Of a stretch of DNA of 64,000 bases, positions 1 to 64,000 are shown in pieces. A model generated the notes under the pieces. It saw nothing but the letters and a program-made list of their open reading frames with translations. It was not told the DNA's origin and made no database searches. The translations under genes and the position numbers were made by a program. The stretch lies in the NCBI RefSeq assembly GCF_025154015.1, contig NZ_JAOAMV010000001.1, positions 248,001 to 312,000 on the forward strand, in the 5' to 3' direction. Within the stretch, counting starts at the first letter, position 1. Each line of letters begins with the position of its first letter. Source of the stretch: Tsuneonella litorea. GTDB taxonomy: Bacteria > Pseudomonadota > Alphaproteobacteria > Sphingomonadales > Sphingomonadaceae.

Positions 1-1
1 G

Positions 2-205
2 GGCGTGGACGGCAATTCCGACGCGGGCCAGAAGGGCCTGCAGCGCGGCGACATCGTCGTCACCGCCAATTACCGGCCGGTCAACGCGATCGGGGACCTC
101 GAGGCGATCGTCCGTGAGGCGAAGTCGGCCGGGCGCGAAAGCGTACTCCTGCGGATCCAGCGACGCGGGCGGCCGCTGACTTACGTGCCCATTCGCCTGC
201 GCTGA
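2..205 (+). CDS. Do/DegP-family serine protease, C-terminal fragment (5' end outside window)
   Basis: Only the last ~67 codons are present; the reading frame is open to the window edge. The residues form the end of a PDZ domain: a run reading GLQRGDIVVTANYRPVNAI, then a helix and a strand ending in PIRLR. This is the usual end of the second PDZ domain of periplasmic HtrA/DegP/DegQ/MucD proteases, which degrade or chaperone misfolded envelope proteins. The protease domain with its Ser-His-Asp triad would lie upstream and cannot be seen. Another PDZ-ended protein is possible, but the short tail after the PDZ fits the Do family best. Confidence 0.7.
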   Translation, partial: GVDGNSDAGQKGLQRGDIVVTANYRPVNAIGDLEAIVREAKSAGRESVLLRIQRRGRPLTYVPIRLR

Positions 206-229
206 GCAGCACGCGAAGCGGCCGACAGG

Positions 230-257
230 CCCCCGCCTGGCAGCACGCCGGGCGGGG
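230..257 (+). terminator. GC-rich hairpin after the protease gene
   Basis: CCCCGCC (231-237) pairs with GGCGGGG (251-257) around a 13-nt loop, 25 nt after the protease stop codon. No T-run follows, so it may only be an mRNA 3'-end stabilising hairpin. Confidence 0.3.
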
Positions 258-283
258 ATATTCCCTGGACCCGCCGAACCTGG

Positions 284-736
284 CTAGGCCGCACGGCCCA
301 GAACGACCCGCAGCCAGTGGGGCAGGCGGCACATCTGGCCCTGGGCGACCGGTCCGGCGCTGGATGCGGGTCCGGCATCCACGACCACACCCACAGCCGG
401 TTCGATGCCCAGTGCGGCGGCGAGGCTTCCCGGCAGTGCCTCGTCGAACCGGATTCCCGCCGTGCGTGGCTGTGCCCATACGACTTGGCCCGACAATCGC
501 CGGTCCGGCCCGAAATCGAGGGTCACCGTGGCGCCGACGGGCACGGCGAGTCCGCCGACCCGGATCCGGCAACCTGTGCGCGAAACGTCGATCAGCGTGA
601 CCCGGTGGGGACTGGCGGGTATCCGCGCGATGGCCGAAGCGCCCGACTCGATGCGCGCGTCGCCGCGGCGATCGCACGCCTGTCCCGGTTCACCCTTGAG
701 CGGCTCGTCCTGCCCGGCGTGCATCCGTGGGCCCAT
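284..736 (-). CDS. PilZ domain protein (second of a tandem pair)
   Basis: About 150 residues. The PilZ c-di-GMP-binding signature is visible: RRGDAR near residue 23 (RxxxR motif) followed about 25 residues later by DVSRTGC (D-x-S-x-x-G motif), then beta strands ending at VVWAQPRTAGIRFDEALPG. PilZ domains bind cyclic di-GMP and usually act as adaptors that change motility, adhesion or exopolysaccharide output; the partner here is unknown. The chosen ATG at 736 lies 12 nt after the stop of the other PilZ gene, so the two are probably co-transcribed. An ATG at 724 is an alternative start. The ~35 residues after the PilZ fold look like low-complexity tail. Confidence 0.75.
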   Translation of the reverse strand: MGPRMHAGQDEPLKGEPGQACDRRGDARIESGASAIARIPASPHRVTLIDVSRTGCRIRVGGLAVPVGATVTLDFGPDRRLSGQVVWAQPRTAGIRFDEALPGSLAAALGIEPAVGVVVDAGPASSAGPVAQGQMCRLPHWLRVVLGRAA

Positions 737-747
737 CGATCGCGAGG

Positions 748-1071
748 TCAGGTGTCCGATGCCTCGGGCGGATGGGACCGCACGACGTGATCGAGGACCG
801 CCGGATGAAGCGGGCGATCGAAGCGGAAGCCGGCATTGGTGCAGTTCGCCCAGCAGACCTCGGCCCCCAGCATTTCGAGCCCCCCGATCTTGAGGCTGAA
901 TCCCGTGCCACCGGCGAGCGGGCGCGATTGCAACGATGCGTTGAAGCCGTGGGTCGAAAGGTCGACGATTCCCACGGCCTGGCGCGCGCCGCGGCTGCTT
1001 TTCAATTGTCCTTCGAGCGACGTGCTGTGCCGCATTGCCGTGCGTCGCTCGGCCTTTGAGCCTGGTTTCAT
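748..1071 (-). CDS. PilZ domain protein (first of a tandem pair)
   Basis: 107 residues, essentially one PilZ domain. ERRTAMRH near residue 8 supplies an RxxxR motif and DLSTHGF about 30 residues later supplies D-x-S-x-x-G, the two elements that wrap c-di-GMP. The C-terminal strands carry CWANCTNAGFRFDRPL, closely parallel to the equivalent strand of the neighbouring PilZ gene, so the pair probably arose by duplication. A purine-rich AGGAAG sits about 11 nt before the ATG at 1071. The stop lies 12 nt before the next gene, indicating an operon. Target process unknown. Confidence 0.8.
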   Translation of the reverse strand: MKPGSKAERRTAMRHSTSLEGQLKSSRGARQAVGIVDLSTHGFNASLQSRPLAGGTGFSLKIGGLEMLGAEVCWANCTNAGFRFDRPLHPAVLDHVVRSHPPEASDT

Positions 1072-1193
1072 TTTTACGCTCTTCCTTCCTGATGAAGAAT
1101 TGAGAGCGACCGTGTGTTATTTCGCCGCAATGGAGCGAATTACTTGAAGGACTCGTTAATTGCTGCCGACGACGACAGAATCGAGACAATTTT

Positions 1194-3383
1194 CTAGTTG
1201 CCTGGAGGGCGCTGAGCGGGTGCAGCCGAGGGCGGCACCGCGGTTTGCCGGGGACGCGGCACGGCAGGCGGCGACGGAGGCCGCACGCCGGTGGCGCGGT
1301 CGAGGAAATCGTCGCTCGCCGCCTGGGTCGCCTCATCGGGCGGTCCCGGCCGCCGCGCCGGAACGCCGGGGACCTGCTCGCCCTCGACGGGAAAGGGGTC
1401 AGGGGGCTGGGACTGACCGGGTCCGGGACGCGAAGGCTCGACGAGATTGCCTTGCTCGTCGATGTAATAGTAATCGTCCGGGTTGCCGCCGAACAGGTAT
1501 TCCTCGTCGGGTTCCAGTTGCCAGTCGGGCAGTTTGAGATCGGTGTCGAACGCCTCGACCGGCCGGTCCTTGACCGCGTACTTCATGTAGGCGGCGAAGG
1601 CGCGCGCCGGGGCGGTGCCACCGTGCAGGCCGGAAACCGGCTTCGCATCGTCGCGGCCCATCCAGACCCCGGTGGTGATCCCGCTCGAAAAGCCGAGGAA
1701 CCATCCATCCTTGCTCGAACTCGTAGTGCCGGTCTTGCCCGCGACCGGCCGCCCGATCTGCGCGGCACGCCCGGTGCCGGTGCTGACCGCGGTCTGCAAG
1801 AGGTCGGTCATTCCCGCCGCCACATAATCTGGCACAAGCCGTGTCGAGCGCGCCTGTTCGTGCTGGTAGAGCACGTCGCCGGCGGTCGTGGTCACCTTGA
1901 CGATGCCGAACGGCTCGAGGCTCATCCCGCCCGCGCCCACTTCGGCAAAGGCGCGGGTCAGGTCGATCACGCGGACTTCACTGGTACCCAGCACCATCGC
2001 CGGATAGGTCGAGATCGGCGTGGTGATGCCGAACCGCCGCGCCATCGACGCGACCGTTCCGAACCCGACTTCGTTGCCGAGCTGCGCCGCGACCGTGTTC
2101 TTGGAGTATGCGAACGCGGTGCGCACGTCGATCTCGCCAGCGTAGCTGCGGCCGTCGTTTCGGGGGCTCCAGCCGTCGATCGTGACCGGCACGTCCTTCA
2201 CGCGGTCGTCGGGCGTGTAACCCGCCTCGAGCGCCGCGAGATAGACGAACAGCTTCCACGCCGAGCCGGGCTGGCGCACCGCATCGGTCGCGCGGTTGTA
2301 GTTGGTGGTGACGTAGTCGGTGCCGCCGACCATCGCGAGGATCGCCCCGTCGCGGTCCATCGACACCAGCGCGCCCTGCGCCCCGCCAGGCACGTTGGAC
2401 TTGATCGCGGTCGCCGCCGCCTGCTGCATTCCGACGTCGAGCGTGGTCCACACCTCGATCGGCTCGAACGTCTCGGGCAGCAGGATCTCGAGCTGGGGCA
2501 GCGCCCAGTCGGTGAAGTAGCGCACCGAGTTCTGGCTCGCGTCCTTCTTCAGCTTGACCGCGCTCGGGTCGACCGCGGCCTCGCTGGCGCTGATCCGCCC
2601 CTGCTCGCGCATCAGCCGCAGCACCACGTTTGCCCGACCCACCGCCGCGTCGATGTCGGCGGTCGGCGAGTAGCGGCTGGGCGCCTTGACGAGCCCCGCG
2701 ATGATCGCCGCCTCGGCGGTCGACAGGTCGGTCGCGTCGTGGCTGAAGAACTTGCGGCTGGCGGAATCGACGCCATACGCCCCGCCCCCGAAATAGACCT
2801 TGTTCAGATAAAGCTCGAGGATCTGCTGCTTGGAAAACTTCGTCTCGAGCGCCATCGCGAGGATGATCTCGCGCGCCTTGCGGTCGAAAGAGCGGTTCGA
2901 GTTGAGGAACAGGTTGCGCGCCAGCTGCTGGGTCAGGGTCGAGGTCGCCTGCAGCCGCCGTTCGCCGGTGATCCAGACGTAGACCGCCCGCATGAGGCCG
3001 ATCGGGTCGACGCCGGGATGCGAATAGAACCGCCGGTCCTCGACCGACACCATCGCGTCTTTCATCACCTGCGGGATCTGCGAGCTGTCGAGCCACTTGC
3101 CGTAGCTCGGCCCCAGCTCGACCAGCTCGGTCCCGTCGCGCGCCCGCACGACGATGGTCTGACCCGGCTGGCTCGCCTTGAGCGAGGCGTAGCTGGGGAG
3201 CGAACGCGCCGCGAACAGCACCGCCAGCGCGACGAAGATCACGCCCAGCACGGCCGCGCCGCCGCCCCACAGAAAAACCCGGCGCAGCCACAGGCGCCAG
3301 CCGCTTGCCGCGTGCTTCGCTTTCCCGCTCTGCCGCCGCCGCTGCGCCTCGCTTGCCGCGCGCCGGCTCCCTCGCCTGGCCAT
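1194..3383 (-). CDS. Bifunctional penicillin-binding protein 1A (class A PBP)
   Basis: 729 residues. It polymerises and cross-links peptidoglycan at the inner membrane. A basic N-terminus precedes one membrane anchor (about 36-59). The GT51 glycosyltransferase domain shows EDRRFYSHPG (catalytic Glu115) and STLTQQLARN (148-157). The transpeptidase domain shows SAWK with nucleophile Ser374, YSKN, and KTGT starting at Lys550. The last ~90 residues are Pro/Gln-rich and probably disordered. It lies downstream of msrB and the GST gene on the same strand, with a 69-nt gap to msrB. In this genome it could be named mrcA or pbpC; the symbol is left out because several class A PBPs can coexist. Confidence 0.93.
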   Translation of the reverse strand: MARRGSRRAASEAQRRRQSGKAKHAASGWRLWLRRVFLWGGGAAVLGVIFVALAVLFAARSLPSYASLKASQPGQTIVVRARDGTELVELGPSYGKWLDSSQIPQVMKDAMVSVEDRRFYSHPGVDPIGLMRAVYVWITGERRLQATSTLTQQLARNLFLNSNRSFDRKAREIILAMALETKFSKQQILELYLNKVYFGGGAYGVDSASRKFFSHDATDLSTAEAAIIAGLVKAPSRYSPTADIDAAVGRANVVLRLMREQGRISASEAAVDPSAVKLKKDASQNSVRYFTDWALPQLEILLPETFEPIEVWTTLDVGMQQAAATAIKSNVPGGAQGALVSMDRDGAILAMVGGTDYVTTNYNRATDAVRQPGSAWKLFVYLAALEAGYTPDDRVKDVPVTIDGWSPRNDGRSYAGEIDVRTAFAYSKNTVAAQLGNEVGFGTVASMARRFGITTPISTYPAMVLGTSEVRVIDLTRAFAEVGAGGMSLEPFGIVKVTTTAGDVLYQHEQARSTRLVPDYVAAGMTDLLQTAVSTGTGRAAQIGRPVAGKTGTTSSSKDGWFLGFSSGITTGVWMGRDDAKPVSGLHGGTAPARAFAAYMKYAVKDRPVEAFDTDLKLPDWQLEPDEEYLFGGNPDDYYYIDEQGNLVEPSRPGPGQSQPPDPFPVEGEQVPGVPARRPGPPDEATQAASDDFLDRATGVRPPSPPAVPRPRQTAVPPSAAPAQRPPGN

Positions 3384-3452
3384 CCTAGAGCCGCACCCTC
3401 GTTACCTTCCGTCGCGGGGGTGCATAGGCGAGATGTAACCCGGCGTGAACGG

Positions 3453-3869
3453 CTATTCCTGCGCGTCGTCCCGGGGCGAGAAATCGAGCGCGGCGGAATT
3501 GATGCAGTAGCGCATTCCGCCCGCTTCTCTGGGACCGTCTGGAAACACGTGACCGAGATGGCCGGCGCAATTCGAACAGACGACTTCGGTGCGGATCATG
3601 CCGTGGCTCAGGTCGCGGTGCTCCTCCACTGCAGACCCTTCCGCCGGCGCGGTAAAGGCCGGCCAGCCGCACCCGCTGTTGTACTTGGCGTCGCTCTCGA
3701 ACAGTAGCTGGCCGCAGCCGGCGCAGCGATATTCGCCGGGATCGTAGTTCTTGTCGTACTTGCCGGTGAAGGCGCGCTCGGTCCCCGCCTGGCGCAGGAC
3801 CTGGTATTGCTCGGGGCTGAGCTTCTCGCGCCACTGGTCGTCGGTCAGGTCCCTGGGGTCGATGCTCAT
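3453..3869 (-). CDS. msrB: Peptide-methionine (R)-S-oxide reductase MsrB
   Basis: 138 residues, normal length for MsrB. It reduces methionine-R-sulfoxide in oxidised proteins using thioredoxin. The structural zinc ligands are visible as CAGC (Cys49, Cys52) and CSNC (Cys98, Cys101). The catalytic cysteine is Cys122 in RYCINSAAL, and Cys67 in SGCGWP sits where the resolving cysteine is often found. There is no signal peptide, so it is cytoplasmic. A strong GAAGGAGAC ribosome-binding site lies about 8 nt before the ATG. It sits between the FzlA-like GST gene and the PBP1A gene, all on the minus strand with short gaps. Confidence 0.96.
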
Positions 3870-3925
3870 CGGGCAGTCTCCTTCGGGCAGGATATGGGTA
3901 TTGAAGTCGCCGCCTCAAGCGCGGG

Positions 3926-4597
3926 TCACGCGTCCACCTTGCCGTAATGTGCCGGGGGCTGGATCACCTCCATCCGCTCGGTCAGCAGCGGGCGGAAGCT
4001 CGGCCGGCTCTTGAACACCGCGTACCAGCCGCGCGCCTCGTCGTGGCCGGTCCAGTCGATCCCGCCAAGGTAGTCCGCAACCGAGATCTGCGCCGCGGCG
4101 GCGAGGTCGGCGAGGCTCATGGTAGACCCGGCGAGCCAGGCCCGCGTCTCGACCAGCCAGTCGACGTATTCGAGATGCTCGTGCGCCAGCTTCATCGCCT
4201 CGCGCAGGACCCTGCTGTCGGGAGGCTGGCGCAGGACGAGCCGCTTCTTCATCCGTTCGTGGAGCAGCGGAGCGACCACGTCGCCGTAGAAGTTTTCGTC
4301 GAACAGCGCGACCAGGCGGCGGATCTCCGCGCGGTTGGCCGCGGTGCCGTTGATCATCGCGGCCCTGTCGACGGTTTCCTCGAAGTATTCACAGATCGCC
4401 CGGCTGTCGGCGAGGACGACGCCCTTCGCCTTGTCCTCGAGCACCGGCGTGCGCCCTGCGGCGTTGAGCCGCCAGAAGCCCTCCGACGGCTCCCACGGGT
4501 TTTCGCGCCAGAGTTCGTAGCCGACGCCCTTTTCGCTCAGCAGCAGGCGAACCTTGCGGCTGAACGGGCAGAGCGGAAATTGGTAGAGGCGCCACAT
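3926..4597 (-). CDS. Glutathione S-transferase family protein, FzlA-like
   Basis: 223 residues with a thioredoxin-like N-terminal domain beginning MWRLYQFPLCPFSRKVRLLL and an all-helical C-terminal domain. The CPFS motif resembles the active site of glutaredoxins and some GSTs. The tail reads KSRPSFRPLLTERM and ends in PPAHYGKVDA; this HY-rich tail resembles the Caulobacter division protein FzlA, a GST homologue that binds FtsZ and whose tail acts on septal wall synthesis. That likeness is from memory and is an inference. Its position upstream of msrB and a peptidoglycan synthase fits a cell-wall role. The alternative is an ordinary detoxifying GST. Confidence 0.75.
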   Translation of the reverse strand: MWRLYQFPLCPFSRKVRLLLSEKGVGYELWRENPWEPSEGFWRLNAAGRTPVLEDKAKGVVLADSRAICEYFEETVDRAAMINGTAANRAEIRRLVALFDENFYGDVVAPLLHERMKKRLVLRQPPDSRVLREAMKLAHEHLEYVDWLVETRAWLAGSTMSLADLAAAAQISVADYLGGIDWTGHDEARGWYAVFKSRPSFRPLLTERMEVIQPPAHYGKVDA

Positions 4598-4667
4598 GGC
4601 CTGGCGTCATGCACCAGCGCGCGGCGCAAATCCACCTGACAGGCGGGAAATAAGCGGCGGAAAAACC

Positions 4668-5129
4668 TCAGTAGCGGGCAGAGGTGCCGGCGTCTTCGAT
4701 CGCCGCGCGCATCCGTTCGGCCATCTCGCGCAGCGCGGGCATCATCGCGCCGATACCGCCGGCCATCGAGCCCATCGCGCCCATCATCCGGGGCAGGCTC
4801 TCGCGCACCCTGTCGGGTACCTCCTGCGCCCGGGGCGAGACACTGCGCATGGTCATGTCCGGATCGATTTCTTCCGGGTCCTCGCCGGCTGCCTGGGCCA
4901 CGGCACGCGCGAGCGGCGCGAGCGGCAGGTCGAGCATCGCCTCGCTCGCCGCTGCCATCCCCTCGGCCACCGCCGCCTGTACCGCCGGATTTCCGAGCGC
5001 CGCCTCGATCTGGGCGGCAGCGACCTCGGTATCGGTATCGACATCGGCATCCGGGCCGTAGTCCTGCGCGAAGGCGGGAAGCGGAGCGGCAAGGGCCGCA
5101 GCGGCGAGAGTGGTGACGAGAACGCGCAT
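4668..5129 (-). CDS. Hypothetical secreted protein, Met/Ala-rich
   Basis: 153 residues. A Sec signal peptide is clear, with cleavage expected after PAFA near residue 21. The mature protein is acidic at first (DYGPDADVDTDTE), then helical and Ala-rich, and ends in a Met/Gly-rich helix containing MMGAMGSMAGGIGAMMPALRE. I recognise no domain. GGGAGG lies 6 nt before the ATG. It is followed by the FzlA-like gene on the same strand, 70 nt away, and preceded by another small secreted protein. Periplasmic location is likely; the Met-rich helix could bind metal or lipid, but nothing shows this. Confidence 0.75.
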   Translation of the reverse strand: MRVLVTTLAAAALAAPLPAFAQDYGPDADVDTDTEVAAAQIEAALGNPAVQAAVAEGMAAASEAMLDLPLAPLARAVAQAAGEDPEEIDPDMTMRSVSPRAQEVPDRVRESLPRMMGAMGSMAGGIGAMMPALREMAERMRAAIEDAGTSARY

Positions 5130-5231
5130 GGCGAACCTCCCGGGACAAGCGGTCCGAAGACCAGGCGAATCGGCGCAAAGCCTAGGAGGCGCGCGCTTGC
5201 CCGCCGCTGAACGCCGCCCCGGTTCGCCGCG

Positions 5232-5600
5232 TCAGAGCCCCGACGCGTCGAGCAGCAGGAGGCACGGCTGCATCGCCGCCTCGAGTGCTCCCGGCCGGCG
5301 GAGATCGCGCGCCTGCGCGGTCAGCTCGTCGGCGACCTGGTCGCGCGTCCAGCCGGTTTCGTCCATGATCGCGGCAGAGGAGCGGACGAAGAATTCCTTG
5401 CCCCTTTCGGCAAGCAGGGGCCACGCCTTGTTGCGGCCCTGCGCCTGCTCGGCGGCGCCGAGCGCGAAGGCGGCAGAGCACTTGAGCGCGGCCTGCTGCT
5501 GCATCGAGAGCGGGGCTGCCGGTCCTTCCGCCGGAGCGGCGTCCTGGGCGATGGCGGGGGCCGCGGCGAGAAGCAGGGCGGGAACGGCGAGACGGATCAT
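5232..5600 (-). CDS. Hypothetical secreted protein with two cysteines
   Basis: 122 residues beginning at the ATG that opens MIRLAVPALLLAAAPAIAQ, a typical Sec signal peptide with an AIAQ cleavage region. The mature part is short and helical, with one Cys in ALKCSAAFALGAAEQ and one in MQPCLLLLDASGL, spaced as for a single disulfide. An in-frame upstream ATG at 5657 would add 19 residues in front of the signal peptide and is less likely. Small two-cysteine alpha-helical periplasmic proteins of this shape are common in sphingomonads. Function unknown. Confidence 0.75.
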   Translation of the reverse strand: MIRLAVPALLLAAAPAIAQDAAPAEGPAAPLSMQQQAALKCSAAFALGAAEQAQGRNKAWPLLAERGKEFFVRSSAAIMDETGWTRDQVADELTAQARDLRRPGALEAAMQPCLLLLDASGL

Positions 5601-5716
5601 CGCCGGCCTGTAGCCCACCGCACATGAACCGCGCCAGACCGCGCATCGCCCTTGCATTCGCGCCGTGCCGCTCGCACTTCGGACCCGAACCCAAGCCGCA
5701 CTGGAGACCGCAAGAC

Positions 5717-7138
5717 ATGACCGACACCCACCTGCTGATCGCCGGCGAAACCCTTTCCGGAGATGGGCGCGACACCGCGGACGTGCTCGATCCGGCGACC
5801 GGAGAGGCGATCGGGCAGGTGACCCATGCGACCACGGGCGACCTCGACCGCGCGCTCGAGGCCGCCGCGCGCGGGTTCAAGGCGTGGCGCGGCACCGGCG
5901 CAGACCAGCGTGCGGCGATTCTGACGAAGGCCGCCGCGCTCATCCGCGAGCGCGCGAACGAAATCGGCGCCGCGATCACGCGGGAGCAGGGCAAGCCGAT
6001 CAAGGAAGCGGTCGGCGAGACGATCTACTGTGCGATGCTGCTCGAATTCTACGCCGGCGAATGCAAGCGCATCTACGGTCGCACGCTGGTGCGTCCGGCG
6101 GGTTCGCGGGTCGAGGTGCAGTATCACCCGGTCGGCCCGGTCGCCGGGTTCGCGGCGTGGAACTTCCCCGCGCTCAACGTCATGCGCAAGATCGGCGGCG
6201 CGCTCGCCGCTGGATGCTCGACGATCGTCAAGCCGTCAGAAGAGACCCCCTCGGCCGGCCTCGCGCTGGTCCAGGCTCTCGTTGACGCGGGTGTGCCGGG
6301 CGATGCGGCGCAGTGCGTGTTCGGCGTGCCCGACGAGGTCAGTCGCCACCTGCTCGGCTCCCCCGTGATCCGCAAGGTGACCTTCACCGGCTCAACTGCG
6401 GTTGGCAAGCACCTCGCCAGGCTCGCCGCCGATGATCTCAAGATCGCGACGATGGAACTGGGCGGCCACGCGCCTGTGCTGGTGTTCGCTGACAGCGACA
6501 TCGACAAGGCGCTCGATACGATGGTGGCGAACAAGTACCGCAACGCAGGACAAGTCTGCGTCAGCCCCACGCGCTTCCTTGTCGAGGAACCGGTTTTCGA
6601 GAAGTTCCGCGACGGTTTCGTCGAGCGCGCCAAGGCCGTCACCGTTGGCAACGGGATGGACAAGGACACCGCGATGGGTCCGATGGCGTCCGCGCGCGGC
6701 CTCGAGCGGATGGAGAGCCTAATCGGCGACGCCAAGTCGCACGGCGCGAATCTGCTGTTCGGCGGCGAGCGGATCGGCAACCAGGGCTTTTTCCACCAAC
6801 CCACTGTTCTCAGCGAAGTCTCGCAGGAAGCCGAGATCATGAACGAGGAGCCGTTCGGCCCCGTGGCGATCCTCAATCCGATGGCGGGCGAGGACGCGAT
6901 GATCGAAGAGGCCAATCGCCTGCCCTACGGCCTTGCCGCCTATGCCTGGACGAGCGATCCGGCGCGGCGACGCCGGCTTGCGGCGGAAGTCGAGGCAGGG
7001 ATGCTGGCGATCGACACTGGCGGCGTCTCGGCGGTCGACGCGCCGTTCGGCGGCGTGAAATGGTCGGGCTACGGTAGCGAGGACGGGCGCGAGGGCGTCA
7101 TGGCCTGCATGGTGCCCAAGGCGATCCACGAAGGCTGA
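5717..7138 (+). CDS. NAD(P)-dependent aldehyde dehydrogenase, succinate-semialdehyde type
   Basis: 473 residues. It oxidises an aldehyde to the acid with NAD(P)+. Catalytic Cys281 is in GQVCVSP and the general-base Glu247 in TMELGGHAP; the cofactor region contains PWNFP-like AAWNFPALNV, KPSEETPSAG and FTGSTAVGK. The segment EFYAGECKRIYGRTL resembles GabD-type succinate-semialdehyde and ketoglutarate-semialdehyde dehydrogenases, but the substrate cannot be fixed from sequence. The ATG at 5717 is chosen because GGAGA lies about 10 nt upstream and the encoded N-terminus matches family length; the frame stays open upstream to 5624. It stands alone between oppositely oriented genes. Confidence 0.9.
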   Translation: MTDTHLLIAGETLSGDGRDTADVLDPATGEAIGQVTHATTGDLDRALEAAARGFKAWRGTGADQRAAILTKAAALIRERANEIGAAITREQGKPIKEAVGETIYCAMLLEFYAGECKRIYGRTLVRPAGSRVEVQYHPVGPVAGFAAWNFPALNVMRKIGGALAAGCSTIVKPSEETPSAGLALVQALVDAGVPGDAAQCVFGVPDEVSRHLLGSPVIRKVTFTGSTAVGKHLARLAADDLKIATMELGGHAPVLVFADSDIDKALDTMVANKYRNAGQVCVSPTRFLVEEPVFEKFRDGFVERAKAVTVGNGMDKDTAMGPMASARGLERMESLIGDAKSHGANLLFGGERIGNQGFFHQPTVLSEVSQEAEIMNEEPFGPVAILNPMAGEDAMIEEANRLPYGLAAYAWTSDPARRRRLAAEVEAGMLAIDTGGVSAVDAPFGGVKWSGYGSEDGREGVMACMVPKAIHEG

Positions 7139-7153
7139 AACGGGGGTTAGCTC

Positions 7154-8062
7154 TCAGCTGCAATCCCACTGGTAGGCAACTCGGCTGAAATCTCGCGCGA
7201 GCAGGTCGGCGCGCCGGATCAGGAACTGGCCCTGGCCCGCGTCGCCCCACATCACCGTGTTGTCGCTCCACAGGTTGAGCAGCACGCGGTCGTAGCCCTG
7301 GTATTTCGGCTCCCAGCGCCAGTCGTCCTGCGTGAAATCGGGATTGCCGCCCAAATGGTGGCGCTCGAGGTGCTTCTCCAGCTGCGCGTTGACGAGGCGG
7401 TTGACCCCGCCCCGCCCGCGCCCGTCGGCAATGTCCTTGAGGTCGCGTTGGAACCGCCAGTCGGTGATCGTCGGTTCGTGCGTGCCTTTTCGGCCGGCGA
7501 GACGATAGCCCGTCAGCACCGATTTGGGCTCCAGGGGAGAATTGGTGTCGAATCCGTGCTTAAGGTCGTTCCGCACCTTGCCGAGGTGCATCGCACCCAC
7601 ACCGTCGAGCGTAGGGCGCCAGAAGACGCGAAAGCTTCCGCCCCCGGGTCCGTTGAAGTCGGCCCCATAGTAGACATCGTGGCCGATGAAGAACTGGAGG
7701 ATGCCATGCGAGGGATAGTCCTCCAGCGTCGGCAACTTCGCAAAGTCGAGCTGCGCGAGGAAGGTCATCGGCACGCCCTTCGCGTCGGTCGGCCACCGTT
7801 CGCCCGCTGGCAGCCAGACTGGCCCGCCGATCCGCGATCCGCCTGGAGTCGCGAGCGCCGGGCCGACCGGTTCGAGGTATACAGCCGGGAGGGCGTTCGC
7901 CTTTTGCCATTCGCGAAACCTGCGCACTGCCTCGCGATCCGCCGGCGTGTCCGGAGCGGGGTGGTCGATCTGCGCTTGCGGGCCATCGCCCCAGGGCCGC
8001 GAGCACCAGCCGACCACGGCGGCGGAAGCGAGAGCGGCAAGCGTGGCGCGGCGGTCTGCCAT
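7154..8062 (-). CDS. YwqG/DUF1963 family protein, probably exported lipoprotein
   Basis: 302 residues. The YwqG-family hallmarks are visible: PMTFLAQLDFAKLP, GILQFFIGHD, a middle FRVFWRPT strand, and the C-terminal TVMWGDAGQGQFLIRRADL followed by DFSRVAYQWDC. The biochemical function of the family is not established. The N-terminus MADRRATLAALASAAVVGWC combines a twin-arginine-like start with a lipobox-like VGWC, so export by Tat and lipidation is plausible and unusual for a family normally cytoplasmic. A GTG at 8071 would add three residues. It converges with the aldehyde dehydrogenase gene. Confidence 0.85.
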   Translation of the reverse strand: MADRRATLAALASAAVVGWCSRPWGDGPQAQIDHPAPDTPADREAVRRFREWQKANALPAVYLEPVGPALATPGGSRIGGPVWLPAGERWPTDAKGVPMTFLAQLDFAKLPTLEDYPSHGILQFFIGHDVYYGADFNGPGGGSFRVFWRPTLDGVGAMHLGKVRNDLKHGFDTNSPLEPKSVLTGYRLAGRKGTHEPTITDWRFQRDLKDIADGRGRGGVNRLVNAQLEKHLERHHLGGNPDFTQDDWRWEPKYQGYDRVLLNLWSDNTVMWGDAGQGQFLIRRADLLARDFSRVAYQWDCS

Positions 8063-8124
8063 GCCCCGCACGCTAGCCTTTCGGGCTTGCGAAGCGGTAA
8101 ATCGATCAAGGCGAATAAAGCGCT

Positions 8125-8153
8125 TTGACCGCGCTCCGGACAGCGAGTAGCAA
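8125..8153 (+). promoter_or_regulatory. Possible sigma-70 promoter for the VOC gene
   Basis: TTGACC (8125-8130), 17-nt spacer, TAGCAA (8148-8153), ending 28 nt before the VOC start codon. The -10 match is weak. Confidence 0.3.
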
Positions 8154-8180
8154 GTCGCAACTCAATTGCGGGAGAGCCGA

Positions 8181-8555
8181 ATGTACAGTCACATGATGGT
8201 CGGATCGAACGACCTCGACCGGTCGAAGAAATTCTACGACGCTACGTTCACCGCCATGGGCGGTCGCGCGGGGAGCGTCGATCCCAAGGGCCGCCTGGTG
8301 TACCTCCACAACGGCGGGGTCTTCCTCGTCACCAAACCGATCGACGGCGAGCCGGCCACTCACGGTAACGGCTGCACGATCGGTCTCGCCATGTCCCCCG
8401 AGCAGGCCGACGCCTGGCACCAGGCCGGGGTCGACAACGGCGGCACCGCGATCGAAGATCCGCCGGGCGAGCGTCCGGGTTCGGGGATGTATCTTGCCTA
8501 CCTGCGCGATCCGGACGGCAACAAGCTCTGCGCGCTCCACAGGATCGGTTCGTAA
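8181..8555 (+). CDS. VOC family (glyoxalase/dioxygenase fold) protein
   Basis: 124 residues, one VOC module of two beta-alpha-beta-beta-beta repeats. It starts MYSHMMVGSNDLDRSKKFYD, the typical first strand and helix with a potential metal-ligand His, and ends YLAYLRDPDGNKLCALH, the typical last strands. Such proteins are glyoxalase-like lyases, dioxygenases or resistance proteins; the substrate is not predictable here. GGAGAG lies 5 nt before the chosen ATG; the frame also has an upstream ATG at 8166 with no such site. It is followed after 8 nt by the YbaK-family gene, so the two are probably co-transcribed. Confidence 0.85.
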   Translation: MYSHMMVGSNDLDRSKKFYDATFTAMGGRAGSVDPKGRLVYLHNGGVFLVTKPIDGEPATHGNGCTIGLAMSPEQADAWHQAGVDNGGTAIEDPPGERPGSGMYLAYLRDPDGNKLCALHRIGS

Positions 8556-8563
8556 TTCGGCCC

Positions 8564-9067
8564 GTGCGCGGCGAGCTTGGTCTGCTGGCCGATCTCGCCG
8601 CGCTCTCGATCCCGTACGAGGCGCACGAACACGCGGCGGTCTTCACGGTCGCAGAAAGCCGCGCGGTCGATCGGCACATCCCCGGGGCGCACACAAAGAA
8701 CCTGTTCCTCAAGGATGCTGAAGGCACGTTCTGGCTCGTTACCGTGCCCGCCGAAGCGCGCGTAGATCTGAAGGCGCTGCCTGCGGCAATCGGCTGCAAG
8801 CGCGTGAGTTTCGGCAAGGCCGAGGACATGGAACGCCTGCTTGGCATTGCTCCCGGGTCAGTCACCCCGCTGGCGATGATCAACGCAGGTCCGGAAAGCG
8901 TGCACGTCGTGATAGACGCCGCACTGGCCGCGGCGGAGAGGATCAACGTACACCCCTTGCGCAATACCGCAACGCTGGGGCTGGCCGGGGGCGACGTGCT
9001 GCGCCTGTTGCGGCACTGGGGCCACGACCCCGTCGTCGCCGAGGTCCCGGCGGTCGAACCCGGCTGA
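8564..9067 (+). CDS. YbaK/ProX-type aminoacyl-tRNA deacylase
   Basis: 167 residues, GTG start at 8564. The family hydrolyses mischarged tRNAs, most often Ala-tRNA(Pro), in trans to prolyl-tRNA synthetase. The conserved lysine region is visible as GAHTKNLFLKD, followed by FWLVTVPAEARVDLK, the GCKRVSFGKAEDMERLLGI segment and SVTPLAMIN; these match the ProX/PrdX branch rather than the shorter YbaK branch. There is no signal peptide, so it is cytoplasmic. The gene overlaps nothing and lies 8 nt after the VOC gene. The precise editing specificity (Ala or Cys) is inferred. Confidence 0.85.
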   Translation: MRGELGLLADLAALSIPYEAHEHAAVFTVAESRAVDRHIPGAHTKNLFLKDAEGTFWLVTVPAEARVDLKALPAAIGCKRVSFGKAEDMERLLGIAPGSVTPLAMINAGPESVHVVIDAALAAAERINVHPLRNTATLGLAGGDVLRLLRHWGHDPVVAEVPAVEPG

Positions 9068-9547
9068 CTACTGCGCGAACAGCAGGACGCTGCGGCCCCC
9101 ACCCGATATCAGGACCCCGTTTTCCGGCGTGCGTGTGACGCTGGTCGCGGCATCGAGCGCGCGGGCCACATCTGGCAGCCTCGACGGGATGCCGATCGCG
9201 CAGACCGGTGGCGGCGGCGCCCCGGGCGGCGGCGGTTCGACCCCCGCTGGCTGGCCGAACGTGACCGTCGTCCCTGCGATCCGGTAGCTGCGGACCATCC
9301 CGGCGCAGCGCGGTTCCCACCACAGTTCGCCATCGCTTGCGCTGAGCGCAAGCCCGTAGGGCTCGTCGAACGGCTCGCCGTCGATTCCCGCGACCCGCCA
9401 CTCGCCGGCAAGCGTCGTCACCAGGCCCATTGTCGGCCGCGGGGCAGGGTCCGGCTCGGCCACCGGATCGGGGTCGCGCGCCGTCTTTCCGGCTTCGCCG
9501 CAGCCGGCCAGCGCGACGATGAAGAGGACGGGGGCTGCCGTTCGCAT
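9068..9547 (-). CDS. Lipoprotein with META/HslJ-like domain
   Basis: 159 residues. The signal peptide ends in a lipobox, VALAGC, so Cys16 should be lipidated. A Pro/Asp-rich linker (about 20-40) is followed by LAGEWRVAGIDGEPF, then strands containing WWEPRCAGMVRSYRI; this layout resembles the META/HslJ fold, which often begins with a G-x-W-x-V/L turn. A Pro-rich stretch (PPPPGAPPPP) interrupts the domain. HslJ-like proteins are outer-membrane lipoproteins linked to stress and novobiocin tolerance, but the assignment here is tentative. It converges with ybaK: both stop codons abut at 9067/9068. Confidence 0.65.
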   Translation of the reverse strand: MRTAAPVLFIVALAGCGEAGKTARDPDPVAEPDPAPRPTMGLVTTLAGEWRVAGIDGEPFDEPYGLALSASDGELWWEPRCAGMVRSYRIAGTTVTFGQPAGVEPPPPGAPPPPVCAIGIPSRLPDVARALDAATSVTRTPENGVLISGGGRSVLLFAQ

Positions 9548-9572
9548 TGGGGTAGTGTCGCACGCGCGGCCC

Positions 9573-9607
9573 AAAAGAAAAGCCCCGCCGGATCGCTCCG
9601 GCGGGGC
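9573..9607 (-). terminator. Rho-independent terminator of rpoC
   Basis: An 11-bp stem, GCCCCGCCGGA (9582-9592) with TCCGGCGGGGC (9597-9607), tetraloop TCGC. Read on the minus strand the stem is followed by TTTTCTTTT. It starts 22 nt after the rpoC stop, so it ends the rpoBC transcript. Confidence 0.9.
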
Positions 9608-9629
9608 CGTTCCTGTTAGTCGGCCGGGC

Positions 9630-13949
<4,320 letters not shown>

Positions 13950-14010
13950 GACTTTAATCCCTTACGGGTGATTTCTTCGGGGCGGGTTGGGGAAGGCCGG
14001 AGCCGCTCCC

Positions 14011-18201
<4,191 letters not shown>

Positions 18202-18288
18202 AGGAGGGGTATTGCCTCTGTCTTGTCGCCGCGGGAAAAGCGGCGGTGCCTTCGAAATCTCGTGCGCGGGCGAGAAACCGCGAGACGC

Positions 18289-18335
18289 AAAAAGGCCGCA
18301 GCGATGGGCACACCCTTTCCGGGGCCCCGCTACGG
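18289..18335 (-). terminator. Attenuator-like hairpin in the rpoBC leader
   Basis: On the minus strand CCGTAGCG (18335-18328) can pair with CGCTGCGG (18303-18296), one G-U pair, and is followed by CC and TTTTT (18293-18289). The loop itself contains GGG/CCC pairing. It lies between the rpoB promoter and the start codon, so it could act as a premature terminator. Confidence 0.45.
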
Positions 18336-18426
18336 TTCCTGCGTCGCGATTATGGAAACGCCGCTTCCATCCTGGGTCCGTCGCCGCGCATCGCCGGACC
18401 GTGCTCGAAGCGAGCGGTCGGCGGCG

Positions 18427-18455
18427 CATATAGGTGCGCGAATCGGGCGAGTCAA
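18427..18455 (-). promoter_or_regulatory. Sigma-70 promoter for rpoBC
   Basis: On the minus strand TTGACT (18455-18450), 17-nt spacer, TATATG (18432-18427). The match is very good for this GC-rich genome. Transcription would begin near 18420, giving a leader of about 220 nt before rpoB. Confidence 0.7.
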
Positions 18456-18526
18456 ACCCGCCGACCCGCCCTTCTCGCACGCAGCGGGCATTTTTCGCTG
18501 AAATTATCTTCGTCGCTTCAGTATCT

Positions 18527-18581
18527 TATCGTTTTTCGATATTTATCGATTGACGATATGCCGGCAATTGTTTATCGATAA
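18527..18581. promoter_or_regulatory. Array of three TATCG palindromic operators
   Basis: Site 1 TATCGTTTTTCGATA (18527-18541) and site 2 TATCGATTGACGATA (18544-18558) share the form TATCG-N5-CGATA with start points 17 nt apart. Site 3 TTATCGATAA (18572-18581) is a compact perfect palindrome of the same half-site. Site 2 overlaps the -35 and site 3 the -10 of the downstream promoter, as for repression, probably by the XRE protein encoded at 19295. Confidence 0.6.
18550..18578 (+). promoter_or_regulatory. Promoter of the small peptide-DUF2975-XRE operon
   Basis: TTGACG (18550-18555), 17-nt spacer, TATCGA (18573-18578). Both hexamers are embedded in the TATCG palindromes, so promoter use and operator occupancy should exclude each other. 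Confidence 0.5.
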
Positions 18582-18610
18582 TCGGCATCAAGCATATTGG
18601 AGATCGAGAA

Positions 18611-18736
18611 ATGACCCGCACCGCTTCCAACCTCATGGCCATCGTCGCCGCCGTCGTTCTGACGGTCGTCACCTTCCAGCAGACCGTCGTCGTTCCGGGG
18701 TCGCCCGCGCCGATCGCTGCCGCGCAGCTGGCCTGA
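18611..18736 (+). CDS. 41-residue single-pass membrane peptide
   Basis: A 41-codon frame beginning MTRTASNLMAIVAAVVLTVV. GGAGA lies 7 nt before the ATG, a well-placed ribosome-binding site. The peptide has a short polar N-terminus, one hydrophobic helix (about 8-28) and a Pro/Ala-rich tail that ends in AAAQLA. Its stop is 4 nt before the ATG of the DUF2975 gene, so translational coupling is likely. I do not know a named family for it, although a small membrane peptide ahead of DUF2975 genes in related bacteria would fit. It may be a membrane regulator or a partner of the DUF2975 protein. Confidence 0.65.
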   Translation: MTRTASNLMAIVAAVVLTVVTFQQTVVVPGSPAPIAAAQLA

Positions 18737-18740
18737 TCCG

Positions 18741-19295
18741 ATGGCCGATACTGCACACTCGGGTCGCGGGACCGACCCGCTCCTCCTTGCCGGAAAGGTG
18801 ATCTGCGTGATCGCCCAAATCGGCCTTGCGGTCGGCGCGGCCGCGCTTCTTGCCGGCATTCCCGTTGCTTTGCTGGCGGGCTCGCCGCTCGCCACCTCGC
18901 TCGGCCTCGACGACTTGCCTGCAGGCTTTCCCTTCTGGGCGCTGGCCGGGGTCATGGCGATCGGCCTTGCGATCGTGGCAATGCTGTTCCTGTTCTTCCG
19001 CGATCTTCGCCGGATCATCGCCACCGTGGGTGAAGGTGATCCTTTCCAGCCCGCCAATGCGACCAGGCTGGCGCAGATGGGCTGGCTGATCCTGGGCGTC
19101 CAACTGGTCACCCTGCCGGCGGTCTGGCTCGGCCTGCAGCTGGTTTCCTACGCGGACGAGGCGGAAAACCTGCACCTTTCGGTGGACGGCGGCCTCGACG
19201 TCGATGGCATCCTGCTGGTGGTCGTCCTCTTCATCCTGGCCCGGGTGTTTCGTCACGGCGCTGCCCTGCGCGCGGATCTGGAGGGAACCGTCTGA
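18741..19295 (+). CDS. DUF2975 domain membrane protein
   Basis: 184 residues with four predicted membrane segments (about 16-47, 64-87, 109-135, 151-171). The loop between segments 2 and 3 has FRDLRRIIATVGEGDPF, and the C-terminus VVVLFILARVFRHGAALRAD followed by LEGTV is the recognisable end of DUF2975 proteins. Function of the family is unknown, but it is regularly encoded with a small YozG-like XRE regulator, as here: the stop TGA and the next ATG share one base at 19295. The membrane protein may sense a signal passed to the regulator. Confidence 0.85.
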   Translation: MADTAHSGRGTDPLLLAGKVICVIAQIGLAVGAAALLAGIPVALLAGSPLATSLGLDDLPAGFPFWALAGVMAIGLAIVAMLFLFFRDLRRIIATVGEGDPFQPANATRLAQMGWLILGVQLVTLPAVWLGLQLVSYADEAENLHLSVDGGLDVDGILLVVVLFILARVFRHGAALRADLEGTV

Positions 19296-19534
19296 TGCCC
19301 GCCGAGGAAGCCACCGGGATCGTGATCATGCTCGACGACCTGCTGCATGCGCGCCGCATGACGCTGACCGAACTGGCCGAACGCGTGGGGCTGACCCTTG
19401 CTAACCTGTCGATCCTCAAGACCGGCAAGGCCAGGGCGATACGCTTCTCGACGCTCGGCGCGATCTGCCGCGAACTGGAATGTCAGCCCGGCGACCTGAT
19501 CGCCTATCGCCCGGGCGAGGCGGAATCGGCTTGA
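19295..19534 (+). CDS. Small XRE-family HTH regulator (YozG-like)
   Basis: 79 residues, a stand-alone Cro/C1-type helix-turn-helix domain. The motif runs MTLTELAERVGLTLANLSIL, followed by KTGKARAIRFSTLGAICREL and a C-terminal ECQPGDLIAYRP, which is typical of the short YozG-like group with the CxPGDLL ending. No ligand domain is present, so the signal must come from elsewhere, probably the coupled DUF2975 membrane protein. It overlaps that gene by one base. The TATCG palindromes in the operon promoter are the likely binding sites (inference). Confidence 0.9.
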   Translation: MPAEEATGIVIMLDDLLHARRMTLTELAERVGLTLANLSILKTGKARAIRFSTLGAICRELECQPGDLIAYRPGEAESA

Positions 19535-19570
19535 AGCCGGCTCCGGCCTGCCCTCCTGTCCTCCTTGCGC

Positions 19571-19607
19571 GCCGCGAAGTCGTCTGTTGACTTCGCGGCC
19601 GTTTTCT
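19571..19607 (+). terminator. Terminator of the DUF2975-XRE operon
   Basis: A perfect 11-bp stem, GCCGCGAAGTC (19571-19581) with GACTTCGCGGC (19589-19599), 7-nt loop, then CGTTTTCT. It lies 37 nt after the XRE stop. The right arm also holds the -35 of the next promoter. Confidence 0.8.
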
Positions 19608-19614
19608 CTAGAGG
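19587..19614 (+). promoter_or_regulatory. Possible promoter for rplJ-rplL
   Basis: TTGACT (19587-19592), 16-nt spacer, TAGAGG (19609-19614). The -35 is good, the -10 weak. It overlaps the upstream terminator hairpin and would give a leader of about 250 nt. Confidence 0.4.
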
Positions 19615-19867
19615 CCCGCCCCGACCGGTGGCTCCGTGCCGTCCGGTCGTCCGTCCGAGACAGTTGGTGGCCGGGATCTGCCCGACCTTAATTTCCAGCC
19701 TAGACGGGGAAACGAGATTTTCCGGCCCTAGCCCTGCGCTGCGGCCTATCACGGTGTTCGCACCGCTCCTTCCCCATCGATGGACTCGCCCACGGCGTGT
19801 TTCGGCGCGTTCGTGGCTACGTGAGCCGGTCGCGGGTTTCCCGCGGCCACTAGTGAAGGAGCAAGGC
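19615..19867 (+). promoter_or_regulatory. Long 5' leader of rplJ, likely L10 autoregulatory leader
   Basis: The stretch of about 250 bases before rplJ has no gene. In many bacteria the equivalent leader binds the L10-L12 complex to repress translation. Candidate structured parts are CCGACCGG repeats near 19620-19650, a segment GGGGAAACGAGA near 19706 that resembles a kink-turn purine strand, and GCGGG/CCCGC just before the ribosome-binding site. AAGGAG lies about 8 nt before the ATG. I could not fold it formally. Confidence 0.45.
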
Positions 19868-20383
19868 ATGGATCGTTCGCAGAAAGCCGACGCGGTCGCC
19901 GAGCTGAGCGAAGTCTTCAACGAGGTCGGCGTGGTGGTTGTCACCCGCAACCTCGGCATGTCGGTGGCCCAGTCCACCGACCTGCGCGCGAAGATGCGCG
20001 ACGCTGGTGCGACCTACAAGGTGGCGAAGAACCGTCTGGCCAAGCTGGCACTCAACGACACCGTCTACACGGGCCTCGAGGATTTCCTCAACGGTCCGAC
20101 GGGCCTCGCCTGGTCGACCGACCCGGTGGCGGCGGCCAAGGCCGCGGTGGATTTCGCCAAGACGAACGACAAGCTCGAGATCGTCGGCGGATCGATGGGC
20201 AGCCAGGTGCTCGACGCGGAAGGGGTCAAGGCGCTCGCCTCGATGCCCAGCCTCGACGAGCTGCGTGCCAAGCTGATCGGCCTCGTCAACGCGCCGGCGA
20301 CCAAGGTCGTCCAGCTCGTCAACGCGCCCGCCAGCAAGCTTGCCCGCGTCTTCGGTGCCTATGGCGCCAAGGACGCTGCGTAA
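19868..20383 (+). CDS. rplJ: 50S ribosomal protein L10
   Basis: 171 residues. L10 anchors the L7/L12 stalk on the large subunit and recruits translation factors. The N-terminal globular part is typical: MDRSQKADAVAELSEVFNE, VVVVTRNLGMSV and ATYKVAKNRLAKLAL. The C-terminal helical region with repeated LVNAPATKVVQLVNAPASKL binds L12 dimers. AAGGAG lies 8 nt before the ATG. rplL follows after 66 nt, the normal arrangement, but rplK and rplA are not upstream. Confidence 0.99.
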   Translation: MDRSQKADAVAELSEVFNEVGVVVVTRNLGMSVAQSTDLRAKMRDAGATYKVAKNRLAKLALNDTVYTGLEDFLNGPTGLAWSTDPVAAAKAAVDFAKTNDKLEIVGGSMGSQVLDAEGVKALASMPSLDELRAKLIGLVNAPATKVVQLVNAPASKLARVFGAYGAKDAA

Positions 20384-20449
20384 GCGGTTTTTCCCTGAAG
20401 CAACTTTTCTCGGGACACCTGTCCCGGCCCGAATTTGGAGTGAAACATC

Positions 20450-20830
20450 ATGGCCGATATCGCCAAGCTTGTTGAAGAACTGTCGAAGCTGACCGTCCTG
20501 GAAGCCGCTGAGCTTGCCAAGGCGCTGGAAGAAGAGTGGGGCGTGAGCGCCGCCGCTGCGGTCGCCGTTGCCGCCCCTGCCGGCGGTGCCGGTGGCGACG
20601 CCCCTGCCGCTGAAGAGAAGGACGAATTCGACGTCATTCTCACCGGCGACGGTGGCAAGAAGATCCAGGTGATCAAGGAAGTCCGCGCCATCACCGGCCT
20701 CGGCCTGACCGAAGCCAAGGCGCTCGTCGAAGGCGCGCCCAAGGCCGTCAAGGAAGGCGTCAACAAGGCGGAAGCCGAAGAGATCAAGAAGAAGATCGAG
20801 GAAGCCGGCGGCACCGTCGAGCTCAAGTAA
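20450..20830 (+). CDS. rplL: 50S ribosomal protein L7/L12
   Basis: 126 residues. It forms the mobile stalk that activates translational GTPases. The N-terminal dimerisation helix ([20 protein letters not shown]), an Ala/Gly/Pro hinge at about 34-54, and the C-terminal factor-binding domain with [17 protein letters not shown] and [10 protein letters not shown] are all visible. It ends with [14 protein letters not shown] as is standard. It is the last gene of the rplJL transcript and is followed by a strong terminator; rpoB does not follow. Confidence 0.99.
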
Positions 20831-20870
20831 GCTTCGCGCTTACGAGCCTCGTCTCTTCGAGAGACATGGG

Positions 20871-20903
20871 AAGGGCGGCCTGCAAGCGCGGGCCGCCCTT
20901 TTT
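20871..20903 (+). terminator. Rho-independent terminator after rplL
   Basis: A perfect 10-bp stem AAGGGCGGCC (20871-20880) with GGCCGCCCTT (20891-20900), 10-nt loop, T-run to 20903. Its position between convergent genes also lets it stop the antiporter transcript in part. Confidence 0.92.
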
Positions 20904-20907
20904 GCAT

Positions 20908-22671
20908 TCAGCTTCCCGCGCGCTTTGGCCGCTCGCCCTGGCGGATGACCATCTCGCGAGCAGCGCGGTAGTCGCCCGCCTCGCGCTGGACGTCGAGCCG
21001 TTCGGCGTCGGTCTTGCGGTAGTGATCCTCCGCCTCGTCGATGTCCTGCTGGGAATCGCCCAGCGCCTCGAGCGCACTGCGGCCCATCGCCACCGCCGAC
21101 TCCATGACCTCGCGTATGGCGTAATCGTGCGGCGCATCGCGCAGATCGATCAGCGTCCGCCGATCGTAGGCCCGAACGAACACTTTCGCGCTGGGAAACG
21201 CCTCCTGCACGGCGTCGAGCAGTTCCTTGTTCACCTGCTGACCGTCCATGCAGAAGCAGATCACCGCTGCTTCGGCCGCGCCCGCCTGGCGCAGCAGGTC
21301 GATCCGCGTGCCGTCGCCGAAATAGACCTTGCTGCCGAACTCGCCGGCGACGTCGATCATGTCGGTATCGGTATCGATCAGCGTCACCGAAATGTCGCTG
21401 GCGATCATGATCTGCGCCACGGTCTGCCCGAAACGGCCGTAGCCGACGACAAGCGCCGCCGCGCCGTCCGACCGCGGTCCCTCGCGCCGCTCGCTGCTTT
21501 CGGGCGCGCGGCGCAACGGCGCGGTCAGCATCATCAGGAACGGTGTGGACGCCATCGACAGCGTGACCACCGCGCCGAACAGGCTGGCGGCCTCTGGCTC
21601 GATCAGCATTCCCTGCTGGGCCTGGGCGAACATCACGAAGCCGAATTCGCCGCCCTGGCTCAGGAGCAACCCGAGCGCGAGCGAACCGCGCCAGCCCATG
21701 CCCATGACCATGCCGATGCCGCCGATCACCGCCGCCTTGATGGCGATCAGCCCGATCGCCGCGACGAGCACGAACACCGGCCGCTCGGCGATCGCCTGAA
21801 GGTCGAGCATCATGCCCACGGCGAGGAAGAACAGGCCGAGCAGGATCGAGCGGAACGGCTCGACGTCGGTCTCGAGCTCGTGGCGATAGGGCGTGTCGGC
21901 CAGCATCACGCCCGCGATGAATGCGCCGAGCGCGGTCGAGAGGCCGAGCAACTCCATCGTCGCGGCGCTCGCCATCACGGTGAACAGCGCGGCGACGATG
22001 AACATCTCGCGCTCGCCGAACCGGCCGATCAGGCGAAACAGCGGACGGATCAGAAACCGGCCCGCCAGCAGCAGCCCGACGATCGCTGCCACGGTCGTCG
22101 CGGCGAGTTGCCAGCCGGGCGGTCCACCCTGGTCCGCCGGGTTGCGCGACAGCGCGGCGACCACCGTGATCATCGGGATGATCGACAGGTCCTGGAACAG
22201 CAGGATCGAGAACGCGCGCTCGCCGAACGGCGTCCGCAGCCGTCCGGCCGATTGGAGCATCGGCAGGACCTGGGCGGTCGAGGACAGCGCCAGCGGCAGG
22301 CCAAGGGCGATCGCCGCGGGCCAGCTGAACCCTGTCAGCAGCCCGATTGCGCCAGTGAGCGCGAGGCCGCACAGCATGACCTGGGCAAACCCCAGCCCGA
22401 GGATTTCCTTCTTCATGCGCCACAGTCGCTGCGGCGCAAGCTCGAGCCCGACGACGAACAGCAGAAGCACGATGCCGAGTTCGGCGATCGCGATCTTGCC
22501 TTCGGCCTCGCCCGTCAGCGCGAGGACCTGCGGGCCGATCACCGCGCCGGCGACCAGGTAGCCCAGCGTCGCCCCCAGCCCCAGCCGCCGGAACAGCAGC
22601 ACGAAGCCCAGCGCGAAGCCGAGCATGATCACCCCGTCGCGCAGGAAGTGGGTGGCGGCCTCGTGTTCCAT
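20908..22671 (-). CDS. CPA2-family cation:proton antiporter (KefB-like)
   Basis: 587 residues. The first ~385 form a Na+/H+-exchanger-type membrane domain with about 12-13 helices; GYLVAGAVIGP, LLLFVVGLELAP, LFQDLSIIP and LSQGGEFGFVMF are hallmark segments of glutathione-gated K+ efflux systems. A cytoplasmic TrkA-N (RCK) domain follows (about 405-520) with the nucleotide-binding VVGYGRFGQTVAQ. The final ~60 residues are charged and helical. Likely role is K+/H+ exchange protecting against electrophiles. No KefF/KefG partner is adjacent. It is transcribed toward rplL. Confidence 0.92.
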   Translation of the reverse strand: MEHEAATHFLRDGVIMLGFALGFVLLFRRLGLGATLGYLVAGAVIGPQVLALTGEAEGKIAIAELGIVLLLFVVGLELAPQRLWRMKKEILGLGFAQVMLCGLALTGAIGLLTGFSWPAAIALGLPLALSSTAQVLPMLQSAGRLRTPFGERAFSILLFQDLSIIPMITVVAALSRNPADQGGPPGWQLAATTVAAIVGLLLAGRFLIRPLFRLIGRFGEREMFIVAALFTVMASAATMELLGLSTALGAFIAGVMLADTPYRHELETDVEPFRSILLGLFFLAVGMMLDLQAIAERPVFVLVAAIGLIAIKAAVIGGIGMVMGMGWRGSLALGLLLSQGGEFGFVMFAQAQQGMLIEPEAASLFGAVVTLSMASTPFLMMLTAPLRRAPESSERREGPRSDGAAALVVGYGRFGQTVAQIMIASDISVTLIDTDTDMIDVAGEFGSKVYFGDGTRIDLLRQAGAAEAAVICFCMDGQQVNKELLDAVQEAFPSAKVFVRAYDRRTLIDLRDAPHDYAIREVMESAVAMGRSALEALGDSQQDIDEAEDHYRKTDAERLDVQREAGDYRAAREMVIRQGERPKRAGS

Positions 22672-22702
22672 CAGCGCCGCTGTAGGCGCAGACGGTGCGG
22701 GG

Positions 22703-23236
22703 TCAAAGCTTCAGATTGGCGCGCAGCCCGATCATGTCGATGCCGGGATTCTGCTGGCTGTCGAACAGCCGCGCGTTCGAGATGTGCACCCAGCTCGCCT
22801 CGATGGTCGCGCGGGGAGCGATCGCAATGCCGACCGCGATCTCCGGCTCGAAGAGAACCCGGCTGCCGAGGTCGGTCCTGAGGCCGCTGGTCGAACTGAC
22901 CCGGGTTTCGGGCGCGTTGTGCAGGACGAGCCCCACGCCCGGTCGCAGGTAGACCCCCCCGAGCCCGAACTTGCGGCTCACCCCGACGCCGACGAGATCG
23001 GTTCCCCCTTCGGCGGTGTTGACCGAGCCGAAGACGTAGGGCTCGATCCTGGCGAGCGGGAGCACGGGATCGAGCCGGCAGCCGAGCTGGAGGTCGACCC
23101 CGCGTTCGCCCGAATCGAGCGTGAACGGCGTGTCGACCGCGTGCTTGTAGACACCGCCGTAAAGCTCGCCCGCGTGCGCTGGCAATGCGACGGCGGCGAG
23201 GGCTGCGGCGGCGGCGGTCGTGAGGATGCGGATCAT
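22703..23236 (-). CDS. Acyloxyacyl hydrolase / lipid A 3-O-deacylase (PagL-like) outer-membrane protein
   Basis: 177 residues with a signal peptide cleaved after ALPAHA (near 22). The rest alternates as an eight-strand beta-barrel. The C-terminal EASWVHISNARLF and NPGIDMIGLR match the PagL active-site region: His151 and Ser153 align with the catalytic His-x-Ser. In Pseudomonas PagL the third catalytic residue is Glu in a GIE motif; here the position is Asp167 (GID). The enzyme would remove the 3-linked acyl chain of lipid A. The upstream ATG in frame at 23260 would precede the signal peptide and is rejected. Confidence 0.75.
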   Translation of the reverse strand: MIRILTTAAAAALAAVALPAHAGELYGGVYKHAVDTPFTLDSGERGVDLQLGCRLDPVLPLARIEPYVFGSVNTAEGGTDLVGVGVSRKFGLGGVYLRPGVGLVLHNAPETRVSSTSGLRTDLGSRVLFEPEIAVGIAIAPRATIEASWVHISNARLFDSQQNPGIDMIGLRANLKL

Positions 23237-23346
23237 GGCCAGCCTCTTAGGCTGTGACACGCTTGCCGCAAGCTGAAGCGAAAATATGCCGCCGGTTCAG
23301 CCGGCGCTTTCGCGGGCAACCGCGCGCGCCTATCCGGGCCGGCTTT

Positions 23347-24771
23347 ATGTCGGACGCAGGCATCCCCGACGCCCGGGCGGCGTGGAAGCGCGAGATCCTC
23401 GCGACGCTCTCGCTAGCCTGGCCGCTGGCCGCGGCGAACCTGCTGCAGATGATGGTCTGGGCGATCGACGTGATGTTCATCGCCCGGCTGGGCACCATTC
23501 CGCTGGCCGCGGCGAGCCTGTCGTTCGCGCTGTTCGGCACGCTGATGTGGTCGCTGACCGGCCTCACCGGCATCGTCTCCGCGCTCATCGCCGCTGCGCT
23601 CGGCCGGGGCACCGGGGTCGTGCGCGAGGTGAGGCGGGCGACGCGCATGGCGCTGTGGCTCGCGGTCGGAAGCGCCGCCCTGCTCGCCATCGCGATGCAC
23701 CGGGGCGAGGCCTTCATGCTGATGACGGGGCAGGACCCCGAGATATCCGCCCGCGCGGGGGAATTTCTCGCCGTGCTCGGCTGGGCGGCGATCCCGATGC
23801 TCGTCTGCAACGTCCTCAGGAGCTTCGTTTCGGCGCTCGACCGGCCGGTCATCGCGACGATGGTGGTGGGCCTGCAGGTCGGCTTCGCCGCGCTCAGCAA
23901 CTACGCGCTCGTATTCGGCCATTTCGGGTTTCCCGCGCTCGGCATGATCGGCTCGGCGATTGCGAGCAGCGTCACCGCCTGGCTTGGCGTGCTCGCCTAT
24001 GTCGCGCTGATCCAGGCCGACCGGCGACTGCGCGCGTTCCACATCTTTGGACGGTGGTGGAGCCCGGACTGGCGCTATTTCCGCCGCCTCGCGGTGCTCG
24101 GCGCTCCGGTGACGCTGACTATCATCGCCGAAGGCGGCCTGTTCAACAGCGCCGCGTTCATGATCGGGCGGATCGGCGCCGACCAGCTCGCCGCACACAC
24201 GCTGGCGCTGCAGCTCGCCTCGTTCGCGTTCCAGGTCCCGTTCGGCATATCGCAGGCGGCCACGATCCGCGTCGGGTACTATTACGGCGCCGGCGACCGC
24301 GATGGCATCGCCCGCGCCGGCTGGTCGGCGATCGTGGTCGGCACCGGCTTCATGCTGACCACGGCGACCGCGATGTTGGTCGCCCCGCTGACCCTGCTGT
24401 CGCTCTACATCGATCCCCGGGCGCCGCAGTACGCGGCGACGGTGGGATACGCGGTGCTCTATCTGCGGGTCGCCGCGGCGTTCCAGCTGTTCGACGGGTT
24501 CCAGGCGGTTGCCGCGGGGTCCCTGCGCGGGCTACAGGACACCCGCGCGCCGATGTGGATCGCGCTGGCCGGGTTCTGGATTCCGGGTCTTGCGACGATG
24601 CTCTGGCTCGGCTTCCGTACCCCGCTCGGCGGGCTGGGTGTGTGGATCGGGTTGCTCGTCGCACTGGTAACCGTTTCGGCCGGCCTGCTCGGACGGTGGC
24701 TGCTGCGCGAACGCTTCGGCCTGATGCCAGCGGCCGAACGCCCGCCGAAAATCTTGCCCGCGACCGGTTGA
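23347..24771 (+). CDS. MATE family efflux transporter
   Basis: 474 residues, twelve predicted membrane segments in two similar six-helix halves. MATE features include the N-terminal SLAWPLAAANLLQMMVWAID, ALGRGTGVVREVRRAT after helix 2-3, and in the second half LGAPVTLTIIAEGGLFNSAA followed by QLASFAFQVPFGISQAATIR. It should export cationic compounds in exchange for Na+ or H+. The start at 23347 gives MSDAGIPDARAAWKREI, a normal short N-tail; the frame is open further upstream but has no better site. It is alone on this strand, followed by the groESL control region. Confidence 0.93.
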   Translation: MSDAGIPDARAAWKREILATLSLAWPLAAANLLQMMVWAIDVMFIARLGTIPLAAASLSFALFGTLMWSLTGLTGIVSALIAAALGRGTGVVREVRRATRMALWLAVGSAALLAIAMHRGEAFMLMTGQDPEISARAGEFLAVLGWAAIPMLVCNVLRSFVSALDRPVIATMVVGLQVGFAALSNYALVFGHFGFPALGMIGSAIASSVTAWLGVLAYVALIQADRRLRAFHIFGRWWSPDWRYFRRLAVLGAPVTLTIIAEGGLFNSAAFMIGRIGADQLAAHTLALQLASFAFQVPFGISQAATIRVGYYYGAGDRDGIARAGWSAIVVGTGFMLTTATAMLVAPLTLLSLYIDPRAPQYAATVGYAVLYLRVAAAFQLFDGFQAVAAGSLRGLQDTRAPMWIALAGFWIPGLATMLWLGFRTPLGGLGVWIGLLVALVTVSAGLLGRWLLRERFGLMPAAERPPKILPATG

Positions 24772-24801
24772 CCTCGCTTGCGCGCGCACTAAATGCGCCG
24801 G

Positions 24802-24828
24802 CGCTGGCACTCTCTTCATGAGAGTGCC
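24802..24828 (+). promoter_or_regulatory. CIRCE operator (HrcA-binding) before groES
   Basis: CTGGCACTC (24802-24810), 9-nt spacer, GAGTGCCAA (24820-24828): the CIRCE inverted repeat with its standard 9-9-9 spacing, close to the consensus half-site TTAGCACTC. It lies 33 nt before the groES ATG and should make groESL HrcA-repressed and heat-inducible. Confidence 0.93.
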
Positions 24829-24861
24829 AAGAGTTCACTCAATCGAGAGAGGCTAAGCATC

Positions 24862-25149
24862 ATGGCATTTCGTCCGTTGCACGACCGCGTTCTCGTCCGC
24901 CGCATCGAGGCTGACAGCAAGACCGCCGGCGGCATCATCATTCCCGACAGCGCGCAGGAAAAGCCGAGCGAGGGCGAGATCGTCGCCGTCGGCGACGGCG
25001 CCCGTGACGACGACGGCGACCGCATCGCGCTCGACGTCAAGGTCGGCGACCGCGTGCTGTTCGGCAAGTGGTCGGGCACCGAGGTCAAGATCGACGGTGA
25101 AGACCTTCTCATCATGAAGGAAAGCGACATCATGGGGATCATCGGCTGA
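24862..25149 (+). CDS. groES: Co-chaperonin GroES
   Basis: 95 residues, exact family size. It caps the GroEL ring during protein folding. [20 protein letters not shown], the mobile loop with [19 protein letters not shown] and the C-terminal [17 protein letters not shown] are typical. The ATG at 24862 is supported by GAGAGAGG about 9 nt upstream. groEL follows after 53 nt, and a CIRCE element precedes the gene. Confidence 0.99.
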
Positions 25150-25163
25150 ACGCCGCATCCTGA

Positions 25164-26846
<1,683 letters not shown>

Positions 26847-26869
26847 GCCCGCGCCGAACCGAACCAGCG

Positions 26870-26902
26870 AAGGCCCGGCGGCGCGATCCGCCGGGCCTTT
26901 TT
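26870..26902 (+). terminator. Rho-independent terminator after groEL
   Basis: A 10-bp stem AGGCCCGGCG (26871-26880) with CGCCGGGCCT (26889-26898), 8-nt loop, then TTTTT. It ends the groESL transcript just before a convergent gene. Confidence 0.92.
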
Positions 26903-27673
26903 CTATGGCTCAAGGGCCGCGCCGAACGCCCCGGCGAGGATCGCGGCGATCCGCGCCGTGCCGGCATCGTCGGCCAGGAGGTCCTGCCGCACCTCGATCT
27001 CGGCATAGCGCAGCCCACGCGAGTAGGCATGGCGCGGCACGGTGTAGTCGGTATCGTCCATCCGGTAGGGCTCGTTGTCACCCACCACGAGGTCGCCCCG
27101 CCGGTGCAATGCACGGAGCACGCGCAGCGCGAAGTCGTTCCGGCGGCCGTCGTGCAGCACCCCGATCTCCCAGGGTCGCGCCGCGCCCCCCATCACCGGC
27201 GTAAAGCTGTGAAGCGCGATCAGGATCGGGTCCGGCCGCGCATCGAGCATCTCCGCGATGGCCGCCTGGTAGGGCTCGAGAATCTCGGTTCGCCGCGCCT
27301 CGCGCGCGGGGGCCGACAGCCCGACGTTTCCCGGTATCCGCGTCCCGTCGCTTTCGGGGACGATCGAATCCGCACGTGCCGGATCGCGGTTGCAGTCGAT
27401 CACCAGCCGCGAATAGACCTGGCTCACGAAAGGCGCCGCGAGCGTCCGGGCAAGCGCATCGCCGAGCGCCCGCGAGCCGAGGTCCACCGCAATGTGCCGC
27501 GCGCGGTCGGCCGCGCCTAGTCCAAGGTCTCCAAGCCCCGTGGGAATCGCGCTCCCGGCATGGTCCCCGACCAGGACGAAGGGACTATCGCCCCGGACCG
27601 GCGGGATTTTCCGGACCGGATTCGGGTCTCGCGGGTTGAGAAGGATAGGTCTGGCCATCTGGGCCAGCGCCAT
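26903..27673 (-). CDS. N-formylglutamate amidohydrolase family protein
   Basis: 256 residues. Family members release formate from N-formylglutamate (last step of one histidine-degradation route), or act on related N-acyl amino acids. FVLVGDHAGSAIP holds the first metal/catalytic residues, ILIALHSFTPVMGG the second His, and GDNEPYRMDDTDYTVPRHAY a conserved C-terminal stretch. No other hut gene is near, so a role outside histidine catabolism is possible. Starts at 27673 or 27658 are both possible; the longer one is given. It is divergent from the transglutaminase pair with 57 nt between them. Confidence 0.85.
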   Translation of the reverse strand: MALAQMARPILLNPRDPNPVRKIPPVRGDSPFVLVGDHAGSAIPTGLGDLGLGAADRARHIAVDLGSRALGDALARTLAAPFVSQVYSRLVIDCNRDPARADSIVPESDGTRIPGNVGLSAPAREARRTEILEPYQAAIAEMLDARPDPILIALHSFTPVMGGAARPWEIGVLHDGRRNDFALRVLRALHRRGDLVVGDNEPYRMDDTDYTVPRHAYSRGLRYAEIEVRQDLLADDAGTARIAAILAGAFGAALEP

Positions 27674-27730
27674 TCGCACGTTTCTTGCAAGCTGGCCAAC
27701 CCGGACGCCGAATCCCGATCCCAATCCCTG

Positions 27731-28645
27731 ATGCCGACAGTCTCGATCAACCACGTCACCCGCTACCGCTATCGCCGCGACGTCGCGTTCGGCGAGCACC
27801 GGATTCTCGTGCGGCCGCGCGAGAGTTACGACCAGCGGGTGCTGTCGGCCTCGCTCGAGATCGATCCCGAGCCGGTCTCGCTGCGCTGGCTGCAGGACGT
27901 GTTCGGCAACGCCGTCGCGATCGCGACGTTCGACCGGCGGGCCGACACCCTCGAGATTCGCGGCTCGGCGGAAGTCGAGCACCTGCCGACTTGCGAGGAG
28001 CACATCCAGGTCGAACCCTACGCCGCCTGCTACCCGTTCACCTACTCGGCCGAGGACATGCCCGACCTGCTTCGCTCGATCGAGCGCGACTATTCGGACC
28101 GCGACCGCGTGATCGACGACTGGGCGATGGGCTTCGTCGAACCTGGCAATGCCGGCGGCACCCTCGCGCTGCTCAAGCGGATGACCCAGGCGATCAGGCG
28201 GGATTTCGATTACCAGCCGCGCGAAACGAAAGGAATCCAGCCGCCGCTGACGACCCTGTCGCTGGGATCGGGCACCTGCCGCGATTTTGCACTGCTGATG
28301 ATGGAAGCGGTGCGATCGCTCGGCCTCGCCGCGCGGTTCGTGTCGGGCTACCTCTACCAGCCCGACAACGACAACGCCCGCGTCGGCGGGCATTCGACCC
28401 ACGCCTGGGTGCGCGTGTTCCTGCCGGGATCGGGCTGGGTGGAATACGACCCGACCAACGGGATCGTCGGCAACCGCGGCCTGATCCGGGTCGCCGTGGC
28501 GCGCGATCCGCAGCAGGCCACCCCGCTTTCGGGCACCTGGCGCGGCGTCAAGGGCAGCCAGATCGACATGAACGTCGATGTCCGGATCAAGCAACTCGAG
28601 GTCGAGACCCGGCATCCCCATTTCCCGCACAAGGAACCCGCCTGA
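27731..28645 (+). CDS. Transglutaminase-like cysteine protease family protein (first of pair)
   Basis: 304 residues. The N-terminal beta domain opens NHVTRYRYRRDVAFGEHRIL, the standard start of bacterial transglutaminase-like proteins of the COG1305 type. The catalytic triad is visible: Cys183 in GSGTCRDFA, His224 in STHAWVRVF, and Asp240 in EYDPTNG. These enzymes act as peptidases or amidases rather than true cross-linkers in most bacteria; the substrate is unknown. No signal peptide, so cytoplasmic. Its stop TGA overlaps the ATG of the second transglutaminase-like gene by one base, which indicates translational coupling. Confidence 0.9.
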   Translation: MPTVSINHVTRYRYRRDVAFGEHRILVRPRESYDQRVLSASLEIDPEPVSLRWLQDVFGNAVAIATFDRRADTLEIRGSAEVEHLPTCEEHIQVEPYAACYPFTYSAEDMPDLLRSIERDYSDRDRVIDDWAMGFVEPGNAGGTLALLKRMTQAIRRDFDYQPRETKGIQPPLTTLSLGSGTCRDFALLMMEAVRSLGLAARFVSGYLYQPDNDNARVGGHSTHAWVRVFLPGSGWVEYDPTNGIVGNRGLIRVAVARDPQQATPLSGTWRGVKGSQIDMNVDVRIKQLEVETRHPHFPHKEPA

Positions 28646-29508
28646 TGCTCATCCGCACCGGCTACGACATCGCCTTCGAAACCGCCGTGCCCGTGCCGAT
28701 GGTGGCGTTGCTCAACGTCAGGCCCGAACGCCAGGGCGACTTGCGCACGCCCGAGATCCTGCGCACCGAACCGGAGGTCCCGGCGCGCCGGTTCATCGAT
28801 GCCTTCGGCAACGTCGCGACGCGCTTCGTGGTGCCCGAAGGGGGCATACGGCTCAGCGCCGATTTCGTGATCGAGGACAGCGGTCAGCCCGACGCGGTCG
28901 ATACCGATGCCCGCCAGATCCCGGTCGAGGAATTGCCCGACGAAACGCTGCCGTACCTGATGAGCTCGCGCTATTGCGAGGTCACCAGGCTTGCCGACGA
29001 GGCGTGGAAGATCGCCAGGGACCATCCGCCGGGCTGGGCACGCGCGCAGGCGTTGGTGACCGCGGCGCACGAGCGGATCGAGTTCGACTACATGAAGGCG
29101 AGCACCGAGAACACCGCGCGCTCGGTGTTCGACAAGCGGTGCGGCGTGTGCCGCGACTTTGCGCACCTTGCCATCGCCCTGTGCCGCGCGGTCAACATCC
29201 CTGCGCGCTACTGCACTGGCTACCTCGGCGACATCGGGATCGACCCGATCGACGCGCCGATGGACTTTTCGGCCTGGTTCGAGGCCTATCTCGGCGGGCG
29301 CTGGTATACCTTCGATGCCCGCCACAACACGCCGCGGATCGGCCGCATCGTCATGGCGCGCGGCCGCGACGCGACCGACACGGCGATCACCACCGCATTC
29401 GGCCATGCCGAACTTACCCGGTTCGAAGTGCACACCGACGAAGTGACCGGCACGGACCTCACGCGCGCGCCAGGCGAAACCGCCTTGCCGCAGAGAGCGC
29501 CGGCCTAG
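28645..29508 (+). CDS. Transglutaminase-like family protein lacking the usual catalytic His (second of pair)
   Basis: 287 residues. Cys169 in CGVCRDFAHL and Asp224 in YTFDARHN match the transglutaminase core, and ARYCTGYLGDIG is typical of the strand between them. The place where the family core normally has His-Ala-Trp reads DFSAWFEAY, with Ser209 at the His position, so catalysis may be lost or altered. The C-terminal RIGRIVMARGRDATDTAI stretch belongs to a sub-group of these proteins. It is coupled to the intact homologue by a one-base TGATG overlap, so it could be a partner or regulatory subunit. Confidence 0.85.
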   Translation: MLIRTGYDIAFETAVPVPMVALLNVRPERQGDLRTPEILRTEPEVPARRFIDAFGNVATRFVVPEGGIRLSADFVIEDSGQPDAVDTDARQIPVEELPDETLPYLMSSRYCEVTRLADEAWKIARDHPPGWARAQALVTAAHERIEFDYMKASTENTARSVFDKRCGVCRDFAHLAIALCRAVNIPARYCTGYLGDIGIDPIDAPMDFSAWFEAYLGGRWYTFDARHNTPRIGRIVMARGRDATDTAITTAFGHAELTRFEVHTDEVTGTDLTRAPGETALPQRAPA

Positions 29509-29579
29509 CAGGCGAGCGCCGCACTTTTTCCGGCACCGAGGGGGCGGCGACCCGTTGATAGGAAAGAGGAGACCAGGAA

Positions 29580-29981
29580 ATGCGAATACCCGCAAAGGCC
29601 CACGTGGCGATCGCCGATGGCGAACGCTTCCTGCTCATGCGCAATGGCGGCACACCCGACGAGGCGAAGCTCGAACTCGTCGAGGAGCCGTCGCTCGACG
29701 GGGAGCAGGAAAGCGGCGCGTTCGGGCATCACGATCCCAAGAGCGACGACTATCACACGCAGGAAAAACTCGATCATGCCGCCTCGGCCGCCAGCTGGCT
29801 CAACCGCGCGGTACTGCAGCACTGGATCGAGGAACTGGTCGTGGTCGCCGACCCCGATACGCTGGGCGAGATGCGCCGGCACTTCCATGTCGAGACCAGG
29901 GACGTGCTGGTCGCGGAAATCGACAAGCAGGTAACCGGAATGCCCGGTCCCGAGATCCTCGAGGTCATCGAGGGGGCCTGA
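29580..29981 (+). CDS. Host attachment family protein (AtsE/Host_attach-like)
   Basis: 133 residues. The order of elements fits the Host_attach family: a start strand HVAIADGERFLLMRNGG, a central acidic and His-containing linker (GAFGHHDPKSDDYHTQEK), then ASWLNRAVLQHWIEELVVVA, ADPDTLGEMRRHF and a C-terminal IDKQVTGMPGPEILEVI. The family is named from a rhizobial attachment gene but its fold is like the eRF1 middle domain, and the biochemical role is unclear. AGAGGAG lies about 10 nt before the ATG. It is followed after 7 nt by the Pcm fusion gene. Confidence 0.85.
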   Translation: MRIPAKAHVAIADGERFLLMRNGGTPDEAKLELVEEPSLDGEQESGAFGHHDPKSDDYHTQEKLDHAASAASWLNRAVLQHWIEELVVVADPDTLGEMRRHFHVETRDVLVAEIDKQVTGMPGPEILEVIEGA

Positions 29982-29988
29982 CGGCGTC

Positions 29989-31953
29989 GTGGGTGACGAA
30001 CACTCACGCCGGTCGCGGATGGTCGAACGCCAGATCACCCGCCGCGGCCTGACCGACCGGCGATTGCTCGACGCCTTCCGTGCGGTGCCGCGCGAGGCGT
30101 TCGTCCCGGCCGAGATGCGCGAGTTTGCCTACGAGGACGGACCGCTCCCGATCGGGGAGGGGCAGACCATCAGCCAACCCTACATCGTCGCGGCGATGAT
30201 CGACGCGGCCGCGATTCGCCCCGCCGACCGGGTCCTCGAGGTCGGCGCGGGGTCGGGCTATGCGGCGGCGGTGCTGTCGCGGATGGCAGGCGAAGTATTC
30301 GCGATCGAGCGCCATTCGGTGCTTGCGCGCGAGGCCGCAGAGCGTGTCGCCGCGCTCGGATACGACAACTGCGAAGTGATCGCCGGCGACGGCATGGCGG
30401 GGTTGCCCGAACAGGCGCCGTTCGACGCGATCCTTGTCGCCGCACGCGGAGAGGCGGTGCCGGACGCGCTCATGAACCAGCTCAAGATCGGCGGGCGGCT
30501 GGTGATGCCGGTCGGGGGCGAGGACGTGCAGCAGCTGCGCTGCATCACCCGCACGGGCCAGGAGCAATGGTCCGGCCACGACATTGCGCCGGTCCGGTTC
30601 GTGCCCCTTCTGCCCGGCGCTGTGCCGGAGGACGGCGCGCGTTCGCGGACCGACCACCGGCCGGCCCGGGCCGCATCGCTGTCCGAGCTGATCGCCGCCC
30701 ACGCAGTCACCCTGCCGGACCCCGCCGACCACGGTTTCGCCGAGGCATTCGACGGTCTTGCCGATCGGCGCGTGGTCATGCTCGGCGAATGCAGCCACGG
30801 AACCCGCGAATTCTATGAAGCGCGTGCCGCGATCACCCGGCGCTTCGTCGAAACGCACGGCTTCACCATCGTCGCGGCCGAGGCCGACTGGCCGGACGCG
30901 GCGGTCCTCGACCGCGCGATTCGCCACCTGCCGCACCGCGCCGACGCCCCGCGCCCGTTCACCCGCTTTCCGACCTGGATGTGGCGCAACCCGGCGATCG
31001 CCCGGCTGATGCACGACCTGCACGCGATCAACCGCGACCGGGCGCCGGATGCCATGGCCGGTTTCTATGGCCTCGACATCTACAACATGGCCGGTTCGAT
31101 TGCGGCGGTGCTCGCCTATCTCGACGAGACCGATCCCGCGGCGGCGGCGGTCGCGCGCGAACGCTACGGGTGCCTCACCCCGTGGCAATCGGATCCCGCG
31201 GTCTATGGCCGCGCGGCCGTGTCCGCCGGCTACGCCGCCTGCGAAGACGCGGTCGTCGACCAGTGCCGCGAACTGCTCGACGCGGCGCTGGTCCGCGATG
31301 GCGAAGGGTTCGGCGCCGCGATGAACGCCCGCCTGGTCGCCTCGGCCGAGCGCTATTACCGGGTGATGTATTACGGCGGCTCGGAAAGCTGGAACCTGCG
31401 CGACGCGCACATGGCCGAGACCCTTGGCCATCTCCTCGATCACGGCGGACCCGATGCCAAGGCGCTGGTGTGGGCACACAACAGCCACATCGGCGATGCC
31501 CGGGCGACCGACATGGGCGCCGTGCGGGGGGAACACAACATCGGCCAGCTCGCACGCGAGCGGTGGGGCGAGGACGTGGCGCTCGTCGGTTTCGGCACCC
31601 ATACGGGCACCGTTTCGGCGGCGAGCGACTGGGACGGCGAGCGCGAGGTCAAGCGCGTGCTGCCCTCGCGCCCCGACAGCATCGAACATCCGTGTCACGA
31701 GACCGGAATACCGCGATTCCTGGTGATTCCGGGGGCCGATCCGGCGCTGCGGGCGCGCCTCGCCGAACCGCGGCTGGAACGGTTCATCGGCGTCATCTAT
31801 CGCCCGCAAAGCGAGCGATGGAGCCACTACAGCGAGGCGAGCCTGTCCGAACAGTTCGATGCCTACGTCTGGTTCGACGAGACCAGCGCGCTCGAGCCCG
31901 CCGGCCATGAACCGCATGACGGTGCGGCGGATACCTTCCCGTTCGGGATCTGA
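29989..31953 (+). CDS. Fusion of protein-L-isoaspartate O-methyltransferase and erythromycin-esterase-like domain
   Basis: 654 residues from a GTG; ATG at 30019 is an alternative start. Domain 1 (about 1-205) is a Pcm methyltransferase: MVERQITRRGLTDRRLLDAF, the SAM motif VLEVGAGSGYAAAVL and FDAILVAARGEAVPDAL. Pcm repairs isoaspartyl residues in aged proteins. Domain 2 (about 220-640) is erythromycin-esterase-like: LGECSHGTREFYEAR, an E in VAAEADWPDA and WAHNSHIGDA supply the His/Glu residues expected at the Ere active site. The reading frame is continuous, so this is one polypeptide. Whether domain 2 hydrolyses macrolides is unproven; a protein-repair or amide-ester hydrolase role is equally possible. 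Confidence 0.88.
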   Translation: MGDEHSRRSRMVERQITRRGLTDRRLLDAFRAVPREAFVPAEMREFAYEDGPLPIGEGQTISQPYIVAAMIDAAAIRPADRVLEVGAGSGYAAAVLSRMAGEVFAIERHSVLAREAAERVAALGYDNCEVIAGDGMAGLPEQAPFDAILVAARGEAVPDALMNQLKIGGRLVMPVGGEDVQQLRCITRTGQEQWSGHDIAPVRFVPLLPGAVPEDGARSRTDHRPARAASLSELIAAHAVTLPDPADHGFAEAFDGLADRRVVMLGECSHGTREFYEARAAITRRFVETHGFTIVAAEADWPDAAVLDRAIRHLPHRADAPRPFTRFPTWMWRNPAIARLMHDLHAINRDRAPDAMAGFYGLDIYNMAGSIAAVLAYLDETDPAAAAVARERYGCLTPWQSDPAVYGRAAVSAGYAACEDAVVDQCRELLDAALVRDGEGFGAAMNARLVASAERYYRVMYYGGSESWNLRDAHMAETLGHLLDHGGPDAKALVWAHNSHIGDARATDMGAVRGEHNIGQLARERWGEDVALVGFGTHTGTVSAASDWDGEREVKRVLPSRPDSIEHPCHETGIPRFLVIPGADPALRARLAEPRLERFIGVIYRPQSERWSHYSEASLSEQFDAYVWFDETSALEPAGHEPHDGAADTFPFGI

Positions 31954-32032
31954 CATCGGCCCGCCGCGGGACCGCCGCGAAAAGGGGCTTGCGCTTCGTA
32001 CCGCGCATGCGCCACTCTTCGTCGTAGCGGTG

Positions 32033-32061
32033 TTGATCGTTTTTTCTCGATGCCGTTAAGT
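32033..32061 (+). promoter_or_regulatory. Possible promoter of the beta-lactamase-like gene
   Basis: TTGATC (32033-32038), 17-nt spacer, TTAAGT (32056-32061), 33 nt before the start codon, in a locally AT-rich patch. Confidence 0.4.
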
Positions 32062-32094
32062 CCCTGATAAGCATGATGGGATGAGAGTGGGGTC

Positions 32095-33102
32095 ATGGCA
32101 CTAGGAAGGATAGCGCGGCTGGGGGCCGCAATCGCGCTCGGGCTTGCGAGCGCCACGAGCGCGCAGGCGGCCGACAGCGCCGAATTCAACCAGCTGTTCG
32201 ATTCGATGCTGGGCACTGACGTGCGGGCGCCGCAGCGGTTCGACGCCCAGCCAGACTGGCCGCTCGAGGCGACGGTGGCCCGGATCGCCGACGGATCCGC
32301 CGGGCGCATCGGCGTGTACGCGGTCGACCTGGCGAGCGGGCGCGAGGTTTCGGTGCTCGGCGACCAGCGTTTCCCGATGGCCTCGACGAGCAAGATCGCA
32401 ATCGCCGCGACCTTCATGGAAGGGGTTGAGCAGGGCCGCTGGAGCCTGACGAGCGAGTTTCCGCTGATGGTGCCGGTGGCGTCCGCCCGCTTCTCGTCGG
32501 CCAAGGCGCCCGTCGTGCCCGGACAGCGGTTCCAGGCGATCGACCTTATCGAGATGATGATCACGCGGTCGAGCAACCCGGCGACCGATGCCCTGCTGGC
32601 GGTGGTCGGCGGGCCGAGCGCGGTCAACGCCTGGGCGAGCCGCAACGGGATGCCCGACTTCAACCTGACCCGCGACATCGCGACCCTCGTGCGCGACGAT
32701 GGCGAAATCGACCCCGCCAAGCGGATCGACATCCGCGACAGCGCCACCCCGCAGACGATGGTCCGCCTGCTGGCCGGGCTTTACCAGGGCAAGTTCCTCA
32801 GGGAATCGAGCCGCAAGGTGATCCTGGGCGCGATGGAACGCTGCCGCACCGGCGCCCGGCGCATGAAGGGCATGCTGCCCGATGGCACGCAGGTGGCGCA
32901 CAAGACCGGCACGCTCAGCAACACCGCGAGCGACATCGGCATCATCCACACGCCCGATGGTCGGGCGATCGCGGTGGCGATTTACGTGACGGGGCAAGGT
33001 TCCAAACCCGCCCGCGACGCGAAGATCGCGAGCATAGCCCGCGCGCTATACGACGGCTACCAGGCGACGCCCGCCCGCGCCTACGCCAACGCCACCTACT
33101 GA
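32095..33102 (+). CDS. Class A beta-lactamase-like serine hydrolase, exported
   Basis: 335 residues with a Sec signal peptide ending near AQAADS (about 26). The penicillin-recognising motifs are present: STSK with nucleophile Ser97, SSN at 159-161 in place of SDN, and KTG from Lys270 in HKTGTLSNTASDIGII. The omega-loop region before RDSATPQTMVRLL reads DDGEIDPAKR and does not show the canonical E-x-x-x-N. This makes full penicillinase activity uncertain; a carboxypeptidase-like or divergent beta-lactamase is possible. The segment between signal peptide and domain is about 45 residues. It converges with the DJ-1-family gene and overlaps it by 7 bases. Confidence 0.8.
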   Translation: MALGRIARLGAAIALGLASATSAQAADSAEFNQLFDSMLGTDVRAPQRFDAQPDWPLEATVARIADGSAGRIGVYAVDLASGREVSVLGDQRFPMASTSKIAIAATFMEGVEQGRWSLTSEFPLMVPVASARFSSAKAPVVPGQRFQAIDLIEMMITRSSNPATDALLAVVGGPSAVNAWASRNGMPDFNLTRDIATLVRDDGEIDPAKRIDIRDSATPQTMVRLLAGLYQGKFLRESSRKVILGAMERCRTGARRMKGMLPDGTQVAHKTGTLSNTASDIGIIHTPDGRAIAVAIYVTGQGSKPARDAKIASIARALYDGYQATPARAYANATY

Positions 33103-33776
33103 GGGTTGCCTGCCCGATCGCGCAGCGCGGATTCCATCCGCGCAGCCGCGTCATCGTAGACCGACGCCCTGAGCGCGTGCGTGCGCCGCATTCCGGCGGT
33201 GGCCGGGGTCCCGCTGTCGAACGGCGGGTGCGGATCGTATTCGAGCGATAGCTGTATGCTTTCGGCCACGGCCTGGCCCGCCTCGCGCGCGACGAGCGTC
33301 AGGGCGAAATCGATGCCCGCGGTCACCCCGCCCGCGGTGAGGAGATTGCCGTCCTCCACGACGCGTCCGGGCTGATGAGACGCCCCGACCAGCGGAAGCA
33401 GGTGGGCATAGGCCCAATGGGTCGTGGCGCGCCTCCCGTCAAGCAGTCCCGCGCGGCCGAGCAGGAAGGCGCCGGTACACACGCTCGTCACCCATCGGGC
33501 GCTTTCCGCCGCCGCGCGAATGAAGGCGATCGACGGTTCGTCCGAAAGCGCATCGGCAACCCCGTGGCCGCCGGGAACGCAGAGGATATCCGCGGACGGC
33601 GCGCTGTCGAACGTGGCGGTCGGCAGCATCGCGAAGCCCGAATCGGTCGCAACCGGGTCGCGCGTCGCGGCAGCAACGGTCACCCGCGCGCCCGGCAACC
33701 GCGACAGGACCTGCGCCGGCCCGGTCAGGTCGAGCTGGGTCACACCGGGGAACAGGACGAAGACGATCGCGGTCAT
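33096..33776 (-). CDS. DJ-1/PfpI family protein, isonitrile hydratase-like
   Basis: 226 residues. The nucleophile elbow SVCTGAFLLGRAGLL holds Cys100 and Thr101; Asp16 in LDLTGP matches the third residue described for Pseudomonas isonitrile hydratase InhA (Cys101, Thr102, Asp17 there). RATTHWAY and GGVTAGIDFAL are typical of the InhA/AraC-N DJ-1 branch. There is no DNA-binding domain, so it is an enzyme rather than a GlxA-type regulator. The last 40 residues are extended and variable. Its 3' end overlaps the beta-lactamase-like gene by 7 bases, tail to tail. Confidence 0.85.
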   Translation of the reverse strand: MTAIVFVLFPGVTQLDLTGPAQVLSRLPGARVTVAAATRDPVATDSGFAMLPTATFDSAPSADILCVPGGHGVADALSDEPSIAFIRAAAESARWVTSVCTGAFLLGRAGLLDGRRATTHWAYAHLLPLVGASHQPGRVVEDGNLLTAGGVTAGIDFALTLVAREAGQAVAESIQLSLEYDPHPPFDSGTPATAGMRRTHALRASVYDDAAARMESALRDRAGNPQ

Positions 33777-33820
33777 CCTGGGATCCTAGTGCCGCGCATC
33801 AGCGCCGAACAGGCCGGACA

Positions 33821-33852
33821 AACGAAAAGGGCGGCGCCCTGCGGCACCGCCC
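33821..33852 (-). terminator. Terminator of the small acidic lipoprotein gene
   Basis: On the minus strand GGGCGGTGCC (33852-33843) pairs with GGCGCCGCCC (33838-33829), one G-U pair, 4-nt loop, followed by TTTTCGTTT. It starts 29 nt after the lipoprotein stop. Confidence 0.85.
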
Positions 33853-33880
33853 TCTCGTGTCTTTCGCGAAATGCGAAGGA

Positions 33881-34132
33881 TCAGTCGGCCTGCGCTTCGG
33901 CAGTCGTCTCGTCCTGCACTTCGGCTTCCGCAGCAGCGGCGGCGTCGTCGGCAGCAGCGGCGGTGGTGTCCGCGGCGCCTTCGACGGCTTCGCCCATCGC
34001 GTCGGCATTGGCTTCGGTGTCGGCCATCGCCGAATCGGCGGTCTCAGCGGCGGCGTCTTCAGTCTTTTCCGAGCAGGCCGAGAGGGTCAGGGCGGCGGCG
34101 CCAGCGGCGGCGGCGAGGATGATCTTACGCAT
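33881..34132 (-). CDS. Small acidic Ala-rich lipoprotein
   Basis: 83 residues. The signal peptide MRKIILAAAAGAAALTLSAC ends in a clean lipobox (LSAC, Cys20). The mature peptide has no hydrophobic core and is almost entirely Ala, Asp, Glu, Thr, so it is probably a long helix or disordered; no basic residue follows Lys23. AAGGAA lies about 9 nt before the ATG. Own terminator downstream and no same-strand neighbour, so it is a single-gene transcript, divergent from polA. Low-complexity lipoproteins like this are often abundant envelope proteins, but I cannot name a family. Confidence 0.75.
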   Translation of the reverse strand: MRKIILAAAAGAAALTLSACSEKTEDAAAETADSAMADTEANADAMGEAVEGAADTTAAAADDAAAAAEAEVQDETTAEAQAD

Positions 34133-34342
34133 AGTCGTTGTTCCTTGAACAGCGTTGTAAAAGCCCGGCGCAACCGCCGTGCCGGCCCCAAATAATGGCC
34201 GCTTTGTGGCGCTGCAAGCGAATTGTGGCGATTCGGCCCGATTTTCGCCGCAATTTGCCCCAGAAATGCCGGGATTCCGCCATTTTTCTGGGCGTGGGAA
34301 ATAAGGCTGACCCCGGCTCCGGCGGCTGCTAGCAGGACCGCG

Positions 34343-37225
<2,883 letters not shown>

Positions 37226-37266
37226 TTCTTGTGGCCGCAACGATCCGTCCCTAACCGGGCAATCGA

Positions 37267-38568
37267 ATGGACGAGAGGACGACCGAGGCGGGCCCCCCAG
37301 CCGCGCCATTCACCCTGCCCCGGTTGGGAAGGCGGTGGAGCACGTTCGCCACGTTTGGCGTCGTCGCGGCAGCCCTGCTGCTGGCAATGTTCCTCATCTT
37401 CAACACGATCGATGCCGAACGTGCGCAGCGCGCGCAGGTTGCGCGCACCAACGCAGTGCTTACCGAGCTGGGCAACATCGGCCGGTCGGCGGTCAATGCC
37501 GAGACAGGCCAGCGCGGTTACCTGATCACGCTCGATCGCCGGTACCTGGCCGCGTACCACCTCGGGCGCGAACAGTACGCGCCGACGATGAGCCGGCTGC
37601 GCAAGCTGCTCGGCGACACGACGACGCCGCGACAGAGCGATCTTCTCGACGAAATCGAAAACCTGGGCGATGCCAAGTTCGCCGAGATCGACCAGTCGCT
37701 CCGCCTGATCGAGAACGGCGACCTGATCGGCGCGCGGCGCCTCGTCCTCACCGACGAAGGCCAGGAAGCGATGGAACGCCTGCGCATCGCCGTGCGCGAG
37801 CTCGAAGACATCGAGCGCGGCATCCTCCTCGACGCGTCCGAGAACGCGGCGCGCGCCGAAGGCCGCGTGATGCCGTTGCTGGTCGGGCTGCTGGCGCTGA
37901 TCCTCGTCGCGCTCTGGCTCGGCCTCAAGCTGTCGGTCCGCACCGCCAGGGCCGAGGCGGAAGCGGCGCAGGCGACCGCGCTGGCGGAAGCGCGGGACCG
38001 CGCGGACCTGCTCGCGCGCGAGCTCAACCACCGCGTCAAGAACCTGTTTGCGGTGATCCTCGCGATCGTGCGGATGAGCGCCAAGGACGCGCCGGAGGCA
38101 AAGCCGGTGGTCGATCGGATCGCCGAGCGAATTCACGCGCTGCTGACCGCGCACGAGGTGACGCAAGGGACGCTCGAGACGCCGGTGGCGTCGCTCAAGT
38201 CCCTGATCGAGACGACCGTGCGTCCCTACCTCGCCTCGACGCGCAAGGTCGAGCTCGACGGCCCCCGCGTCGACCTTCCCGCCAAGCAGGTGACCCCGCT
38301 TGGCCTCGTCCTGCACGAGCTGACCACCAACGCGGTCAAGTACGGGTGCTGGAAGTCGGGCGGTGTGCTGCGCGTGCGGTGGCTGCACGAAGGCGACCTG
38401 ATCGTGATCCGCTGGGTCGAGGATTGCCCCGGCGACGGCGTCCAGCCCGAGCGACAGGGTTTCGGCAGCCTGTTGATGACCGGCGCCGCCAAGCAGCTGC
38501 GGGGATCGATCGACCGCGTGTTCTCGAGCGATGGGGTCGAGGTCACCATCAAGCTGCCGGCCCCGTGA
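37267..38568 (+). CDS. Sensor histidine kinase, CHASE3 and HWE type
   Basis: 433 residues. Two membrane helices (about 26-47 and 203-222) flank a CHASE3 sensor domain with the typical NAETGQRGYLITLDRRYLAAY. A coiled segment leads to the kinase domain, whose phospho-acceptor is His255 in RELNHRVKNLFAV, the HWE/HisKA_2 form. The N-box is LVLHELTTNAVKYG and the WxE triplet that names the family is in IRWVED. HWE kinases in alphaproteobacteria often act in the general stress response (with PhyR), light or motility control. No response regulator is adjacent, so it is an orphan. Confidence 0.92.
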   Translation: MDERTTEAGPPAAPFTLPRLGRRWSTFATFGVVAAALLLAMFLIFNTIDAERAQRAQVARTNAVLTELGNIGRSAVNAETGQRGYLITLDRRYLAAYHLGREQYAPTMSRLRKLLGDTTTPRQSDLLDEIENLGDAKFAEIDQSLRLIENGDLIGARRLVLTDEGQEAMERLRIAVRELEDIERGILLDASENAARAEGRVMPLLVGLLALILVALWLGLKLSVRTARAEAEAAQATALAEARDRADLLARELNHRVKNLFAVILAIVRMSAKDAPEAKPVVDRIAERIHALLTAHEVTQGTLETPVASLKSLIETTVRPYLASTRKVELDGPRVDLPAKQVTPLGLVLHELTTNAVKYGCWKSGGVLRVRWLHEGDLIVIRWVEDCPGDGVQPERQGFGSLLMTGAAKQLRGSIDRVFSSDGVEVTIKLPAP

Positions 38569-38618
38569 CTTCCGCCCGGGTTGCCAGCACGCCGCGCGGT
38601 CCATAGGGCGCAAAGCCG

Positions 38619-39683
38619 ATGTTCCGTGAACTCGACCCTGCCCGCTATACGATCGACTGGACGGCGCTCGCGCACGCAGCAACTTACGGCATCGGTGCCG
38701 TACTGCTTGCGCTGGTGCTCCACCGCCTGGTGTTCGCCGTCTCGCGCCGCCTCGCCGCGCGGACCGAAACCGACACCGACGAGATGATCCTCGCAGTGCT
38801 GCGTACGCCGTCGCGCTGGGCAGCAGTCGCGATCGCTCTGGCGCTGGCCGCCCAGGTGGATGAGACGGTCGCCCGCGGCTGGACCGTGATCGCGCCATTC
38901 GTCGTCCCCGCGCTCGTCGGCTGGATCGCCTATTCGCTGGTCAAGGCCTTCGCCGCCGCACTTGACCACAAGGCCGAGATTTCGACCGATCTTGCCGCCG
39001 CGCGCAGCCGGCGGACGCGGATCGCGATCCTGTCGCGCACGGCGACTTTCGCCATCGTATTCGTGACGGTCGGGCTGATGCTGTTCCAGCTGCCCGGCGT
39101 GAAGCAGGTGGGCGCGACGCTGCTGGCCTCAGCCGGCCTCGCCGCACTCGCGGTCGGCGCCGCCGCCCAGCCGGCGCTCAAGTCGCTGATCGCGGGGCTG
39201 CAGATGGCGCTGACCGAGCCGCTGCGGCTCGGTGACCTCGTCTCGATCGACGGCCACACCGGCCGGGTCGAGGAGATCCGGATGAGTTTCGTCGTCGTTC
39301 GGATGTGGGACGAGCGCGCTGCGATCGTGCCGACCAGCCGGTTCCTCGACAACAGCTTCGAGAACTGGTCGCGCGTCAACGAGATGCTGACCGGCCCGGT
39401 CTACCTGCAGCTCGCGCCCGAAGCCGAGGTCGAACCGATCCGCGCGGAATTCCTGCGCTTCGTGGCCACCCAGCCCGAATGGGACCAGCGCACCGCGACG
39501 CTGGTGATGACCGAGGCCCGCGCAGGCTCGGTCGAGCTGCGCCTCGCGATGAGTTCGGCCACCATCGGCGGCCTGTTCGACCTGCGCTGCGCGGTGCGCG
39601 AGCACATGCTCGACTGGCTGCGGCGCGAGCAGCCGGACGCGCTGCTCCACGCCGCGGTCGCCGCCGAGGGGGCGCCCGCCTAG
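38619..39683 (+). CDS. Mechanosensitive ion channel MscS family protein
   Basis: 354 residues. Three or four N-terminal membrane helices precede the pore helix and the MscS beta domain. The pore region is VGATLLASAGLAALAVGAAAQ, followed by GLQMALTEPLRLGDLVSIDG and GRVEEIRMSFVVVRMWD, and AIVPTSRFLDNSFENWSR; this is the usual order. It should open on membrane tension and protect against hypo-osmotic shock. It begins 50 nt after the kinase gene, so both may be co-transcribed. Its stop codon TAG shares the palindrome CTAG with the stop of the convergent AAA ATPase gene. Confidence 0.92.
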   Translation: MFRELDPARYTIDWTALAHAATYGIGAVLLALVLHRLVFAVSRRLAARTETDTDEMILAVLRTPSRWAAVAIALALAAQVDETVARGWTVIAPFVVPALVGWIAYSLVKAFAAALDHKAEISTDLAAARSRRTRIAILSRTATFAIVFVTVGLMLFQLPGVKQVGATLLASAGLAALAVGAAAQPALKSLIAGLQMALTEPLRLGDLVSIDGHTGRVEEIRMSFVVVRMWDERAAIVPTSRFLDNSFENWSRVNEMLTGPVYLQLAPEAEVEPIRAEFLRFVATQPEWDQRTATLVMTEARAGSVELRLAMSSATIGGLFDLRCAVREHMLDWLRREQPDALLHAAVAAEGAPA

Positions 39684-42022
39684 TCGTCGCTGCGGTCGAC
39701 CACCGCGGGGGCGTGCTTGTGCTCCCGCGTCGGCTCGAGCATTCCTTCGCTGATGAAGCCGATGCTGGTCCCGGTTTCCGCGGCCCGCTTCTTGAGCTCG
39801 CCGCGCATCTTCTTGTATTCCTCTTCCATCTTGGGCGTGACCGTGGCGCGCGAATCCGCCAGCGCCTCGGTAAAGTCCTTCGCCGAGACTTCGGATACCT
39901 CGCTGCCCACGCGGCGCAACGCGTTCAGGCCGGCGCGGCGGACGACGTCCTCGAGATCGGCCCCGGTGAACCGCTCGGTGTCGGCGGCGACCTTGCCCAG
40001 ATCGACATCCTGCCCCAGCGGCATGTTGCGCGTGTGGATGCCCAGGATCATCTCGCGGCCAGCCTTGTCGGGAGTGCCCACGTAGACCAGTTCGTCGAAG
40101 CGGCCCGGCCTGAGCAGCGCCGGGTCGACCAGCGTCGGGCGGTTGGTCGCCCCGATCACGACGACCGACTGCAGCTCCTCGAGCCCGTCCATTTCGGCGA
40201 GAATCGTGTTGACCACCCGGCCGGTCACCTGCGGCTCGCCCTGGGCCGACCCGCGCGCCGGCACCAGGCTGTCGATCTCGTCGATGAACAGCACGCAGGG
40301 CGCGACCGACCGTGCTCGCTGGAACAACCGCGCGATCTGTTGCTCGCTCTCGCCGTACCACTTCGACAAAAGGTCCGAGCTCTTCATCGAGATGAAGTTC
40401 GCCTCCGCCTCCTTCGCGACGGCCTTTGCGAGCAGGGTCTTGCCGGTGCCCGGCGGTCCGTAGAGCAGGAAACCCTTGGCCGGCCGAATGCCCAGGCGGC
40501 GAAAGGCGTCGGGGTTCTTGAGCGGCAGCTCGACCCCTTCCTTGAGCTTGTCGATCGCCTCGGTGATCCCGCCGATGTCCGACCAGCCCACGTCGGGCAC
40601 CTGCACCATGACCTCGCGCATCGCGCTGGGCTGGACACGCTTGAGCGCCTCGAGGAAGTCCTCGCGGCCGACGTACAGTTCCTCGAGCACCTCGGGTGGG
40701 ACCTCGCGCGCATCGAGGTCGAGCTTGGGCATGATCCGACGCACCGCCTCGATCGCCGCCTCGCGGGCCAGCGCGGCGATGTCGGCGCCGACGAAACCGT
40801 GCGTGGTCTTCGCCAGTTCGCCGAGGTCGACCTTGTCGCCCAGCGGCATCCCGCGGGTGTGAATGCTCAGGATCTCGCGGCGCCCCTTCTCGTCGGGCAC
40901 GCCGATGACGATCTCGCGGTCGAACCGGCCCGGGCGCCGCAAGGCCTCGTCGATCGCGTCCGGCCGGTTGGTCGCCGCGATGACGACGATGTTCGAACGC
41001 GCTTCCAGCCCGTCCATCAGCGTCAGCAGCTGCGCGACGAGGCGCTTTTCGGCTTCGCCGGGGGTCTGGCTGCGCTTGGGCGCGATCGAATCGATCTCGT
41101 CGATGAAGATGATCGCGGGCGAATTCTTCGCCGCCTCCTCGAACACCTCGCGCAGGCGCTTCTCGCTCTCGCCATAGCCCGAACCCATGATTTCCGGGCC
41201 GTTAATTGTGATGAAGTGCGCGTCGCTCTCGTTGGCGACCGCCTGCGCAAGACGGGTCTTGCCGGTCCCCGGCGGGCCATGGAGCAGCACGCCTTTAGGC
41301 GGATCGACGCCGAGGCGGGTGAACAGTTCGGGATAGCGCAGCGGCAGTTCGACCATCTCGCGCAGCTGCTGGATCGTGTCGCCGATCCCGCCGACGTCGT
41401 CGTAATTGACCACCGCGCGCCCGTCGCGCGGCTCCTCGAACTCGCTGCGCAGCTCGACCTCGGTGTTCTCGTCGATGTGGACGATGCCCTTGGGCGCTGT
41501 CGAGACGACCGAGAGGCGGATCTGGGTCAGGGCGTAGGCCGGCTGGTTGAACATCCGGCGCACTTCGGGCGGCATGTTGTTGACCGGCTGCTGCCCGGTC
41601 GTGGCGACGATGTCGCCCGCGACCAGCGGCTTGCGGAAGAAATTGCGCTGCAAGGCCTGGGTCGGCCCCTGCAGCCGCATTTCGCGCTGCGCGGGCGCGA
41701 ACACCACGCGGGTCGCGGGACGCGATTCGGCTGCCTTGATCACGACGTGCTCGCCGCTGCCGACCTCGGCGTTGCCGCGCTGGAGCCCGTCGAGCCGGAT
41801 GACCTCGAGCGCCTGGTCCTCGTCGTAGGCCGGGGCGGCAATCGCCGCCGTGGTGCGCTTGCCGGTGATCTCGACGACGTCACCCTCGGTGATGCCGAGC
41901 GCCTGGAACGCGCTGCGGGGCATCCGCGCGATGCCCTGCCCGCTCTCCTCCTGCCGTGCCGCCGCGACCTGCAACCGGATGGTTCGTTCGTCCGTCGCCG
42001 TCCCGGCGTCCGCATCGGCCAT
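39680..42022 (-). CDS. Cdc48/VAT-family AAA+ ATPase with two AAA domains
   Basis: 780 residues, length and design of archaeal VAT and eukaryotic p97/Cdc48. An N-terminal double-psi barrel and four-stranded domain (about 10-190) is followed by AAA D1 and D2. Each has Walker A GPPGTGKT (near 249 and 525), Walker B FIDEIDS, and NRPD/NRPT with RRPGRFD or LRPGRFD, so all ATPase residues are intact. The second domain carries KWYGESEQQIARLF with the aromatic pore residue. It should unfold proteins for degradation or disassembly. Most bacteria lack this protein; sphingomonads and some others have it. AGGAAGG precedes the ATG. Confidence 0.93.
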   Translation of the reverse strand: MADADAGTATDERTIRLQVAAARQEESGQGIARMPRSAFQALGITEGDVVEITGKRTTAAIAAPAYDEDQALEVIRLDGLQRGNAEVGSGEHVVIKAAESRPATRVVFAPAQREMRLQGPTQALQRNFFRKPLVAGDIVATTGQQPVNNMPPEVRRMFNQPAYALTQIRLSVVSTAPKGIVHIDENTEVELRSEFEEPRDGRAVVNYDDVGGIGDTIQQLREMVELPLRYPELFTRLGVDPPKGVLLHGPPGTGKTRLAQAVANESDAHFITINGPEIMGSGYGESEKRLREVFEEAAKNSPAIIFIDEIDSIAPKRSQTPGEAEKRLVAQLLTLMDGLEARSNIVVIAATNRPDAIDEALRRPGRFDREIVIGVPDEKGRREILSIHTRGMPLGDKVDLGELAKTTHGFVGADIAALAREAAIEAVRRIMPKLDLDAREVPPEVLEELYVGREDFLEALKRVQPSAMREVMVQVPDVGWSDIGGITEAIDKLKEGVELPLKNPDAFRRLGIRPAKGFLLYGPPGTGKTLLAKAVAKEAEANFISMKSSDLLSKWYGESEQQIARLFQRARSVAPCVLFIDEIDSLVPARGSAQGEPQVTGRVVNTILAEMDGLEELQSVVVIGATNRPTLVDPALLRPGRFDELVYVGTPDKAGREMILGIHTRNMPLGQDVDLGKVAADTERFTGADLEDVVRRAGLNALRRVGSEVSEVSAKDFTEALADSRATVTPKMEEEYKKMRGELKKRAAETGTSIGFISEGMLEPTREHKHAPAVVDRSDD

Positions 42023-42138
42023 GTCTGGGCCCCTTCCTCGTCAAAAACGCATCGTCGGCCCTTCAGCTAGGAAGCGGGCCGCACTTTGCCAATGAACGGG
42101 CAGCGATTCGGTGCCGCGACGGGTGCCTGGACGGGGAA

Positions 42139-42207
42139 CAAAAAAAGGCCCGGAGGGACGAACCCGCCGGGCCTTGGAAGTCTTGGGAGAGGATGCCTGA
42201 AAGGCAG
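42139..42207 (-). ncRNA. Candidate small RNA of about 68 nt
   Basis: The minus strand has, in order, a promoter, a 5' hairpin TGCC-TTTCA-GGCA (42206-42194), a single-stranded CU-rich stretch TCCTCTCCCAAGACTTCC, and a Rho-independent terminator. No ORF explains the terminator, since the nearest minus-strand gene upstream is more than 6 kb away. The layout (two hairpins, C-rich linker that could pair with Shine-Dalgarno sequences) recalls short Hfq-type sRNAs of alphaproteobacteria such as mmgR/suhB, but I cannot claim homology. Confidence 0.55.
42140..42175 (-). terminator. Orphan minus-strand Rho-independent terminator
   Basis: On the minus strand AAGGCCCGG (42175-42167) pairs with CCGGGCCTT (42153-42145); the loop can add a GGG/CCC pair. 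A run of seven T follows. It belongs to the candidate sRNA. Confidence 0.85.
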
Positions 42208-42212
42208 GACGG

Positions 42213-42241
42213 GATATGTTGCACTGCGGCGCATTGTGCAA
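42213..42241 (-). promoter_or_regulatory. Promoter of the candidate sRNA, inside a palindrome
   Basis: Minus-strand TTGCAC (42241-42236), 17-nt spacer, CATATC (42218-42213). The -35 is one arm of an inverted repeat spanning 42219-42241, whose arms are TTGCAC...GTGCAA with inner TGCG/CGCA, a form suited to a dimeric regulator. The -10 matches the consensus only in part. Confidence 0.45.
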
Positions 42242-42346
42242 GTGCGAAAAGAACATGGCCCGTTGCGTTTTCCTCAACACGTCATGCCCTTGAGAGGCCG
42301 CCGCAGCCCCGTGACAGGCCCGGATTCGCGGGCTAAGCCCCCCGCG

Positions 42347-43054
42347 ATGAACAAGCTCTATCCGGACGCCGCCGCCGCGCTCGACGGCATTCTCAGGAAC
42401 GACATGCTGATTGCCAGCGGGGGCTTCGGCCTGTGCGGCATTCCCGAGCGGCTGCTCGACGCGATCCGCGACAGCGGGGTTAGCGGCCTCACCTTTGCCA
42501 GCAACAACGCAGGAATCGACAACGAGGGCATCGGCAAGCTCCTGCGCACCAAGCAGGTCAGGAAGATGATCTCGTCCTACGTCGGCGAGAACAAGGAGTT
42601 CGAACGGCAGTACCTGGCCGGCGAGCTCGAGGTCGAGTTCTGCCCGCAGGGCACGCTCGCCGAACGGATGCGCGCGGGCGGTGCCGGCATCCCGGGGTTC
42701 TACACCAAGACCGGCGTGGGCACGAAGGTCGCCGAGGGCAAGGAGACCAAGGTCTTCGACGGCGAGGAGTACATTCTCGAGCGCGGCATCTTCGCCGACC
42801 TCGCGATCGTCAAGGCGTGGAAGGCCGACGAGACCGGCAACCTCGTGTTCCGCAAGACGGCGCGCAACTTCAATCTGCCGGCGGCGACCTGCGGCAAGGT
42901 CTGCGTCGTCGAGGTCGAGGAGGTCGTGCCCGTCGGCAGCCTCGACCCGGACTGCATCCACCTGCCGGGCGTCTACGTCCAGCGGATGATCGTCGGCGCG
43001 CCGTACGACAAGAAGATCGAGTTCCGCACCGTCCGCGAGCGCGAGGCGGCGTGA
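42347..43054 (+). CDS. scoA: 3-oxoacid CoA-transferase subunit A
   Basis: 235 residues. With subunit B it moves CoA from succinyl-CoA to acetoacetate or a similar 3-oxoacid. IASGGFGLCGIPERLLDAI holds the glycine-rich CoA-binding loop; YVGENKEFERQYLAGELEVE, FCPQGTLAERMRAGGAGIPG and FYTKTGVGT are classic subunit A segments. Substrate choice (acetoacetate versus others) is inferred from closeness to SCOT. The start at 42347 gives the standard MNKLYPDAAAAL. Its stop overlaps the GTG start of an inserted lipoprotein gene; subunit B follows that gene. Confidence 0.95.
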   Translation: MNKLYPDAAAALDGILRNDMLIASGGFGLCGIPERLLDAIRDSGVSGLTFASNNAGIDNEGIGKLLRTKQVRKMISSYVGENKEFERQYLAGELEVEFCPQGTLAERMRAGGAGIPGFYTKTGVGTKVAEGKETKVFDGEEYILERGIFADLAIVKAWKADETGNLVFRKTARNFNLPAATCGKVCVVEVEEVVPVGSLDPDCIHLPGVYVQRMIVGAPYDKKIEFRTVREREAA

Positions 43055-43959
43055 CACCCCGGGCCCGCACGGGCCGAAGCCGGGCGGCGTGCGCGCTGCT
43101 GGTCGCGCTGGGCGCCGCGCCGATGCTGTCGGGCTGCATCGCCGCCGCGGCGCTCCCGGTGCTGGCGGCGGGCGGCGTAGCCAAGTCGCGCGCCGAGGGT
43201 TCGGTGCGCGGCCCTGCAGTCGATCGACCGGTCGCACCCGCGAGCCAGGTGGCAGCGGCGCGGGTCGCGATTCCGGGCGAACCGGACCCGGCGCCCCCCG
43301 CCGGCCCTGCCGCAGTCGATACGCCAGCCTATCGCCTGACGACGCTCACGCAGCTTCCGCCCCCTTCGGGCGTGAGACCCGCGACCGGCGGGACGGTGGA
43401 TGGACGGGGCTGGGACGCCTTTGCCGCCTATGCCCGGCGCCAGGCGAGCATTCCGGTCATCGGGTCCGAACGCCGCTCGGCGATGCTGGCCGACCCGTCG
43501 GCGATGAAGCCCGAGACGCGCATATGCTCGGTCCAGCCGGCGAGCGTCCTGATCGACCTCGACCCTGGCGAAACGGCTGTCGACCTGAACGCGGCAATCC
43601 CCGCCGATCCGGCCCTCGCCGGTCGCCTCGCTGCATTGCGCGAGGCCGAAGTGATCATCGGGTGGGTCTCCAGCCGCACCGCCGACCAGGCCGGCATGGT
43701 CCGCCGCGCGCTCAAGGCCTCGGGACTTGATCCGCAGGGGCGCGACGAACTCGTCCTCCTGCGGTTTCCCGAGGAGCGCAAGCAGACCCGGCGGGACGAT
43801 TTCGCCAAGAGCCACTGCGTCGTGGCCATCGCTGGCGACCAGAAGACGGATTTCGACGAGCTGTTCGCCTATCTGCGCAATCCCGCGCTGGCATTGCCGC
43901 TCGAACGACTGATCGGAGCCGGGTGGTTCATCGCACCCCCGCCGCTCGCAACCAATTGA
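43051..43959 (+). CDS. HAD-like lipoprotein of unknown function, inserted between scoA and scoB
   Basis: 302 residues from a GTG that shares the sequence GTGA with the scoA stop. The signal peptide ends in a lipobox, PMLSGC (near 28). A Pro/Ala-rich linker leads to a domain with [10 protein letters not shown] (HAD motif I-like DxD), [13 protein letters not shown] (motif II-like) and [14 protein letters not shown] (motif IV-like). It resembles outer-membrane acid phosphatases of the HAD type, but motif I reads DLDPGE rather than DxDxT, so activity is doubtful. Ties to CoA-transferase metabolism are unclear; the two flanking genes normally lie side by side. Confidence 0.7.
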
Positions 43960-43972
43960 GGATGGAACACTG

Positions 43973-44614
43973 ATGCCCTGGACCCGCGACGACATGGCCG
44001 CCCGTGCCGCCCGAGAACTGAAGGACGGCTACTACGTCAATCTCGGCATCGGCATTCCGACGCTGGTGGCGAACCATATCCCGGACGGGATGCACGTCAC
44101 GCTGCAGAGCGAGAACGGGATGCTGGGAATCGGCCCCTTCCCCTACGACGACGAGGTTGACCCCGACCTCATCAATGCGGGCAAGCAGACGATCAGCGAA
44201 CTGCCGCACAGCGCATACTTCGACAGCGCGGCCAGTTTCGCGATGATCCGCGGCGGACACATCGACCTGACCGTGCTCGGCGCGATGGAGGTGTCCGAGG
44301 GCGGCGACATCGCCAACTGGATGATCCCGGGCAAGATGATCAAGGGCATGGGCGGGGCGATGGACCTCGTCGCGGGGGTCAAGAAGATCATCGTGGTGAT
44401 GGAACACACCGCCAAGGACGGCAGCCCCAAGTTCATCCCCGAGTGCACCCTGCCGCTGACCGGCAGGAACGTGATCGACATGATCGTGACCGACCTGTGC
44501 GTCTTCCAGCGGCCCGATCACGACAGCCCCTTCCGGCTGGTCGAATTGGCCCCCGGCGTGACGGCCGAAGAGGTGGCTGAAAAGACGACGGCCGCGTACG
44601 AGGTTGCGCTCTAG
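43973..44614 (+). CDS. scoB: 3-oxoacid CoA-transferase subunit B
   Basis: 213 residues. The catalytic glutamate that forms the covalent CoA thioester is Glu47 in [62 protein letters not shown] and MIVTDLCVF are family hallmarks. It pairs with the scoA product encoded 0.9 kb upstream; the inserted lipoprotein gene ends 13 nt before the scoB start, so all three look co-transcribed. The stop codon overlaps the AGGAGG site of the next gene. Confidence 0.96.
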
Positions 44615-44618
44615 GAGG
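44613..44618 (+). promoter_or_regulatory. Perfect Shine-Dalgarno before an ATC codon
   Basis: AGGAGG at 44613-44618 lies exactly 8 nt before the ATC at 44627. No ATG, GTG or TTG occurs in this frame between the upstream in-frame stop (44612-44614) and the conserved first strand of the MBL fold. Confidence 0.6.
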
Positions 44619-44626
44619 ATCGGAAC

Positions 44627-45556
44627 ATCGCGGGGAACTGGGCCAGGCGCAGTGTCATAGCCGGCATCGCGGCGGCCCCGATCGCCGCACGTGCCGGCGA
44701 GGCGGGCTTCGCCGGCTCGAAAATCGTCCTGCTGGGAACCGGCGGCGGTCCGACCCCCAAGGCCAATCGCGCCGCAAGCGCCAATGCTGTCGTCGTCGGC
44801 GGCCGTGCCTACCTGGTCGATGCAGGCAACGGGGTGGCGCGGCAAATGGCGCTCGCCGGGATTCCGTTCGACAGCCTTGCCGCGGTGATGATCACGCACC
44901 ACCACAGCGACCACAACATCGACGCGGGCGCGCTGCTCCTGCTGGCGTGGGCGGCGACGCTTTCCCACCCGATCGAGTTCCACGGGCCGCCTCCGCTCGC
45001 AGCGATGCTTCGCGATACGCTTCGCGCGAACCGGGCCGATATCGCCGTGCGGCGAAAGGACGAAGGCCGCGTCGACCCGGCCACGCTGCTGCGCGTCCAT
45101 GAACATCGCCAGCCCGGCCTTGTCTATGCCGACGACCGGGTCCGGGTCACGGCTGCACTGGTCGAACATCCTCCCATGGTGCCGAGCTTCGCATACCGCT
45201 TCGATTGCCCCGACCGATCGGTGGTGTTCTCGGGCGATACGCGGCCGAGTGATGCCCTCGTCGAACTGGCCCGGGGTGCCGACATCCTCGTCCACGAGGT
45301 CATGCACCTGCCCGCGATCGAACCCGTCATCGCGAGCGAGCCGAACGCTGCCCGGTTGCGCGAGCACCTGCTTGCCAGCCACACGTCCTCGACCGAAGTC
45401 GGCAAGCTCGCATCGCGCGCGAGGGTAAGGACGCTGGTGCTGAGCCACTTCGTTCCCGGCGGGCTCCCGGGGGTTCCCGACGCGGAATGGCTGGCCGCGG
45501 TCCGCCCGGACTTCGCAGGTGAAATCGTGTTGGGCCGCGACCTGATGGTGCTGTAG
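44627..45556 (+). CDS. MBL-fold metallo-hydrolase, exported, probable non-canonical start
   Basis: 309 residues if translation begins at the ATC at 44627. The metallo-beta-lactamase metal motif is MITHHHSDHNID (HxHxDH), preceded by IVLLGTGGGPTPK and VVGGRAYLVDAGNG, and followed by later His in LVEHPP, the SGDTRPS segment and a LSHFVPGG near the end, so the fold is complete. It resembles RNase Z/arylsulfatase-type hydrolases; substrate unknown. The N-terminus, NWARRSVIAGIAAAPIAARA, looks like a twin-arginine signal peptide, so starting later would lose export. The first in-frame GTG (44834) is inside the domain. Either ATC is used or a base has changed. Confidence 0.75.
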   Translation: MAGNWARRSVIAGIAAAPIAARAGEAGFAGSKIVLLGTGGGPTPKANRAASANAVVVGGRAYLVDAGNGVARQMALAGIPFDSLAAVMITHHHSDHNIDAGALLLLAWAATLSHPIEFHGPPPLAAMLRDTLRANRADIAVRRKDEGRVDPATLLRVHEHRQPGLVYADDRVRVTAALVEHPPMVPSFAYRFDCPDRSVVFSGDTRPSDALVELARGADILVHEVMHLPAIEPVIASEPNAARLREHLLASHTSSTEVGKLASRARVRTLVLSHFVPGGLPGVPDAEWLAAVRPDFAGEIVLGRDLMVL

Positions 45557-45565
45557 GCTTCCCAG

Positions 45566-46246
45566 GTGGCGTACACCCTGATTACCGCCAACCGGAACTA
45601 TTCGAGCTGGTCGCTGCGGCCCTGGCTGCTGATGCGCGCGCTCGGCATCGCGTTCGAGGACCGGATCGAGCCCTTCACGCAGCCGACCAACTACGACACG
45701 TTTCGCGCGTTCTCGCCGACGGGCCAGGTCCCCGTCCTCCTCGACGGGGACCGGACGGTATGGGATTCGCTCGGCATCGTGCTCTATCTCGCCGAACGCC
45801 ATGAAGGAGTCTGGCCCGCCGACGACGCGGCGCGCGCCTTCGCCCAATGTGCCGTTGCCGAAATGCATGGAGGATTTTTTTCCTTGCGCGCGGAGTGCAC
45901 GATGAACGTCGGCGTGCGGGTGGAACCGCCCCAGCCGGGACCGGCACTTGCGCGCGACCTCGCGCGCGTCCGCGAACTGTTCGAATTGGCGCTTGAGCGG
46001 TTCGGCGGCCCCTGGCTCGGGGGCGAGGCGTTCACCGTGCTCGATGCGTTCTATGCGCCGGTGGCCTTTCGGGTACGGACCTACGGGCTCGACGTGGGCC
46101 AGGGCCAGGCGTGGGTGACGCGCGTGATCGACCATCCGGCGATGCGCGCGTGGGAAGCGGCCGCGCTGGCGGAGGAATGGCGGGAAGCCGGGCACGAGGA
46201 AGAGCTTGCGGCGGCGGGGAGAATCGTCGCAGACTACCGCTCCTGA
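45566..46246 (+). CDS. Glutathione S-transferase family protein
   Basis: 226 residues, GTG start at 45566 with AGG just before it. The thioredoxin-like domain begins YTLITANRNYSSWSLRPWLL, a signature of a GST sub-group with Ser at the glutathione-contacting position, and continues FSPTGQVPVLLDGDRTVWDS with the cis-Pro loop. The helical domain contains MHGGFFSLRAECTMNVGV and AFTVLDAFYAPVAFRV. It would conjugate glutathione or act as an isomerase; the substrate is unknown. The frame abuts the MBL gene by 9 nt and is followed by a nitronate monooxygenase-like gene after 24 nt, so a catabolic or detoxification operon is plausible. Confidence 0.88.
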   Translation: MAYTLITANRNYSSWSLRPWLLMRALGIAFEDRIEPFTQPTNYDTFRAFSPTGQVPVLLDGDRTVWDSLGIVLYLAERHEGVWPADDAARAFAQCAVAEMHGGFFSLRAECTMNVGVRVEPPQPGPALARDLARVRELFELALERFGGPWLGGEAFTVLDAFYAPVAFRVRTYGLDVGQGQAWVTRVIDHPAMRAWEAAALAEEWREAGHEEELAAAGRIVADYRS

Positions 46247-46270
46247 ACGGCGCGCACGAGAGGAGCCGCA

Positions 46271-47401
46271 TTGGACAACCCCGTCTGCCGCCTGACCGGC
46301 GCCGAATTTCCCCTATTCGCCTTCAGCCATTGCCGCGACGTGGTCGCCGCGGTGAGCAAGGCCGGCGGGTTCGGGGTTCTGGGCGCCACCCGCTTCAGCC
46401 CCGACCAGCTCGAGGAGGAACTCGCCTGGATCGACGCGCACGTCGAAGGTGCCCCGTACGGGGTCGACGTGATCGTCCCCGAGACGATCGACCCGCGCGT
46501 TGCGGCAATGGCCGACAACGCCGCGCGCGCTGCAGCGATCGATCCCCGGTATGCCGAGTTCGCGGCAGACCTGCTTGCGCAGTACGGCATCGACGCCAAT
46601 CGCACCGTCGCGCCCTTGCGCGAGCGAATGGGGATCACGCCGGAAAACGGGATGGCGCTGATGGAGGTGGCGTTTCGGCACCCGATCCGCCTGATCGCCA
46701 ACGCGCTCGGCATAGCCCCGCCGGAGATGATCGCCGAAGGGAAGCGCCGCGGAGTCGCCGTCGCGGCCCTTGTCGGGGCGAAGGAACACGCGCTCCGGCA
46801 GGCCGAGGCGGGCGTGGACATCATCGTTGCCCAGGGCGGCGAGGCCGGCGGTCACTGCGGCGAGGTATCGACGCTGGTGCTCATCCCCGAAGTCGTGCGC
46901 GCACTCGGCAAGGCGGGCTACGATACCCCTGTGCTGGCAGCCGGCGGCATCATGACCGGCGGGCAGATGGCGGCAATGATGGCCGCCGGGGCGCAGGGCG
47001 CGTGGACCGGCAGCGTCTGGCTTGCGACCCCGGAAAGCGAGGCGAGCGAGGCATTCCGCCAGAAGATGGTCGCCGCGCGCAGCCGCGACACCGTCCGTTC
47101 GCGCAGCCGCACCGGCAAGCCCGCGCGGCAGCTCAGGACCGCGTGGCACGAGGCCTGGGACGGCGAGACTGGCCCCGGCACGCTGCCCATGCCGCTCATG
47201 GGCATGATTTCCGAACCCGCCTTCGCGCGGATCGAGCGCGCTGCCGAAGCCGGTAACGCGCAGGCGCGCGACCTGGTGAGCTATTTCGTCGGCCAGGGCG
47301 TCGGCCTCGTCGAAGATGTTCGACCCGCCCGGGCGGTGGTCCAGGCCTTCCGCGAGGAATTCGTCGAGGCCGCCATGCGGCTCGCGGGATCGCTCGGCTG
47401 A
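46271..47401 (+). CDS. Nitronate monooxygenase-family flavoprotein
   Basis: 376 residues from a TTG start at 46271, with AGAGGAG about 6 nt upstream. It has a TIM-barrel FMN fold of the 2-nitropropane dioxygenase/enoyl-ACP reductase FabK family: SKAGGFGVLGA, IIVAQGGEAGGHCGEVS with the likely catalytic His, and PVLAAGGIMTGGQMAAMMA followed by GAQGAWTGSVWL for phosphate binding. Substrate may be nitronates or related toxic compounds. The insert AVAALVGAKEHALRQ is typical. It sits 24 nt after the GST gene and 3 nt before the MFS gene. Confidence 0.88.
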   Translation: MDNPVCRLTGAEFPLFAFSHCRDVVAAVSKAGGFGVLGATRFSPDQLEEELAWIDAHVEGAPYGVDVIVPETIDPRVAAMADNAARAAAIDPRYAEFAADLLAQYGIDANRTVAPLRERMGITPENGMALMEVAFRHPIRLIANALGIAPPEMIAEGKRRGVAVAALVGAKEHALRQAEAGVDIIVAQGGEAGGHCGEVSTLVLIPEVVRALGKAGYDTPVLAAGGIMTGGQMAAMMAAGAQGAWTGSVWLATPESEASEAFRQKMVAARSRDTVRSRSRTGKPARQLRTAWHEAWDGETGPGTLPMPLMGMISEPAFARIERAAEAGNAQARDLVSYFVGQGVGLVEDVRPARAVVQAFREEFVEAAMRLAGSLG

Positions 47402-47404
47402 ACG

Positions 47405-48676
47405 ATGAGGCGGTGGCGTCGGTCTGCTCCGCGATTCGCGCTCTTTCTCATCACCCTCGTCGGGCTGATCGGCTTCGTCGACCGCATCGTCGTCAATGCG
47501 CTGGTCGAGCCGCTGAAGGCCGAATTCGGCCTGTCGGACCAGCAGATCGGGTTGCTCGGCTTCGCCTACTCGGCTCTCAACATCGTGCTCGGCGTGGTCG
47601 TCGCGCGCTTTGCCGAGAGCCGCCGGCGGCTGACCTTCACCACGGTGGGAACCCTCCTGTGGTCGATCGCGGCGACCGGCTGCGGCTTCGTCCAGAGCTG
47701 GTACCAGCTTCTCGCCGCACGCATCGCAGTCGGCATCGGCGAGGCGGTCGGCCTGCCCGCGAACCAGTCGCTCGTCGCCGACTACTTCCCGCCGAACCGC
47801 CGCGCGACGGCGATGTCGGTGCTGTTGCTGGCAGCCCCGCTGGGCGCTTTCGTGGGTCTCGCAGGGGGCGGCTACGTTGCGCAGATCTGGGGCTGGCGGT
47901 GGGCCTTCATTGTTACCGGCCTCCCCGGGATCGTCATCGCCGGGGTGATCTGGCTGTTTCTGAAGGAGCCGGCGCGCGGCGGGCACGATGCGGCAGCCGA
48001 TGATGCGGTGCCCCCGATCGGAGCCGTCGTGCGGCGCTTCCTCGAATTGCCGAGCGCGCGTCACCTGGTCATCGGATCGGCGATCGGGGCGATGATCGGT
48101 TTCGGGCTCATCGCGTTCCTCTCGGCACTGATGACCCGGCGTTTCGGACTGTCGGTGGGCGATGCGGGGCTGACCACGGCGCTGATATCGAGCATTCCGG
48201 CCGCGATCTCGACGATTGCCGGCGGCGTGATCGCCGACCGGCTCGCCCCGCGCTTCCCGTCCTCCTATGCCCTCGTCCCGGCGATAAGCCTGCTGCTTGC
48301 CGCGCCGCTCTACCTGATCGCCTTCACCCGCGGCGACCTTGCGCCGTTCGTCGTCTTCACGATGCTGGCGGCGGTACTTCAGTTCAGCTTTCTCGGCGTG
48401 ACAGTCGGCACGCTGCAGAACATGATGCACCCGCGGATGCGCGCGACCGCCAACGCGCTCACCAACATCTTCGGCGGGCTGATCGGCGGGATGGGACCGG
48501 TCATCGTCGGCACGCTGAGCGACCGGCTCGCCGGCGCCGGCCTCCCTTCGCACCTCGCGCTCGGCCACGCGATGGCCGGGGCGGCGCTGATGTCGCTATG
48601 GGCAGCCGCACACTACTTCATCGCCGCGCGCACGGTCGCGGCGGATCTCGCGATGGTGCGCGAGGGCAGGCTCTAG
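47405..48676 (+). CDS. MFS transporter (spinster-like)
   Basis: 423 residues, twelve membrane segments. The first helix region reads LVGLIGFVDRIVVNALVEPL, with the D/R pair seen in spinster-type MFS proteins, followed by FGLSDQQIGLLGFAYSAL. The 2-3 loop is ARFAESRRRLTF. LPANQSLVADYFPPNRRATA and the second-half GGVIADRLAPRFPSSYAL are typical. Substrate unknown, perhaps an aromatic or organic acid given the metabolic neighbours. It starts 3 nt after the nitronate monooxygenase stop. Its stop abuts the metK stop on the other strand without a gap. Confidence 0.9.
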   Translation: MRRWRRSAPRFALFLITLVGLIGFVDRIVVNALVEPLKAEFGLSDQQIGLLGFAYSALNIVLGVVVARFAESRRRLTFTTVGTLLWSIAATGCGFVQSWYQLLAARIAVGIGEAVGLPANQSLVADYFPPNRRATAMSVLLLAAPLGAFVGLAGGGYVAQIWGWRWAFIVTGLPGIVIAGVIWLFLKEPARGGHDAAADDAVPPIGAVVRRFLELPSARHLVIGSAIGAMIGFGLIAFLSALMTRRFGLSVGDAGLTTALISSIPAAISTIAGGVIADRLAPRFPSSYALVPAISLLLAAPLYLIAFTRGDLAPFVVFTMLAAVLQFSFLGVTVGTLQNMMHPRMRATANALTNIFGGLIGGMGPVIVGTLSDRLAGAGLPSHLALGHAMAGAALMSLWAAAHYFIAARTVAADLAMVREGRL

Positions 48677-49933
<1,257 letters not shown>

Positions 49934-49948
49934 GGTGTGTCAGGACCC

Positions 49949-49968
49949 CATATAAGGAAAGCTTTATG
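49949..49968 (-). promoter_or_regulatory. SahR/SamR-like operator upstream of metK
   Basis: Plus-strand CATATAAGGAAAGCTTTATG is an imperfect palindrome. From memory, SAM-cycle genes of alphaproteobacteria carry operators of the form ATATAAAGATATCTTTATAT for an ArsR-family regulator; this site keeps most of those positions. It sits 16-35 nt before metK, where a repressor would block transcription. Confidence 0.5.
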
Positions 49969-49987
49969 TCTGGATGCGAACGCGGGC

Positions 49988-51565
49988 CTAGCGGCCCCTC
50001 CGCCGCCTGACAAGCAAGGATAGCGCGATCAGCAGAACGGCCCATCCGAGCGGCAGGAGGTTACCTGCGCGCGCGAACCATGTCGGGGCGAGCGGTGGCG
50101 GTACGCGGCCGTCGATCCGGCCACCGGTAAAGCTCGTCGGCAGGTGCGCGCGGACCACGCCGTGCGCGTCGATCACGCCGCTGATCCCGTTGACCGTCGC
50201 GCGCAGGACCGGCAGCCCCTCCTCGATCGCCCGCATCCGTGCCTGGGCAAAGTGCTGCGGCGGACCGAACGGCCCGAACCAGCCGTCGTTCGAAGGGTTG
50301 AACAGGAAGTCGGGGCGGTCATTGCGGTCGACCACCTGTCCCGAGAAGACGATCTCATAGCAGATCTGCACGCCGGCCCGGCCCCATGCGCCGAGATCGA
50401 GCGAACGCGGGCCGGGGCCGGGAATGAAATCGATGCTCCCGGCCACCAGCCGGGTCGCGCCCAGCGGTTCGAGCAGCCAGCGCAGCGCGAGGTATTCGCC
50501 GTAGGGGACGAGGTGCGCCTTGTAGTAGCTGCCTGCGAAGCCGCCGTTCGCATCGAGCGCGGTGACCGCGTTGTAGGCGCCGACCGCCTTGCCGCCCTTC
50601 ACCTCGAGGTCGACCGCGCCGGTCAGCAGCACGCTCCCCTTTCCGATGACCTCGGCGATGCGCTCGCGGGCGAAATCGGGGTCGGCCCCCGCGGTGGTCG
50701 CAAGGTAGTATCGCTTGGGATAGCCGGGCCGCAGGTAGTCGGGCAGGCCGGATTCGGGCCATAGGACGAGCCGACGGCCCTGATCTTGCCGCGGCGCGGT
50801 CAGCCGGGCCAGCGTCTGAAACTGGTTTTCGTATTCGGCGGGGTCGTCGATCTCGGCCTGCCGGAAACCGGGCTGGATGAGGGTGAACGCGAGGGTTCCC
50901 TCGCGCGGCGCCGGTCCGGGCAGGTACATGCCGATCGCGAGCAGGACGAACACCGCCGCCACGCGTGCCCACGCGCACGCCGCGACCATCGCCGCGAGCC
51001 CGCCCGCGACCAGCGCCGCAAGGCCCGATAGGGCATAGGTGCCCAGCCACGGCAGGAGCGCCGCGAGTCCGGGCCGGTCGAATGGGCCGAGCAGCATCAG
51101 GCCAAGCGGATCCCAGGCATAGCCGGTAAACACCCAGCTGCGCAGCCACTCCGACACCGCCCAGGCGCCGCCGAACGCGAGCGCGAGCGGCAGTAGCCGC
51201 GGGCCGCCGATCAGGCGCGCGAGGCCGGCAGCGATCGCGGGATAGATGGCAAGGTAAAGCGCGAGCAGCGGCACCGCGATCCAGCCGAGGAAGGCCGGCA
51301 TCTCGGACTGGTGCGTGAACGCCGCCGCGATCCAGTTGTTGGCGAAGGTGAAATGCGCCGCGCCGAACAGCCAGCCGAGCTGGGACGCCTGCTTCCATCC
51401 CGACGACCGCGCGGTGAGCCCGACCAGCCCGGCGATCCCGACCAGCGCGAGCGGCCACCAGCCGAGCGGCGGAAAGCCGGTCGCCGCCAGCAAGCCGCAC
51501 CCGAGCGCGGAAAGGCGCGGATGGGAGGCAAGCACTGCCGGCAGGCGCGGCACGCGGTGGCCCAC
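49988..51565 (-). CDS. lnt: Apolipoprotein N-acyltransferase
   Basis: 525 residues. It adds the third acyl chain to lipoproteins in the inner membrane, so the lipoproteins encoded in this window depend on it. About seven N-terminal membrane helices (LAATGFPPLGWWPLALVGIA opens the first pair) precede a nitrilase-type domain whose triad is visible: Glu in LWPESGLPDY, Lys in SYYKAHLVPYGEY, and Cys in GVQICYEIVF. A final membrane helix ends at the C-terminus. It lies between DUF4167 (upstream, 23-nt gap) and metK (54-nt gap), all on the minus strand. Confidence 0.96.
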   Translation of the reverse strand: MGHRVPRLPAVLASHPRLSALGCGLLAATGFPPLGWWPLALVGIAGLVGLTARSSGWKQASQLGWLFGAAHFTFANNWIAAAFTHQSEMPAFLGWIAVPLLALYLAIYPAIAAGLARLIGGPRLLPLALAFGGAWAVSEWLRSWVFTGYAWDPLGLMLLGPFDRPGLAALLPWLGTYALSGLAALVAGGLAAMVAACAWARVAAVFVLLAIGMYLPGPAPREGTLAFTLIQPGFRQAEIDDPAEYENQFQTLARLTAPRQDQGRRLVLWPESGLPDYLRPGYPKRYYLATTAGADPDFARERIAEVIGKGSVLLTGAVDLEVKGGKAVGAYNAVTALDANGGFAGSYYKAHLVPYGEYLALRWLLEPLGATRLVAGSIDFIPGPGPRSLDLGAWGRAGVQICYEIVFSGQVVDRNDRPDFLFNPSNDGWFGPFGPPQHFAQARMRAIEEGLPVLRATVNGISGVIDAHGVVRAHLPTSFTGGRIDGRVPPPLAPTWFARAGNLLPLGWAVLLIALSLLVRRRRGR

Positions 51566-51588
51566 GGCGTGCGTCCGTCGCTACGCGA

Positions 51589-52344
51589 TCAGCCTACCGC
51601 CTTCAGGCCCTCGCCATCCTCGCCCGCTTCATCGGCGGCGGGACGGCGGCGGCGCGGCGGGAGCTTGCGCTTGGGCTTCTCTTCCGCCCCGGTCGGCTCA
51701 TCACTGCCCGAAATCGATGGCGGCAAGGCTGCCGCATCGATCTCGCCGGCATCATCCGCAACGCTCTCCTCGCGGTTCGCGGCGCGCCGCCCGCGGGGAC
51801 GCCGCCCCTCGTTGCCGGCATCCCGCTCCGTTTCGGCTTGCGAGCGATTGCGCCCGCGGTTGCCGCGCGTGAAAGGATTGCTCCCGGCTTCGAGGCCATC
51901 GTCGCCGTCATCGTCGGCGCCATCGGCGTTGTCGTTGCGCGAACGGACGTCGTCCTGATCGTCGCGGCGGTTGCGGCCGCGCTGGCGATCGTTCTGTCGG
52001 TCGTTCCGGCCGCCCTGGCGCCCTTCGCCGTGCCGCGCGGTGTCGAAATCGTCGTCGTCGCCGTCGTCGTCATCCGCGTTGTCGCGGCGATTGCCGCCGC
52101 CGCGCGCCTCGTCCTGGCGCGCCTTGTTGTCGGCGATGACGCGGAAATAGTGATCGGCGAACTGCAGATAGTACTCGGCCTGCACCCGGTCACCGTTATG
52201 GGCGGCGTCCTGCGCGAGCTTCTTGTACTTGTCGAGCAGCTGCGGCGCGTTGCCCCGCGCCCGGCTGTCGATGCGATTCTGGTTGCCGCCGCCCTGCTGG
52301 CGGTTGCCGCGCCCGCGGCGACGATTGTTGCGATTGTTATTCAA
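51589..52344 (-). CDS. DUF4167 protein, Arg/Asn/Gly-rich, likely RNA-binding
   Basis: 251 residues from a TTG start at 52344, preceded by AAGGAAG. The N-terminus NNNRNNRRRGRGNRQQGGG is rich in basic RG/RN repeats. The DUF4167 core follows: RGNAPQLLDKYKKLAQDA, GDRVQAEYYLQFADHYFRVI (about 35-70). The remainder is low-complexity with a DDDDGDDDDF cluster and RNRR/RGRR runs, so most of the protein is disordered. DUF4167 proteins occur in alphaproteobacteria next to prmC; function is unknown, RNA binding is an inference from composition. The in-frame upstream extension is not supported by a start site. Confidence 0.85.
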   Translation of the reverse strand: MNNNRNNRRRGRGNRQQGGGNQNRIDSRARGNAPQLLDKYKKLAQDAAHNGDRVQAEYYLQFADHYFRVIADNKARQDEARGGGNRRDNADDDDGDDDDFDTARHGEGRQGGRNDRQNDRQRGRNRRDDQDDVRSRNDNADGADDDGDDGLEAGSNPFTRGNRGRNRSQAETERDAGNEGRRPRGRRAANREESVADDAGEIDAAALPPSISGSDEPTGAEEKPKRKLPPRRRRPAADEAGEDGEGLKAVG

Positions 52345-52582
52345 GGAAAAACGCTTCCTTCTGAGTGGCTGCCCGAACTGTCCCGGTTCCGGGTGCGGCC
52401 GCGTGACCCCTATCGCCGCGATCCAGCATGGATTCGCGGTGCCCCATTTGCCCTGTCCAGCGGGCTTTGCACCCGGACGGCCTAGCAAATGTCGGAGCTA
52501 GACCCCGCCGGTGAGGCGCATGCCATGACCGGTGGGTCTGATCCCGAGTTAGACATCGCGAGCCGGTTTGCCAAGCCCAAAG

Positions 52583-53419
52583 TCAGTTTCGGCGGAGGAT
52601 AACCGCGCGCGGACGTCCTGCCAGGTCGTGGCGCAGCGTGCAGGCGAACCCGGCGGCGGCGGCGATCCGGCCGACCGCATCGTCCTGCGCATGGCCGATT
52701 TCGAGCACGGCGACCCCGGCTGACTCAAGGAGCGCAGGCAGTTGAGGGACCAGTACGCGGTATTCGTCGAGCCCGTCGGATCCCGCGAACAGGGCGCTCG
52801 CAGGCTCGTGATCGCGCACGTCGGGGTCGAGCGCGGCCTCCGCCTCGACATAGGGGGGATTGGCGACGACGAGGTCGAACAGGCCAAGCCGGTCCCGCCA
52901 GCCGGGCAGGGTCCAGTCGGCCTGCACGATCCGGCACCGCGCGCCGAGGCCCAGCCGCTCGGCGTTGCGGGATGCCACCGCGCAGGCTGGCGCGCTGGCG
53001 TCGATCCCGATGCCGCGCGCACCGACCCAATGATCGATAAGCGCGAGCAGCAGCGCCCCCGATCCCGTGCCGAGATCGAGGACGGTCCGCGGGGGCTCGC
53101 GCCCGGTGAAGGCCTCGATTGCGGCCTCGACGATCGTCTCGCTGTCGCCGCGCGGGATGAGCACCGCCGGCGACACTTCCAGCGGCAGCCCGCGAAACTC
53201 CGCCTCGCCAAGGATGTAGGCGACGGGCTCGTGCTGCATCCTGCGCCGGACGAGGTGGCCCCAGCCCGGCGGCACCTCGTCGCTCATTCGCCGCAGCAAC
53301 ATCTCGCTGCGGGTGGCGCCGAGCAGTGCCGCCATCAGCAGTTCGGCATCGAGCCGGGGCGTGTCCGAGGTCGCGGAGAGAACCTCCGCCGCCTCGTTGA
53401 TCGCCAGCCGAACACTCAT
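52583..53419 (-). CDS. prmC: Release factor glutamine N5-methyltransferase PrmC
   Basis: 278 residues. It methylates the Gln of the GGQ motif of release factors RF1 and RF2. The N-terminal helical domain recognises the release factor; the SAM domain shows LDLGTGSGALLLAL and the catalytic NPPYVE motif. PRGDSETIVEAAI and a strand GVAVLEIGHAQ are also typical. It lies 14 nt after prfA, its substrate gene, on the same strand. Confidence 0.97.
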   Translation of the reverse strand: MSVRLAINEAAEVLSATSDTPRLDAELLMAALLGATRSEMLLRRMSDEVPPGWGHLVRRRMQHEPVAYILGEAEFRGLPLEVSPAVLIPRGDSETIVEAAIEAFTGREPPRTVLDLGTGSGALLLALIDHWVGARGIGIDASAPACAVASRNAERLGLGARCRIVQADWTLPGWRDRLGLFDLVVANPPYVEAEAALDPDVRDHEPASALFAGSDGLDEYRVLVPQLPALLESAGVAVLEIGHAQDDAVGRIAAAAGFACTLRHDLAGRPRAVILRRN

Positions 53420-53433
53420 CCGTAGCGGCCCGT

Positions 53434-54504
53434 CTATTCGCCCAGCGCGGCGAGCCGCTTGGCCTCGTCCTCGGCGATCAGCGCGTCGACCAGTTCGCCG
53501 AGGCCGGGACCGGCGAGCACTTCGTCGAGCTTGTGCAGCGTCAGGCCGATGCGATGGTCGGTCACCCGGCCTTGCGGGAAATTGTAGGTGCGGATGCGTT
53601 CGGACCGGTCGCCCGAGCCGACCATCGCCTTTCTCGCCTCGGCCTCGGCGCCCTGCGCCTGATCGCGCTGCGCCTCGTAGAGACGGGCGCGAAGGACCTG
53701 CATCGCCTTTTCCTTGTTCTTGTGCTGGCTGCGCGCGTCCTGGCAGGTGACGATGGTGTTGGTCGGCAGGTGGGTGATGCGCACCGCGCTGTCGGTGGTG
53801 TTGACGTGCTGCCCGCCCGCCCCGCTGGCGCGATAGACGTCGATCTTGAGGTCCCTGTCCTCGATCTGCACGTCAACCTCATCGGGCTCGGGCAGGACCG
53901 CGACGGTCGCGGCCGAAGTATGGATGCGCCCGCCGCTCTCGGTCACCGGCACGCGCTGGACGCGGTGGACGCCGCTTTCGAACTTCAATTTCGCGAACAC
54001 GCCCGAACCGGCGACATTGGCGACGATTTCCTTGAAACCGCCGATGTCGCTGGCGTTCATGCTGACCGGTTCGACCCGCCAGCCCTGCTCTGCAGCGAAG
54101 CGTTCGTACATCCGGTAGAGGTCGGCGGCGAACAGCGCCGCCTCGTCGCCACCGGTGCCGGCGCGGATCTCGAGCATCGCGGGCCTCGCATCGGCGCTGT
54201 CGCGCGGGAGCATCGCGATCGCGAGCTGGCGCTCGGCCTCGGGCAGCGCGTTGCGCAGCCGCATGATTTCTTCCTCGGCGAGCGCCTTCATGTCGGGGTC
54301 GGCATCGTCGAGCGTTTCGAGCTCGGACAGCTCGGCCCGCATCGTGCGAACCTTCTCGGCCAGCCGCACGATCGGCTCGAGCTCGGCATAGTCGCGGCTC
54401 GCGGCGACAAACGCCTCGCCCTCGAGCGTGCCCGAAGCGAGCCGCGCCTCGAGCTCGGCGAAGCGGTGTGCGATCCGGTCGAGCCGTTCGGCGGGGATGG
54501 TCAC
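53434..54504 (-). CDS. prfA: Peptide chain release factor 1
   Basis: 356 residues. It recognises UAA and UAG. The GGQ catalytic motif is at residues 230-232 (GAGGQHVN), and the codon-recognition PxT motif is PVT in [13 protein letters not shown], as expected for RF1 rather than RF2. [17 protein letters not shown] is also diagnostic. The start codon overlaps the hisS stop (ATGA), and prmC follows after 14 nt, so hisS-prfA-prmC form one transcript. Confidence 0.98.
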
Positions 54505-55730
54505 GAAATCAGCGCCTCGATCCGCTCACGCGCGGGATCGTCGGCCTTGATGCGGTGGCTTCCGATTCCGTCCCGCGCGTCGAACGCCAGGATCGCGCCA
54601 GCGCCGGCCCTGACCGCCTTGTCGAAACGCTTGCGAGGACTGCCGGACGCGTGGAGTTCGGCCGAAAGGCCCGCGGCACGAAGCTTGCCGAGAGCAGCGA
54701 TCGCCGATGCCAGCATCTCGTCGCTCTCGACGACGACCGCGACATCCGCGAAGGCTTCGCCGCGCTCCCCCACTAGCATCGCCAGCCGCTCGATCCCCGC
54801 AGCCCAGCCGACCGCCGGGGTCGGCGCACCGCCGAGGCTTTCCATCAGTCCGTCATAGCGACCGCCGCCGAGCACCGTGCCCTGCGCGCCGAGGCGGTCG
54901 GTGACGAATTCGAACGCGGTGTGGCGGTAGTAGTCGAGGCCGCGCACCAGCGCCGGGTCGCGCTCCCACGCCACGCCGGCGGCGTCGAGGCCGGCGGTGA
55001 CGCTGTCGAAGAAGTCCTGTGCTTCGCCCGACAGGTAATCGTCGATCTTCGGCGCATCGGCCACGAACGCCTTGTCGCGCGGGTCCTTGCTGTCGAGGAT
55101 GCGCAGCGGGTTCTTCTCGAGCCGCTCCTGCGAATCATCGCTGAGTTCGCCCTTTACGGCGCGGAAGTGCTCGACCAGCGCGGCCCGCCATGCTTCGCGG
55201 CTGTTGCCGTCGCCCAGCGTGTTGAGGTGCAGCGTCACCCCGTCCGCGATGCCGAGTTCCTTGAGCAGCTGGTCGGCCATCGCGAGCAGTTCGACGTCGG
55301 CCTGCGGCTCGCCCGCGCCGATGATCTCGGCGTCGAGTTGGTGGAACTGGCGGTAGCGGCCCTTCTGCGGCCGCTCGTAGCGGAACAGGGGCCCGTGGGT
55401 CGCGACCTTCAGTGGCGCGTGCTGCTGCCAGCCGTCGGTGATGAACGCGCGGGCGATTCCGGCGGTGAACTCCGGGCGGAGGGTAAGGCTCTCGCCGCCG
55501 CGATCCTCGAACGAATACATTTCCTTCGAGACGATGTCGGTCGTCTCGCCGATCGAGCGGGCGAACACCTCGGTCCGTTCGAACACGGGCATTTCCACCC
55601 GGCGGAAGCGGTACAGCTTTCGCACGCGCTCGAAGGTCTCGACGACGAAGGCGAAGGCTTCGGCGTCCGCGCCGAATATGTCCTGCGTGCCGCGGATCGC
55701 TTGCGGGGTCTTGCCGGCTGGATTGCTCAT
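54501..55730 (-). CDS. hisS: Histidyl-tRNA synthetase
   Basis: 409 residues. It charges tRNA(His). Motif 2 is in [20 protein letters not shown], the histidine-specific signatures are [16 protein letters not shown] and [10 protein letters not shown], and motif 3 is in [17 protein letters not shown]-terminal anticodon-binding domain follows. The start at 55730 gives [20 protein letters not shown], the usual N-terminus; the frame extends further upstream without a supported start. prfA overlaps its stop. It is divergent from the M61 peptidase gene. Confidence 0.97.
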
Positions 55731-55822
55731 GGCCGGGGCCGTTAGCGCGTTCGTCCGGCCCTTGAAAGCCGCTCGTCGAGCCGTGGCTTGCATCGGGCAG
55801 GCCGTTCGCCCAATGGCGCCGC

Positions 55823-57772
55823 ATGAAATCTGCCTTCGCGGTTGCGCCGCTCGCCCTCCTCCTACTCTCCGCCCCCGGCCTTGCCCAAGCCGAGAAATCG
55901 GCTCCGCTGGCGGTCGAATTGCAGGACCAGACCCCCGCGCCGGCCGACACGGCATGGCCCGGCGGAACGATCGAATTGAGCATCGACGCAAGCGACACGC
56001 GCCGGGGCCTCTACCGCGTCACCCAGACGATCCCGCTCGCGCCAGAAACCGAAACGGTGACCCTGCTCTATCCCGAGTGGCTGCCCGGCAACCATGCGCC
56101 GCGCGGGCCGATCGCGCTCCTCAGCGACATCCGCTTCCTCGCCGATGGCAAGCCGGTCGCCTGGAAGCGCGACCCGCTCGACGTCTATGCCTTCAAGGTG
56201 TCGGTGCCGCGCGGCACGCGGAATCTCGTCGCCCGGTTCGTCCACACTTCGCCGCTGGCCTCGAGCGAGGGGCGCATCACGATGACGCAGGAAATGCTCA
56301 ACCTCCAGTGGGAGAAGATGAGCCTCTACCCCGCCGGCCACTACACCCGGCGCATCGCGGTGAAGCCCACGGTCAGGTTCCCCGCGGGCTGGACCGCCTA
56401 TACCGCGCTCGACGGCAAGACGGTCGCCGGCGACACGGTGACCTGGGCGACGACCGACTACGAGACACTCGTCGATTCGCCGATCTTTGCCGGCGCGCAC
56501 GCGAAGAGCTGGGACATCGGCCAGGACGTCCGGCTCAACGTGGTGGCCGACAAGCCCGCCCAGCTCGCGCTGGCGCCGCAGAACCTGCAACAGTTCAGGA
56601 ACCTCGTCACCGAGGCGGACGCATTGTTCGGCGCCCGCCATTTCGATCACTACGACTTCCTTCTCGCGCTGACCGAGCGGATGGGGGGGATCGGGCTCGA
56701 GCACCATCGCTCGTCGGAAAACCAGTACGAACCGACCTCGTTCACCAACTGGGACGCGATGGACTGGGACCACAACGTCGTCGCGCACGAACTGGTGCAC
56801 AGCTGGAACGGCAAGTTCCGCCGGCCCGCCGACTTGTGGACGCCCGACTACCGCACGCCCATGCAGGGGTCGCTGCTGTGGCTCTATGAAGGACAGACCC
56901 AGTTCTGGGGCTGGGTGCTGGCCGCCCGTTCGGGTCTCCAGAACAAGGATACCATCCTCGGCACGATCGCACGGTCCGCCGCGTACTACGCGGAAGGCCA
57001 GCCGGGCCGCGCCTGGCGCGACGTGGGCGACACCACAAACGATCCGATCATGGCGGCGCGCAAGCCCCATCCCTATCCGTCGCTCGAGCGCAGCGAGGAT
57101 TACTACACCGAGGGCGCGCTGACCTGGCTCGAGGCGGACCAGATCATCCGCCAGGGAACCGGCGGGGCCAGGGGTCTCGACGATTTCGCCAGGGCGTTCT
57201 TCGGCACGCCGGAGGGGTCGCACGACGGGGACTGGGGGCAGCTGACCTATACGTTCGACGACATCGTGGCGTCTCTCAACGAGGTTTACCCCTACGACTG
57301 GGCCGATTTCCTCGCCACCCGGCTGCTGACGCCGGGCCAGCCGGCGCCGCTCAAGGGCATCGAGTTGGCCGGCTACCGGCTCGTCTGGCGCGATACGCCC
57401 AACCCGTTCGACCGCGGGCGGATGGACAACTCGAAGTCGCTCGACCTGACCTATTCGCTGGGCATGGCGATCGACAAGGACGGCGACGTCACCTCGGCGT
57501 TGTGGGACGGCCCGGCATTCGACGCGGGCATCGTCAAGGGGGCCAAGATCGTCGCGGTAAACGGCGAGGCCTACTCTCCCGATACGCTCAAGGCGGCGAT
57601 CGCCGCGGCGACCGGCACCAAGGAACCGATCGCGCTGCTGGTGAAGCGCGGCACGACCTATGCGACAGTGCCGATCGACTATCACGGCGGCCTGCGGTGG
57701 CCTTGGCTTGTCGCCACCGGCACCGGCGAGCAGCCTCTCGATCGCCTGCTCGCGCCCCGCGCCCCGCGCTAG
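55823..57772 (+). CDS. M61 family glycyl aminopeptidase, secreted
   Basis: 649 residues with a Sec signal peptide cleaved after LAQA (near 23). An N-terminal beta domain precedes the thermolysin-like zinc site HELVH: His322, Glu323, His326 in [14 protein letters not shown]; the third zinc ligand Glu is in [13 protein letters not shown]-terminal PDZ-like domain (from about 535, [19 protein letters not shown]) ends the protein, as in M61 peptidases. These cleave N-terminal Gly or Ala. Periplasmic location. Alone on its strand, followed 52 nt later by ppa. Confidence 0.93.
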
Positions 57773-57824
57773 CGGGCGGATACGTGTTGCGATGCAAAAT
57801 GAGCCCGCGTAAGGGCCGCGCATC

Positions 57825-58361
57825 ATGCAGATCGACAAGATTCCCGTGGGCGACAACCCGCCCGAGAGCCTGAACGTCATCATCGAGGTGCCGACCGGCG
57901 GAGAGCCGGTGAAGTATGAGTTCGACAAGGACAGCGGCGCGCTGTTCGTCGACCGCATCCTACACACGCCGATGCGCTACCCGGCGAATTACGGCTTCGT
58001 GCCGCATACGCTGTCGCCGGACGGCGACCCGCTCGACGCGCTGGTCATCGCCCGCAGCCCGTTCATCGCCGGCTGCGTCGTGCGCGCGCGCCCGATCGGC
58101 GTGCTCAACCTCGAGGACGAGCACGGCGGCGACGAGAAGCTGATCTGCGTGCCGATCGACACGACCTTTCCGTATTATTCCGATGTCGCCGAGCGGCAGG
58201 ACCTGCCGTCGATCATCTTCCAGCAGATCGAGCACTTCTTCACCCACTACAAGGACCTCGAGGCCGAGAAGTGGGTGCGCGTCGGCGCCTGGGGCGACGC
58301 TACCGAGGCGCGCCGCATCGTCGAGGAAGCGATCGAACGGGCAAGAACCGCGAAGGACTGA
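57825..58361 (+). CDS. ppa: Inorganic pyrophosphatase (family I)
   Basis: 178 residues. It hydrolyses pyrophosphate to drive biosynthesis. The metal motif DGDPLDALV, plus KYEFDKDSGALFVDRIL, PANYGFVPHTLS and EKWVRVGAWGDATEA are all typical of bacterial hexameric enzymes. It ends 6 nt before the convergent BON-MscS gene. Confidence 0.98.
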   Translation: MQIDKIPVGDNPPESLNVIIEVPTGGEPVKYEFDKDSGALFVDRILHTPMRYPANYGFVPHTLSPDGDPLDALVIARSPFIAGCVVRARPIGVLNLEDEHGGDEKLICVPIDTTFPYYSDVAERQDLPSIIFQQIEHFFTHYKDLEAEKWVRVGAWGDATEARRIVEEAIERARTAKD

Positions 58362-58367
58362 AGGCGC

Positions 58368-59756
58368 CTACTCGACCGGCTTGCTCGGATCGAGCAGGTC
58401 CTTTTCCTGTCCGCCGCCAGCCGAACGCCGCTCGTCCTCGACCATCTCCGCGACTTCGGCGGTGGGGGTGACGTCCTCCTCGGCGCTGGCGGCGGGCGGC
58501 GTCGCAGGCTTCCTTGCGACCGGCTTTCGAGCTGCGTCCGCGGAGGCGATCTCTGCAAAGGGCAGCGGGTCGGTCCGCGAATCGAACCGAAGACGATAGA
58601 TCGGCTCGGGCAAGGCAAATCCACCTTGCTCGAGCGCGGCCTTGACCGCCGCGATCGCGCGGCTGCGCGCCTTGTACCAGTCAGCCTCGGTCTGATCGAT
58701 CCAGCCGAGGAATTTCAGGACGATGTTCGAATCGCCGACCTGTTCGGTTCGCGCCTCGGGCGGGGGATCGGCGAGCACAAAGGGCAGGCCCGCCAGCGTC
58801 TCGCGACCCAGCCCGCGCGCGGCGTCGGGATCGTCGTCGGCGTCGATCCCCAGGTCGAAATCGAACCGCCGCTTGGGGTTGCGCGTGTAGTTGAGGATCG
58901 TCGCCTTGAAAACGTTCGCGTTGGGGATGCGCAAGTGGTTCCCGTCCAGCGTCATCAGCACGGTCGCGCGGCTGGTGAGGCGGATGACCCGACCCTCCGA
59001 CCCGTCGATCACGACGTGGTCGTTGGGCCGGAACGGCTGGCGCAGCGACAGCATGAGCGATGCGACGTAGTTCTCAATCGTGTCGCGCATCGCGAAGCCG
59101 AGCGCGATGCCGACGAGCCCTGCCCCGCCGAGCACCGCGCCGAGCAGCGCGGTCGCCCCGATGATGTCGAGCGCCACCACCAGTCCGCCGACGACGAAGA
59201 CGAAGCGGATCGCGCTGGCGATGAGTTCGGCGAGGAACGAGTTGGGCGCGATACGGTGCCACAGCGTGCCGACCCCGGCGATAAGGTAGCCCACCAGCGA
59301 AATCCCGAGCCAGATCGCGAACGCGAGTCCGATCAGCGGCAGCATTCGGGTGAACCCGGCGATCTTCTCAGCCAGCCCGCCGACCGCCGCGCCGCTGCCC
59401 AGCGAGACGTCGCGGGCGAGCCGGTTCTCGATCGTCGCGACCCCGGATATGCGCGCTGCGATCGATTCCGCACGGGCGATGTCGGCGTCCTCGGGCACCG
59501 TCCCGGTCAGCGTCACGACCCCCTCGCGCACCGCGACGTCGACTTTCGAGAATGCGGGCAATTCGCCGAAGATGCCCGCCAGTCGCCGGGCGATCCGGTC
59601 GTCCGCTGCGGCATCGGCGGTCGCCTCGATCGTCGGGGCGGCGGTCGCGCTCTGGGCCGCGGTCGGAGACGTGTCGAGCGCAGGAATCGCTCCGGTGACG
59701 GGACCTGCGATACAGGCGAGCAGAAACATCAGCAGGGGCGCGAAGGCAGCCCTCAT
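58368..59756 (-). CDS. Mechanosensitive channel with BON domain
   Basis: 462 residues. A signal-peptide-like start (GPVTG, near 23) is followed by a BON-type domain (about 50-115) with VDVAVREGVVTLTGTVPEDA, unusual in front of an MscS channel. Three membrane helices and the MscS core follow: LGAVLGGAGLVGIALGFAMR is the pore helix, then DTIENYVASLMLSLRQPFR and GRVIRLTSRATVLM. The C-terminal ~80 residues are Ala/Pro/Glu-rich and probably cytoplasmic linker. BON domains bind membranes or phospholipid. The gene overlaps the tldE stop (ATGA), so it is translated after it. Confidence 0.9.
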   Translation of the reverse strand: MRAAFAPLLMFLLACIAGPVTGAIPALDTSPTAAQSATAAPTIEATADAAADDRIARRLAGIFGELPAFSKVDVAVREGVVTLTGTVPEDADIARAESIAARISGVATIENRLARDVSLGSGAAVGGLAEKIAGFTRMLPLIGLAFAIWLGISLVGYLIAGVGTLWHRIAPNSFLAELIASAIRFVFVVGGLVVALDIIGATALLGAVLGGAGLVGIALGFAMRDTIENYVASLMLSLRQPFRPNDHVVIDGSEGRVIRLTSRATVLMTLDGNHLRIPNANVFKATILNYTRNPKRRFDFDLGIDADDDPDAARGLGRETLAGLPFVLADPPPEARTEQVGDSNIVLKFLGWIDQTEADWYKARSRAIAAVKAALEQGGFALPEPIYRLRFDSRTDPLPFAEIASADAARKPVARKPATPPAASAEEDVTPTAEVAEMVEDERRSAGGGQEKDLLDPSKPVE

Positions 59757-61096
59757 CCGCCCGCCACCGTCATCCCCTCGATGCGCAGACTCGGCGCATT
59801 TATCGCCCGCCAGGTTTCCCGGTCGTTCGCGGCGCGCATCCCGGAAAACATCGCCAGCAGGTTGCCCGCGATGGTGAAGCCGGCAACCGGCTCACCGATC
59901 CGCCCGTTCACGATCCGCCGGCCCGCCGCGCCGCGGCTGTAGTCGCCGGTTACCGGGTTGACCCCCTGGCCGATCAGGTAATCGACGAGGATCCCGTCGG
60001 CGATGTCGGCGATCATCTCTTCGAGCGTCTCATCCGCGCCGAGCAGGTCGACGTTCGCCGCGCCCACGCCCGGTGCGCCGCTTCCGCCGCGCGACGCGTG
60101 GCCCGTCAGCGCCAGTCCGAGTTGCGCCGCCGAGGCGACATTGGTGAGCCAGCCGGTCACCCGCCCGCCCTCGACGAGAGTGCGCGGCGTGCAGGCCACG
60201 CCTTCACCGTCAAACGGCCGCGAACGCATCCCGCGCGGCTTGAACGGGTCCTCGACGATGCGGATTCCGGGTGCGAAGACGGCGTCGTCCGCGCGCCCGG
60301 CGAGGAAGCTGGACTTGCGGGCGATCGACGGCGCGCCCATCGCCCCGAGCAGGTGGGCCACGAGCGAAGCCGACACGCGGCGGTCGAACACCACAGGCAT
60401 CGCCCCGCCGCGTATTGCAGCCGGAGAAAGGCGGGCGACCGCGCGCTCGCCCGCCAGCCGGCCGACTTCGCCGGGGTTCGGCAGGTCCGCGAGATGGCGG
60501 GCGCTGCGCATCGCGTGGTCGCGTTGCATGCCCGCGCCCTCGCCGGCGATCACGCTGGCCGACAGGCTGTATGCCGTGCCGCCATAGTGACCGGCGAAAC
60601 CGGCGCTCGTGACAAGCACGGCATGGGCCCGGCTCGCGCTCGCCGAGCCGCCTTCGCTGTTGGTCACGCCCGGCACCGCGCGCGCGGCGTCCTCGATCTC
60701 CAGCGCCCGCTCGCGCAGCTGCTCGGGAGTAGGATCGGCGTCGTCCGCGATCTCCAGTTCGGGAACCGATCCCCGCGCGAGGGCGCCGGGCGGCGCAAGG
60801 CCGGCATAGGGATCTTCGGGGGCGAGCCGGGCCATCGCCACGGCGCGCTCAGCGAGTTCCTCGAGTCCGGCTGGCGACAGGTCGGCGGCCGAAACACTCG
60901 CCGACCGCCGGCCAACGAAGGCGCGCAGGCCCACTTCGCGGTTTTCCGAGGCGTCGATATCTTCGAGTGCGCCCAGCCGCACGGCCACGCCGCGCGAGAG
61001 GCTGGCCCGCCCGATCGCTTCGGCCGCGTCGGCGCCGTGACGGCGAGCAGCGGCGACGAGCGCCTCGGCGGCATCGAGCAGGATTCCGGAATGCAT
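59753..61096 (-). CDS. Metalloprotease TldE/PmbA homologue
   Basis: 447 residues. The TldD-TldE pair cleaves peptides (microcin precursors, CcdA) after unfolding. TldE carries no metal site itself. The region RSFPF-like RGMRSRPFDGEGVACTPRTL, LTGHASRGGSGAPGVGAANV and IAGNLLAMFSGMRAANDRE are typical of the PmbA/TldE branch, and the HExxxH of TldD is absent as expected. Start at 61096. The stop overlaps the next gene (ATGA). A small membrane protein gene lies upstream. Its TldD partner is not in this window. Confidence 0.9.
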   Translation of the reverse strand: MHSGILLDAAEALVAAARRHGADAAEAIGRASLSRGVAVRLGALEDIDASENREVGLRAFVGRRSASVSAADLSPAGLEELAERAVAMARLAPEDPYAGLAPPGALARGSVPELEIADDADPTPEQLRERALEIEDAARAVPGVTNSEGGSASASRAHAVLVTSAGFAGHYGGTAYSLSASVIAGEGAGMQRDHAMRSARHLADLPNPGEVGRLAGERAVARLSPAAIRGGAMPVVFDRRVSASLVAHLLGAMGAPSIARKSSFLAGRADDAVFAPGIRIVEDPFKPRGMRSRPFDGEGVACTPRTLVEGGRVTGWLTNVASAAQLGLALTGHASRGGSGAPGVGAANVDLLGADETLEEMIADIADGILVDYLIGQGVNPVTGDYSRGAAGRRIVNGRIGEPVAGFTIAGNLLAMFSGMRAANDRETWRAINAPSLRIEGMTVAGG

Positions 61097-61155
61097 GGAA
61101 ATGCCGCTAGGCCGCGACGCGCCGCGCGGCAAGCATGCGGGCGACGAGCGGGTCG

Positions 61156-61524
61156 TCAGACCGTCGCGGCGATCAGCTTGAAAAGCCCGGTTAGCGCAAA
61201 GGGCAGGCCGATCGCGAGCACCCAGAGATAGGCCTGGTCGCGGCGATAGGCAGACCTGAGCGCAGGATCGGCCGCCGCCTCGTCCGAGATCTTCATCCAG
61301 CGCGCCTCGAACATCCGGCAGGCCGGGATGATCGCGGCCACCAGAACGACGAGCGCGAGATAGGGAAGCAGCGAGGCGGAACCCGACTTGAGCGCATGGA
61401 CGGTAACGAAAATCTGAAGGCCGGTATAGACGAGGAGCGCGTAGGCGATGTTGTCGCTCATCCGCTTGCGCCAGTCGAGCTTGCGCGCGCGGGTTTCGCG
61501 GGTGCGATCGATCGCCTTGGCCAT
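61156..61524 (-). CDS. Small membrane protein of unknown function, DUF-type
   Basis: 122 residues from the ATG at 61524. A basic N-terminus (RTRETRARKLDWRKRM) precedes three hydrophobic segments: about 25-43 (IAYALLVYTGLQIFV), 53-69 (LLPYLALVVLVAAIIPAC) and 99-118 (YLWVLAIGLPFALTGLFKLI). A hydrophilic, charged loop (ARWMKISDEAAADPA) lies between the last two. I recognise no family name. It is upstream of tldE, 59 nt away and on the same strand, so co-transcription is likely. Inner-membrane location. Confidence 0.75.
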   Translation of the reverse strand: MAKAIDRTRETRARKLDWRKRMSDNIAYALLVYTGLQIFVTVHALKSGSASLLPYLALVVLVAAIIPACRMFEARWMKISDEAAADPALRSAYRRDQAYLWVLAIGLPFALTGLFKLIAATV

Positions 61525-61735
61525 AAGCCGTGTCTCCCCAGGTCCTCTCTCCGCGGACGAGTATTCCAGATTGCCCGGGTCCCGGCAAGAGGGCGGCCAT
61601 TCCCGCCGCGGGACATCGGATATGGCCCTCGCCGCGCCCGCGCGCGTCATCCCGGCGCGTGCCATGCACAAACCCTGCCAATTGCGCGCAGACGGGGCTT
61701 TTCAGGCGGGCGCGGAATGCTACATGCTGGTGGCG

Positions 61736-62527
61736 ATGAGTATGCTCGACCCCGATACGACGCACCAGACGGCCTCCGCCGGTGATGCCAACGCGCCGCT
61801 TCCGAACGGGGGGCTCGAGGTGATCTCGATCGCCAAGAGCTATGACAAGCGGTCGGTCCTGACCGACATCTCGCTGACCGTCGGCAAGGGCGAAGTGCTC
61901 GGCCTGCTGGGGCCAAACGGCGCGGGCAAGACGACCTGCTTCTATTCGATCATGGGCCTCGTCCGCCCTGATTCGGGCCGGATCCTGATGGACGGCGAGG
62001 ACGTCACCAAGCTGCCGATGTACCGCCGCGCGGTCCTCGGCCTCGGATATCTTCCGCAGGAAACGAGCATCTTTCGCGGCATGACGGTCGAGCAGAACAT
62101 CGCCTGCGTTCTCGAACTCGTCGAGCCCGACAAGGAAACGCGCGAGGCCGAACTCGACCGCCTGCTCGACGAGTTCGGCCTGACCCGTTTGCGCGAGAGC
62201 CCGGCGATGGCGCTTTCGGGCGGCGAGCGGCGCCGCTGCGAAATCGCCCGCGCGCTGGCGGCCAAGCCCTCGATCATGCTGCTCGACGAACCGTTCGCGG
62301 GCATCGACCCGCTGTCGATCAGCGATATCCGCGACCTCGTGAAGGACCTCAAGACCCGCGGGATCGGCGTGCTGATCACCGACCACAACGTGCGCGAAAC
62401 GCTCGAGATCGTCGATCGCGCCTGCATCATCTACGGCGGTCAGGTCCTGTTCGCAGGCACGCCCGAAGACCTCGTCGCCGACGAGAACGTGCGGCGGCTC
62501 TATCTCGGCGAGAACTTCACGCTGTGA
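61736..62527 (+). CDS. lptB: LPS export ABC transporter ATP-binding protein
   Basis: 263 residues. LptB powers LPS extraction from the inner membrane with LptFG. Walker A is LLGPNGAGKTTCFYSIMGLV, signature LSGGERRRCEIARALA, Walker B MLLDEPFAGIDPLS, and H-loop LITDHNVRETLEI. Starts at 61724, 61736 and 61742 are all possible in frame; 61736 is given. The frame is open further upstream. In many alphaproteobacteria lptC and lptA come just before lptB; here the minus-strand small membrane gene is there instead. rpoN follows 26 nt later. Confidence 0.93.
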   Translation: MSMLDPDTTHQTASAGDANAPLPNGGLEVISIAKSYDKRSVLTDISLTVGKGEVLGLLGPNGAGKTTCFYSIMGLVRPDSGRILMDGEDVTKLPMYRRAVLGLGYLPQETSIFRGMTVEQNIACVLELVEPDKETREAELDRLLDEFGLTRLRESPAMALSGGERRRCEIARALAAKPSIMLLDEPFAGIDPLSISDIRDLVKDLKTRGIGVLITDHNVRETLEIVDRACIIYGGQVLFAGTPEDLVADENVRRLYLGENFTL

Positions 62528-62553
62528 CCGGGGGCGTGCCGGAAAGCTGAACA

Positions 62554-64000
62554 ATGGCACTTGGTCCGCGTCTCGATCTTCGCCAATCACAATCGCTGGT
62601 GATGACGCCGCAGCTGCAGCAGGCGATCCGCCTGCTCGCGCTGTCCAACCTCGAACTCGAGGCGTTCATCGGCGAGGCACTGGAAGCCAACCCGCTGCTC
62701 GAAACCGGCGAGGTGCGGCGCGACGACGCGCCCGAGATGCCGCTCGAATCGATGCCGTCGGAAGCCGGCGCCGACGCCGCGGGTGACGGCGAGGCGGCCC
62801 TCGATCTCGATCCGGCCGCGCTCGACCGGGACCGCGATACCGGCGACGCCGACTGGAGCGCGGCGCCGTCTTCGGCGGGCGGCGACCAGGGACCATCGAT
62901 CGACGAGCGGGGCGCCGAAGGTGGCCCGTCGCTCGCGGACCATCTTCACGCGCAGGTCGGCGCGGTCGCGCGCGACACGCGCGAGGAATTCATCGCCCGG
63001 GCGCTCATCGACCATCTCGACGAAGCCGGCTACCTTACGCTCCCGATCGGAGAGGTCGCCGCGGCGCTGGCGGTCCCCGCCGCCGAGGTCGAGCGCGCGC
63101 TCGGGATCGTCCAGTCGCTCGACCCGACCGGGGTTGGCGCGCGCACGCTCGCGGAATGCCTGGCGCTCCAGGCGAAGGAAGCCGACCGCTACGATCCCTG
63201 CATGGCGCGGCTCATCGACAACCTCGAACTGGTCGCTCGCGGCGATGTCGCCCGCCTCAAGCGGATGTGCGAAGTGGACGACGAGGACTTCGCAGACATG
63301 CTCGCCGAGCTGCGCGGCTACGATCCCAAGCCCGGCCTTCAATTCGGCGGTCGCGGCGAGGCGGCGGTGGTGCCCGACATCCTGCTGACCCCCGCCGGCG
63401 GCGGGTGGGACATCGCCCTCAACGAGGCGACATTGCCCCGCCTGATCGTCAACCGCGCCTACTACGTGGAACTGCGCGGCGGCGCGGGCGGCGACAAGGC
63501 GGCGCTCGGCTGGCTCAAGGAGCAACTGGCCGAGGCCAACTGGCTGATGAAGGCATTGGACCAGCGCGCGCGGACGATCCTGAAGGTCGCGGCCGAGATC
63601 GTGAAGCGCCAGGACGGGTTCTTCCGCAAGGGCGTGAGCGAACTCAGGCCGCTCACCCTGCGCGCCGTCGCCGAGGAAATCGAACTCCACGAAAGCACGG
63701 TCAGCCGGGTGACCAGCAACAAGTACCTTTCGTGCCCGCGCGGGACGTTCGAGCTGAAGTACTTCTTCAGCAGCGGCGTTGCCTCGGCCGACGGCGAGGG
63801 CGCCAGCGCGGAAGCGGTCAAGTCCGCGATTCGGCAGCTGATCGAGGCCGAGGACCCCAAGGCGATCCTCAGCGACGACACGCTGGTCGACCTGCTCAAG
63901 GACAAGGGCTTCGACCTCGCCCGGCGCACCGTCGCCAAGTATCGCGAGGCGATGGGCATCGGCTCAAGTGTGCAGCGGCGGCGTCAGAAGAAGCTCGCCG
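62554..64000 (+). CDS. rpoN: RNA polymerase sigma-54 factor (3' end outside window)
   Basis: 482 codons to the window edge, nearly complete. The N-terminal Gln/Leu-rich activator region has LDLRQSQSLVMTPQLQQAIR followed by LLALSNLELEAF; a long acidic linker rich in Asp, Ala and Gly (about 55-115) follows. The core-binding and HTH regions contain LTLRAVAEEIELHESTVSRV (about 368-387), and the RpoN box is ARRTVAKYREAMGI (about 455-468). It needs an enhancer-binding ATPase for open-complex formation. It follows lptB on the same strand by 26 nt, an arrangement common in alphaproteobacteria. The stop codon is just beyond 64000. Confidence 0.97.
   Translation, partial: MALGPRLDLRQSQSLVMTPQLQQAIRLLALSNLELEAFIGEALEANPLLETGEVRRDDAPEMPLESMPSEAGADAAGDGEAALDLDPAALDRDRDTGDADWSAAPSSAGGDQGPSIDERGAEGGPSLADHLHAQVGAVARDTREEFIARALIDHLDEAGYLTLPIGEVAAALAVPAAEVERALGIVQSLDPTGVGARTLAECLALQAKEADRYDPCMARLIDNLELVARGDVARLKRMCEVDDEDFADMLAELRGYDPKPGLQFGGRGEAAVVPDILLTPAGGGWDIALNEATLPRLIVNRAYYVELRGGAGGDKAALGWLKEQLAEANWLMKALDQRARTILKVAAEIVKRQDGFFRKGVSELRPLTLRAVAEEIELHESTVSRVTSNKYLSCPRGTFELKYFFSSGVASADGEGASAEAVKSAIRQLIEAEDPKAILSDDTLVDLLKDKGFDLARRTVAKYREAMGIGSSVQRRRQKKLA

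Follow-up and report, generated by a model that had tools for sequence, protein, structure and literature searches.

A candidate PhaR-linked promoter with three conserved elements at an MmgR/SuhB small RNA gene of Tsuneonella

In the window analysed here, a stretch of DNA of 64,000 nucleotides, an intergenic region separates the gene of a CDC48-type AAA ATPase from that of a 3-oxoacid CoA-transferase subunit, and it raises the question of whether a small RNA is encoded there and, if so, what turns it on. The earlier note had described a complete small RNA gene on the minus strand, with its promoter inside a 23-nt inverted repeat that was thought to be recognised by a dimeric regulator. To our knowledge, the signals that switch on alphaR8 RNAs, which are widespread in the Alphaproteobacteria, have been worked out in few species.

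We first consider the RNA itself. The only Rfam match within the 64-kb window was RF00519, the MmgR/SuhB (alphaR8) family, with a covariance-model score of 49.2 bits against a curated cut-off of 41 (E 4.3e-07 for the 64-kb window), and the match was full length (model positions 1-77, window positions 42132-42212). The Rfam search that the earlier note had proposed against suhB/mmgR was thus passed, and the likeness to alphaproteobacterial sRNAs, which it had offered as analogy only, became membership above a curated cut-off. Like other RNAs of this plan, the sRNA combines a 5' hairpin, an unpaired CU-rich anti-Shine-Dalgarno core and an intrinsic terminator. RF00519 was also present in 54 of 60 relatives, in 160 of 179 genomes of the family and in 58 of 106 genomes sampled across the class Alphaproteobacteria. 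No second copy above threshold was found in the window genome; copy number varied among alphaproteobacterial genomes, with five to seven matches in G021, G063, G082, G108 and G260 and one in others. By its sequence, the gene is a new member of the known MmgR/SuhB small RNA family.

For comparison, we used 144 family loci from 125 genomes, namely 45 of the family matches among the relatives (some weak matches omitted) and 100 of the listed family matches, in a list that gave the best first, less one locus (L087) left out for having no TCCTC(T/C)C core. The core was TCCTCTCCCA in 82 of the 144 loci and TCCTCTCCTA in 59, with three single variants in the rest, and the general form UCCUCUCC(C/U)A occurred in 141/144. 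All 14 aligned sequences from other families retained TTTCCTCCC. According to the accessible text of a study of Caulobacter (PMC12559287), all alphaR8 RNAs have the core UUUCCUCCCU in common; this exact 10-mer is absent from the window sRNA. Because the covariance model accepts the window sequence, we treated the family core as a lineage variant of the alphaR8 core. The suggestion that the CU-rich stretch could block Shine-Dalgarno sites agrees with these data, as the stretch is an unpaired anti-Shine-Dalgarno core in the conserved form of the family.

Folding of the 68-nt RNA gave -29.9 kcal/mol, compared with -17.88 (sd 2.42) for shuffled sequences (z -4.97), and none of 200 shuffles was as good. 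The terminator stem covaried: all eight of eight pairs formed in 70% of 168 loci, and in 7.5% when a differing arm was substituted from another locus. RNAalifold, run on a MAFFT alignment with misplaced terminators, reported 4 pairs. The 5' hairpin is weakly informative because it is near-invariant within the family; in other families of the order it was mostly GCCC/GGGC, and twice ACCC/GGGT. Hence, of the stem covariation that was to be sought in relatives, the part concerning the terminator arms was found, whereas the 5' hairpin hardly varied. Among the open reading frames on the minus strand, no convincing protein gene ended at the terminator and only mechanical overlaps were seen, in line with the view that no protein gene accounts for it. 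A consensus promoter scan that required the -10 to end in T did not flag the TTGCAC/CATATC promoter, and a terminator scan over 5 kb returned one site, the sRNA terminator itself, which is below the shuffle mean of 2.3. Since these simple consensus scans gave no independent support, the case for the gene rests on homology and conservation. All parts named in the earlier note, from the -35 TTGCAC through the seven-T terminator, lie where it had placed them, and the RF00519 score, the fold and the retention of the RNA and of its promoter elements in relatives bear out its reading of a complete, conserved small RNA gene.

Table 1. Features of the small RNA locus and its flanking genes (window positions)
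Feature	Position	Strand	Remarks
CDC48-type AAA ATPase gene	39680..42022	-	PF02359, PF00004; same strand as sRNA
MmgR/SuhB (alphaR8, RF00519) small RNA	42140..42206	-	about 67 nt; 5' end estimated from -10
Intrinsic terminator, seven T	42140..42175	-	fold and covarying stem
CU-rich anti-Shine-Dalgarno core TCCTCTCCC, unpaired	42185..42193	-	
5' hairpin TGCCTTTCAGGCA (TGCC/GGCA)	42194..42206	-	near-invariant across 144 family loci
-10 CATATC	42213..42218	-	17 nt from -35; aligned promoters
Candidate PhaR-type box GCGCCGCAGTGCAACAT	42216..42232	-	between -35 and -10
Inverted repeat TTGCAC-N11-GTGCAA, 23 nt	42219..42241	-	six exact pairs
Overlapping YGCRNYGCR cores CGCAGTGCA and TGCGCCGCA	42220-42228, 42225-42233	-	between -35 and -10
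Conserved element TTTCGCACTTGCACAA	42234..42249	-	includes -35 TTGCAC (42236-42241)
Distal dyad GTTGAGGAAAACGCAAC	42262..42278	-	centre about -64 from estimated start
3-oxoacid CoA-transferase subunit A gene	42347..43054	+	TIGR02429 over cut-off; divergent

The gene neighbourhood was partly conserved. Of the 45 family loci for which flanks were retrieved, 26 have the CDC48 gene next to suhB, among them those of all eleven sampled Tsuneonella genomes, and 21 have the gene for CoA-transferase subunit A somewhere in the 1.5 kb of flanking sequence. In the window, the two 3-oxoacid CoA-transferase subunit genes (TIGR02429 and TIGR02428; 42347-44614) stand about 0.9 kb apart, and the open frame between them is, judged by eye, presumably lipoprotein-like.

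Alignment of the 144 promoters revealed three elements at near-fixed spacing. The -35 element TTYGCASTTGCR, with at most one mismatch, was found in 120 loci (shuffle mean 0.3, maximum 3); the distal dyad RTTGCR-N5-YGCAAY, with at most two mismatches, in 130 (shuffle mean 7.4, maximum 19); and the PhaR-type core YGCRNYGCR in 52, of which 33 had it at one position (shuffle mean 5.0, maximum 9). All three occurred together in 40/144 loci. The dyad does not appear in the description given by the earlier note. In 25 loci from other Sphingomonadales families, the distal dyad was found once, and the -35 element and YGCRNYGCR were found in none.

These elements decide the fate of the 23-nt repeat. A dimeric regulator reading TTGCAC...GTGCAA as one operator would fit the exact match over six pairs in the window, but among 144 homologous promoters only the window's own had the repeat, with a loose form in 10, and its halves belong to separately conserved elements. 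We ruled it out as a single operator, and a regulator of this kind is very improbable. The repeat is, as judged from the aligned promoters, a chance juxtaposition: the -35 element supplies the left arm, and the end of the putative PhaR-type box TGCGCCGCAGTGCA the right arm. What survives of the original proposal is that palindromic candidate regulator sites do lie at this promoter; what falls is the choice of the palindrome.

The -35 element was also searched for elsewhere. Of 59 family genomes, 30 had the pattern TTTYGCASTTGCRMAA and none had its reversed control. We examined 37 of its 39 places; in 23 the suhB core followed 38-41 nt on, and 13 were elsewhere, while one place (L133) carries what we take, by eye, to be a variant of the suhB core. 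This fixed distance and the inclusion of the -35 would suit an alternative in which RNA polymerase reads TTTCGCACTTGCACAA as an extended core promoter, with no regulator site. But the conservation extends several nucleotides upstream of the -35, the element is a dyad in some members (TTTCGCA-CT-TGCGAAA), it occurs away from suhB in 13 of the 37 places examined, and the reversed pattern was missing from all 59 genomes; we therefore hold the extended promoter to be rather doubtful, and prefer a regulator site that overlaps the -35. The places away from suhB included a gene for a NarK-like transporter (L130; TIGR00886 was the best match, below the cut-off for the scanned fragment), a second transporter gene (L134) that by eye we take to be NarK-like as well, a gene for an NMT1-like binding protein (L129, PF13379), for which nitrate transport is our guess, a glutamate-synthase-like gene (L116, PF00310) and, presumably, polysaccharide genes recognised by eye. 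One more of these places is in the window genome, where an exact copy of TTTCGCACTTGCACAA precedes a DEAD-box helicase gene (L091:1501-1516, minus strand).

The distal-dyad pattern was not enriched in the window genome (22 occurrences against 40 for the reversed pattern, one mismatch allowed), so that the support for the dyad comes from its fixed place upstream of suhB. A perfect GTTGCR-N5-YGCAAC dyad lies beside GTGCGAA between rsh and cydA (L398, L397, near position 1500), where rsh is a name that we presume to denote the RelA/SpoT type from its HD domain. There the dyad adjoins a reversed -35-type element in both the window genome (G000) and the Tsuneonella genome G002. The combined pattern was found in 4 of 179 genomes, two of them at the rsh/cydA intergene (G000, G002) and two elsewhere, and is not general in the family. 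Taken together, the neighbours of these sites give hints in favour of a nitrogen or energy regulator for the -35 element or the distal dyad.

The third element recalls the operator of PhaR. PhaR is a PHB-sensing repressor, and phasin genes are its classical targets. The window genome encodes PhaR (PF07879, PF05233; TIGR01848, 142 bits against a cut-off of 109.45), and a TGCGCTGCA core stands 59 nt upstream of its phaR gene. According to the available text of PMC12542648, PhaR (AniA) of Sinorhizobium meliloti recognises YGCRNYGCR palindromes, one of them in the mmgR promoter, and shifts that promoter in a manner abolished by changes to the palindrome. In 29 of 30 phasin loci, TGCRNYGCA occurred in the 900 nt that precede the domain (3.9 in shuffles; 8/30 at the far 3' end). 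All 29 had at least two copies, paired 46-60 bp apart, and in the window genome the pair flanks TTGACT...CCTATTTT. At this phasin locus (L386, contig C27), the boxes TGCACTGCA and TGCAGTGCA are 48 bp apart, some 570 and 522 nt ahead of the phasin domain, and flank the presumed phasin promoter in the layout seen at 29/30 phasin loci.

From 58 such phasin-promoter sites, picked as TGCRNYGCA pairs 44-62 bp apart, we built a PhaR matrix. It gave 12.9-25.3 bits on six printed S. meliloti PhaR sites, with 21.8 for that of mmgR. The core pattern YGCRNYGCRNYGCR by itself was near chance in the GC-rich window genome (158 occurrences against 126 for the reversed pattern), and we discarded it as proof of PhaR control. 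Within the 64 kb, the sole matrix site above 10.28 bits was at 57784-57800, a short way upstream of the gene for an inorganic pyrophosphatase (57825-58361, PF00719); inorganic pyrophosphatase is a proposed PhaR target in S. meliloti in the part of PMC12542648 that we could consult.

When the matrix was applied to the 144 family suhB promoters, 57 passed a 5% promoter-wide threshold and 38 a 1% threshold, and 87 failed at 5%. We also scored 30 class-level loci, the better-scoring 30 among 58 matching genomes, no two of them from one family and none from the family of the window. Of these, 21 passed the 5% threshold, against 0.98 expected from shuffles and 2.3% of tiles elsewhere in the loci; at the stricter threshold 19 passed, with 0.15 expected. 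The class-level boxes stood at varying distances from the RNA. Among 25 loci of other Sphingomonadales families, the box passed in one (0.20 expected). The link between PhaR-type boxes and alphaR8 promoters is, as predicted by the matrix, widespread and not universal.

In the window itself the box is marginal, scoring 3.9 bits against a 5% threshold of 4.14, and 5.3% of shuffled promoters reach 3.9. At the same position, the other Tsuneonella genomes gave 16.6 (G003), 19.7 (G007), 9.0 (G002) and 2.1 bits (G008), and six of eleven had no box at the suhB locus. Three genomes with two copies (G001, G004 and G005) have no box at this copy and 17.5, 19.4 and 14.9 bits, respectively, at the second. 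Fifteen genomes had two or more sampled copies: six of them carry the core in part of the copies, two in every copy and seven in no copy. An alternative is that the gene is an MmgR/SuhB sRNA whose box has decayed, so that PhaR no longer controls this copy and control is left to the -35 element and the distal dyad. The marginal score, the six boxless Tsuneonella loci, the strong boxes on second copies and the far greater conservation of the other two elements all speak for such a loss. On the other side, the window genome has no second copy above threshold, two overlapping YGCRNYGCR cores occupy the conserved position, which is strong in G003 and G007, and only four sites of at least 3.8 bits occur in the 64 kb. 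We judge decay of the box unlikely, and retain a functional PhaR input at the window promoter as the preferred reading.

Genomes that lack the repressor offered a further comparison. The core was kept in 1 of 6 promoters from five genomes without PhaR, against 51 of 138 others, counts that do not clearly tie loss of the box to loss of PhaR. In the same six promoters without PF07879, the distal dyad was kept in 6, the -35 element in 4 and the core in 1. The distal dyad was ruled out as a PhaR site on this count of 6/6, in which one genome (G184) is 67% complete and may have PhaR missing from its assembly. Because all six PhaR-less promoters keep it, the dyad appears to be independent of PhaR.

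These results suggested that the locus encodes an anti-Shine-Dalgarno sRNA of the MmgR/SuhB family that is repressed by PhaR and governed by one or two further regulators, a model that we consider probable. PhaR would bind the box between the -35 and the -10 and repress transcription, as the sequence indicates. PHB granules would titrate PhaR away and release transcription of the sRNA, and the RNA should therefore rise as PHB accumulates. The -35 element and the distal dyad near -64 would be the sites of one or two further regulators. By analogy with studied relatives (SisA, SuhB of TFA), the core UCCUCUCCC, with the help of Hfq, would pair with ribosome-binding sites, and this pairing would repress the translation of carbon-metabolism mRNAs; phasins may be braked by the sRNA as in S. 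meliloti. Pairing of the RNA core with the starts of phasin mRNAs gave 22 duplexes of -1.3 to -12.0 kcal/mol, none of them decisive, in a crude calculation with no control.

On a wider scale, PhaR control of an alphaR8 sRNA may be a widespread, perhaps ancestral alphaproteobacterial circuit that links the PHB store to an anti-Shine-Dalgarno RNA. In Sphingomonadaceae, this circuit would sit within a three-element promoter; undescribed regulators would read its two other elements and would serve nitrogen-related genes and the Tsuneonella rsh/cydA intergene as well. After duplication of the RNA gene, the PhaR input could persist in a single copy only. We advance this scenario as a whole tentatively, at somewhat less than even chances. 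The sRNA gene itself is mostly ordinary and its promoter logic partly new; the class-wide PhaR-type box is the part of most worth. As 21 of 30 promoters, drawn from 30 families, have such a box, a shared activation route through PHB-titrated PhaR could be tested with one protein. The -35 element and the distal dyad provide two named promoter elements for undescribed regulators. In the literature searched we found no PhaR-suhB link for sphingomonads, and the primary papers on mmgR and on SuhB of strain TFA may state a wider PhaR link.

Three known systems can be set beside the window sRNA. The first is MmgR of S. meliloti, which belongs to the same RF00519 family and has an anti-Shine-Dalgarno core (described in the portions available of PMC12542648 and PMC8401924). 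Its promoter also has a PhaR (AniA) palindrome, TTGTGCACCGCAGCAT, to which the phasin-derived matrix gives 21.8 bits. As far as the available text of PMC8401924 goes, NtrC activates mmgR, and a dyad between the -35 and the -10 is held responsible. The two RNAs differ in the core (TCCTCTCCC in the window, the TTTCCTCCC type in S. meliloti), in gene neighbours and in the promoter, where the window has a weaker box and two extra conserved elements. SuhB of Sphingopyxis granuli TFA, from the same order as the window genome, is a 61-nt sRNA of the same name. In the consulted part of the review PMC6563040, it is Hfq-dependent, represses the translation of thnR, a gene of the tetralin pathway, and is raised at high growth rate. 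PHB granules are drawn there as a positive input to suhB transcription, with the mechanism not given (PMC6563040). If the model above is true, titration of PhaR offers a mechanism for this positive effect. SisA-D of Caulobacter crescentus are sibling RNAs of the alphaR8 type and work by means of an anti-Shine-Dalgarno 10-mer, and the accessible portion of their description reports that no shared promoter motif was found (PMC12559287). Compared with these siblings, the family core is TCCTCTCC rather than the UUUCCUCCCU of that paper, and most family copies share promoter elements.
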